From assembly GCA_014860565.1 (NCBI GenBank), contig JACZJN010000054.1, positions 1 to 41,937 on the forward strand: a stretch of DNA of 41,937 bases, given 5' to 3'. Under the pieces are notes generated by a model. The model was not told where the DNA came from, made no database searches, and saw only the letters and a program-made list of their open reading frames with translations. Source of the DNA: Bacteroidota bacterium (GTDB lineage Bacteria > Bacteroidota > Ignavibacteria > SZUA-365). How positions within the stretch are numbered: position 1 is the stretch's first letter; each line of letters starts with the position of its first letter. Positions 1 through 41,937 of the stretch are shown piece by piece. The position numbers and the translations under genes are program-made.

Positions 1-1800
1 GCTCCCGTCTGCGTCGATGCGACCGATGGTATAGGTTCCCGGCGCCATGGTGAGGGAGTCCCAGGTCTGCCCGCCATCGAGACTGCGGAGCAGCTTTCTG
101 ACATACGGTCCCGCGGGACGGAATTCGAGATACACGTGATCCGCATCCGGTACAAGCAGCCTCGAAGCATTCTGATATGTGAGAATCGTTGTCCAGCTCG
201 CACCTGCATCGGAAGATTTCAGGAACTGATCCGCAGTCGCGAGATAGCACACCGGATACTGTGAGATATCGAGCTGCCCTCCCTGACTGTGTGGTATGAG
301 GCCGGCGGCCTTCATATTCCAGGTCACTCCCGCGTCCGTGGTCTCGTAAATCCCCTGCTCGCTCACGAACCAGTAGATGCGATCGCCACGGTGAAACACT
401 CCGGTCCAAACGGCCATCAGTTTGTCCGAAATCATTCGTGCAAGGACGGGCGTCCATGACGCTCCCCCATCCGTGCTGCGTGTGATGGCGGTGCTGTCAT
501 TGGAAGTTGGCGTGCGAAACGCGTACCAAAAAGAAGGAGTCACGAATGCGATCTTGTAGATATCCGTGCCTGTAATATCTGCGCATTCCTGCCATGTACC
601 GCCGCCATTATCGGTCCGGTAATAGGGAGAACGATCCTCTTGTGGTAAATAGAGGCGTACAAAGGCGGTGTCCCGCGAGATGGCTCGCAATCCTCCCGAT
701 ATGGTGTAGCGCTGGGATTCACGCTCCTCCCGCCAGCTGACGCCCCCATCTTCGCTCCACTGTACCTGACCGATACGATCCGCTACGCCGAGGATATCCG
801 GTTGCGGATGAAAGAGCATTGACTCGTAGTACTTCCGCGGGTCCCCCTCGGCAAATGCGGGCCTCAGCTGGATATAAGAGATCCCGAAATCATCCGTGCG
901 AAAAAGACTGCCATCGTTTGCGATCACGAATCCGTTTCCATCCGATGAAATCGATATGTCGACAACAGCAGGAATGCTCTCATTCCGGGAGAGTTGCTCC
1001 CAATCCTCGCCACCGTCGATTGAGATCTGGAGAAAATTGTTCTGATCAAGCAGTATCACCGTGTCCCGCGACAGCCAGCGAACGACCGGCAAGGTGATGA
1101 AGGGGCTCCCGGATTGCTGTGCAAGCTTCATCCTGAATGTGGCATTGCTCGACCAGTGCACACCTCCATCATTGGTTGCATAGACTGAGTAGAGCGTCCG
1201 CGAATTTTGCGGGGCGGCGAGAATCACCCCACGATCCCTGTTGAAAAAGTATGGGAAAATTGCGTGCCCGGCATAGAGCGAGTCGGGAAGCGAAATGCTC
1301 TCCCAGGAATTGCCCGCGTCGGTGCTGCGAATGAGTGCGGCTTCGGAAAACGCCTGCGTGATAAACAACGCGTCGTTAGTTGCGCCTGCCTGAAGTTCTC
1401 TCAGATAGGAAGCGCCAACGGAAACGAACCATGGTACACGCAGCAACCGTGGTTGCGTTTCTCCCTTTTCAAAAAGCATCACCGTCGTGTGGCTGCTGTC
1501 TTCCCAATCCTCTGGGGCCCATCGCATCGGGGTAAGCAACCCGATCGCAAATTGCTCCGACGCGGTGACGGAGATGATATTAAATCGTGGCACGGCAGAA
1601 GTCCGGCCAACCCAGGTCAATCCATCATCCTGCGAAGTCTCTATCAGGTTATGCAGCCCTGTGCGATACCAGGTTTTCCCAAGAGCAAACATCGAGGAAT
1701 ACGTCGGCGGCCAATATCCCGGGTAGGCTGGTTGGTACACCTGCGAAAATGTCGCTGGTGCGGATATCATTAGACAAAGAACCACGAGACAATATTTCAT
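1..1800 (-). CDS. Secreted Asp-box (BNR) repeat protein, C-terminus cut by window edge
   Basis: The frame is open for 600 codons from an ATG at 1800 to base 1 without a stop, so the C-terminus lies outside the window. The N-terminus (MKYCLVVLCLMISAPATFSQ) is a typical signal peptide. The protein contains repeated Asp-box motifs of the form S-x-D-G-G-x-x-W: SIDGGEDW, SEDGGVSW, RTDNGGGTW, STDGGASW, TTDAGVTW, SSDAGASW and SLDGGQTW. These lie at the turns of beta-propeller blades in the BNR/sialidase-like and Ycf48-like folds. Family members are exported and often serve as surface or cell-wall proteins; in Bacteroidota they commonly carry a T9SS sorting domain, which cannot be checked here. No catalytic sialidase residues are recognisable, so an enzyme function should not be assumed. 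The start is chosen from the signal peptide. There is no strong Shine-Dalgarno sequence. Confidence 0.85.
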   Translation of the reverse strand, partial: MKYCLVVLCLMISAPATFSQVYQPAYPGYWPPTYSSMFALGKTWYRTGLHNLIETSQDDGLTWVGRTSAVPRFNIISVTASEQFAIGLLTPMRWAPEDWEDSSHTTVMLFEKGETQPRLLRVPWFVSVGASYLRELQAGATNDALFITQAFSEAALIRSTDAGNSWESISLPDSLYAGHAIFPYFFNRDRGVILAAPQNSRTLYSVYATNDGGVHWSSNATFRMKLAQQSGSPFITLPVVRWLSRDTVILLDQNNFLQISIDGGEDWEQLSRNESIPAVVDISISSDGNGFVIANDGSLFRTDDFGISYIQLRPAFAEGDPRKYYESMLFHPQPDILGVADRIGQVQWSEDGGVSWREERESQRYTISGGLRAISRDTAFVRLYLPQEDRSPYYRTDNGGGTWQECADITGTDIYKIAFVTPSFWYAFRTPTSNDSTAITRSTDGGASWTPVLARMISDKLMAVWTGVFHRGDRIYWFVSEQGIYETTDAGVTWNMKAAGLIPHSQGGQLDISQYPVCYLATADQFLKSSDAGASWTTILTYQNASRLLVPDADHVYLEFRPAGPYVRKLLRSLDGGQTWDSLTMAPGTYTIGRIDADGS

Positions 1801-1862
1801 TCAGTCATCCCAGAATAACTCAGATCCAATTCTATTTGTTGAAGTTGCTATAAAGTACCGTT

Positions 1863-1919
1863 TTATGCGTTGAATTGCTGAGTCAGAGCCTGTTGATCGT
1901 CAGCAATGGAGTTCGCCAT
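1863..1919 (-). CDS. Possible 18-codon leader ORF upstream of the Asp-box gene
   Basis: An ATG at 1919 opens a short frame, MANSIADDQQALTQQFNA, ending in TAA. It is preceded at ideal distance by a strong Shine-Dalgarno sequence (AAGGAGAG, 6 bases before the ATG). It lies on the same strand as the Asp-box gene, whose start follows 62 bases after this stop. The strong ribosome-binding site here contrasts with the weak one at the main gene. It could be a leader peptide, a micro-protein, or the remnant of a longer gene. No homologue is known to me. Confidence 0.3.
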   Translation of the reverse strand: MANSIADDQQALTQQFNA

Positions 1920-2027
1920 TTCGTCTCTCCTTATAAATAGTGCTAGTTCGTGGGTTTTGGCCAAAGCTCTTTTCACTTTTTTTCGCAAAAATTCGTATGT
2001 CGTTTATTATTAAAGACATGATAAAAT

Positions 2028-2044
2028 ACCGGGTTGAGCCCGGT
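2028..2044 (-). terminator. Weak intrinsic terminator-like hairpin after the GT9 operon
   Basis: On the minus strand a 6-bp stem, ACCGGG/CCCGGT, with a 5-base loop is followed by TATTTTAT. It lies about 180 bases after the GT9 stop codon and before the Asp-box gene, so it could end the TPR-GT9 transcript. The T-tract is interrupted, so efficiency is uncertain. Confidence 0.35.
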
Positions 2045-2118
2045 TGTGCGTTTTTCGGTGCTTTGCCTGATCGGATGGTTTCCCCGCAAGAGTGGGGGGG
2101 ATTTTGGACCGCGCGCAA

Positions 2119-2205
2119 CCCAGGCTTGATCCATCTTCGTCCGCTGGCGCGGACTTCGCCGAGACTAAAAGCTGGGCTATGATCGATCGCCCTCGCCACG
2201 GCGAG
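2119..2205. repeat. Nested inverted-repeat block, possible dispersed repeat
   Basis: The outer arms CCCAGGCTT (2119-2127) and AAGCTGGG (2169-2176) enclose a perfect inner hairpin, GTCCGC-TGGC-GCGGAC (2139-2154), flanked on both sides by TTCG. A second perfect palindrome, CTCGCC-AC-GGCGAG, follows at 2192-2205. The layout is like the folded intergenic repeats scattered through many bacterial genomes. Only one copy lies in this window, so dispersal is inferred. Confidence 0.35.
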
Positions 2206-2222
2206 TCTTCGACCTTCGGGGC

Positions 2223-3248
2223 TTAGGATGAACGGGCAAGCAGTCCGCGCACGGCTGCCAGAGCTTCGGCGACCGGAATCCGGCGCATATCGTCATGCTC
2301 GGGACAGTCGCCCCGCTGACAGGGGGTGCAGGCGGGATCGGGGGTGGGAGAAAGAACGGCGCTGCGTTCGGCGCGGGGACCCCAGCGGCGCGCGTTGACC
2401 GCCGTTCCGAAAGGATAGAAGCCAAGGACAGGCACGCCGCAGGCGGCGGCGATATGCAAGGGACCCGTGGAATTCGACACGAACAATCGGGCCTCGGCAA
2501 GGACGGCGGCGAGGATATCCAAGGGCAGCTGCTCGCGCAGGAGATGGATGCGCTCGTCGCCGCCGGCAACGGTTTCCATCAACGGGAGTTCCGTAGCCGT
2601 ACCGGTTACCAGAAGCTGCAGGGTCGGATGTACGGCAAGCAGGCCCTGTGCGAATTCGGCAAAGCGTTCGGCGGGCCAGTCGCGAGCCGATCCCCCGCTG
2701 CCGGGATGCAGTACGACGAACGGCGTCCCGGCGTCGATGCCGGCGCGCCCGAGCATATCCTTCGCGATGGCACGGTGGTCGGCGTCGATGTGAAGCGCGG
2801 GATGCAGGTCGGCGGGAACGGCGATGCCCGTTTCTTCGAGTAATCGGAGATTATACTCCATTTCGTGTTTGTCCCCACTCCGGCGGTGCTCGGCGCGGCG
2901 GCGTGTGAACAGCGGGGAATACCAGCGATATCCGGTACCGATACGTATCGGGATACGCGCGAGGGCGGCTGCGAGGGCGAGGCGGGGACGAGGATATGCG
3001 AAGACGGCCACGTCGATCTGTTTCTCCCGCAGCAGGGAAGCGAAACGGCGGACGCTGCCGTCAAGGTCGCGTCCGCCGATTGCAATTATATTGTCTATGT
3101 TGGGGTCGAGAGAAAGCAGCGGCCGGGTGTACTCCTGCACGCAGAAGGTGACACGGGCCGCGGGGTCGCTGCGCTTGATGGCTTCCGCCATCGGCAGCGT
3201 CAGGACGAGGTCACCGATGCGGTCGGTGCGGAAGATGCAGTAATGCAT
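2223..3248 (-). CDS. Glycosyltransferase family 9 (heptosyltransferase-like)
   Basis: This 341-aa protein begins MHYCIFRTDRIGDLVLTLP, the N-terminal signature of GT9 ADP-heptose:LPS heptosyltransferases (R-x-D-x-x-G-D-x-x-x-x-x-P). The C-terminal half has the nucleotide-sugar-binding motifs VLHPGSGGSARDWPAERF and FVSNSTGPLHIAAACGVPVLGFY. Family members act at the inner face of the inner membrane and add heptose or a related sugar to the LPS core or a similar glycan; the exact acceptor cannot be told. The ATG at 3248 is preferred over a GTG one codon upstream. It follows the TPR gene by 18 bases on the same strand and is probably co-transcribed with it. Confidence 0.9.
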   Translation of the reverse strand: MHYCIFRTDRIGDLVLTLPMAEAIKRSDPAARVTFCVQEYTRPLLSLDPNIDNIIAIGGRDLDGSVRRFASLLREKQIDVAVFAYPRPRLALAAALARIPIRIGTGYRWYSPLFTRRRAEHRRSGDKHEMEYNLRLLEETGIAVPADLHPALHIDADHRAIAKDMLGRAGIDAGTPFVVLHPGSGGSARDWPAERFAEFAQGLLAVHPTLQLLVTGTATELPLMETVAGGDERIHLLREQLPLDILAAVLAEARLFVSNSTGPLHIAAACGVPVLGFYPFGTAVNARRWGPRAERSAVLSPTPDPACTPCQRGDCPEHDDMRRIPVAEALAAVRGLLARSS

Positions 3249-3266
3249 CACGACCGCACGCGGGGA

Positions 3267-3854
3267 TCAGAGTTGCTCGAGGAACTGCTTGGCGCGATCT
3301 GCATTTGGCGAATCGGGATATTCCTTGATAAGCTTCTCCCAGTACTTTCGTGCGGTCGCCTTGTCCTCGCGCGAGGCGGCAAGAGCGCCGAGATTGTACA
3401 TGGCCGTGGTGTTTTTCGGATCCATCAGCAGGACCTTCATCGTGATTTCCTCGGCCTTCTTCGGGTCCTTGGTCTCGTAATAGGCGACGGAGAGATCGAG
3501 CATGACGTCGGTGTTTTTGGGCGCGGCCTTGATGTATCGTTCCAGCAGAGGCACGGCGCTCGCGGCCTTGTGCGCGTCGAGGCACATGCGCGCGTACACC
3601 AGCACATCGCTGGTATCACTTTCCGGCTGTGCGGCTATTTTCTTATCCAGTCGGTCGAATTCCTCCATGAAGGAACTGATGACGTTGGATTTGCTGGGCG
3701 CGTTGTCACCTTCGACGCTCGGATGTCCGGGAGGCATTTCGCCCTGTGCAGCCGCCTGCTGCGGGGCCTGTTCGCCTTCGGGGAGCAGGATAACGATGAC
3801 GACCGCCGCGACAAGCACGGCGCCGATGATGAGGTACAGTCTTGATGCGTTCAT
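3267..3854 (-). CDS. Membrane-anchored TPR protein
   Basis: This 195-aa protein starts MNASRLYLIIGAVLVAAVVIVILL, with one N-terminal transmembrane helix (about residues 5-24). A linker rich in Ala, Gln, Pro and Gly follows. From about residue 75 come at least three tetratricopeptide-like helical pairs, including AMYNLGALAASREDKATARKYW. It is likely a periplasm-facing scaffold of the NrfG/CcmH type, but no partner can be named. The start is fixed by an AAGGAAG Shine-Dalgarno just before the ATG. A longer frame upstream would overlap the divergent Maf gene and is rejected. The gene is divergent from maf across 163 bases. Confidence 0.8.
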   Translation of the reverse strand: MNASRLYLIIGAVLVAAVVIVILLPEGEQAPQQAAAQGEMPPGHPSVEGDNAPSKSNVISSFMEEFDRLDKKIAAQPESDTSDVLVYARMCLDAHKAASAVPLLERYIKAAPKNTDVMLDLSVAYYETKDPKKAEEITMKVLLMDPKNTTAMYNLGALAASREDKATARKYWEKLIKEYPDSPNADRAKQFLEQL

Positions 3855-3919
3855 GGTTCTTCCTTTATGTCTTTCTTTTCGTGCGCGTAAGATGCAGAAT
3901 GCAACCTGTATGATACGAA

Positions 3920-3952
3920 AAAAGCCTGAAAAGAGGGAGCGTCCGGGCTTTT
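3920..3952. promoter_or_regulatory. Inverted repeat in the TPR/maf divergent intergenic region
   Basis: A 7-bp inverted repeat, AAAAGCC (3920-3926) and GGCTTTT (3946-3952), lies between two divergent genes. It resembles a terminator stem with A and T flanks, but no gene ends here. It may be a leader hairpin of either transcript or a relic. Confidence 0.3.
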
Positions 3953-4017
3953 GACTCTGCCCCACTCTTGCGATATTAGGGAATCTGTCTTTCATCCATC
4001 TCTTCAACACGGACACC

Positions 4018-4629
4018 GTGCAGCCACACTCACTTGTTCTCGCTTCGCGCTCTCCCCGTCGCCAGCATCTGCTGCGGCAGATCGGCCTCGTTTTCGACAG
4101 CATACCGAGCACGGTCGACGAACGCTTCGACGAGGCGGTCTCCCCCGTCGAGCACGTGACGATCCTGGCGGAGCGCAAGGCGCGCGATGTAGCACTGACC
4201 CTGCCTACGGGCATCGTCATCGGCGCCGACACGATCGTGGTGCATGAGGGTGAGATTATCGAGAAGCCGTCCGACGCAGCGGATGCCGTACGCATGCTGC
4301 ACCGGCTCAGTGGCGAGCGGCACGAAGTGTTCACCGGCTATTCGCTCGTCGAAGTTCCTTCCATGCGTACGCTTACGCGCCATGTCTGCACGCAGGTGTG
4401 GTTTCGCAAGCTGGCGAACGATGAGATCCTCTCCTACGTCGCGTCCGGTTCGCCGATGGACAAGGCCGGGGCCTATGGCATACAGGACGATTTCGGCGCG
4501 GTATTCGTCCGCAAGATCATCGGGGATTTCTACAATGTGATGGGACTCCCCCTCTGCGATTTCTACTGCGCCTATCGCCGTTTCACCAATCAGAATCATG
4601 AGGGCTGTGATGGGATCGAACTGGCGTAG
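4018..4629 (+). CDS. maf: Maf-like nucleoside triphosphate pyrophosphatase (YhdE type)
   Basis: This 203-aa protein starts at a GTG. It has the full set of Maf motifs: LASRSPRR near the N-terminus (phosphate binding), GADTIV with the likely catalytic Asp71, EKPSDAADAVRML, LSGERHEVFTG, DKAGAYGIQ and GDFYNVMGLPL. Maf proteins hydrolyse non-canonical or pyrimidine NTPs to NMP and pyrophosphate. The DKAGAYGIQ form matches the YhdE group (dTTP/UTP pyrophosphatase). It is a cytosolic house-cleaning enzyme, and the length is normal for the family. Its 3' end overlaps the next gene by 32 bases, indicating co-transcription. Confidence 0.93.
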   Translation: MQPHSLVLASRSPRRQHLLRQIGLVFDSIPSTVDERFDEAVSPVEHVTILAERKARDVALTLPTGIVIGADTIVVHEGEIIEKPSDAADAVRMLHRLSGERHEVFTGYSLVEVPSMRTLTRHVCTQVWFRKLANDEILSYVASGSPMDKAGAYGIQDDFGAVFVRKIIGDFYNVMGLPLCDFYCAYRRFTNQNHEGCDGIELA

Positions 4630-5581
4630 GAAACTCATGTACTCGCTGGCCTTCGGCGCGCTGGTGTTCATCGCGCTGACGATCTATGCCGATCTCGACA
4701 AGCTGATTGCGGCCTTCGCGCAGTTCAACTGGGCCTGGGCGCCGGTGATTCTCGCCTGCACGATGACCAATTACCTGTTCCGCTACCTGAAATGGGATTT
4801 CTATACCGCCACGCTGAACATCCGGCCAAAAACCTCGGAAAATCTGATCATTTTCTTCACGGCCTTCACCATGGCGGTCACGCCTGGGAAATTCGGCGAA
4901 GTGCTCAAGTCCTATCTGCTCAAGAAAGTGAACGGCACGCCCATCAGCCGCTCGGCACCGATCATCATCGCGGAACGCCTGACGGACTTCATCGGACTCG
5001 TGCTGCTGCTCATCGTCGGCGCGTACATGTTCGACATCAGCCGCATGGCCGTCGTCGCCTTCGCTGTATTCTTCGCGCTCGTCACGATGCTGCTGGCCTG
5101 GCGGCGCGGATCGATCGCACTCATCACGTTTTTCGGGCGCCTGCCCTTTCTCGCTCGCTTCGTCGAACACGCCCATAGCGCCTACGACAGCATGCATGTC
5201 ATGCTGCGTCCGCGTCCGTTTGTCATCGCCGTCACGCTGAGCGTCGTCGCCTGGTTTTTCGAATGCCTCGGGTACTGGATCATTCTCCATGTGTTCGAGG
5301 CGCCGCCGACGGTGTTGAAAGCGACGTTCATCTACGCATTCTCCACCGTTGTCGGGGCGGTGAGCATGCTGCCGGGCGGACTCGGCACCACCGAAGGCAG
5401 TCTGACCGGACTCGCGCAGCTCGCGGGCGTCACAAAAGACGTCGCCGTCGCGTCGACCTTCATCATCCGCAGCGCGACACTCTGGTTCGCCGTGGTGCTT
5501 GGCATCGTCGTGACCTTCCTCTTCCAGAAGCGGCTGCACGTGAATCTCGATGAGATCAGCCTGGAGGATGTGGAGAAGTAG
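4598..5581 (+). CDS. YbhN/LPG-synthase-N-type integral membrane protein (flippase-like)
   Basis: This 327-aa protein has about eight hydrophobic segments and the conserved features of the UPF0104/lysylphosphatidylglycerol synthase transmembrane family: NYLFRYLKWDFY, TPGKFGEVLKSYLL, ERLTDFIGLVLL and SMLPGGLGTTEGS. Members include the flippase half of MprF and AglD/YbhN proteins linked to lipid or polyprenol-sugar handling. No synthetase domain is attached. It overlaps maf by 32 bases. An internal ATG at 4610 (MGSNWRRK) is an equally plausible start. The substrate is unknown. Confidence 0.85.
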   Translation: MRAVMGSNWRRKLMYSLAFGALVFIALTIYADLDKLIAAFAQFNWAWAPVILACTMTNYLFRYLKWDFYTATLNIRPKTSENLIIFFTAFTMAVTPGKFGEVLKSYLLKKVNGTPISRSAPIIIAERLTDFIGLVLLLIVGAYMFDISRMAVVAFAVFFALVTMLLAWRRGSIALITFFGRLPFLARFVEHAHSAYDSMHVMLRPRPFVIAVTLSVVAWFFECLGYWIILHVFEAPPTVLKATFIYAFSTVVGAVSMLPGGLGTTEGSLTGLAQLAGVTKDVAVASTFIIRSATLWFAVVLGIVVTFLFQKRLHVNLDEISLEDVEK

Positions 5582-5618
5582 GACTTCAGGGAAGGAGAGG
5601 CGACGACCTCACCCCCGG

Positions 5619-5641
5619 CCCCTCTCCTGAAAGGAGAGGGG
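5619..5641. repeat. Perfect 10-bp hairpin in a C-rich intergenic repeat
   Basis: CCCCTCTCCT and AGGAGAGGGG are perfectly complementary around a 3-base loop, preceded by CTCACCCCCGG. Such sequences recur between genes in many bacterial genomes as dispersed repeats. It sits after the YbhN gene and could also stop or stabilise that transcript, although no T-run follows. Confidence 0.55.
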
Positions 5642-5686
5642 AGAAAGAATTGCTGACCCATTACAAACGTTCAGGGAGAACGTCAC

Positions 5687-7732
5687 ATGTTTCGTATTAC
5701 GACCGGCTGCGCCGCGCTGCTTTGCGCCGCAGGCCTGCTGCTGTCCCCGCGCATGCACGCGCAGGAGATGGCGGTCCCTGCCTCCACGGAGAATGATCTC
5801 ACCGGGAATCCGTTTCTTGAACAACTGCTCAATGAACAGGCGGAAGGGGAACAGTCCGCCCTGCTCGAACGCTTTGACGAGTGGCTGCAGAATCCCCTGC
5901 CTCTCGCATCCGCCCGCCTTGCGGATATCACCGCCCTGCCCTTCCTGACGCGCGCGGAGGCGCGGCGCGTTCGCGCGATTGCACGGGATTCCGTTTCGGT
6001 GCGTGATCCCGCACTCGCGTGCCGTCTCATCGATTCCGTGCTCGCCGGAGACGCAGATCGCATCGCGCTGCTGCATCTGTGCACGCGGCTGCGGGAAGCG
6101 CCGGATGTCTCACGGGGTTATACCGTCGCCCTGCGCAGCCGTCTGCAGCAGGAAGACGAACCGCGCGCGGGATTTCTCGACGGACGCTACCCTGGTTCGC
6201 GCCTGCGCCTGCAGCAGCGCCTGCGTGCGCAAGTGGGAGAGGCGGCTGGTCCCCAGCTCGACGCGGCGGTACTCATCGAGAAAGACCCGGGGGAAATTGC
6301 ACTGACGGATCACCTCGCGGGTTATGTGTCGGTGCGGGACGTCGGTCCGCTCCGCCGTGCCGTGCTCGGGGATTTCGCGATCACGGCGGGACAGGGACTC
6401 GTCTTCTGGCAGGCCTTCGGCCTGGCGAAAGGCGGCGAGGCCGTGCGTGTGGGACGCGCGCCCGACCTGCTCTCACCCTACAGTTCCGCCACCGAGGGCT
6501 TCGGCGCCAGCGGCGCGGCGGTGCAGCTGGGCGGCGACTTTCTGGATGCCGTGGTCTTTTATTCCCGCAGGGGACGAGACGCCAGCATAGACTCGGAGAC
6601 CGGCACCGCTGGTGCGTTCAGTATCGACGGCCTGCATCGCAGTGAAAGCGAGCAGGCGCGGCGCGGCAGTGTCGATGAACAGATGGCCGGCGGACATGTC
6701 GGCACGCGCCTTCCCGCCTTCGGCGGAATGCTGGGAATCGGCACCTCGGCGCAGGGCACGCGCTACTCGGTCCCTTCGGAACCGCGTACGCCCTTCGGAT
6801 TCCGCGGCGACGAAGCCTGGGTGCTCGGCGCTGATGCGGCATGGAACGGCGACCGATTGTCGCTGTTTGGCGAGGCTGCATGGGCGCATACGCACGTCCC
6901 CGCCTTCATCGCCGGCATGGAGGCGGAACTGACACCTCGCGTTTCTGCCGCGCTGATCCTGCGGCGCTATCACGAACGCTTCGTCAGCCTGCAGGGTGCG
7001 GCGTTCGGAGAACGCGACGGCGTACAGAACGAGGAGGGAGCGTACATCGGCCTGCGATTGCGTCCCGCGCGCGGTGTGAAAATCAATGCGTGGATGGACA
7101 TCTACCGCTTTCCCAACCGTACCTACTTCGTTCACCTTCCATCGTCAGGTGTGGAGGGAATGTGCGCCGCGGAATTCACGATCGCGCGCGGCACTGTGCT
7201 GCGCCTGCGCGCGGGACACGTTCGAAAAGATCAAACCGTGGCTGCCGTGGATGATCTGGGGAGGGATATTCGTCCTATCACGCGACGCCTTCAGAGCAGC
7301 GTACGCGCCGAGCTTCAACATGAAGCAAAAAATGGCACACGGGCGCGTCTGCGCGCGGAATACGCGCAAACGACATGGGAGGCATTCCTCGCTCCGGGAG
7401 ACGGCATGCTGCTGTCCGCGGATCTGCGAGTGAAGCCGCATCGCACACTGAGTCTGCTCGGACGCCTGACCGCCTACGGCACGGATTCCTACGACGCGCG
7501 GCTCTATCAGTTCGAACACGACGTTCGTGGTGTGATGCAGAATGTGGTCATGTACGGCGACGGACTCCGCGCCTATCTCCTCGCGCAGTGGGAGCCGCTT
7601 CCTCGCATCGTCCTCGGGCTGCGCTACGCCCTCACCGTGCAGGACGGCGTCCGTTCGATGAGCAGCGGCGCGGATGAAATAGCGGGAGACAGGATAGGGA
7701 AGGTTTCGTTGCAGCTGGATGCGGAGTGGTAG
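5687..7732 (+). CDS. Secreted helix-hairpin-helix / outer-membrane barrel-like protein
   Basis: This 681-aa protein has a signal peptide ending near MHAQ (residue 26). An N-terminal segment (about 66-100, LPLASARLADITALPFLTRAEARRV) resembles a helix-hairpin-helix pair of the kind that precedes barrels in Bacteroidota/Chlorobi proteins. The long C-terminal part (about 160-681) shows alternating amphipathic strands rich in Gly, Arg and aromatics, ending SLQLDAEW, which suggests a beta-barrel. I know of no assigned function for this family; it is often annotated only as helix-hairpin-helix domain protein. The start is supported by AGGGAGAA upstream of the ATG and by the signal peptide. It is convergent with rsgA, and the two genes are 64 bases apart. 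Confidence 0.7.
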   Translation: MFRITTGCAALLCAAGLLLSPRMHAQEMAVPASTENDLTGNPFLEQLLNEQAEGEQSALLERFDEWLQNPLPLASARLADITALPFLTRAEARRVRAIARDSVSVRDPALACRLIDSVLAGDADRIALLHLCTRLREAPDVSRGYTVALRSRLQQEDEPRAGFLDGRYPGSRLRLQQRLRAQVGEAAGPQLDAAVLIEKDPGEIALTDHLAGYVSVRDVGPLRRAVLGDFAITAGQGLVFWQAFGLAKGGEAVRVGRAPDLLSPYSSATEGFGASGAAVQLGGDFLDAVVFYSRRGRDASIDSETGTAGAFSIDGLHRSESEQARRGSVDEQMAGGHVGTRLPAFGGMLGIGTSAQGTRYSVPSEPRTPFGFRGDEAWVLGADAAWNGDRLSLFGEAAWAHTHVPAFIAGMEAELTPRVSAALILRRYHERFVSLQGAAFGERDGVQNEEGAYIGLRLRPARGVKINAWMDIYRFPNRTYFVHLPSSGVEGMCAAEFTIARGTVLRLRAGHVRKDQTVAAVDDLGRDIRPITRRLQSSVRAELQHEAKNGTRARLRAEYAQTTWEAFLAPGDGMLLSADLRVKPHRTLSLLGRLTAYGTDSYDARLYQFEHDVRGVMQNVVMYGDGLRAYLLAQWEPLPRIVLGLRYALTVQDGVRSMSSGADEIAGDRIGKVSLQLDAEW

Positions 7733-7796
7733 AGGAGCGGAAGGGGCGGACCCGAACTTCCTGCCTCCTGCTTCCTGCGTGAAACGCGAAGCGCGA

Positions 7797-8897
7797 TCAG
7801 GTATCGTCTTCACTCTCGAGAATCTGGAGGTAATTCCGATACCGCAGGGGATGGATTTCCTCACGCTCGACGGCGTCCTTGACGGCGCAGTCGGGTTCGT
7901 GGGTGTGGGTACAGGAGGGGAAGCGGCAGCCGCCGGAGAAATGCACGAACTCAGGGAAATAGCTGTGCAGGTCGTCGGCGTCGAACTGGAAGAGGCCGAA
8001 TTCGCGGATGCCGGGCGTGTCGGCGATGAAACCGCCCTCGGGAAGTTCATATAGCGTGCTGCGCGTCGTGGTGTGCATTCCCCGCTGACTCTGGTCGCTG
8101 AGTTCGGCGGTTTTCTCGTCGAGTTCGGGGATGAGAAGATTCAGGATGCTGGTCTTCCCCACCCCGCTGTGCCCGGAAAGCACCGACAGCTTTTCGTGCA
8201 GCAGTTCGCGCAGTTCGTCAAGTCCCTCGCCCGTGATGCAGCTGGTGAGCACGACGATGTAGTCGAGATCGCGGTACATGGTGGCGATGTCTTCGACGAA
8301 TTCCCGATCTTCTTCATCCGGAAGATCGATCTTGTTGATGCAGATGTGCGCTTCGAGTCCGCCCATCGCCGCGGCGACGAGGTACCGGTCGATGAGTCCG
8401 GGACGCAGCAGTTCGTCGGTCGCTGCCACGGTGACGATCACCTGATCCACATTCGCAACCAGGACCTGCGCGTATTCCGCGTCGCGTATGGAGGTACGCA
8501 GGAGAAAGGAATCGCGCTCGAAGACATGCGTGATCACTCCTTCGTCCTCGCCCATGTCTTCGTAGCGTACGATGTCGCCGATGGCGACCAGCGTCGCATC
8601 CTCGTTTTCGGTGGTGGTGGAACGACGGGGACGCGCCTTCTTGAATTCGCTCCCGTCCTGCAGAAGGATATCGGGACCGCCGGTCTGCACGACCAGCGCT
8701 TCGCGTTCCCGTTCCTCGTTCACCAGCTGTCCCTGCCGCGGTGCTCCCAGCTTACGGTCGAGGGTGTCTCCTTCGGTTTCCCCTTCGCCGGCATACTGCC
8801 AGCGCGCCGTCCCCTTCCGCCATTGCTTCTCGATGTCCTTGCGCTTGCTGACGCGTCGGAACACCTTGCGGCCGCTGCCTCCGCTGCTTCTGCCCAT
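7797..8897 (-). CDS. rsgA: Ribosome small-subunit biogenesis GTPase RsgA
   Basis: This 366-aa protein shows the circularly permuted GTPase order of RsgA/YjeQ: NKID (G4, about 188), then GHSGVGKT (Walker A, about 242-249), then DTPG (G3, about 293). A C-terminal zinc knuckle follows, C-x4-C-x-H-x5-C, seen as CRFPSCTHTHEPDC. It assists late 30S subunit maturation in the cytosol. The N-terminus has an extra basic, charged stretch of about 70 residues before the OB-fold, longer than in E. coli. The start is placed at the ATG one base after the stop of the upstream hydrolase gene; a start eight codons earlier would lie inside that gene. Confidence 0.95.
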   Translation of the reverse strand: MGRSSGGSGRKVFRRVSKRKDIEKQWRKGTARWQYAGEGETEGDTLDRKLGAPRQGQLVNEEREREALVVQTGGPDILLQDGSEFKKARPRRSTTTENEDATLVAIGDIVRYEDMGEDEGVITHVFERDSFLLRTSIRDAEYAQVLVANVDQVIVTVAATDELLRPGLIDRYLVAAAMGGLEAHICINKIDLPDEEDREFVEDIATMYRDLDYIVVLTSCITGEGLDELRELLHEKLSVLSGHSGVGKTSILNLLIPELDEKTAELSDQSQRGMHTTTRSTLYELPEGGFIADTPGIREFGLFQFDADDLHSYFPEFVHFSGGCRFPSCTHTHEPDCAVKDAVEREEIHPLRYRNYLQILESEDDT

Positions 8898-8898
8898 G

Positions 8899-10245
8899 CT
8901 ACTTCCCGCTGCCGCCGTCATCGGGAAGTGTAAAGGTCTTGCACCACGACGTCAGGTCGTCGATCAGCGATTCGACCACGTGCCCTTCCTGCTGGTAATT
9001 CCACGGCCCCGGCCTCGCATCCGTCGGGATGAAGAGATGATAGCAGTTGTCGTACGTCCGGAACGCGGTGTGCGGCACATCCTTGAGGATGTCCTGCCAC
9101 ATGATGTAGTCCATCTGCGGAGCCTGATAGTCTTTCGTACCGCGCGCGATGAAAATCGGCCGTCCGAGCGCGCGGGCGTAGGCGTGCTGATCACGCTTGT
9201 GCAGATCGTAGAAATACGTGGCCGGCATGTTGAGCAGCGTTTTCGTCGGCATCAGCGAACCGTCCTGGATTTGCTTCGCCTTGTCGAGTTCCGCGTCCAG
9301 TTTGGCCTGCTCTTCCGCGGAAATCGTATCCTGCATCGAGGCGATGAAGCGCAGCTGATCGGAGATCACCACTTCGAGCGGACGCGCGATCGGCGCCAGC
9401 ATGGCCACCGCGTCGACCGACGGTGCGTGTGCCGCGATTTCCGGTGCGAGCATCGCGCCCAGACTGTGCCCGATCAGCGTCAGATGCGTCGTATCGGCTT
9501 CCGGCTGTTGTTTCAGCAGCGCGATCGCAAGCAGCGCATCGTCGATCGTTTCTTCCTGCACAGTTACTTTGTAGCGATTCATTTTTGAACCGTACTGTTT
9601 GGTGCGCTTCTCGTAGCGCAGCACCATGACCCCGCGGCTGGCGAGTCCCCACGCGATATCACGAAATATCTTGTTCCCGGCAATTGTTTCGTCGCGGTCG
9701 CTGGGTCCCGATCCATGCACGAGCACCGCGGCCGGAAACGGACCCTTGCCCTTCGGCACGGTCAGCGTCGCGGGAAGCGGATATTCGCCGCCCTTGCCGA
9801 CGGTCAGTTCGCGCTCAGTAAACGCATTCGTGTCGGCGTACGCAGGCGGGAGGAAGCGGTATTCCTTTTTGATCGGATCAAGCCAGAACCCGCCGACGAG
9901 ATTGAGCGAATCGACGACGACACGGAACGCAAGCGAATCTTTCTCGAACAGCACGTTGTGGATGATGCTCGCGTAGCTGCCGTTCGGCGTCGCGGAAACG
10001 AGGCGGTGCGACTGCACGGGACCGGCCTTCGCGACCAGATCGTTGATGAGGGTTTCCCACTTGTCCCGTGTGATCTTCTCACGCAGCGACGGGTGCGACA
10101 GTGATTCGAGTCTATCCCACTGATGGCCGATGAGGGCGTCGATGAAAACCGACGCAGTCGTTTGCTGCGCCGCTGTCTGCGCCCGCGTGACGGCAGGGAT
10201 GAGGAGAAGAATGGAACAAATCAACGGAAGAAACAGATGGCGCAT
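8899..10245 (-). CDS. Secreted alpha/beta hydrolase with N-terminal DUF3887-like domain
   Basis: This 448-aa protein has a signal peptide (MRHLFLPLICSILLLIPAVTRA). A DUF3887-like domain spans about residues 25-110 (FIDALIGHQWDRLESLSHPSLREKI). The C-terminal alpha/beta hydrolase has an oxyanion region VLVHGSGPSDRD, the nucleophile elbow GHSLG with Ser261, Asp372 in GTKDYQ, and His403 in CYHLF. It likely hydrolyses an ester or peptide bond in the periplasm or outside the cell; the substrate is unknown. The start is chosen from the signal peptide, because the longer frame adds 37 residues with no such feature. The stop codon is one base before rsgA, so the two are translationally linked. Confidence 0.85.
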   Translation of the reverse strand: MRHLFLPLICSILLLIPAVTRAQTAAQQTTASVFIDALIGHQWDRLESLSHPSLREKITRDKWETLINDLVAKAGPVQSHRLVSATPNGSYASIIHNVLFEKDSLAFRVVVDSLNLVGGFWLDPIKKEYRFLPPAYADTNAFTERELTVGKGGEYPLPATLTVPKGKGPFPAAVLVHGSGPSDRDETIAGNKIFRDIAWGLASRGVMVLRYEKRTKQYGSKMNRYKVTVQEETIDDALLAIALLKQQPEADTTHLTLIGHSLGAMLAPEIAAHAPSVDAVAMLAPIARPLEVVISDQLRFIASMQDTISAEEQAKLDAELDKAKQIQDGSLMPTKTLLNMPATYFYDLHKRDQHAYARALGRPIFIARGTKDYQAPQMDYIMWQDILKDVPHTAFRTYDNCYHLFIPTDARPGPWNYQQEGHVVESLIDDLTSWCKTFTLPDDGGSGK

Positions 10246-10360
10246 CGGAAAACCTTGTGGAAAACGAATAGTCAAAATGCCGTATTTAATAAAGATACGA
10301 AGAACCCGGGCGGGTGGAAAGGATGAACGCGGGAACCCATCATCGCTGGATAACACAAGG

Positions 10361-10440
10361 TGGTGTGCGGTGGTGTAGTGTGGCGCAGGGTGGCGATGCG
10401 TGGCGCAAGGTGGCGCGCAATAGGGCGCGGTTGCGCGAGG
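10361..10440. repeat. Degenerate 10-bp tandem repeat, eight units
   Basis: Eight consecutive 10-base blocks share a TGGCGCAAGG-like unit: TGGTGTGCGG, TGGTGTAGTG, TGGCGCAGGG, TGGCGATGCG, TGGCGCAAGG, TGGCGCGCAA, TAGGGCGCGG and TTGCGCGAGG. The array abuts the stop codon of the vWA gene exactly and lies upstream of the hydrolase gene. Its period is close to one DNA helical turn. Confidence 0.7.
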
Positions 10441-12411
10441 TCAGCGCACGATCAGCAGGGGTTGGGTGATGACCTCGTGGGCGGTGACGTAGTGGACGCT
10501 GTAGCTGCCGGATTCAAGCGGGGACACAGCGATCCGGATATCGGTTAATCCCTCCACGATCGTGCGCGGGGGCAGGACGAGCACCGTGCGTCCGAGGTCA
10601 TCCGTGACAATGATGCGCAGCATCTGCGTCTGAAGTGAGCTGAGGCGCAGGGTTACGCTTTCGCGGGCGGGCTGTGGCCAGGGTGGCGCAGGGGAAAGTC
10701 CGGAAAGTGCGACGACGTTGTTTCTGCAGGAATCACGAATGACCAGCAGTCCGTTTTCACACACGGCGTCGGCATGCGAATTGAACTGCGCCGCGGTCAG
10801 CCGCACCGGCAGCAGATAGGCGGGATCTCCGCGCACCCGCAGCAGTGCCGCGCCGAGAGCAATGGGCTGGTCGAGCCGGGGACCGCCGAGACTCAGCGAG
10901 AGAAGTTGTTCCCTCCCCTCGCGACGCAATCCGCTGGCACGGACGCTCCACCCGGCGGGGAGTGCTGCGGATGAAAGCGGAGTTATCGCATCGAACAACG
11001 CATGCGCAGTGTCGACCCGGATCTCCAGATCGATATGCTGCACCCCTTCGGGAAGGTCGTACGCGGCGATGCGCAGCGGCAGCAGCGCCTCACTGCGGCG
11101 TGCGGTCAGCACGGTGTCGAGAGCCGCGCGCGCGGTGGCGGGACGCACGACGGACTCCAGCCGCAAACAGCCGGTCGGATCCGCGATCAGCAGCGGCTGC
11201 CAGGGTTCCGCGGCGGGTGAGCCCTCAAGCACAAGCCGCGCGATGGTGTAATACCCGTCTGTCAGTCCTGTCGCAGGAGGATCGACCTCGAAGATGTAGT
11301 CTCCTCCCACCGGGCGTCCGGAGACCGGCCAGACACCCGCTTCCATCGCTGCCACGCGCATTCCTCCCAGCGGGAGCGCCACGGAAAACGGAGGAGGCTG
11401 CAGCCCTGCGTCGAGTCGCACGCCGATCGCCATGGTCTGCACGGTATCATCACGAAGCGGTGCTGCTGGAGAACACCAGACGGCGAGAGGCAGCAGATCA
11501 TTCGGCAGATACGGCGCCTGGTAACTGGTGGCGGTCCACAGCGTATCACCCGGTGCGAGGACGTAGCCGATTTCCAGCTCGCGCATTTCCCCGTTGGCGC
11601 AGAACGGAGATCGACCGGTGGCTTCGCACCACAGGCGTGCGGGGTCGGGTTCGATGAGCGCGCGATAGACCGAGTCTACTGCACGCGCATCGCTTTCATA
11701 CACCATGAAACCGCCGGTGGCGGCGGTGAGCGTTCGCATCGCATCCTCGCCCTCGACGCGATTTTTCACCAGGACGACATAGATGCGGATGCCGTCGATC
11801 ACGGCGCGTCCGCGTACGTCGTCCCAGCTTCGGTCATACCACGAGGTGTTGTCATAGCCGTCGGTGAAAAACACGATGGCCTTGCGCGTGCCGCTGCCCG
11901 CGGCATTGACATCCTCTATCGCGCGATGCATGGTCTCATACAGCGCGGTGCCGTTGAGCGGCCAGGTTGCGGCTGAGAGTCCGTCGAGTGCGCTGCGCAG
12001 CCGCGCGCTGTCGCGGGTCATCGCGACTTCCCGGTCCACGGTCGTGGCGAAGGACCACAGCGACGCCTCGGCGCCGTCGTCGACGAAACCCATGCGCGAG
12101 AGGAAGGCGCGCGCAGCGGACATTTCTTTCGGGAAGTTGTCGTCAAGGCTGCGCTCGAAACCGATGGCCAAAGAAGGATGCTCGGTCATGGGTGCCGGGC
12201 AGGTCAACGTCATCGCGAGCAAACGCCCATTCTCCCGCACGATCAGGCGGTTGGGATCGAGAGGGTAGACGACGTTTCCGTCCCGGGCCAGGCGCAGCGA
12301 AAGTTGCAGCTCCGGATATGCCGAAACGTCGAGACCGCCGAGGAACAGCGCGTCCTGGCCGGATGCGGTGAGCGAAAGCAGTATCAGAAGTGTGAAGAAA
12401 AACGGGCGCAT
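10441..12411 (-). CDS. Secreted von Willebrand-A protein with T9SS-like C-terminal sorting domain
   Basis: This 656-aa protein has a signal peptide (MRPFFFTLLILLSLTASGQ). A vWA domain (about 75-255) includes AIVFFTDGYDNTSW, which retains the second metal-site Asp, and NGTALYETMHRA. The first MIDAS position, normally DxSxS, reads FERSLDD here, so metal binding may be impaired. The last ~85 residues (PWPQPARESVTLRL, DDLGRTVLVL, SPLESGSYSVHYV) match the type A sorting domain of type IX secretion (pattern PNP...GR...L..G.Y). It is probably exported to the surface. It lies 19 bases after the nucleotidyltransferase gene on the same strand and may be the tail of that operon. Confidence 0.83.
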   Translation of the reverse strand: MRPFFFTLLILLSLTASGQDALFLGGLDVSAYPELQLSLRLARDGNVVYPLDPNRLIVRENGRLLAMTLTCPAPMTEHPSLAIGFERSLDDNFPKEMSAARAFLSRMGFVDDGAEASLWSFATTVDREVAMTRDSARLRSALDGLSAATWPLNGTALYETMHRAIEDVNAAGSGTRKAIVFFTDGYDNTSWYDRSWDDVRGRAVIDGIRIYVVLVKNRVEGEDAMRTLTAATGGFMVYESDARAVDSVYRALIEPDPARLWCEATGRSPFCANGEMRELEIGYVLAPGDTLWTATSYQAPYLPNDLLPLAVWCSPAAPLRDDTVQTMAIGVRLDAGLQPPPFSVALPLGGMRVAAMEAGVWPVSGRPVGGDYIFEVDPPATGLTDGYYTIARLVLEGSPAAEPWQPLLIADPTGCLRLESVVRPATARAALDTVLTARRSEALLPLRIAAYDLPEGVQHIDLEIRVDTAHALFDAITPLSSAALPAGWSVRASGLRREGREQLLSLSLGGPRLDQPIALGAALLRVRGDPAYLLPVRLTAAQFNSHADAVCENGLLVIRDSCRNNVVALSGLSPAPPWPQPARESVTLRLSSLQTQMLRIIVTDDLGRTVLVLPPRTIVEGLTDIRIAVSPLESGSYSVHYVTAHEVITQPLLIVR

Positions 12412-12430
12412 GGGTGGAAACTACGGAATT

Positions 12431-13162
12431 TCAGGCAGATACGCCGCCATACCGGTGTTGTTCATGCGCGGCGATGCGATCGAGAGTGCCGAGGTCGGTC
12501 CAGTAGGCATCGGTCTCGACGCCTGTAAGCACATATCCCTGCTCCATCCCCCGTCGGTACAGATCGAAGATATCGTGGAAGCCTTCCGCGAAGCCCAGCC
12601 GGAACACATCGCCGCTCACGGCGTGGACGCCACAGAATCCGAGACGCTGTACGTCGGTGGGGACCGCCATTCCCTGCTCCATCCAGACTTCTTTCCCCAT
12701 GAAGCGCATGCGCGCATCGAAAAGCAGGGCGCGCCGTGTCTCCCGCCGGTTGACGAGCAGCGCCGCGAGTGGACGCCGGCCCGCCTCACGTTCGCCTTCC
12801 AGCGCGTTCCACAGCGGCGTGAGATCGGCTTCACATGCAATGTCCGCATTGTAAAGGAGGAAGGTCTCCTCTTTCTCAAGCAGCGAGGCGGCGTTGAGCA
12901 GGCCGCCTCCCGTTCCGAGAATATCCGTTTCTCTGAGCACATGTACGGAGACGCCGAATTCATGATGCCGGAAATAGTCCTCCACTTGTTCGGCGAAATG
13001 ATGCGCATTGATGATAATTTCATCGCAGCCCGCACGGAGCAGCGCATCGATGGCCAGGCGGATCATGGGGGTGCCGGCGATGGAAACCAGCGCCTTGGGA
13101 AGCGTGTCTGTTTGGGGTGCCAGCCGCGTCCCGAAACCCGCGGCGAGAATCATGCCCTTCAT
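12431..13162 (-). CDS. murU: Sugar-1-phosphate nucleotidyltransferase, MurU-like
   Basis: This 243-aa protein begins MKGMILAAGFGTRLAPQTD, followed by LPKALVSIAGTPMI, the NTP-transferase signature of MurU and GalU/ManC relatives. TGGGLLNA and YNADI follow in the expected order. In Pseudomonas, MurU makes UDP-N-acetylmuramate from MurNAc-1-phosphate in a peptidoglycan recycling shortcut and pairs with the kinase AmgK. An AmgK-like kinase lies in this operon, which supports the same role, but mannose-1-P or glucose-1-P as substrate is not excluded. The ATG overlaps the preceding stop codon (ATGA). A longer frame upstream would run through the RapZ-like gene and is rejected. Confidence 0.8.
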   Translation of the reverse strand: MKGMILAAGFGTRLAPQTDTLPKALVSIAGTPMIRLAIDALLRAGCDEIIINAHHFAEQVEDYFRHHEFGVSVHVLRETDILGTGGGLLNAASLLEKEETFLLYNADIACEADLTPLWNALEGEREAGRRPLAALLVNRRETRRALLFDARMRFMGKEVWMEQGMAVPTDVQRLGFCGVHAVSGDVFRLGFAEGFHDIFDLYRRGMEQGYVLTGVETDAYWTDLGTLDRIAAHEQHRYGGVSA

Positions 13163-13554
13163 TGCCAGGCCTCGCGTTCCGTGTGCGTGATGGTTATGTG
13201 GAAACCCAGTTCGCGGAGAGCGATGGCGGCGCGCTCGACGCAGAAGACGGAGCGATGCTGTCCGCCGGTGCAGCCGAAGCACACCTGCAGATGGGTGAAG
13301 CCGCGTGCGTCATAGGCGCGGGCGGTGCGTTCCACCAGCGCGATGGCATGCGCGAGGAATTCCGCGGTTTCGCCGCGTTCTTCGAGAAACTCCCGCACCT
13401 CGTTGTCGAGTCCGCTCTGATGCGCGTAGCGCGCCTCGCGTCCGGGATTCGGCAGCACACGGCAGTCGAAGACGAAGCCCCCGCCATTGCCGCTGGTGTC
13501 GCGCGGAATGCCTGACCTATGATAGCCGAAAGAATACAGATCGACGTGCAGCAT
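13159..13554 (-). CDS. Stand-alone RapZ C-terminal domain protein
   Basis: This 131-aa protein carries only the C-terminal half of RapZ/YvcJ: LYSFGYHRSGIPRD, GFVFDCRVLPNP, a Gly-Leu-Asp motif and GCTGGQHRSV (residues 94-103). The N-terminal P-loop NTPase of full-length RapZ is absent. In E. coli this C-terminal domain senses glucosamine-6-phosphate and binds the small RNA GlmZ. Its start overlaps the kinase stop (TGATG) and its stop overlaps the nucleotidyltransferase start (ATGA), so it is made together with two amino-sugar salvage enzymes. It is probably an amino-sugar-phosphate binding or regulatory subunit; that is inference. Confidence 0.88.
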   Translation of the reverse strand: MLHVDLYSFGYHRSGIPRDTSGNGGGFVFDCRVLPNPGREARYAHQSGLDNEVREFLEERGETAEFLAHAIALVERTARAYDARGFTHLQVCFGCTGGQHRSVFCVERAAIALRELGFHITITHTEREAWQ

Positions 13555-14609
13555 CAGCGGTTTCCGGAAGGTATGGAGAGCGTGGAAGGATCGTCGGAGA
13601 TCGCGAGCAGCAGATCGCGCAGCGCGGGCAGCGTGCGCATGATTTCGGCGGCGCGTAGAAGTTCGCCCAGCACCTCGAGCCGTGACGGGATAAGAGCGAG
13701 GAAATCCGGTTTGCCCTTGTTCAGCCCGAGATTGCCGAATGCTCCGAGCGCCTGCAGCAGACGCAGCACCGCGAATCCGTGAAAGTGATACAGAAATTCG
13801 CCACGATGCACCGGGCGCCGCTCTTCGAGCATGTCGCAATAGCGCGCGACGAGCAGCATGCGCTCTGCCTCGGGCAGGTTCCCGCGCGAGTCGTAGAGCA
13901 GCGCGGCGACATCGTAGTGCAGGGCGCCCCTGCGGCCCGACTGAAAATCAATGAACCAGGGTTCACCGTTCCGTACCATGATATTCCGTGACTGGAAATC
14001 GCGGTAGAGAAAACCGTCGCGTTCGGCATGAAGCAGCAGATCGATCAGACGGCTGGTGTCGCGGTCGAACGTGGCGCGATCCCATTCGACCTGCACCAGG
14101 CGTTCGAGAAAGTTCTCGCGGAAATATCGGATGTCGAAAGCCATGGCCTCGGCGCCGAATTCCTCATACTGATAGCACAGGCTGTAATCGATTTCCCCGC
14201 CGGCGTCCACCTGGAAGCGCAGCAGTTCGCCGAGCACCTGCGTGTACATCGCGCGCATTTCCATCATGCGCGTATCCTCGGGAAGGGACACCTGCCAGAG
14301 CGCCAGCGTCATGTCTCCGAGGTCCTCCTCGAGGTAGCTGCAATGATCCGCACCGATGGCGTATATCTCAGGCACGCGCAAACCTGCGGCGCGAAAGCTG
14401 CGGGCGAAACCCGTGAACGCGCGGTTTTCAGGGATATTCGGACCCAGTATTCCGATCGAGGAATGACCCGCGCTTCGCAGCCGGAAAATACGGCGGTCGG
14501 ACGCGTCGCCCTTCATGGCGTCGACGGAGGCGACATGCTCGCCGAAATGCTGTGCGTGCATGGCGGCCAGTCCCGCGGTTTCCGCCACGGGCACCGGAGC
14601 GGCATCCAT
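13554..14609 (-). CDS. amgK: AmgK-like amino-sugar kinase (phosphotransferase family)
   Basis: This 351-aa protein of the aminoglycoside phosphotransferase fold has the AmgK-type motif GDASDRRIFRL (about 34-44), a catalytic loop YRDFQSRNIM (Asp204, Asn209), and the metal-binding FIDFQ (Asp221). AmgK phosphorylates the anomeric position of N-acetylmuramate and N-acetylglucosamine in cell-wall recycling. The family also holds choline and ethanolamine kinases, but the neighbouring MurU-like enzyme favours AmgK. It starts 16 bases after the DUF885 gene and runs into the RapZ-like gene with a TGATG overlap. Confidence 0.82.
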   Translation of the reverse strand: MDAAPVPVAETAGLAAMHAQHFGEHVASVDAMKGDASDRRIFRLRSAGHSSIGILGPNIPENRAFTGFARSFRAAGLRVPEIYAIGADHCSYLEEDLGDMTLALWQVSLPEDTRMMEMRAMYTQVLGELLRFQVDAGGEIDYSLCYQYEEFGAEAMAFDIRYFRENFLERLVQVEWDRATFDRDTSRLIDLLLHAERDGFLYRDFQSRNIMVRNGEPWFIDFQSGRRGALHYDVAALLYDSRGNLPEAERMLLVARYCDMLEERRPVHRGEFLYHFHGFAVLRLLQALGAFGNLGLNKGKPDFLALIPSRLEVLGELLRAAEIMRTLPALRDLLLAISDDPSTLSIPSGNR

Positions 14610-14625
14610 CAGGAGACCCGCCGCA

Positions 14626-16386
14626 TTACAGTCCCGCCGTGGCCCCGTTCTCTGCCGGGAGCTTCATGATCATGGGGTGGTATTTCGGGGAGATGGTCCC
14701 GTAGGATAAAAGCTCGTCGTGGAACGCCTTGAGGGAGAACGCACTCCCGGCCTTCTTCTCTGCCCGGCGGCGCAGCTCGTTGATCTTCAGATTTCCGTAG
14801 AAATACGTGCTCAGCTGTGCCGAGGTCAGGCAGGCACGGCGCCATTTTCCTGCTGCTTCGCCTTCTTCCTGGAATCCCTTCTCCATCATCAGCGCCATCG
14901 CTTCGCGTTCGGTCATGCCCATCGCATGGATGCGCTGGTCGATGATCGCGTTGATCAGCAGGCGCAGATGCATTTTCAGTACCTGCATCTTCACCTCATC
15001 GCCGCCATAGCCGGCATCGGCCATCATCTGTTCCGTGTAGGTGGCCCAGCCTTCTGCAAAGACCCCACTGCTCATTACACCACGGATGAGCGTGGGCGGC
15101 TTCGACCGGTTGGCCGCGGCGAGCTGAAGGAAATGTCCAGGCATGGCTTCGTGCACAGTGAGATTCTTGAGCATGTAGTCATTGTATTCGCGGTAGAACG
15201 ATTCCTTCCGCGCCGCCGTCCAGTCTTCGGGCGTCGGAGAGATCGCAAAGAACGTCTTGCCCTTCTCCTCCAGCGCGCCGGGGGAATCGCAGTAGGCGAC
15301 GGCCACGCCGCGCTGGAATTCCGGCATGACGATGATTTCAATCGGCTCGGTGGGCATGGTCACCAGCTGTTTTTCCGCCACGAAGCGCTCGACTTCCTCG
15401 AGGTCCGCGCGCGCCTGGTCCACAATGGTTGTATCGTTGGGACGATCCTCGGCCAACCGGCTGAGCACGCCTCGTATCAACTGTGCGGGATCATCCGGCA
15501 TCGGGACGTCGGGCATCAGCTTCGCATGCAAGGCCATAGCCGTGATGCGCATGGATGCGGTCGTGATTTCGAGTTCGCGCTCCGCCTCCACCAGCAGGGC
15601 TTCTGGATCCATGTCGGTGTCGAGCCGGTAGCTGAATTTCTTTGCATACAATTCTTTCCCGAGACGGAAATCGCCGGAGGAACGCGGCTGCAGTTCTTCT
15701 TTCATCCATTCACCGAAGGCCTGAAGTGCGCTCACTGCCTGATCACGCGCGTCGCGGACATCCACCTGCAAGTCTGTCGGACACTGATCGATGAAGGGCT
15801 GCAGTGTTTCATTGAGCAGTGCGATAGTGCCGTCGTTCTGAAGGATGGCAGTCTGCGTATGGATCGACGGTGGATGATTCAGGTTGGCACGGGCGGCATC
15901 GAGCATGGCGGGAATGGCGCGCAACCGACCCGCTACGGCATGCATGCGCTCCGGCACGGGAGCGAATTCACGGGAAATGAGCGCGTAAATAGCGCCGCCA
16001 GGATTATAGGCGAGCGGATTCCATTCCCATTCACGCAGTTCCTGCAGCGCGAAGAGATTCGCCTCGAGATTGTGCCGGAGAATGTCGTAGTCGATCATGT
16101 CCTGCGGAGAGAGCGCCTCGACGCGCATTCCGCGCAGTGTATCGAGATACGCCTGGTACAAAGCGAGATCAGCGTCCCTGCCAGCGGCGGAATAGTCGTT
16201 CATCCGCGCGTCGAATCGATGATCTCCAAGCGCGGTGGCGTCTTCGGGATGCTGTGCGAGATAGGTCTCGAGGAAGCGTTCGGCGACCTGTTCGAACTCC
16301 GCGTCTTCCGCGCTGCGCGGGTCGCGGCTGCATGAGACGAAGAGGACAATGGAGAGCGGCAGAATAAAAAGGCGGCGGTAGTACAT
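14626..16386 (-). CDS. DUF885 family lipoprotein, probable metallopeptidase
   Basis: This 586-aa protein begins MYYRRLFILPLSIVLFVSCSRD, a lipoprotein signal with the acylated Cys at position 19. It carries the DUF885 hallmark HEAMPGH (about 412-418), then AEGWATYTEQM about 30 residues on, which together resemble a zinc peptidase active site (H-E-x-x-x-x-H then E). DUF885 proteins are envelope-located and thought to be peptidases; the substrate is unproven. Its place in front of amgK, rapZ-CTD and murU would suit a role in handling cell-wall peptides, which is inference. The ATG at 16386 is chosen for the lipobox; a longer frame adds 21 residues without function. Confidence 0.85.
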   Translation of the reverse strand: MYYRRLFILPLSIVLFVSCSRDPRSAEDAEFEQVAERFLETYLAQHPEDATALGDHRFDARMNDYSAAGRDADLALYQAYLDTLRGMRVEALSPQDMIDYDILRHNLEANLFALQELREWEWNPLAYNPGGAIYALISREFAPVPERMHAVAGRLRAIPAMLDAARANLNHPPSIHTQTAILQNDGTIALLNETLQPFIDQCPTDLQVDVRDARDQAVSALQAFGEWMKEELQPRSSGDFRLGKELYAKKFSYRLDTDMDPEALLVEAERELEITTASMRITAMALHAKLMPDVPMPDDPAQLIRGVLSRLAEDRPNDTTIVDQARADLEEVERFVAEKQLVTMPTEPIEIIVMPEFQRGVAVAYCDSPGALEEKGKTFFAISPTPEDWTAARKESFYREYNDYMLKNLTVHEAMPGHFLQLAAANRSKPPTLIRGVMSSGVFAEGWATYTEQMMADAGYGGDEVKMQVLKMHLRLLINAIIDQRIHAMGMTEREAMALMMEKGFQEEGEAAGKWRRACLTSAQLSTYFYGNLKINELRRRAEKKAGSAFSLKAFHDELLSYGTISPKYHPMIMKLPAENGATAGL

Positions 16387-16437
16387 GGGTATTTTCCAGG
16401 AGAAAGGGTTGTATCGTTTAAAAGTACGGCAATTCCT

Positions 16438-16467
16438 CCCCGCACTCAAACCGGTGTGGGTGCGGGG
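16438..16467 (-). terminator. GC-rich hairpin after the PP2C gene
   Basis: CCCCGCAC and GTGCGGGG form a perfect 8-bp stem about 33 bases after the PP2C stop at 16500, reading the minus strand. No T-run follows directly (AGGAATTGCC), so it may be a weak or factor-assisted terminator, or an mRNA-stabilising stem ahead of the DUF885 gene. Confidence 0.4.
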
Positions 16468-16499
16468 CTGACTGAGAATGGGATGCCATGAAAAGAATG

Positions 16500-19274
16500 T
16501 CAGAGTATGCGGATGACGACGAGCGTGATATCGTCGTTCTGCTCGGCGGTGCCGCGGTGCCGCGCGACTTCGCTGATCAGGAGTTCCTGGAGATCGGAGG
16601 CGGACATCTGCGCGGCGCCCTTGACCATGGCGAAGACGCGGTCTTCTCCGAATTCCGCCTTTTTCTGGTCCATCGCCTCGGTCAGGCCGTCGGAATAGAG
16701 AACGATCAGTCCGTGCGATTTGAGCAGGAAGACTTTCTCCTCGAGTGCCTGATCGAACACATCGCCGGGTTCGAGACCGAGCCCCATCCCTTCCGAACCG
16801 ACAAACCCCATGTCGCCGTTGAGGGCGATGAGGGGCTGCGTATGACCTGCGCGGCAGATCGTCACTGTTTCGGCATTGAAGTCAAACAGTACCAGGATCA
16901 TGGTGATAAAGGAATTCCGTTCCATTCCTTCATAGATGAGGCGATTGACCTTCATGAGAATCTCCCGCGGCGTGTCATACATCTGCGCCGCGAAACGGAT
17001 CATGCCCTGCACTTTCGACATGTACAGCGCGGCCGACATGCCCTTGCCTGAAACATCGCCCACGGCGACGAGCAGTCGGTTGTCGGGGAGTTCGATATAG
17101 TCGTAGTAGTCGCCTCCAACGGTCTGGGCGGGAATGCTGATCCCGGAAATATCGAGTCGCGGATTGCGGGGATTTTCTTTCGGGAGCAGGCCCTGCTGGA
17201 TACGCTGCGCGATGTTCAGCTGTTCGGTGATTTTCTGTTTCTCGATTTCCGAGCGGTGCAGGCGCGCATTCTCTATGGCGATCGCCGCCTGACTGGCGAC
17301 GGTGGAGAGCAGATCGATGTCTTCCTGGGAATACACTTTCCCGCTGAGCTTCGGACCGACGTTGATCGAACCGATAAGGCGGTCCTGGATAAACATCGGC
17401 ACCATCAGCACGACGCCGGATTCCTTGATCTTGCTGCGGTCCCCTTCGTCGCTGACACGTGGGTCCTCGTCCAGAAGCGCGAGGTTCAGCGGACTCCGGG
17501 CGCTCTTGAGCAGTTCCACCACGCCACCGGGCCGGTGATCGAAAACCGAGAGGGCATCGTCCATGTTGCGGGCGAGCACATGGCATCCTTCCTGTTCGTC
17601 GCAGAGGGCGACGGAGACCTTATCCACGTGCATGGTCGTTGCGATGCGGTTCACCACGGAGTGAAGTATCTGTTCAAGATTCATCTGCCGGGGCAGTTCA
17701 CTGCTGAACTCAAGCAGGGCTTTCTGGTAGTTGTATCGCTCCTGATAAAAGACACGGTCGACGATACTCTGAATCCTGCGCTTGAGCGGATCGAAAATGA
17801 GGGCGATCACGATGACGGCGATCATCAGCAGCACGGTGTTGTCGGCTTCTCCGAGCGCATAGCCGAGGAGACTTCCCAGTCCGAACACGACGCCGAGATA
17901 AATCGCGGCGAGAGACGCGGTGATGATGGCATAAATGATGCTGCGCCGTACGATGAGCGTGACGTCCATCAGGCGGTGCCTGATGATCGCGTAGCCGAAC
18001 GCGGGGGGGATACCGACCACCAGTATGGCCGGCAGCAACAGATACGGATCGAGGAACAGCGCGAGGGGATGCGTCATCGTCAGAATGGGCAGATACACGA
18101 ATACGGCGATTCCTATCAGAGCCGATTGCAGAATGGGACGCAGCTGACGGCGCCGTGTGCGATCGATACGCGTGAAATAGCTGTGCGTGAAGATCGCGAG
18201 TCCACCGAGAAAGTATGCAAAGGGAAACAGCGCGCATGTGAGATACAGCCATCGCGGCGCCATGAAGCCCCACAGCTGGAAGATCGTGGCGACGAGGATG
18301 GCCGCGGTCAGGAAGCTGCCGCCGTAGAGCAGCGCGATCACCCAGCGTTTCGCGGCCGATTCGCGGCGCACAGGGAAATGCATGAAGTAGGTCACGAACA
18401 CCGGCGGCACGATGACGCGGCTCAGCATGCCGAATGCGACCAGCATGTATATTTTCCATGCCGGATCGTAGGGGACGCTGACCGTGATCGAAGACATGCC
18501 GAAGAAAAACAACGCGTAGATGCCGTAGCGCGCGAACTTCCGCTGAATGCTTCCTTCCGGGCGCGCCAGAACCACAAAAAGACTGACGAGAAGGAAGCCC
18601 AGACCGAGCAGGAACTCGGAAAGGTAGATCATGTTGAAGGTTTTCAGCAGCGTCACATGAAAGGTGTGCTGCTTTCCTCCCCGATCGACCAGGAATCTCG
18701 CCTTGCTGCCGGCGGCGTGCACGTTGATCAGATATGATGGGCCGTATATGTGGTTAATGCTCACGTCGTCGATACGAAGCAGGATATCGCCGTTCTGAAC
18801 GCCGGCTCGGTCCGTCACACCGCCCGGGACGATATTCCGAATCACGAGCATGAGAAAAATGCGGTCGTAGATATACGCCGGCAATCCACTTTCCTCACTG
18901 CGCGGGGTCCAAAACACGTCCATCTCCCTCAGGTCCCGCTGAATGCGCAGGCGCACTGGTTTTCCGGGAGTGGTCTTCCCCATCACATCGATGGCATGTT
19001 TCGCGCGCGAGACCGGCGTCCCGTCCACTGCCATCAGGATATCCCCTGGGAGCAGCCCGGCCTTTTTCATGGACGACGCGGGTTTGATCATGTCGATAAG
19101 CACGACGGTGCTGTCGCTGAAAACCTGCTGCCACTCACATTGGTCATTGCTCGGCACACGCCAGAGCATGACATGAAGGGCGTTGTAGCCGGTCACGATC
19201 AGTACCGCGAATGCAAAAATCAGGTACAGCGCGCGGATCGAGCGGGGCGATATGCGATCCTGAAGGGGTTTCAC
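16500..19274 (-). CDS. Membrane PDZ-GAF-PP2C phosphatase (RsbU/SpoIIE type)
   Basis: This 924-aa protein has an N-terminal transmembrane helix (about 14-36). Two PDZ-like domains follow (about 50-120, with GLLPGDILMAVDG, and 135-210, with GVQNGDILLRIDD). About seven more membrane helices span 215-495. A DRVFYQERYNYQKALLEF linker leads into a GAF domain (about 530-670). The C-terminal PP2C/SpoIIE phosphatase (about 700-924) has metal-binding motifs GGDYYDY, GDVSGKG, SDGLTEA and NDDITLVV. Such phosphatases usually dephosphorylate an anti-sigma-factor antagonist in partner-switching pathways. No RsbV or RsbW partner is encoded nearby. The start is a GTG. It is transcribed away from a second PP2C gene. 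Confidence 0.92.
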   Translation of the reverse strand: MKPLQDRISPRSIRALYLIFAFAVLIVTGYNALHVMLWRVPSNDQCEWQQVFSDSTVVLIDMIKPASSMKKAGLLPGDILMAVDGTPVSRAKHAIDVMGKTTPGKPVRLRIQRDLREMDVFWTPRSEESGLPAYIYDRIFLMLVIRNIVPGGVTDRAGVQNGDILLRIDDVSINHIYGPSYLINVHAAGSKARFLVDRGGKQHTFHVTLLKTFNMIYLSEFLLGLGFLLVSLFVVLARPEGSIQRKFARYGIYALFFFGMSSITVSVPYDPAWKIYMLVAFGMLSRVIVPPVFVTYFMHFPVRRESAAKRWVIALLYGGSFLTAAILVATIFQLWGFMAPRWLYLTCALFPFAYFLGGLAIFTHSYFTRIDRTRRRQLRPILQSALIGIAVFVYLPILTMTHPLALFLDPYLLLPAILVVGIPPAFGYAIIRHRLMDVTLIVRRSIIYAIITASLAAIYLGVVFGLGSLLGYALGEADNTVLLMIAVIVIALIFDPLKRRIQSIVDRVFYQERYNYQKALLEFSSELPRQMNLEQILHSVVNRIATTMHVDKVSVALCDEQEGCHVLARNMDDALSVFDHRPGGVVELLKSARSPLNLALLDEDPRVSDEGDRSKIKESGVVLMVPMFIQDRLIGSINVGPKLSGKVYSQEDIDLLSTVASQAAIAIENARLHRSEIEKQKITEQLNIAQRIQQGLLPKENPRNPRLDISGISIPAQTVGGDYYDYIELPDNRLLVAVGDVSGKGMSAALYMSKVQGMIRFAAQMYDTPREILMKVNRLIYEGMERNSFITMILVLFDFNAETVTICRAGHTQPLIALNGDMGFVGSEGMGLGLEPGDVFDQALEEKVFLLKSHGLIVLYSDGLTEAMDQKKAEFGEDRVFAMVKGAAQMSASDLQELLISEVARHRGTAEQNDDITLVVIRIL

Positions 19275-19346
19275 GTGCGCTCAGCCATCAAGCTCCGGAG
19301 AGATAAACATGTTAGGAGTGAAAAGTACCATTTTTACCGCTTCATC

Positions 19347-19369
19347 AAAATGCATAAAAAGTGCATTTT
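19347..19369. promoter_or_regulatory. Perfect 8-bp palindrome between divergent PP2C genes
   Basis: AAAATGCA (19347-19354) and TGCATTTT (19362-19369) form an operator-like dyad with a 7-base spacer in the 222-base region between the two divergent phosphatase genes. A possible + strand promoter, TTGGGA (19368-19373), 18 bases, GATACA (19392-19397), overlaps its right arm, so a protein bound here could control that gene or both. Confidence 0.45.
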
Positions 19370-19496
19370 GGGAATTCGGGCGAACAGACGCGATACAGAT
19401 TCTGCCAGGTGCGAAACCGGCACATGAATATTGCTACGAAGAAACACGGGAACTGTTGCACCGAGGCCCGCGCCGTGCCCCGACGAGAGGAAGAAT

Positions 19497-21983
19497 ATGG
19501 AACACCCGCACATCCCACGATCACTGGTATCGATCATTCTCGGGCTCATCGCCGCGGCAGCCCTGCTCACGGCCATTTTCCTGCTGTATCCCGACACGCA
19601 CTCCTACGGCGGACTCACACTGAAGGAGGATGATGTAAGCATCGTCCGTCACACCCGCCAGCTGCTTGCCGCAATGCAGCTGGATTCGGTTTCCTACATT
19701 CCCAGCGCGGCGCTGCACTCCCGCCAACCCATCCTCGAACGCATGTACTCCCACTATGGCGCCACGGAGGCAAACCGTCTGCTCCGCAGCCGTGTACCGG
19801 GATATTACTGGGACGTCCGCCTGATGCGTGAAGAGCCTGAGGAATCCGGCGCGGTCACCCTCTCCGCGGGCGGAGAAGAAAAAATGGTGCAGCGGATTCT
19901 CGGCGGGGATCTGCGATTTCAGTTCAATACAAGCGGGAAGCTGATATCCGTCGACCTGCCGATGGAGGACTCCGTCGCCGCCATATCGCTGTCTCCCTCC
20001 GCTGCCTACGCGCTGGTTCGCGGAATCTGCGTCACGCATGCCGAGCCCGCGCTGCTATCCCCCCTTGTTCGACTGGCGGCGTATCCCGACTCGATGACCT
20101 CGGACGCGGCTTTGGAGGGAATTCAGTATCAGTCTTCCGTCCGACCACAACGCACGGATCATCTGTTCAGTTGGAGCGTGTACGACGACGCGTTGCGCGA
20201 CACTGTCGATGTGCGTGTCGTGGTGAAGGGCCGTGTGCTCACACAGCTCAGTGCCGTGTACCGCTTCACCCGGGGCTTCACTGCCGCGCAGACAGTCGGC
20301 ATAGCCGATGTGTTTGAAATCATTTTCTATGTGATCTTTTCCATCATTCTTCTTGTCGTCGGATTCCGGCGTCTGCGCGCCTTCGAAATAGGATTTCGTT
20401 CCGCTTTCTATCTCGCGCTTCTGATCACCACCCTGTTCGCGGTATGGCTTTATTTCGAGCTATCGGCACAGATGGGGCAAACGCTCGAACTGCTCATTCC
20501 CCTGCTGATCGCACCGTTGTTCGTCGGCGGTGCATTTGTCCCGCTCTGGGCGATCGCGGAGAGCATCGGCCGTGAAACATGGAAAGAAAAGTTCATCACG
20601 TTCGACCTACTGCGCACCGGTCATTTCCTGCACTCCCGCATCGGCCGGGCACTGCTGCAGGGCGCGGTCGCGGGACTCGCGATGCTCGTGGTCGGTCTTG
20701 TAGCCGCCAAACTCTCGGGCGGTTTCGACACTGTCTGGATCAGGGAATCCAACGGCGACGGCATGCGGCAGTTCTCTACCCCGAGTCCGGGCCTGTTTAT
20801 TATCGGGAATGCCCTGCTTTCCAATATGTACGGCATTGCGTTCCTGCTGGTCGCCATCGTCTCGCTCGCGCACCAGAGTATCCGTTCCAAAGTGATTCTC
20901 ATCGCCGCCGCGGCGGCCGTATTCACGATCATCGACAACATCAACCTTGTCCCGCTTCCCACTGCCTGGCTTGTGATTCTGCCGGTCATGCTTCTGCTGG
21001 TCTGGCTGTACGTCCGGACCGACGTACTCACCGCCTTCATCGCCGCCGTGGTGTTTTCCATCGCCGACAGCGGCGTCCTTCTGCTGCTGCCGGGCAACAC
21101 CGCCTATCACACAGACGGGATGCTTCTGGCGACCGGGCTGGCACTGCTGCTCGCGTGGGCGATCGCTGCCATGCTTGTTCCCGACAGCGTCGAGGATCTC
21201 GAGGACATTGCTCCCCGCTTCCAGCGCCACATTACGGAGCGCCAGCGGCTGTCACGCGAACTCGAAATCGCGCGCGACGTACAGATGAGCTTTCTTCCGA
21301 AGCACAATCCCCACATGGAGGGGTTGGATATCGCCTCTCATTGCGCGCCCGCGCTGGAAGTGGGCGGCGACTATTACGATTTCATCGATCTGGGTGAGGG
21401 TAGGCTCGGCATCGCCATCGGCGACGTGTCAGGCAAGGGAACCCAGGCGGCGTTCTACATGACGCTGACCAAGGGTTTCCTGCAGGCGCTGGCCGCGCAG
21501 CACGACTCCCCTGCCGCCGTGCTCGTGGAAATGAACCGGCTGTTCTACCGCAACGTCGAGCGCGGACATTTCATCAGCATGATCTACGCGGTGTTCGATG
21601 TCCCGGCCGGAATGCTGCACATCGCGCGGGCCGGACATTCCCCCGTCATGCGGCGCTCCGCAGACAGCACAGTCGACCTGATCCAGTCGCGCGGCATTGC
21701 GCTCGGCTTCGAGGCAGGCGAGACCTTCTCGGCGACCATCGAGGACGTCACCGTGCCGCTGCATTCAGGCGATGTTTTTGTCCTTTATACGGACGGATAT
21801 CCCGAAGCGATGACCCGCGCGCGGGAGGAATACGGGGAGGACCGTCTTGCCACGGCCCTGCAGCATTTCACCGGCAGTTCGGCCGAAGAACTGCTCTCGC
21901 ATCTGTACCGCGATACACGACGCTTCACCGGACGCGCCGAGCAGCATGATGATATGACCATGGTGGTGGTGCGCATTCCCTGA
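19497..21983 (+). CDS. Polytopic membrane PP2C phosphatase (RsbU/SpoIIE type)
   Basis: This 828-aa protein has an N-terminal helix (MEHPHIPRSLVSIILGLIAA...), then a ~240-residue extracytoplasmic region of unknown fold. A block of about eight membrane helices spans residues 270-560. A short coiled linker (SRELEIARDVQMSFLP) leads into a SpoIIE-type PP2C domain with GGDYYDF (about 622), GDVSGKG, TDGYPEA and HDDMTMVVV. It probably reads an envelope signal and dephosphorylates a cytoplasmic phospho-protein. The start is set by GAGAGGAAG just upstream of the ATG; an upstream in-frame ATG lacks such a site. It shares its catalytic domain, but not its sensor, with the divergent gene. Confidence 0.9.
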   Translation: MEHPHIPRSLVSIILGLIAAAALLTAIFLLYPDTHSYGGLTLKEDDVSIVRHTRQLLAAMQLDSVSYIPSAALHSRQPILERMYSHYGATEANRLLRSRVPGYYWDVRLMREEPEESGAVTLSAGGEEKMVQRILGGDLRFQFNTSGKLISVDLPMEDSVAAISLSPSAAYALVRGICVTHAEPALLSPLVRLAAYPDSMTSDAALEGIQYQSSVRPQRTDHLFSWSVYDDALRDTVDVRVVVKGRVLTQLSAVYRFTRGFTAAQTVGIADVFEIIFYVIFSIILLVVGFRRLRAFEIGFRSAFYLALLITTLFAVWLYFELSAQMGQTLELLIPLLIAPLFVGGAFVPLWAIAESIGRETWKEKFITFDLLRTGHFLHSRIGRALLQGAVAGLAMLVVGLVAAKLSGGFDTVWIRESNGDGMRQFSTPSPGLFIIGNALLSNMYGIAFLLVAIVSLAHQSIRSKVILIAAAAAVFTIIDNINLVPLPTAWLVILPVMLLLVWLYVRTDVLTAFIAAVVFSIADSGVLLLLPGNTAYHTDGMLLATGLALLLAWAIAAMLVPDSVEDLEDIAPRFQRHITERQRLSRELEIARDVQMSFLPKHNPHMEGLDIASHCAPALEVGGDYYDFIDLGEGRLGIAIGDVSGKGTQAAFYMTLTKGFLQALAAQHDSPAAVLVEMNRLFYRNVERGHFISMIYAVFDVPAGMLHIARAGHSPVMRRSADSTVDLIQSRGIALGFEAGETFSATIEDVTVPLHSGDVFVLYTDGYPEAMTRAREEYGEDRLATALQHFTGSSAEELLSHLYRDTRRFTGRAEQHDDMTMVVVRIP

Positions 21984-22061
21984 GCGGCACCGCCCCCTTG
22001 CCATTCTGCGAAGGTTTCACCAGTTTCTGATACTACCCCGTGCCACTCCGGAGCGTCGCCC

Positions 22062-23666
22062 ATGGACAGCGCCCTTCCCCTGCCCGATCTGCTCATTGTT
22101 CTCTTCTATCTCCTGGTCGTGATCGGCATTGGCGTCTATTTTTCCCGGCGCGAGAACACGCGCGTGGGGTATTTCCTCGCGGGCCGCAACATCGGCTGGC
22201 TGGCCATCGGCGCCTCGCTGTTCGCCACAAACATCTCGAGCGAGCACCTTCTCGGGCTGGCCGGAACAGGCTCGAAATCAGGGCTTGCCGTCGGGCACTT
22301 CGAATGGCTGGCGGTGCTGATGGTGCTGCTGCTCGGTTGGGTTTTCACCCCGTTCTATCTCAAGTCCGGTGTTTTCACCATGCCGGAATTTCTCGAACGC
22401 CGCTATGGTCCCGCGGCGCGTTCGTACCTGTCGGTTGTCTCCATCGTCGCCTACGTGCTGACAAAGATATCCATCTCGCTGTATGCGGGCGGTATTCTTC
22501 TCAACGCCGTGGTGGGATGGGACATGTACACCTCGGCGGTGGTCATCGTCCTGATCACGGGGCTGTACACGGTGATGGGGGGATTGAGTGCGGTGATCTA
22601 CACGGACCTCGTCCAGATGTTCATTCTCATCGCGGGCTCCGTCGCGATGACTTTCATCGGCCTTGATCGCGCGGGCGGCTGGGATGCCGTCGTCGCCGCC
22701 ACCCCACCGGATTTCTGGCACATGTTCAAACCGATGAGCGATCCCGATTTCCCGTGGACGGGCATCGTCTTCGGTGCGCCGATTCTGGGCATCTGGTACT
22801 GGTGCACCGACCAGTATATCGTGCAGCGCGTGCTTAGTGCCCGCAACCTGGACCAGGCGCAGTCCGGCACCATTCTCGCCGGCTTCCTGAAAATCCTGCC
22901 GGTGTTCATTCTCGTGCTTCCGGGCATCATCGGCTACGCTCTCTCTGACGGAAGTGTCACCGGCGACCGCAGTTTCGCCTGGCTGGTCACCACGCTGCTG
23001 CCGAGCGGGCTCAAGGGCCTTGTCGTCGCCGGACTGCTCGCGGCGCTGATGTCGTCGCTGAGTGCGATGTTCAATTCCACATCCACGCTGTTCACCATCG
23101 ATATCTATCAGAAATGGCGGCCGCAGGCCAGCGAACGCGAAGCCGTGCGCGTCGGCCGCCTGGTCACCGTGGCGATGGTCGCCCTTGGGCTTGTCTGGAT
23201 TCCCTTCATCGGCCTGCTGAGCGATGAGCGCATGTATGTGTACCTCCAGAGCGTGCAGGGGTATATATCACCGCCGATCGCCGCGGTCTTCCTCTTTGGG
23301 CTGTTCTGGCCGCGCGCCAATGGAAAGGGGGCGATGGCGGCGCTGCTGACCGGACTCGTGCTCGGCGGCCTGCGCTTCGTCCTGGAAATCCAGCACAAGC
23401 TGACGCCGTTCGACAACCCGTGGCTTGCCACGCTGGCCACGGTCAACTTCCTCCACGTTGCCATCGTGCTGTTCCTGATCTCGACTGCCGTCCTCGTTGC
23501 GGTAAGCCTCGCCACCGAGGCGCCTCGCCGCTGGGATCTGATCAATATCACCTGGTCCGACACACCGCGGCTGAAGACCGTCCCCACGCTCATGCGTCGC
23601 GTCAATATCACGCTCTCTTTCGCACTCATTGCGCTGCTGTTTGGACTGTGGTGGTTCTTCCGTTAA
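22062..23666 (+). CDS. Sodium:solute symporter, SGLT-like
   Basis: This 534-aa protein of the SSS (solute:sodium symporter) family has about 14 hydrophobic helices. The family signatures are FATNISSEHLLGLAG, GLYTVMGGLSAVIYTDLVQ (about 165-185), WYWCTDQYIVQRVLSARN and LMSSLSAMFNSTSTLFTID. These match the vSGLT/SGLT sugar-transporter branch rather than the proline or pantothenate branch. It sits 18 bases before a glucosidase gene, so it probably takes up the sugar that enzyme releases. The ATG is preceded by CCGGAG at a good distance. Confidence 0.92.
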   Translation: MDSALPLPDLLIVLFYLLVVIGIGVYFSRRENTRVGYFLAGRNIGWLAIGASLFATNISSEHLLGLAGTGSKSGLAVGHFEWLAVLMVLLLGWVFTPFYLKSGVFTMPEFLERRYGPAARSYLSVVSIVAYVLTKISISLYAGGILLNAVVGWDMYTSAVVIVLITGLYTVMGGLSAVIYTDLVQMFILIAGSVAMTFIGLDRAGGWDAVVAATPPDFWHMFKPMSDPDFPWTGIVFGAPILGIWYWCTDQYIVQRVLSARNLDQAQSGTILAGFLKILPVFILVLPGIIGYALSDGSVTGDRSFAWLVTTLLPSGLKGLVVAGLLAALMSSLSAMFNSTSTLFTIDIYQKWRPQASEREAVRVGRLVTVAMVALGLVWIPFIGLLSDERMYVYLQSVQGYISPPIAAVFLFGLFWPRANGKGAMAALLTGLVLGGLRFVLEIQHKLTPFDNPWLATLATVNFLHVAIVLFLISTAVLVAVSLATEAPRRWDLINITWSDTPRLKTVPTLMRRVNITLSFALIALLFGLWWFFR

Positions 23667-23684
23667 ATCTTCCGGATTCCCGAT

Positions 23685-26129
23685 ATGAAACGCACCTTCC
23701 TCCTGCTGATGCTTCTGTTCCTGCTCGCTTCCACGGCCAGGGCAGACCGCTATTCCTTTCTCGGATCGTACGAATCACATACCACCGACGGCAGCCGCCT
23801 GACCATCACCGCGACGAATAACGTGCTGCGGCTGACACTGACCGACAGCGCCGTCGTGCGTGTGCAGCTCGGACGCGACGGCACGATACTCGACCTGCCT
23901 TCGTATGCGGTCGTCGCGCGCCCCAATCCCCTGCTGCGCTGGGAGGTGGAGGATCTGCCGGGCGCGCTTCGTCTCACTCTTCCCGCGGGCGTCATCGTCG
24001 TGCAGAAATTTCCCGTGCGTCTGCAGTTCCTCGCGACCGACGGCAGCCTCATCGCGGAAGACGCCCCCGCGTTCGGTCACGCATGGGACGGCAAGGAAGT
24101 GCAGCTGTGGCGAACGCTGCATGAAGACGAGCGATTCTTCGGACTCGGCGAGAAAGTGGGCGATGTTAACAAGCGCGGCGGACACTGGACGATGTGGAAT
24201 TCGGATTTCCCGGCGTACACCCACGACCGTGATCCGCTCTACGCCTCCGTCCCGTTTTTCATCGGCATGCACGCCGGATGCGCGTACGGAACGTTTTTCG
24301 ACAACAGCTACCGCAGCGTCTTCAACCTAGGCGCGGCCAGCGACCGCGTCTATTCCTTCGGCGCGGAAGACGGAGAGCTGAATTACTACTTCGTCTTTGG
24401 TCCGCGCATCCGCGACGTCGTGGCGCGATACAGCGCCCTCACCGGGCGCATGCCGCTGCCGCCACTCTGGGCGCTGGGCTACCAGCAGTGCCGCTGGAGC
24501 TACGCCCCGGAGTATGAGATCCGTGACATCGCACGCAATTTCCGGCAGCGGGGCATTCCTGCGGACGTTCTGTATCTGGATATCCGGTATATGGACGGCT
24601 ATAAAGTTTTCACCTGGGACGGCAAGGGATTTCCCGATCCTTCCGGACTCTGCCGTGATCTCGAAGCGATGGGATTCAAGGTGGTTCCCATTGTCGATCC
24701 TGGCGTGAAAGTGGAGACAGGCTACCCGGTGTATGAAGAAGGTTTGCGTGAGGGATATTTCGCACGCTATCCTGACGGCACGCCGTACAGCGGCGAGGTA
24801 TGGCCGGGCTGGTGCCACTTCCCCGATTTCACCCGCACGGACGTGCGCGACTGGTGGGGCAGCAAGTATGGCGCAATGATGGATATCGGCGTCGATGGGT
24901 TCTGGAATGACATGAACGAACCCGCTGTATGGGGAAGGGAATTTCCATTGCTGGTGGAATTCGATGATGACGGTATGCGCAGCACCATCAAGAAAATCCA
25001 CAACGTGTATGCCCATCTCGAGGCACAGGGAAGCTACGAAGGCATGCGCCGGACCCACCCCGACAAGCGGCCGTTCATTCTCACGCGCGCGGCGTTCGCG
25101 GGCACACAGCGCTATGCAGCGCTCTGGACGGGGGACAACAGCGCCCGCTTCGACAATCTGCAAATGGCCATTCGCATGAGCGTCGGGCTGGGACTGTCAG
25201 GCATGCCGTTCACCGGTCCCGACGTCGGCGGCTTCAACGGCGAACCCTCCGCCGAGCTGTATATTCGCTGGATGCAGGCCGGTGTGTTCACCCCTTTCCT
25301 CCGCACGCATACGACGATCAATTCGCGCGACCAGGAACCGTGGTCGTTCGGCGAATGGAATGAAGACATCCTGCGCAATTACATTTCAATGCGCTACCAG
25401 TATCTCCCCTATCTCTACTCCGAATTCCGGAATTCTTCCAGGAGCGGACTGCCGATAATGCGACCACTGTTTTTCGACAACGAATCCGACGCGGAAACGT
25501 TCAGCAGCCGCTGGCAGCACACGTTCATGGCCGGCCCCAGCATTCTTGTCGCACCGGTAGTCGAGGAGGGCAGACGCTTCCAGCAGGTGTATCTCCCTCA
25601 CGGCCGCTGGATCGATCCATGGACAGGTGCGCATTACGACGGCGGACAAACCGTCGTCGTCGAAGCGCCGCTCGAGCGGCTGCCGATGTTCTACCGCGGC
25701 GGCGCCCTGATTCCGCGGCGCGAGACCCAGCAGTACACCGGCGAGAGCCCGTTGAAAGAACTTCTGCTCGAAGTCGTGCCGGGCGACAGTGCCTCGTACA
25801 CCATGTATCTCGACGCAGGCGACGGCTTCGCCTACGAGACCGGCGGCTTCGACGAAGTGACATTCCGTATGCGGGCCGATGGCCTTTCCTGGGTGATCGA
25901 GTGCAGCAGCAGCAGCGGTAAATGGAGCAGTGCGATGAAGCGTATTCGTTTTCGCCTCTTCGGATCACCGCTGGTTCCGCGCAGCATCAGCATGGACGGA
26001 GAACGCGTCCTTCTCGAAAGTGATTCACAGCGCGAAAGCGCTCGTCCGCAGCTCGACGAAGGACGACGCAGATTCGAAATCACCCTGCCTTTCAGGACGG
26101 GCGTTCACGAATATCGCTTCGAGTATTGA
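23685..26129 (+). CDS. Secreted GH31 alpha-glucosidase/alpha-xylosidase
   Basis: This 814-aa glycoside hydrolase family 31 enzyme has a signal peptide (MKRTFLLLMLLFLLASTARA). An N-terminal galactose-mutarotase-like beta-sandwich precedes the (beta/alpha)8 catalytic domain. The nucleophile is Asp409 in GFWNDMNEP and the acid/base is Asp484 in LWTGDNSARFD. FTGPDVGGFNG and PFLRTHTT complete the substrate-site signatures. It cleaves alpha-linked glucose (or xylose) from the non-reducing end of oligosaccharides, likely in the periplasm or outside the cell. It follows the symporter gene by 18 bases, giving a two-gene sugar-use operon. It ends 19 bases from the convergent Lon/LamG gene. Confidence 0.94.
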   Translation: MKRTFLLLMLLFLLASTARADRYSFLGSYESHTTDGSRLTITATNNVLRLTLTDSAVVRVQLGRDGTILDLPSYAVVARPNPLLRWEVEDLPGALRLTLPAGVIVVQKFPVRLQFLATDGSLIAEDAPAFGHAWDGKEVQLWRTLHEDERFFGLGEKVGDVNKRGGHWTMWNSDFPAYTHDRDPLYASVPFFIGMHAGCAYGTFFDNSYRSVFNLGAASDRVYSFGAEDGELNYYFVFGPRIRDVVARYSALTGRMPLPPLWALGYQQCRWSYAPEYEIRDIARNFRQRGIPADVLYLDIRYMDGYKVFTWDGKGFPDPSGLCRDLEAMGFKVVPIVDPGVKVETGYPVYEEGLREGYFARYPDGTPYSGEVWPGWCHFPDFTRTDVRDWWGSKYGAMMDIGVDGFWNDMNEPAVWGREFPLLVEFDDDGMRSTIKKIHNVYAHLEAQGSYEGMRRTHPDKRPFILTRAAFAGTQRYAALWTGDNSARFDNLQMAIRMSVGLGLSGMPFTGPDVGGFNGEPSAELYIRWMQAGVFTPFLRTHTTINSRDQEPWSFGEWNEDILRNYISMRYQYLPYLYSEFRNSSRSGLPIMRPLFFDNESDAETFSSRWQHTFMAGPSILVAPVVEEGRRFQQVYLPHGRWIDPWTGAHYDGGQTVVVEAPLERLPMFYRGGALIPRRETQQYTGESPLKELLLEVVPGDSASYTMYLDAGDGFAYETGGFDEVTFRMRADGLSWVIECSSSSGKWSSAMKRIRFRLFGSPLVPRSISMDGERVLLESDSQRESARPQLDEGRRRFEITLPFRTGVHEYRFEY

Positions 26130-26148
26130 ATGCGTGTGCTCATGGCGG

Positions 26149-29100
26149 TTATCGGTACGCGGGTGCCGACTTGATGTGCAGCAGATGTCCTTCCATGCGA
26201 TCGATGAAATTCAATTCCGCATTCGGCGCCTGGTCCATATGCCAGTATGCGACGAGATGATCGGGCGGGGGGTCGGCTCCCTCGGCCAGCCGGGCAATTT
26301 CTTCGTCGCAGAGCAGGCGGCGCCATATGGCGATGTCTGCTATTCGCCGCGTCTGGGCAAGCGCCTCACGCATGACCGCGTGCAACTTTGCCGAGAACAT
26401 GTTGTACTTGTCGTTGAAGAGGCCGAAGGTCATTCCTTCATAACGATAGTGCCAGTCGTAGTATTCTCCTCCGGGCGTGTGGCACGGGGTGAGCGCCCCC
26501 CGCTGCCTGCCGTCGATAAACACCTCTTTTACTCCGGTATGCAGGACGCGGATGGTGATATGATGCCAGCCGGGCGCGACCGAGCCGATGATATCCGACG
26601 CGCATCCGCTGTAGGACGTTGCGATCGTATCACTGCTGAAGCTGATGTAGTGGTCGAGATTTTCGTACACGAAGGCCGTGCTGCGCCGTACGTCGGTGTA
26701 CCACCAGAAGGCAAAACAGGCGTCGCTTTTTCTGGGCAGCAGCTGCCTGGCGCAGTAGAGGTAGGCCCCCGGCGGCAGGGCAATGGCGGGAAGTCCCCTG
26801 GGTCCCGGAATAAGCCTTGGCAGGGAGGACGCGGGGAGAATCGGAGCGGTCGAGCGCACCTGGACGGGGCGATAGCGCAGTTCGGCATCCTGGGAAGCGT
26901 TGCTGCCGTTGAAGGCGGTCATGTCGCAATTCGTTTCCATATCGAAGCTGGCCTGAAGCGCAGGGCTCGTCCCCGGAAGCGTCACATTCATCCTTGCACG
27001 GATTTCCGCTTCTTTGAGCACCGACCACCAGACCCTGAAGTTATCGATTTCACACGCGAGATAGCCGCTCACACGATTTGAGTCCGCGTATGCTCCCAGA
27101 CTGACGTAGGGTGTCGATCTGCTCGGCATGGCGAGAGCGGCACGGCGCTCGAAGACCGCTTTCCCATCGAGAAAGAACCGTATGAGGTGGCGCGAGATCG
27201 AGTATGCCAGTGCGACATGATGCCATTGGTTCGGTTTCATTGGCGAGGGGAGCGGAACGGTGAAGCGCTCATTTCCGAGAAAGATCTGTGGCCGGCCCTC
27301 ACTGAAGCTGATTGTCATCGTTCCCATCCCCGGATTCATATCCGAGTTCAGTCCGTTGTGAAGGAAACAGCCATCCCAGTTCAGCGAGCGCACCCAGCTC
27401 TCCAGCGTGAGTTCTCCGCTCGTGAAAGCGAGACTGTTCGTTCCCCAGGTCATGAAATCAGGGCCTTCGCTCAGTCGAAGCGCATACCCCCCGGGCATTG
27501 CACGCCCTGCGCACCCATCGAGCTTCAACCGGAAATACTCCTCTCCGCCCGCTTCGTCTCGTATCACAAGGGCTGCTTCCTTTCGTGAGGCGCTGCTGAC
27601 GGGCGCGTACATCACCGTGACTTCGGACGGTATCGTACTTTTGAGTACGGTCGCACCCGCCCCTGAACTGACGTACCAATCGCTGTTGTTCGGACCTTCA
27701 ATCGAAATGTACACCTCCCTGTCGCGCGGCGTCATGTTGTATACCGAAACCGTGCGCGAGAATCCATCTCCCACTTCCAGGTCGCCAAAGGAGATGCGCG
27801 GAGGTCGGAGGAGCCGGCCATCGCGAAAAGCCCATTCCACTGAATCATGCGGATTGAACACGATCGCACTCTCACCGACGGTGATGCCGCGCATGACTTC
27901 CAGATCAGGAAAGGCCACAAATGATCGGTAAAAAAGTCCGGCTGCGACCACGAGGACAAGAAACGCCACCAACAGGCTCAGGGCGCGGGCATAGCGCTGG
28001 GTAAACATCTGCACGCGGTCATACGGATTTCGGATCAGCGTTTCCACGACGTGATCCGGACGAAAGCAATCCGAGAAATGGGCGGCCGAATAGACTTCAA
28101 ACCAGCGCTGGGGGTATTCCTTCTGAAGCTGCTGGACATAGCGTGTGGCTTCCTCGACAAACGTCTCCGGGATTACCACACGCCGAAGCGGAGAATAAAA
28201 GGCCAGTTCGAGCTTTCGACGCAGCGTGTCCCACGCCGCGGATTCAAGTTGTCCGTGATCATCGAGAGAGGCGACGCAGGCAGTGTCGGTCGGAAGGGTC
28301 CATCGGATGCGTGCGTTCACCTGTCGGCTGAGATGGCACGCCAGACCCACGGTAGCCGCGAGACCAAGCGATCCGCCGGAAAAAGCCGCATGAAGATCGA
28401 TGAATTGAAAAAACACTTCCCTGCGGTCGAAACGGAATCCGGTATGCTGCTGTGTGAACGCCGTGGCCATATCATTCGCACCCTGCAGCTGACGGCGTGT
28501 CAGGTCGGCATCCGCACCGAGTACATTATTGATATGAATGCCCCCGCTGCTGCTGCGACGTGAGGCGATTTCCATCTGCAGTACCGCGCCGGCCGCGGCT
28601 GTCTGGTCCTGATCGGTTTCGAGCAGGACGACCGCCACCGCATCTTGCCGTGCCTGCGCCGTCCGCCAGCGATGCCGCGCAAGCAGCAAAGGATGATTCT
28701 TGGCCAGGTCTTCTCCCAACGCCTCACAAAATGCTTCGAACATCGCGAGGGGTGCGGGTCCCGAACCGTAGATCCGGCGCCATTTCCTCTCATCAATGTC
28801 GGGCATTGGTGTCCCGTTTTTCTGGAGAAACCCGTACAGGCCGCGCAAGTCCGCCACGTAGCCATGCGAAAGACAACCCTTGAGAAGTGCTTCCCCCCTG
28901 GCTTCCAGCAGGCCCGCGGCATCCGAGACCTCTCCTTCGAGAGCACCAAGGAAATCCATGGCGCTGATCCAGAGATGCGGATGATGTCCGACGGTGTACG
29001 GATGCAGAATCAGGCGGATCAGTGGGTGCGAAAGAGGAAGCAGGTACGTTCGCGTCCAGGCGATAGGAAGATGCGCAGTGTCACTGAAGAAATCGGTCAA

Positions 29101-29205
29101 TGCATGCAGCTGAAGCTGCGGTGAGCGCTTTGCATGCATGAGTGCGTCGAGCGCTTTTCCAGCAGCATCGAGGTCTCGGGGAGTATGTATGCGTCCTTCA
29201 GCCAT
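26149..29205 (-). CDS. Transmembrane Lon-like (S16) / LamG protein, paralogue 2
   Basis: This 1018-aa protein has a helical N-terminal region (1-185). A Lon-like proteolytic domain (about 188-392) has Ser279 in FSGGSLGLAA and Lys331 in LRRKLELAF followed by RRVVIPE, matching the Ser and Lys regions of Lon. One membrane helix follows (about 408-430). After it come an Ig/ASH-like domain (about 440-575, FGDLEVGDGFSRTVSVYN) and two LamG/concanavalin-like domains (about 575-745 and 800-1015, e.g. NQWHHVALAYS, PGWHHITIRV). Basic residues before the helix put the protease in the cytoplasm and the LamG part outside. No AAA+ ATPase domain is present. It starts 35 bases after the stop of its tandem paralogue, with a GGAG ribosome-binding site. 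The architecture is read from sequence; the function is unknown. Confidence 0.75.
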   Translation of the reverse strand: MAEGRIHTPRDLDAAGKALDALMHAKRSPQLQLHALTDFFSDTAHLPIAWTRTYLLPLSHPLIRLILHPYTVGHHPHLWISAMDFLGALEGEVSDAAGLLEARGEALLKGCLSHGYVADLRGLYGFLQKNGTPMPDIDERKWRRIYGSGPAPLAMFEAFCEALGEDLAKNHPLLLARHRWRTAQARQDAVAVVLLETDQDQTAAAGAVLQMEIASRRSSSGGIHINNVLGADADLTRRQLQGANDMATAFTQQHTGFRFDRREVFFQFIDLHAAFSGGSLGLAATVGLACHLSRQVNARIRWTLPTDTACVASLDDHGQLESAAWDTLRRKLELAFYSPLRRVVIPETFVEEATRYVQQLQKEYPQRWFEVYSAAHFSDCFRPDHVVETLIRNPYDRVQMFTQRYARALSLLVAFLVLVVAAGLFYRSFVAFPDLEVMRGITVGESAIVFNPHDSVEWAFRDGRLLRPPRISFGDLEVGDGFSRTVSVYNMTPRDREVYISIEGPNNSDWYVSSGAGATVLKSTIPSEVTVMYAPVSSASRKEAALVIRDEAGGEEYFRLKLDGCAGRAMPGGYALRLSEGPDFMTWGTNSLAFTSGELTLESWVRSLNWDGCFLHNGLNSDMNPGMGTMTISFSEGRPQIFLGNERFTVPLPSPMKPNQWHHVALAYSISRHLIRFFLDGKAVFERRAALAMPSRSTPYVSLGAYADSNRVSGYLACEIDNFRVWWSVLKEAEIRARMNVTLPGTSPALQASFDMETNCDMTAFNGSNASQDAELRYRPVQVRSTAPILPASSLPRLIPGPRGLPAIALPPGAYLYCARQLLPRKSDACFAFWWYTDVRRSTAFVYENLDHYISFSSDTIATSYSGCASDIIGSVAPGWHHITIRVLHTGVKEVFIDGRQRGALTPCHTPGGEYYDWHYRYEGMTFGLFNDKYNMFSAKLHAVMREALAQTRRIADIAIWRRLLCDEEIARLAEGADPPPDHLVAYWHMDQAPNAELNFIDRMEGHLLHIKSAPAYR

Positions 29206-29240
29206 TCACACTCCGATCATGGCCCGGGTGGTCATGTTTA

Positions 29241-32200
29241 TCATTCCCACCCATAAACTTGCTTCACATGCAGAAGCTGATGGTTAATCACGTCAATGAA
29301 GTTGTTGTTGCTGTCGGGAAGCTGCACGAGCGGCCACGAGGCAACCAGTGACGATCGTGGAATCCTGTCCGCAGCGGACAAACCGGCAATTTCCGATTGG
29401 TTGAGTTTCCGTTTCCAGACATGCAGGGACCCATAGCTCCGCGGGTGAGAAAGTGTTGGATGATACCAGTCATAATACTTGGAAGCAAGCTGCTGCTCCT
29501 TGTCGAATCGGAAGCCCAGCATCATTCCTTCGAAACGTGCGTGCCAATCCTGCTTCCCGGCCGTGATGGATCGCGACGTCGCCACGAGCGTCCCGTCCGA
29601 ATAAAAGGCCACCGCTCCGTCAGCACTGACTGTGCATACACCCAGATGCCAACCCGGAGGGATGGTATAGGCCTCTTTCTTGGCAACGGTGAACAGCATA
29701 TTGTTCTCGACGGAAATCCACCCGCCGTCCTTGAGCACATAATTGAAATGGATGGCTGGCTCCGCCTCCTGGAGGAACCAGAACGCAAACGTCGCATCCG
29801 AATATCGTGGCAGCAAAGGACGTACCGATACGAGATATCGCCCTGAACGCAATTCCACGGCGAGGAATTTTCCTTCGCGCTTGACAAGACGAAGATCCAG
29901 CGTCGGAGAATGAAGAGCAAGATCGGAGCGCACAAGGACAGGCCTGTGGAGCAGCGTACCGCTGTGCGCCTGCTTGTTGGCGTTGAAGAGCGTGTTCTCG
30001 ACGCTTGCGTCCACATCCCAGTACCCTGCCAGATCCGGTGTCAATCCCTGCAACCGCCGATGCATCGCGCGAACAATGTCGGCCCGGCTCCGGAAACTGT
30101 GCCAAAGTCGAATCTCGTCGATATCGCCCTGGAAATGCAGATCCGATGCGACGCCGCTGTTTCTCGCACCGATCGTCACAAACGGCGTACCCGGACCGTC
30201 GAAGAGAAAATCCGCCTTCCGGTTTTCCACTTCCTGCCCGTTCAGATAGACCGCAATCCGATGTTGCGGAATGGAGATGGCGAGAGCAAGGTGCAGCCAC
30301 TGACCGGTAACGGGGATTTGCCTGCCCTCAAGTACGACCATGCCGATCGCGGACCCGACCCGGTAGTACATCGTGTCAGGCGATACAAAGCCGAAAAACA
30401 GGTCTTCGATATCCGGGTTGTTTTGGCGCGACTGTCCGTTATACAGGATCATGGCATTGTTGAGCGGAGCCGTCGGTCGTATCCAGCATTCGAACGTTGC
30501 TTCCTTTGTCGCCGTGGCGGTGATGTCGAAGGCCGTGCTGCGCTGGCCGAAATGGATCTGGTCGTCCCTGCCATCGAGATGCAGCGCATAGCCGGCGGCG
30601 AGGGGCGGTCCGGCGGCGCCGATCAAATGCAGATCGTAGAGCAGGTCCCCCGAATACGGATTCCGCAGCACCAATGCGGCGTGCTTCGCCGCGCCTGCGT
30701 TCAGCGGTGCGAACATCACCGTCACCAGCACCTTGCCCGCCGACGGGACGGTGAGGTTATCATCCCCCATGTTGATGTACCAGTCGCCGGCGTCAGGTCC
30801 CTCGATGGAAAGCCGCAGCTTCAGATCCGAGGGAGTCATATTCCATATCCAGAAATGGCGGGTGAATCCGTCACCAATTTCCAGATCCCCGAAGCCGATG
30901 GCATTCTCCGCAACTTGCTTTTCATCCCGGAAACACCAGGCGAGGGTATCCTTAGGATTATACACGATGGAACTCGCGCCCACACTCAGGCCCATTGTTT
31001 GTTCGAGATTCGGGTAATCGTAGTACGCCCGATAGGCAAAATATCCCCCGCCGCCGATGAGGATAACGGTAAGCAGGAGCAGAAGCGGTATACCGTGGCG
31101 GACAAGCGACTCACGCATCTGCTCTATCCGCCGGCGGTATGCGATAGTGAACACGCCTTCGAGTGTCTCGAGATCGCGAATATGGCTGATCCCGATGACT
31201 TCGAGGCGGCGCTTTGGCTGTTCGCGCTGCAGTTGCTGGAGAAAAAGCAACGCGGCCTCGCGATGCGATGCGGGGATGACGATTTTCTCAAGTGGTGAGC
31301 AGAAGGCCACACGCAATTTCTTTTCAATCAGCGCCCATCCACCGGGTTCGATCGTGCCGTCCTCGCCAAGGCTACCGACGCAGGCGATTGTCGTCGGCAG
31401 CGTCCATCGCTGCGGAAGATTCAGATGATGAGTGAGTCCAGCCGTGAGTCCCGCGGCGGCTGCGCAGCCCAGCGACCCACCAACGAGCGCGATGCTGGTT
31501 TCGTGAAGCGAGAAGTGGTAGCGACGGTGTCCCGGATTTTTTCCGAAACGCGCGGCGATCAGTTTTTCTCCGAGGACCTGCGCGCGCCTCAACTGCTCGA
31601 TCGTTTCATATCCCTGGTCGCCGAGCAGATTGTTGATGTTGCTCTCCCCGCTTACGCCTTCCTGCGAAAGAATATCCATCAGCAGCACCCGGCCGGCAGT
31701 GTGCCGGTCGTCGCCATCCGCCTCGAGCAGGACAACAGCCACTGCTTGCGTACGCTGCCGATAATCCACCCACTGCTCCAGGATGTGGGTAAAGACAGAG
31801 AGTTTCGCGCAGCTGCGTTCCTTCAGCACCACGACATAGGCCTTATAAACGCCAAAGGCCGTCGTGGAAGCACCGAAGACGGAGATCCATTCCTCGACCG
31901 CAAGCGGACTTTCTATCCATTCCCAATCCAGCAGAAACTGATGAAGTTCCCGCAGAGCCGAAACGTAGGCATGCGACCGGATGGCGTGCTCGGCGGCGAG
32001 CACATGGAGCTCGTCCATTGCCGTCCCCGTCGACGCCCAGTTTTGTTTTTCAATCTGTCGGAAGAAAGAGTACGCGTCTCTCCACACCGGTGCGGGGAGA
32101 TTGCTTAAGGAAGGGTAACGGAGCAATTCCAGGAATAGCGGGGAAAGCGGCATCAAGTAGCCGGGCAGCCAGGACGCGGGAAGGGACTGTATGTGTCGCC

Positions 32201-32336
32201 AGAATTCGACGATATGCAGGAAGCGTTTCTGCGGCGACGGGGTGATGAGCAGCGTACGATCGAGCGAGCGCGCCGCGGCGTCGAGTTCCACGGGAGTGCG
32301 GATATATCCCATCGGCCCATCGGCGGTTAGCGGCAC
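29241..32336 (-). CDS. Transmembrane Lon-like (S16) / LamG protein, paralogue 1
   Basis: This 1031-aa protein has the same layout as its downstream neighbour: helical region (1-190), Lon-like domain (about 197-400), membrane helix (about 413-437), Ig/ASH-like domain (about 450-575), and two LamG-like domains (577-770 and 810-1020). The Lon similarity is clearer here: VGGSLGCAAAAGL with Ser288, then CVGSLGEDGTIEPGG, IEKKLRVAF with Lys340, and KIVIP, in the order seen in Lon (G-E-x-x-x-x-G-x-x-x-P-x-G-G ... E-K). The Ser-Lys spacing is 52 residues in both paralogues, against 43 in E. coli Lon. It starts at a GTG behind a very strong GGAGGAGG site. It is likely a membrane-spanning peptidase or signalling protein. 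Confidence 0.77.
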   Translation of the reverse strand: MPLTADGPMGYIRTPVELDAAARSLDRTLLITPSPQKRFLHIVEFWRHIQSLPASWLPGYLMPLSPLFLELLRYPSLSNLPAPVWRDAYSFFRQIEKQNWASTGTAMDELHVLAAEHAIRSHAYVSALRELHQFLLDWEWIESPLAVEEWISVFGASTTAFGVYKAYVVVLKERSCAKLSVFTHILEQWVDYRQRTQAVAVVLLEADGDDRHTAGRVLLMDILSQEGVSGESNINNLLGDQGYETIEQLRRAQVLGEKLIAARFGKNPGHRRYHFSLHETSIALVGGSLGCAAAAGLTAGLTHHLNLPQRWTLPTTIACVGSLGEDGTIEPGGWALIEKKLRVAFCSPLEKIVIPASHREAALLFLQQLQREQPKRRLEVIGISHIRDLETLEGVFTIAYRRRIEQMRESLVRHGIPLLLLLTVILIGGGGYFAYRAYYDYPNLEQTMGLSVGASSIVYNPKDTLAWCFRDEKQVAENAIGFGDLEIGDGFTRHFWIWNMTPSDLKLRLSIEGPDAGDWYINMGDDNLTVPSAGKVLVTVMFAPLNAGAAKHAALVLRNPYSGDLLYDLHLIGAAGPPLAAGYALHLDGRDDQIHFGQRSTAFDITATATKEATFECWIRPTAPLNNAMILYNGQSRQNNPDIEDLFFGFVSPDTMYYRVGSAIGMVVLEGRQIPVTGQWLHLALAISIPQHRIAVYLNGQEVENRKADFLFDGPGTPFVTIGARNSGVASDLHFQGDIDEIRLWHSFRSRADIVRAMHRRLQGLTPDLAGYWDVDASVENTLFNANKQAHSGTLLHRPVLVRSDLALHSPTLDLRLVKREGKFLAVELRSGRYLVSVRPLLPRYSDATFAFWFLQEAEPAIHFNYVLKDGGWISVENNMLFTVAKKEAYTIPPGWHLGVCTVSADGAVAFYSDGTLVATSRSITAGKQDWHARFEGMMLGFRFDKEQQLASKYYDWYHPTLSHPRSYGSLHVWKRKLNQSEIAGLSAADRIPRSSLVASWPLVQLPDSNNNFIDVINHQLLHVKQVYGWE

Positions 32337-32393
32337 GTATCCTCCTCCGAAGTCATATCAATCCATCGTAAAGAAATCATCAGAACGATTTCG

Positions 32394-32867
32394 TCATGCG
32401 GTGAGGAGGATCACTTTCATGGGTTCGATATCGATGCTGGAAGTCCCAATCTCGAAAACGCCATTTGCATCGGGGACGAATTCGCGATCTATGCCGTCAA
32501 AGCGGATGCGAATATGCTGATCCTCGCTTCTCTCCGCAATGAAAAACCCCGTGAGCTGCTGGCGCTGTGTGTCTTCGATAACACGCAGGATCACGGCATT
32601 ATTGTTGAGATACCACGTTCGCCGCAGGCGATACTGCGGTGCGGATGCTGTCGTCGATTGGGCGGCGAGTCGATAATGCGTCGATCGATAGCTGAATTCC
32701 TCGGTGCCTGCCTCGACCTCGCCGTCCTGGAATATTTCGGGTGCGCTGGCCAGGAAGTCAACGGCCAGTTCGAATTGTTCTCTGCAGAATGCACAGCGAT
32801 CCAAATGGGCGGAGGGCTGGCCATTCCGTGCAAAAAACAACAGCGTTTTGAGATCATGGTGCTCCAT
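32394..32867 (-). CDS. Small protein with anti-sigma-type zinc finger
   Basis: This 157-aa protein starts MEHHDLKTLLFFARNG. His21, Cys25 and Cys28 form the H-x3-C-x2-C motif (HLDRCAFC) of the ZAS anti-sigma zinc finger. The remainder is beta-rich, has no membrane helix, and ends in a predicted small sandwich (IRIRFDGIDREF, VFEIGTSSIDIEPMKVILL). ZAS proteins usually bind and hold ECF sigma factors. It lies between the 343-aa gene and the two Lon/LamG genes on the same strand, so it may regulate them. The ATG at 32867 is preferred for its GGAG site; a longer frame would add 23 residues. Confidence 0.65.
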   Translation of the reverse strand: MEHHDLKTLLFFARNGQPSAHLDRCAFCREQFELAVDFLASAPEIFQDGEVEAGTEEFSYRSTHYRLAAQSTTASAPQYRLRRTWYLNNNAVILRVIEDTQRQQLTGFFIAERSEDQHIRIRFDGIDREFVPDANGVFEIGTSSIDIEPMKVILLTA

Positions 32868-33001
32868 TGAAGCAGCTCCGTGTTTGAGTGAATATCCTAT
32901 ATACATATATCCTGTCAGTTCGCACCCTGTGGCCAAAACTTTCCTCTGAAAACAACACTTTTTTTGGGGGGCAATGCGGTGGAATCGCTTCCAGGGCGTT
33001 G

Positions 33002-34033
33002 CTACCGATTTGAATCCGCCATCAAATGCCTTTTCGCCTCCTGGACGACCCGTTCATACATATAGGCAAACTTCCTCCGATAGGTCTCTCTGAAGCGTTC
33101 AGGGGAGAGCCCGGGCATATACAGGCGCAGAAATGAATACCCCGAGCGAACGTCGTCTCCCCTCTGCAGGTCGAGGAAGGTTGCCTTTATTGCCAGCAGC
33201 ATGAGTTCGAATTCCCACAGGCTCAAACGCCCGCGCTTGATGTACAGATTCTCGAGCGATGGCCGCACGGCATCAATTGCGAGGTGGATGATATGGGAAA
33301 GTACCGAGACGTCGTAGGAAATCGATGCATCTGTCTGATCGAGTTGGATCGCGGCTTCAAGATCCCTGCCCAGATAGTCGACCGTGATCCGGATGACGTC
33401 CATTTCGAGCACTGCCTTGCGGTATTCATCCTGCCCGCGCAGGTATCGGAGAATGCTGCGGAACACCTCCACGGCTTCCGAGCGATTCCGGGGGTTGAAT
33501 TCCACAAGCGATTGCCGTATGATTTCGACCGGCGCGGCCGGTTTGTACAGATCAGCTTGTTCGAGAGGTTCCGCCAGATACCAGCGGCCGTCGAGCATGT
33601 CACGTATTTCGATGTCATCACGCCCCTGCACATGCTTACGGACTGCTTTCAGGAGAGTATGCTGCAGAGGATTGATTTCGGAAAAGATGCGAGGGAAATG
33701 GCGCTGGACATTGTAGAAGATTACCGCCTCGAATTGGGAGAGGAGTTCCGCATCGGACGCCTCTGCCATCGGGAGGAGTGCGGCCCGTAACGCGGCGCAG
33801 CAGGAATCCTCACCCTCGGCAAGAAGTTCGGCGGAAATATCATAGGAAAGATCGCGGAGCGTTAGTCCGAGCGCATGCAGACGGTAGTTTTTCCGCATGC
33901 TCAACCAGTAAATCGCCTGCTCCGTACGATGAATTGTGCGTTTGATCAGGGCATCGGAAGCGGATGCGTCTATCCCTCCGGCGACAAGTGCCCGGAGCAT
34001 GGACAGCAGATCTTGGGTTGCTTCGGCAGGCAT
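33002..34033 (-). CDS. Conserved-looking helical protein of unknown function
   Basis: This 343-aa protein, starting MPAEATQDLLSMLRAL, is predicted to be almost all alpha-helical, with no signal peptide, membrane helix or recognised catalytic motif. The segments RDLSYDISAELLAEG and LSQFEAVIFYNVQRHFPRIF are the kind of helical, RNA-polymerase-region-like stretches seen in some divergent sigma-like regulators, but I cannot assign it to that family. It is the first gene after the suf terminator and precedes the zinc-finger gene by 134 bases, so a regulator/anti-regulator pair is possible. The frame extends 51 codons further upstream through the terminator hairpin; that extension is rejected. Confidence 0.6.
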   Translation of the reverse strand: MPAEATQDLLSMLRALVAGGIDASASDALIKRTIHRTEQAIYWLSMRKNYRLHALGLTLRDLSYDISAELLAEGEDSCCAALRAALLPMAEASDAELLSQFEAVIFYNVQRHFPRIFSEINPLQHTLLKAVRKHVQGRDDIEIRDMLDGRWYLAEPLEQADLYKPAAPVEIIRQSLVEFNPRNRSEAVEVFRSILRYLRGQDEYRKAVLEMDVIRITVDYLGRDLEAAIQLDQTDASISYDVSVLSHIIHLAIDAVRPSLENLYIKRGRLSLWEFELMLLAIKATFLDLQRGDDVRSGYSFLRLYMPGLSPERFRETYRRKFAYMYERVVQEAKRHLMADSNR

Positions 34034-34082
34034 GAACAATTCCGATGGATTCAGGAAAAAATATACGGATTTCCACCAGCGT

Positions 34083-34125
34083 AAAAAAAAACTCCCGCCG
34101 CGTGCAGATGCATTGAAGACGGGAG
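34083..34125 (-). terminator. Intrinsic terminator of the suf operon
   Basis: On the minus strand CTCCCG (34125-34120) pairs with CGGGAG (34097-34092) around a loop that contains an inner TGCA/TGCA pair, followed by nine Ts (34091-34083). It lies 24 bases after the rrf2 stop codon and cleanly separates the suf operon from the next genes. Confidence 0.8.
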
Positions 34126-34148
34126 CAGAAAGAAACGGAGCAGCGGGC

Positions 34149-34625
34149 TCAGACGGCGGGAAGCCCCACATTCTCACGCGGGACATGCGCCGGTCGACGT
34201 TGCGCCTCGCTCTCTCCCGTCATCAGATCACCGAGCGTGGTTTTTTCGAGTACACCGTCGATGGCGGTCTGTACCCGACGCCACAGGGGACGGATGGAGC
34301 AGGAAAACGTATGCGCACAGATTTCTTCCGTTCCGGAAAAATGATCGCAGAAGCCGGGCTTGTAGAAACGTCCGCCCAGTGCAGCCAGCACATCGCTGAG
34401 AATAATCTTGGTCACGCTGCGCGAAAGGGTGTATCCGCCTTCCTGTCCACGCACGCTTTCTACGAAGCCGTTGATGCGCAGGATGCGCAGCAGCTTGGCG
34501 ACATAGGCCTGGGACAGTCCTTCCGCATCGCTGATTTCGGGAATCGTCATCGATGCGTCTGGCCCTTTACGTGCAAGCTGAAGAAGGCAACGCAAGCCGT
34601 ATTCTTCCTGGGAACTGAATTTCAT
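34149..34625 (-). CDS. Rrf2 family transcriptional regulator (IscR/SufR-like)
   Basis: This 158-aa protein begins MKFSSQEEYGLRCLLQLAR, the Rrf2 start, with a winged helix (SQAYVAKLLRILRINGFVES, RGQEGGYTLSR). Three cysteines, Cys93, Cys103 and Cys109, spaced C-x9-C-x5-C, sit where IscR (C-x5-C-x5-C) binds a [2Fe-2S] cluster, so Fe-S sensing is likely though the spacing differs. It is the last gene of the suf operon and probably adjusts operon expression to cluster supply. The ATG is preferred over a TTG six codons upstream. It starts 14 bases after the bacilliredoxin stop. Confidence 0.88.
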   Translation of the reverse strand: MKFSSQEEYGLRCLLQLARKGPDASMTIPEISDAEGLSQAYVAKLLRILRINGFVESVRGQEGGYTLSRSVTKIILSDVLAALGGRFYKPGFCDHFSGTEEICAHTFSCSIRPLWRRVQTAIDGVLEKTTLGDLMTGESEAQRRPAHVPRENVGLPAV

Positions 34626-34639
34626 CTGGCTATCGTGGT

Positions 34640-35173
34640 TCAATTGAGCCGCGGGATGCGCGATCCGCAGCTGCGTTCGAATTCCAGTTTATCGTACTCT
34701 TCTTGCGGAATCGACGGGCCCTGCCGTGAGCAGAGCAGATCAAAATGCTGTCGAAGATCCGCAGCAATTTCATCAGCGCCGCGGCCTTCGATATCGTGGC
34801 GCTGCAGCATGAACTCGAGCTTGCCGTCCTTGAACACTGCCATGCTGGGTGAGGAAGGAGCGAAGCCCGTGAAATACGAACGCATGCGCTCAACCGCATC
34901 GCGTTCCTGGCCGGCGAAGACGGTGACGGAACGGTCAGGAATAACCGTATGCTGCAGGGCCTGCGTGGCCGCGGGACGCGCACTGCCCGCGGCACATCCG
35001 CAGACCGAATTCACAACGACGAACAACACGCCCCGGGTTTCGCGCACGGCGCTGTCGACGGCCTCGGGTGAGAGCAGCTGCTCGAAACCGACGGAAGTCA
35101 GTTCGTCACGCATGGGCTGCACGGCCTTGGGGTCGTACATGGGGCCACGATTGATGGAAAGATTCTGGAACAT
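34640..35173 (-). CDS. BrxA/BrxB (YphP/YqiW) family bacilliredoxin
   Basis: This 177-aa thioredoxin-fold protein has the family motif VVNSVCGCAAGSARP, with the redox pair Cys58 and Cys60 (C-G-C). In Firmicutes these proteins remove bacillithiol from oxidised proteins. In Bacteroidota-group genomes they are often found beside suf genes. Here it lies between the SufT-like and Rrf2 genes, suggesting thiol repair of the Fe-S machinery or its targets. The start is fixed by an AAAGGAG site 10 bases upstream; a longer frame would overlap the previous gene. It ends near the rrf2 start. Confidence 0.9.
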   Translation of the reverse strand: MFQNLSINRGPMYDPKAVQPMRDELTSVGFEQLLSPEAVDSAVRETRGVLFVVVNSVCGCAAGSARPAATQALQHTVIPDRSVTVFAGQERDAVERMRSYFTGFAPSSPSMAVFKDGKLEFMLQRHDIEGRGADEIAADLRQHFDLLCSRQGPSIPQEEYDKLEFERSCGSRIPRLN

Positions 35174-35241
35174 GTATATAAAACTCCTTTCTTGACAGGT
35201 CGAAGCCGCGCGCGAAGGCGGCGCGCGGTGTTTGGGTGCTT

Positions 35242-35580
35242 CTAGAAAAAGCCGAGTTCGAGACGCGCCGCTTCCGACATCATGGAAGGATTCCAGGGCG
35301 GATCCCACACGATATCGATATCCACGCCGGTCACCCCGTTGATCTGGCCGACTTTTTCCTTCACTTCGGCGGGGAGCGACTGCGCAGCCGGACAGTTCGG
35401 AGAAGTCAGCGTCATGCGGATGGAAACGCCGCCGTTCGATTTGACGCGGATCTGATAGATCAGTCCGAGTTCGAAGATATTGATAGGAATTTCCGGGTCG
35501 TAGCAGGTCTTGATGGCATGCACGACGTTATCGTCAATTTCCTGTAATTGCTCGTTTGTCAACATGCGGCCATCCGTCAT
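35242..35580 (-). CDS. sufT: SufT-like / MIP18 family (DUF59) Fe-S assembly protein
   Basis: This 112-aa protein has the MIP18/DUF59 signature TCYDPEIPINIFELGLIYQI and the conserved Cys63 in TLTSPNCPAAQSLP. Members help mature Fe-S proteins, probably in cluster transfer. The ATG overlaps the sufU stop (ATGA), so translation is coupled. It is followed by a 68-base gap before the bacilliredoxin gene. Confidence 0.9.
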   Translation of the reverse strand: MTDGRMLTNEQLQEIDDNVVHAIKTCYDPEIPINIFELGLIYQIRVKSNGGVSIRMTLTSPNCPAAQSLPAEVKEKVGQINGVTGVDIDIVWDPPWNPSMMSEAARLELGFF

Positions 35581-36029
35581 TCAGTGGAGATGTTGTCGTT
35601 CTTTCCCTGCAGCGCCCCGTGCATGGTGTGCCACGGCAGCGTGGCGCATTTCACCCGCACCGGGAATTCCGACACACCGGCAAAGGCGGCGAGCTTGCCG
35701 AGCTCGGCGATATGCTCCGCCGGATCGATCTTGCCTGTGACGATGCCTGTAAACAATTCGAACATCGTCTCCGCCTCCTCCCGGCTCTTCCCTTTCAGGA
35801 CGGTGCTCATAATGGAGGCCGAGGCTTTCGAAATCGCGCAGCCGCTGCCTTCGAAGCTCACTTCACCGATGGAATCACCGTCAAATTTGAGATAGAAGGT
35901 GTAATGATCGCCGCAGAGAGGGTTATACCCGTCGAGCGTCGAATCCGCATTTTCCATCTTATGGAAATTGCGGGGGTGCTTGTTGTGATCAAGAATGACT
36001 TCCTGATACAGATCCCTTATTTCACCCAT
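35577..36029 (-). CDS. sufU: SufU-type Fe-S assembly protein
   Basis: This 150-aa NifU/IscU-fold protein has conserved Cys39 with Asp41 (YNPLCGDH), Cys64 (GSGCAISKASASIM) and Cys128 (VRVKCATLPW). The extra insert before Cys128 is typical of SufU rather than IscU. SufU accepts sulfur from SufS through a zinc-bound site and passes it to SufBCD. Its start overlaps the sufS stop (TGATG), and its stop overlaps the sufT start. Confidence 0.95.
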   Translation of the reverse strand: MGEIRDLYQEVILDHNKHPRNFHKMENADSTLDGYNPLCGDHYTFYLKFDGDSIGEVSFEGSGCAISKASASIMSTVLKGKSREEAETMFELFTGIVTGKIDPAEHIAELGKLAAFAGVSEFPVRVKCATLPWHTMHGALQGKNDNISTE

Positions 36030-37300
36030 CAGGCAAAAACCTCCAGTACGCTATGTATGCCGTGCACCAGCGCGTCCACATCTTCCATGGTGTTGTAGAA
36101 GGAGAACGAAGCGCGCACGGTGGCGGGAATTCCGAAATGCTGCATGACCGGCTGCGCGCAGTGGTGTCCGGCGCGCACGGCGATGCCGTGTTGATCCAGA
36201 ATAGTACCGATGTCGTGTGGATGCACCGCACAAAGAGTAAACGAGATCACGCTGGCTTTTTCCTTCGCCGTGCCGATGATGCGCAGGGCGTCAATTTCCT
36301 GCAGCTTCCTGGTGGCATAGCTGAGCAACTCGCTTTCATGCGCCGCGAGGGCGGTAATGTCGTGACTGCGGAAGTACTTCAGCGCAGCGGCCAGTCCGAT
36401 GGCACCGGCGATGTTGGGTGTACCGGCTTCGAACTTGTAGGGAATGTCGTTATACACGGTGCGTTCGAATGTCACCGACAGTATCATGTCGCCACCACCC
36501 TGATACGGCGGCATGTCGTCGAGCAGCGCTTTCTTCCCGTAGAGAACGCCAATGCCTGTCGGACCGTAAATCTTGTGGCCGCTCATGGCGAAGAAGTCGC
36601 AGTCGAGTTCCTGCACATCCACCGGAAGGTGCTGCACCGACTGCGCGCCGTCGATCAGCACGGGAACGCCGTGGCGATGCGCGATGTCGATGATGTCGCG
36701 GACTGGATTGATCGTGCCGAGCGCATTCGAAACGTGTACGATGGAAACGAGCTTTGTATGCTCATTGATCATGGGCTCGAAAGCATCGAGGATGAGTTCG
36801 CCGTGTTCATCCATCGGAATCACGCGCAATGTCGCGCCTTTCTCCCGGCAGATCATCTGCCAGGGTACGATATTGGCGTGATGCTCAATGGCGGAGATGA
36901 TGATTTCGTCGCCGGGACCAAGCTTCGAGCGGCCGAAGGTCTGCGCCACAAGATTGATGGCTTCGGTCGTGCTGCGCACGAAAATGATTTCTTCCTCGTG
37001 TCTCGCGTTGAGAAACTTCTGCGTCGTGCGGCGCGCATCCTCATACAGATCTGTCGCCAGCTGGCTGAAGTAATGCACACCGCGATGGACGTTGGAGTAT
37101 TCCTCACTGTAGAAACGGGAGATGGTATCGATGACCACCTTCGGTTTCTGCGTCGAGGCCGCATTATCGAGATAGATCAGCGGCCGACCGCGTACGGTCT
37201 GTTTGAGAAGCGGGAAATCGGCGCGTACCCGCCATGCATCGAATGCGGCGGTTGCGGACTGCGTTGCGACGGAGGTCTTATCGTTCCACATGGTGCTCAT
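36029..37300 (-). CDS. sufS: Cysteine desulfurase SufS
   Basis: This 423-aa PLP-dependent enzyme of the class-V aminotransferase fold has PLP Lys243 in FFAMSGHKIYGPTG and catalytic Cys381 in RAGHHCAQPVM. The length of the Cys loop marks it as group II (SufS/CsdA) rather than NifS/IscS. It converts cysteine to alanine and hands the persulfide to SufU. The ATG at 37300 gives a TGATG overlap with sufD and has a GGAAG site; an ATG four codons upstream is also possible. Confidence 0.96.
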   Translation of the reverse strand: MSTMWNDKTSVATQSATAAFDAWRVRADFPLLKQTVRGRPLIYLDNAASTQKPKVVIDTISRFYSEEYSNVHRGVHYFSQLATDLYEDARRTTQKFLNARHEEEIIFVRSTTEAINLVAQTFGRSKLGPGDEIIISAIEHHANIVPWQMICREKGATLRVIPMDEHGELILDAFEPMINEHTKLVSIVHVSNALGTINPVRDIIDIAHRHGVPVLIDGAQSVQHLPVDVQELDCDFFAMSGHKIYGPTGIGVLYGKKALLDDMPPYQGGGDMILSVTFERTVYNDIPYKFEAGTPNIAGAIGLAAALKYFRSHDITALAAHESELLSYATRKLQEIDALRIIGTAKEKASVISFTLCAVHPHDIGTILDQHGIAVRAGHHCAQPVMQHFGIPATVRASFSFYNTMEDVDALVHGIHSVLEVFA

Positions 37301-38631
37301 CACTTCTTCCATGATTCTTCGAGGCGCCGATAGAGACGGTCGTCAATCGCTTCACGCAGGGATGCGAGCGGAATGCGGGTGACGATATCACTGGCGAATG
37401 CATACGAGAGGATGTTGCCGGCCTGGGCACGGTCGATGCCGCGCGACTCCAGGTAAAAGAGCTGATCATCGTTTATGCGGCCCACCGTGGCGCCGTGCGT
37501 GCATTTGACGTCATCGGCATAGATTTCGAGCTGCGGACGTGTATCGATCTGCGCATTTTCAGAGAGGAGCAGATTGTTGTTCGCCTGCCTGGCGTCGGTT
37601 TTCTGGGCGTCCTGGCGCACGATGATTTTCCCCGTGAATACGCCGCGGGTCTCATCCGTCAGAATGCCCTTGTAAAGTTCATGACTCGTGCAGTTGGGGA
37701 CGGCGTGATCGGTGACGGTGAAATGATCCATGTGTTGCACTCCGCCGGGGATATACACGCCGTTCATCGTGCAATGCGCGCCTTCACCCGCCAGCACGGC
37801 ATGGATGGCGTTGCGCAGCAGCGCTCCACCCAATCCGATGTAATGGTTCGCGTAATGACCGCTCCGTGCGACCGTCGCATAATTCGCTGCCACATGAAAC
37901 GCGGCCGTGCTTTCATCCTGGATCTTGATGTGCTGCACGACAGCGTTCTCGCCCACGTGCACATCGGTCACCACATTGTTGAAGTAGACGGCGCCCGGGT
38001 CTCCGACATACTGTTCCACGAAACTGCATTGTGCGTTGGCCTCCACATCGATGACGACGCGGGGATGCGCCACAAAGGGGGTTGCTGCAGGAGTGGAGAA
38101 AAACAACAGATGCAGGGGCTGTTCGATCAGGGCGTTGCGCCGCACGGAGAGCGTCACGCCCTGCCGTGTGAAGGCGGTGTTGAGCGCGGTGAACGGGTTG
38201 TTTCGCATGACCGTGGCGTCGGTTGCGGCGCTGCCGACAGGGAGAGCATCCTCGCGGAGAACCGCGGGAAGATCACGCACTTCGAGCCCCTCTGGCAAAC
38301 TCCCGAGATCGGAAAGACGGGGCAGGAAGTGGCCGTCGACAAAGAGCAGCGTTAACGCGTCAGGGATGCGCAGTGCGTGCGCTTTAGCCTGGCTGCGAAG
38401 CATCGCTGATTCAGCAGGCTGGATCGCCATTGCAAACGCGGTTCCGGTGAGCGGATTGAGGTTGGTGTACCGCCAATCCTCGTTGCGCAGAGTCGGGAAG
38501 CCGGTCTCTGCGAACTGCAGCAGCGCCTCACGGCGCAGTGCATGAAACGAACTGCCTGACTCGCCGTTCAGCGTCTTTTCGAAAGCGGCGAACTGTTCCT
38601 GGTACGAGTGTATGGATTGTTCCTTGGTCAT
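37300..38631 (-). CDS. sufD: Fe-S scaffold component SufD
   Basis: This 443-aa protein of the SufB/SufD beta-helix family begins MTKEQSIHSYQEQFAAFEK and has NEDWRYTNL near the N-terminus. The core contains HAVLAGEGAHCTMNGVYI, CTSHELYKGILTDE and NNNLLLSENAQIDTRPQLEIYADDVKCTHGATVG, which in parts are diagnostic of SufD. It forms SufBC2D, in which clusters are assembled. It starts 15 bases after sufC. Confidence 0.95.
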   Translation of the reverse strand: MTKEQSIHSYQEQFAAFEKTLNGESGSSFHALRREALLQFAETGFPTLRNEDWRYTNLNPLTGTAFAMAIQPAESAMLRSQAKAHALRIPDALTLLFVDGHFLPRLSDLGSLPEGLEVRDLPAVLREDALPVGSAATDATVMRNNPFTALNTAFTRQGVTLSVRRNALIEQPLHLLFFSTPAATPFVAHPRVVIDVEANAQCSFVEQYVGDPGAVYFNNVVTDVHVGENAVVQHIKIQDESTAAFHVAANYATVARSGHYANHYIGLGGALLRNAIHAVLAGEGAHCTMNGVYIPGGVQHMDHFTVTDHAVPNCTSHELYKGILTDETRGVFTGKIIVRQDAQKTDARQANNNLLLSENAQIDTRPQLEIYADDVKCTHGATVGRINDDQLFYLESRGIDRAQAGNILSYAFASDIVTRIPLASLREAIDDRLYRRLEESWKK

Positions 38632-38646
38632 CGTTTGTGCGCCTCC

Positions 38647-39414
38647 TTACACGCGCTCGGGCACGGATTCCTGAATATCCTTCACCCAGTCGTAGCCGTG
38701 ATCCTCGAGATGCAGCGCCAGGTCCTTGTCCCCCGACTTGACGATGCGACCGTTCACCAGCACATGCACGAAATCGGGAACGATATAGTCGAGCAGGCGC
38801 TGATAATGCGTGACGACAACCGCCGCGTTGTCGGACGTGTGCAGCTTGTTGACGCCGTTGGCAACAATGCGCAGTGCGTCGATGTCGAGGCCCGAATCCG
38901 TTTCATCGAGGATACTCAGCATGGGATTGAGCACGGCCATCTGCAGAATCTCGTTGCGCTTTTTCTCACCGCCGGAGAACCCTTCGTTGACCGGACGATT
39001 GAGAAACGAGGGATCCATCTCCACCAGCTTCATTTTCTCCTTCACCAGTGCGAGAAAATCGAAGGAGTCGTACTCCTCTTCGCCGTGATATTTGCGCACC
39101 GCGTTCAGGGCGGCCTTGAGAAAATAGGTGTTGCTCACGCCGGGAATTTCGACAGGGTATTGGAACGCAAGGAAGACGCCCTCACAGGCACGCGCGGCGG
39201 GTTCGAGTTCGAGCAGGTTCTTGCCGCGGTAGAGCACTTCGCCTTCCGTGACCTCGTACATTTCCCGTCCCGCCAGCACTCCCGCCAGCGTACTTTTCCC
39301 TGAACCGTTGGGTCCCATGATCGCGTGGATTTCTCCGGGCCTGACTGTCAGGTTGATGCCCTGGAGGATATCCTTTCCCTCGACGCGGGCGTGCAGATTG
39401 CGAATTTCCAGCAT
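38647..39414 (-). CDS. sufC: Fe-S assembly ATPase SufC
   Basis: This 255-aa ABC ATPase has Walker [10 protein letters not shown] (34-42), ABC signature [11 protein letters not shown] (146 on) and Walker [13 protein letters not shown] (166-177), with the SufC-specific EKKR and ETDSGLD forms. It binds SufB and SufD in the cytosol and drives the conformational change needed for cluster assembly. It lies 71 bases after sufB and 15 before sufD. Confidence 0.97.
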
Positions 39415-39485
39415 GAAAAACTCCGTTTATCCTTTATTACTGATTCTCGATTTCATATCCGCGTACGGTTTGTCCGCAACGCGCA

Positions 39486-40931
<1,446 letters not shown>

Positions 40932-40962
40932 GGAAAATCCTTCGGGATAGCGTTCGCGTATT

Positions 40963-40993
40963 ACTGTCAAATCAATCTGTACAAAACTGTCAA
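40963..40993 (-). promoter_or_regulatory. Direct repeat TTGACAGT upstream of sufB
   Basis: On the minus strand the 8-mer TTGACAGT occurs twice, at 40993-40986 and 40970-40963, 23 bases apart, within 65 bases of the sufB ATG. Either copy could serve as a -35 element, but no good -10 follows at 17 bases. It could therefore be an operator for the Rrf2 regulator or overlapping promoter elements. Confidence 0.35.
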
Positions 40994-41076
40994 GATTGTC
41001 CTTCCAAAACAAGTCTCCCGGGTGAAAAATTCCGTGGTGCCGTATTGCGTCATCGCATGCGGTGTATGGAAAAGAA

Positions 41077-41109
41077 AAAGAGGCCGTCATTCAACATGAC
41101 AGCCTCTTT
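41077..41109 (-). terminator. Intrinsic terminator after greA
   Basis: On the minus strand AAAGAGGC pairs with GCCTCTTT with a further inner TGTCAT/ATGACG pairing, followed by TTCTTTT. It lies about 70 bases after the greA stop codon and ahead of the suf promoter region, so greA and suf are separate transcripts. Confidence 0.75.
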
Positions 41110-41178
41110 CAATTGCTGACCTCGGAGCGGGACAGACCGGAGGTTGGGGGATGGCGTCGCAACGCCGACGGGGTGTAC

Positions 41179-41655
41179 TCAGGCGACGCCGAGAATTTTG
41201 TATTCCAGGGTGCCGGCGGGTACCGTGACATTAATAACGTCTCCGATCTTTCGCTTGAGCAGCGCCTTGCCGATTGGGGACGTGACAGAAATCTTGTTCA
41301 GTTCGAAGTCCGCCTCTTCCGGCGAGACCAGTCGATATGTGACCGTACCGCCGTTTTTAAGGTCCTCGAGCGTGACGTCGGAAAGGATGTAGACCGCGTC
41401 CGTAGGGAGTTCGTTTTTCTCGATAATGCGTGCCCGGGAAAGCAGTTCCTCAAGCTTGCTGATGCGTAATTCGAACAGCCCCTGTTCTTCCTTGGCTGCG
41501 TCGTATTCGGCATTTTCACTCAGATCACCATGTGATCGGGCTTCGGCGATTTTATCCGCCATTTCCGCACGGCCTTTCGACTTCATGACATGCAGTTGCT
41601 TCTCGAGTTCGAGCATGCGCTCTTTTGTCAGGTAAACAGTGCCTTTCGAGTCCAC
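41179..41655 (-). CDS. greA: Transcription elongation factor GreA
   Basis: This 158-aa protein starts at a GTG (read as Met-Asp-Ser-Lys). It has the GreA N-terminal coiled coil with EARSHGDLSENAEYDAAKEEQ, whose tip acidic residues act in the RNA polymerase secondary channel, and the C-terminal FKBP-like domain with SPEEADFELNKISVTSPIGKALLKRKIGD read in parts. It stimulates cleavage of backtracked transcripts. The GTG is supported by the normal family length and a CCGGAG site 8 bases upstream; an upstream ATG would start inside the leader hairpin region. Confidence 0.95.
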   Translation of the reverse strand: MDSKGTVYLTKERMLELEKQLHVMKSKGRAEMADKIAEARSHGDLSENAEYDAAKEEQGLFELRISKLEELLSRARIIEKNELPTDAVYILSDVTLEDLKNGGTVTYRLVSPEEADFELNKISVTSPIGKALLKRKIGDVINVTVPAGTLEYKILGVA

Positions 41656-41693
41656 GATACACTCCGGAAAAGTACTCGGGGGAGGAAGAGAAT

Positions 41694-41734
41694 AAAAAAC
41701 ATAGCCAGTATTCCGCACAGGAATTCTGGCTATG
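41694..41734 (-). terminator. Intrinsic terminator in the greA leader (putative attenuator)
   Basis: On the minus strand a 15-bp stem with one mismatch (CATAGCCAG...CTGGCTATG, inner ATTCC/GGAAT) and a 5-base loop is followed by six Ts (41699-41694). It ends only about 40 bases before the greA start and begins just after the -10 box of the promoter at 41742-41770, so it lies inside the greA leader. Confidence 0.75.
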
Positions 41735-41741
41735 AGACTGC

Positions 41742-41770
41742 AATGTAGCCCTTTTCAGACAGAATGTCAA
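41742..41770 (-). promoter_or_regulatory. sigma70-type promoter of greA
   Basis: On the minus strand a perfect -35 box TTGACA (41770-41765), a 17-base spacer and a -10 box TACATT (41747-41742) precede the leader hairpin. The predicted transcript start falls at about the first base of the hairpin. Confidence 0.65.
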
Positions 41771-41809
41771 GACATCAAAGGGAAATCAGAGTATCCCTGT
41801 AACAGCAGG

Positions 41810-41847
41810 GTAGAAATGTCCGGGTATATGCAAAGTAGAAATGTCCG
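41810..41847. mobile_element. Probable left end of an insertion sequence (direct repeats)
   Basis: The 13-mer GTAGAAATGTCCG occurs twice, at 41810-41822 and 41835-41847, 25 bases apart, just ahead of a gene start at the window edge. Repeated short sites near the tips are typical transposase-binding ends of IS21- and ISNCY-like elements. The element runs off the window, so its family and other end are unseen. Confidence 0.5.
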
Positions 41848-41861
41848 CACGATTCGCCACA

Positions 41862-41937
41862 ATGATTCCTTCACAACGAAGGGATCGCATCGTGCAGGAA
41901 CTCCTACTGATGAACAAAACGGAACGCGAGCGCATCG
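41862..41937 (+). CDS. N-terminal fragment of a probable transposase
   Basis: An open frame from the ATG at 41862 reads MIPSQRRDRIVQELLLMNKTERERI and runs off the window. An internal ATG at 41910 (MNKTERERI) is an alternative start. The charged helical start resembles the N-termini of DNA-binding transposases of ISNCY/IS481-like elements, and the direct repeats just upstream support this. Too little is visible for a firm call. Confidence 0.4.
   Translation, partial: MIPSQRRDRIVQELLLMNKTERERI

Follow-up and report, generated by a model that had tools for sequence, protein, structure and literature searches.

The window analyzed here is the whole 41,937-nt stretch of contig JACZJN010000054.1 (GCA_014860565.1) from a Bacteroidota bacterium, and the cassette of interest occupies positions 26149-34033. 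An ORF check found four reading frames at this locus, all on the minus strand, at the coordinates that an earlier note on this DNA had listed. Read along that strand, they are gene D (33002-34033; 343 aa), gene C (32394-32867; 157 aa), gene B (29241-32336; 1031 aa, GTG start), and gene A (26149-29205; 1018 aa). The D-C and C-B intergenic distances are at most 136 bp, and B and A are 35 bp apart. In related genomes, the sequence ahead of D contains a terminator-like hairpin/T-run as well as a conserved GTATATTTT box. Upstream of the cassette, an Rrf2-type regulator gene and suf genes lie on the same strand, and a GH31 gene is its convergent neighbor.

Gene B encodes a transmembrane Lon-like sensor protein, and A is its tandem paralogue with an architecture identical in kind: an N-terminal helical domain, a Lon (S16) domain, a membrane helix, an Ig/ASH-like domain, a LamG domain, and a weaker second LamG domain. 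The helical domain of B (31797-32294, minus strand; approximately residues 15-180, helices H2-17 to H165-180 of the fragment modeled with AF2) stands where Lon has its AAA+ module and is followed by the protease domain (31152-31769, minus strand; approximately residues 190-395), which was recognized by both a PDB profile search and Foldseek. The AF2 model of the B N-terminus (pLDDT 94) fits Lon protease domains, and its best Foldseek matches are all Lon proteins (E 1e-8 to 1e-7; TM 0.79 on 1rr9_A). Consistently, the family profile retrieves solved Lon proteases from the PDB at E 5.6e-11, with Archaeoglobus fulgidus LonB the nearest by sequence, and picks up true ATP-dependent Lons in other genomes. 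The structure prediction that the earlier note had suggested as a check thus recovered the S16 fold of its proposed Lon-like Ser-Lys domain. In the search for Pfam Lon_C, another of its suggested checks, neither A nor B, searched singly, has a Lon match in Pfam or NCBIfam, and 6 of 31 family members match Lon_C, all below the cut-off (best E 0.0053). Pfam also gives no AAA match in the Lon-like chains, which sets them apart from canonical LonA, LonB, and LonC.

The Ser-Lys dyad is retained in both paralogues. In B, Ser288 (31473-31475, minus strand) and Lys340 (31317-31319, minus strand) are the equivalents of E. coli Lon Ser679 and Lys722 and align to the corresponding residues of LonB; their counterparts in A are Ser279 (28369-28371, minus strand) and Lys331 (28213-28215, minus strand). 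Each is conserved in 59 of 60 family members, and the two tie for the highest conservation among 430 columns at a mean identity of only 27%. Protease-inactive Lon-fold domains exist in other proteins, and one member of this family (L081) lacks both residues in the alignment, as would suit a non-cutting platform that keeps C, along with D, at the membrane until a ligand on the ectodomain causes its release. We regard such a platform as very unlikely, since the top-ranking conservation of both residues is hard to explain without catalysis.

The membrane helix of B (31026-31094, minus strand; approximately residues 415-437) also appears as a helix in the AF2 model and is predicted to leave the N-terminus inside. 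All 59 of 59 members have a single such helix with a K/R-rich N-terminal side, following the positive-inside rule and bearing out the single helix described previously for A and B. The outer part was expected to comprise an Ig/ASH-like domain and two LamG domains. Of these, the first LamG/ConA-like domain (30057-30584 in B, minus strand; approximately residues 585-760) is firmly recognized, with Laminin_G_3 matches above the cut-off in A (E 1e-15) and B (E 7.1e-20) and a match of the B domain to PDB 4dqa (E 4.4e-8). The Ig/ASH-like domain (30612-30914, minus strand; approximately residues 475-575) has matches that all stay below the curated cut-offs (Cep192_D4 at E 9.9e-5 and choice_anch_D at 0.006 in B; choice_anch_D at 0.0014 in A). 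A second LamG/pentraxin-like domain (29292-29939, minus strand; approximately residues 800-1015) is probable, with weak matches to pentraxin, sialidase, and S-layer proteins (E 0.024-0.24).

The product of gene C is a soluble protein with a zinc finger, a linker, and a beta-rich domain. Its finger, H21-x3-C25-x2-C28 (32784-32807, minus strand), had been noted before and can now be assigned to the ZAS type: hhalign aligns it with zf-HC2 proteins at 95-96% (94.8% for soluble C proteins and 96.4% for the membrane-bound C proteins described below; shuffled controls, 0.1-3.3%), and the aligned stretches are centered on the HxxxCxxC motif. Single C sequences reach zf-HC2 in Pfam only below the threshold (best 0.0058). 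The motif is intact in 29 of 46 soluble C proteins, which counts against the mechanism proposed below. The variable linker contains a nearly invariant tripeptide, L67-A68-A69 (32661-32669, minus strand), whose residues are conserved in 49, 52, and 51 of 52 soluble C proteins for the leucine and the two alanines, respectively, exceeding the 65% conservation of the zinc ligands. This LAA is a candidate cleavage site and ssrA-like degron; against that reading, it could be the first strand of the C beta-domain instead of part of a free linker. Within the membrane helix of membrane-bound C proteins, an AA pair is not above chance (12 of 24 versus 9 expected), and the degron idea is therefore drawn from soluble C alone.

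Gene D encodes a protein that, in keeping with the earlier description, is all-helical in its AF2 model (pLDDT 89.6, pTM 0.60). Searches of Pfam, NCBIfam, and the PDB yielded no relatives; within the class, at least 76 of 197 genomes encode the protein, almost always adjoining a C-type gene, and it represents a large new protein family. A sigma factor identity was put to the test and found no support. Alignment by hhalign with ECF and housekeeping sigma profiles gave 0.2-0.6%, the same as shuffles, in a comparison that also included a reversed profile and a positive control (74%). Neither sigma-70 region 2 nor region 4 was matched in Pfam and PDB profile searches, and Foldseek against the PDB listed no sigma chain better than E 1.6. 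Against viral models, Foldseek gave a phage FliA at a non-significant probability of 0.30, and one of 76 D proteins matched SigW in NCBIfam (0.023). By these profile scores, the partner of C is not recognizable as the sigma factor expected for a ZAS protein, and the lack of detectable kinship of D to sigma or other transcription factors counts against the mechanism. D is nonetheless probably a regulator held by C.

A survey within the phylum (Bacteroidetes group) showed that these genes travel together, as the earlier note had anticipated, in a unit that differs from the four-gene cassette it had described. Neither the survey nor the structure prediction thus gave the outcome that the note had named as refuting. 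C lies directly ahead of 46 of 67 Lon-like genes, and in 44 of these cases D lies ahead of that C. Besides the 44 D-C-Lon and 2 C-Lon arrangements, there are 6 tandem second copies behind such units, 2 Lon-D-C arrangements, and 2 genes at contig ends. The linkage extends over many families, is not confined to a single class, and keeps its gene order at 15-20% identity. Gene A belongs to a separate clade, has no D-C of its own, and accompanies B in just three genomes, all from the genus of the window. Because A is thus a tandem copy limited to one genus, the unit is three genes, D-C-Lon-like, not four. About 11 of the 67 Lon-like genes lack an adjacent D-C pair and would therefore have to act in trans, which also counts against the mechanism.

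Elsewhere, D and C form two-gene units, in which a single C chain links the ZAS finger through a membrane helix to an FG-GAP ectodomain (ZAS-TM proteins). In Lon cassettes, this ectodomain is found on the Lon protein, and C is soluble and carries the LAA-containing linker. The FG-GAP ectodomain of approximately 330 aa is common to Lon proteins and ZAS-TM proteins (blastp E 6e-38; hmmsearch E 2e-82); on Lon proteins it is interchangeable with the LamG type and is the form found in most relatives. The genomes follow the same division: wherever a soluble C is present, the genome also has a Lon-like gene, and all 16 of the 16 genomes in which only membrane-bound C was seen are without one. Some Lon-like genes do lie away from D-C, as would be expected if the protein were a membrane quality-control protease with D-C as chance neighbors and no signaling link, but both this correspondence and the retained linkage across families and classes argue against that explanation, which we consider highly improbable.

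Since the Lon protein carries this ectodomain, C is soluble, and its LAA is near-invariant, the Lon protein has likely taken over the sensor role, with C as its likely substrate. D belongs to one family in both kinds of unit, and C alone changes form. The earlier note had left open whether the protease frees or destroys a regulator; because it is C, not D, that turns soluble with an invariant LAA beside the Lon protein, freeing is the better-supported alternative. Lon-type proteases often remove whole regulators, and D is present in nearly all units, so a signal that turns D off through degradation of D (or of D and C) was weighed as well. This is quite unlikely given the covariation of C, and a single cut appears likelier than degradation of a folded 343-aa protein by an enzyme without an AAA+ module. 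The Lon-like protein might alternatively be the effector, with D and C governing how much of this membrane protease is made or how active it is, and with other proteins as its targets, in the manner of a stress or conflict effector. Regulator genes upstream of protease genes are a common effector layout, D-C mostly comes first in the unit, and tandem extra Lon copies exist. Still, we find this arrangement unlikely: the outer domain also occurs on ZAS-TM proteins, which places the Lon protein in the position of the sensor, and the form of C changes in its presence. A role in defense or on mobile elements was not borne out either, as PADLOC gave no match for the unit, and no plasmid match for B or phage match for D was found.

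On balance, we lean toward D-C-Lon being a transmembrane signaling unit in which a ligand triggers a Lon-type cut of C that frees D. D would be a cytoplasmic regulator kept inactive by the soluble ZAS-type C, and B (and its copy A) would be a one-pass receptor whose outer domain, of LamG/Ig type here and FG-GAP type in most relatives, binds the ligand. The inner half of B would be an ATP-independent Lon-type Ser-Lys protease; a Lon-like protease that works without ATP-driven unfolding has precedent (PMC3391209). On ligand binding, the protease would cleave C, with L-A-A in the linker as the likeliest site, and so separate the finger from the beta-domain and leave a finger half that ends in an ssrA-like -LAA. 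ClpXP, which degrades anti-sigma fragments with XAA ends (PMC12203970), may then remove this half, leaving D free to alter gene expression. The stricter version of this scheme, in which binding outside directly activates the membrane-fused protease and the LAA cut creates a degron, thereby releasing D as a new kind of regulator, is a possibility that we advance tentatively.

The closest parallel is offered by the biomass-sensing anti-sigma systems RsgI/SigI of Clostridium thermocellum (PMC12203970, PMC4711584), in which an outer ligand-binding domain, one membrane helix, and an inner anti-regulator are combined and proteolysis creates an XAA end for ClpXP. The two-gene D-C units share this layout. 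In contrast, Lon cassettes fuse the sensor to a protease and keep the anti-regulator separate and soluble, so that the anti-sigma domain and sensor, which share one chain in RsgI, are split between C and B in the window; moreover, D is not recognizably SigI or any sigma factor, and the unit contains no site-2 protease. The protease itself resembles LonC (MtaLonC; PMC3391209), which works without ATP-powered unfolding, and archaeal LonB, which is membrane-bound, in its S16 Ser-Lys dyad. Unlike these, the Lon-like proteins have a helical domain instead of AAA+, a large outer sensor after the membrane helix, and linked ZAS and D genes. Similar to the zf-HC2 ZAS anti-sigma factors RsrA and RsiW, C begins with HxxxCxxC and is encoded right after its presumed partner, and its form in two-gene units follows the finger-TM-sensor plan usual for that group. 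It differs in that many soluble C proteins lack the finger, a beta-domain and near-invariant LAA are added, and the partner is not a recognizable sigma factor. In agreement with the earlier note, whose author knew of no described system with such a combination, a search of open-licence papers on Lon-like proteins with anti-sigma factors, FG-GAP, LamG, conflict systems, or zf-HC2 found no such system, and PMC7159879 makes no mention of Lon-like proteins or anti-sigma factors. As far as this search reached, the three-gene unit is undescribed.

In transmembrane control through anti-sigma proteolysis, the anti-sigma protein is normally bound to the membrane, and proteases that are separate proteins are needed for its shedding and cutting. 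In the present unit, one protein apparently combines the sensor with the cytoplasmic protease, and a signal would therefore need no cascade. If the proposed mechanism is true, the unit represents a new route from an outside signal to gene control, and the two- and three-gene forms, side by side, suggest how one design could become the other. Genomes of the Bacteroidetes group carry the unit widely, and the D family would constitute a new class of regulators.

Inspection of the window placed all four genes of the proposed cassette where the earlier note had them, each on the minus strand: the paralogous A (26149-29205) and B (29241-32336), which encode membrane Lon-like proteins of 1018 and 1031 aa, and, upstream of both, C (32394-32867) and D (33002-34033). 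The B protein comprises a helical domain (residues about 15-180), a Lon-like domain (190-395), a membrane helix (415-437), an Ig/ASH-like domain (475-575), a LamG domain (585-760) and a probable second LamG/pentraxin-like domain (800-1015), and A shares this plan. Of the two LamG-like domains ascribed to each paralogue, the first scores well above the Pfam cut-off in both proteins, whereas the second is graded as probable; the ASH-like domains score under the cut-off. Since Lys/Arg residues are in excess on the N-terminal side of the membrane helix in 59/59 Lon-like members, the protease half is predicted to lie inside and the sensor half outside. C is a soluble 157-aa protein with an anti-sigma-type (ZAS) zinc finger (H21-x3-C25-x2-C28), and D is a helical protein of 343 aa that found no match in a Pfam search.

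Sequence comparison identifies the Lon-like domain as a divergent S16 domain, nearest in sequence to LonB; no AAA+ module was found in these proteins. Single sequences did not reach the Lon_C threshold, but a profile of 60 relatives searched against the PDB matched Archaeoglobus fulgidus LonB best (E 5.6e-11), in an alignment that pairs both residues of the catalytic dyad; other Lons came next. Consistently, a 31-sequence profile recovers genuine ATP-dependent Lons in other genomes (E 6e-6). Structure prediction also found the Lon fold: the AlphaFold2 model of B residues 15-444 is confident (pLDDT 94.2, pTM 0.90), and 50 of 50 among its Foldseek matches listed are Lon. The Ser-Lys dyad, Ser288 and Lys340, is kept in 59 of 60 members, joint top among all columns at a mean identity of 27%, and aligns with Ser679/Lys722 of Escherichia coli Lon (numbering from PMC2605481). 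MtaLonC provides a precedent for ATP-independent action of a Lon-type protease (PMC3391209).

The genes do travel together, as three rather than four. The order D-C-B, adjoining suf, occurs in nearly every genome of the window's family; the exception, G002, has C-B without D alongside. A adjoins B in three genomes only, all of one genus, and forms a separate clade, while a third LamG-type clade in other genomes has D and C of its own. The true unit is therefore D-C-Lon, with A as an add-on. Across the phylum, the Lon-like profile matched in 32 of 296 genomes, a few matches being true Lons. The 67 Lon-like genes in all fetched loci are arranged as D-C-Lon (44), C-Lon (2), tandem second copies (6), Lon-D-C (2), contig ends (2) or alone (11); named carriers are metagenome bins of Bacteroidetes and Ignavibacteria. 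A terminator-like hairpin with a T-run follows the Rrf2-type gene, and a conserved GTATATTTT box then precedes D. This order recurs in nearly all related cassettes, and the region (window 34034-34110) is likely a separate promoter of the unit.

Several loci depart from this layout or show additional features. Two or three tandem Lon-like genes with separate ectodomains follow one D-C pair in L057 (6598-13688), L046 (5788-10535) and L065 (5132-9758), an arrangement suggestive of more than one sensor acting on a single regulator. Directly after B in genome G003 lies a broken Lon-like remnant of about 100 aa with an in-frame stop (L028, 11961-12270, plus strand), at the place of A in sister genomes; the tandem copy seems to be decaying in this species. 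The G007 cassette (L039, 6409-12772) has a Pro/Phe-rich stretch of LHPSPFTSPVSPFG-like repeats both upstream and downstream, probably non-coding repeats read as ORFs.

D is far commoner than the Lon-like gene (at least 76 of 197 genomes of the class), and in nearly every case a C-type gene comes next. Its AlphaFold2 model is helical and confident (pLDDT 89.6, pTM 0.60), and a fold search with it returned nothing significant. Sigma chains keep appearing among the non-significant matches, a hint only; as a sigma factor D gave no profile match (positive control, ECF versus housekeeping sigma, 74%). D represents a new family, and its constant association with a ZAS-type partner suggests that it is the regulator that is released. 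Shorter D proteins of 229-245 aa in five loci (L160-L163 and L165) miss the C-terminal ~100 residues and are still followed by C and Lon in the usual order; the D core is about 230 aa.

C occurs in two forms. In Form 1, a single chain of ~475 aa joins a ZAS finger through a membrane helix to an FG-GAP-type outer domain of ~330 aa, the usual layout of membrane anti-sigma factors; Form 2 is soluble, with finger, linker and beta-domain. Most Lon-like proteins have an outer domain homologous to that of Form 1 (blastp E 6e-38; hmmsearch E 2e-82). The Lon-like gene is absent from 16 genomes in which only Form 1 was seen and present in genomes with Form 2. Together, these patterns suggest that the sensor moved from the anti-regulator onto the protease, and in the window's family Ig/ASH and LamG domains may in turn have replaced the FG-GAP-type sensor. 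The window's own genome also holds a second D-C pair (L140, 1241-3166, minus strand) with no Lon-like gene beside it. Its C is soluble, 281 aa long and carries the LAA motif described below, and the pair recurs in sister genomes (L141, L142, L145) and in L143.

The linker between finger and beta-domain carries [L/M/I]-A-A in 52 soluble C proteins (L67-A68-A69 in the window), with the second alanine in 52/52, the first in 51/52 and leucine in 49/52. This exceeds the conservation of the zinc ligands (65%), and flanking residues vary on either side. The ssrA tag ends in LAA. In RsgI systems, ClpXP destroys anti-sigma fragments with an XAA end (PMC12203970). On these grounds we propose that the Lon-like domain would cut C after LAA. 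Alternatively, LAA may be structural, as the start of the beta-domain of C. An equivalent degron idea for the membrane form of C failed (12/24 versus 9 expected).

In its proposed mode of action, D-C-Lon resembles RsgI/SigI and further anti-sigma systems whose sensors face outward. It nevertheless does not belong to them: its sensor and anti-regulator reside on different polypeptides, D did not pass as a sigma factor, and a protease forms part of the unit. No description of such a system was found in the open-licence literature. We regard the cassette, the Lon fold, the dyad, the gene linkage and the sensor swap as solid; the D-C-Lon mechanism is a testable proposal to which we give slightly better than even odds. 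In these bacteria, the protease may stand in for a direct physical link between sensor and anti-regulator.
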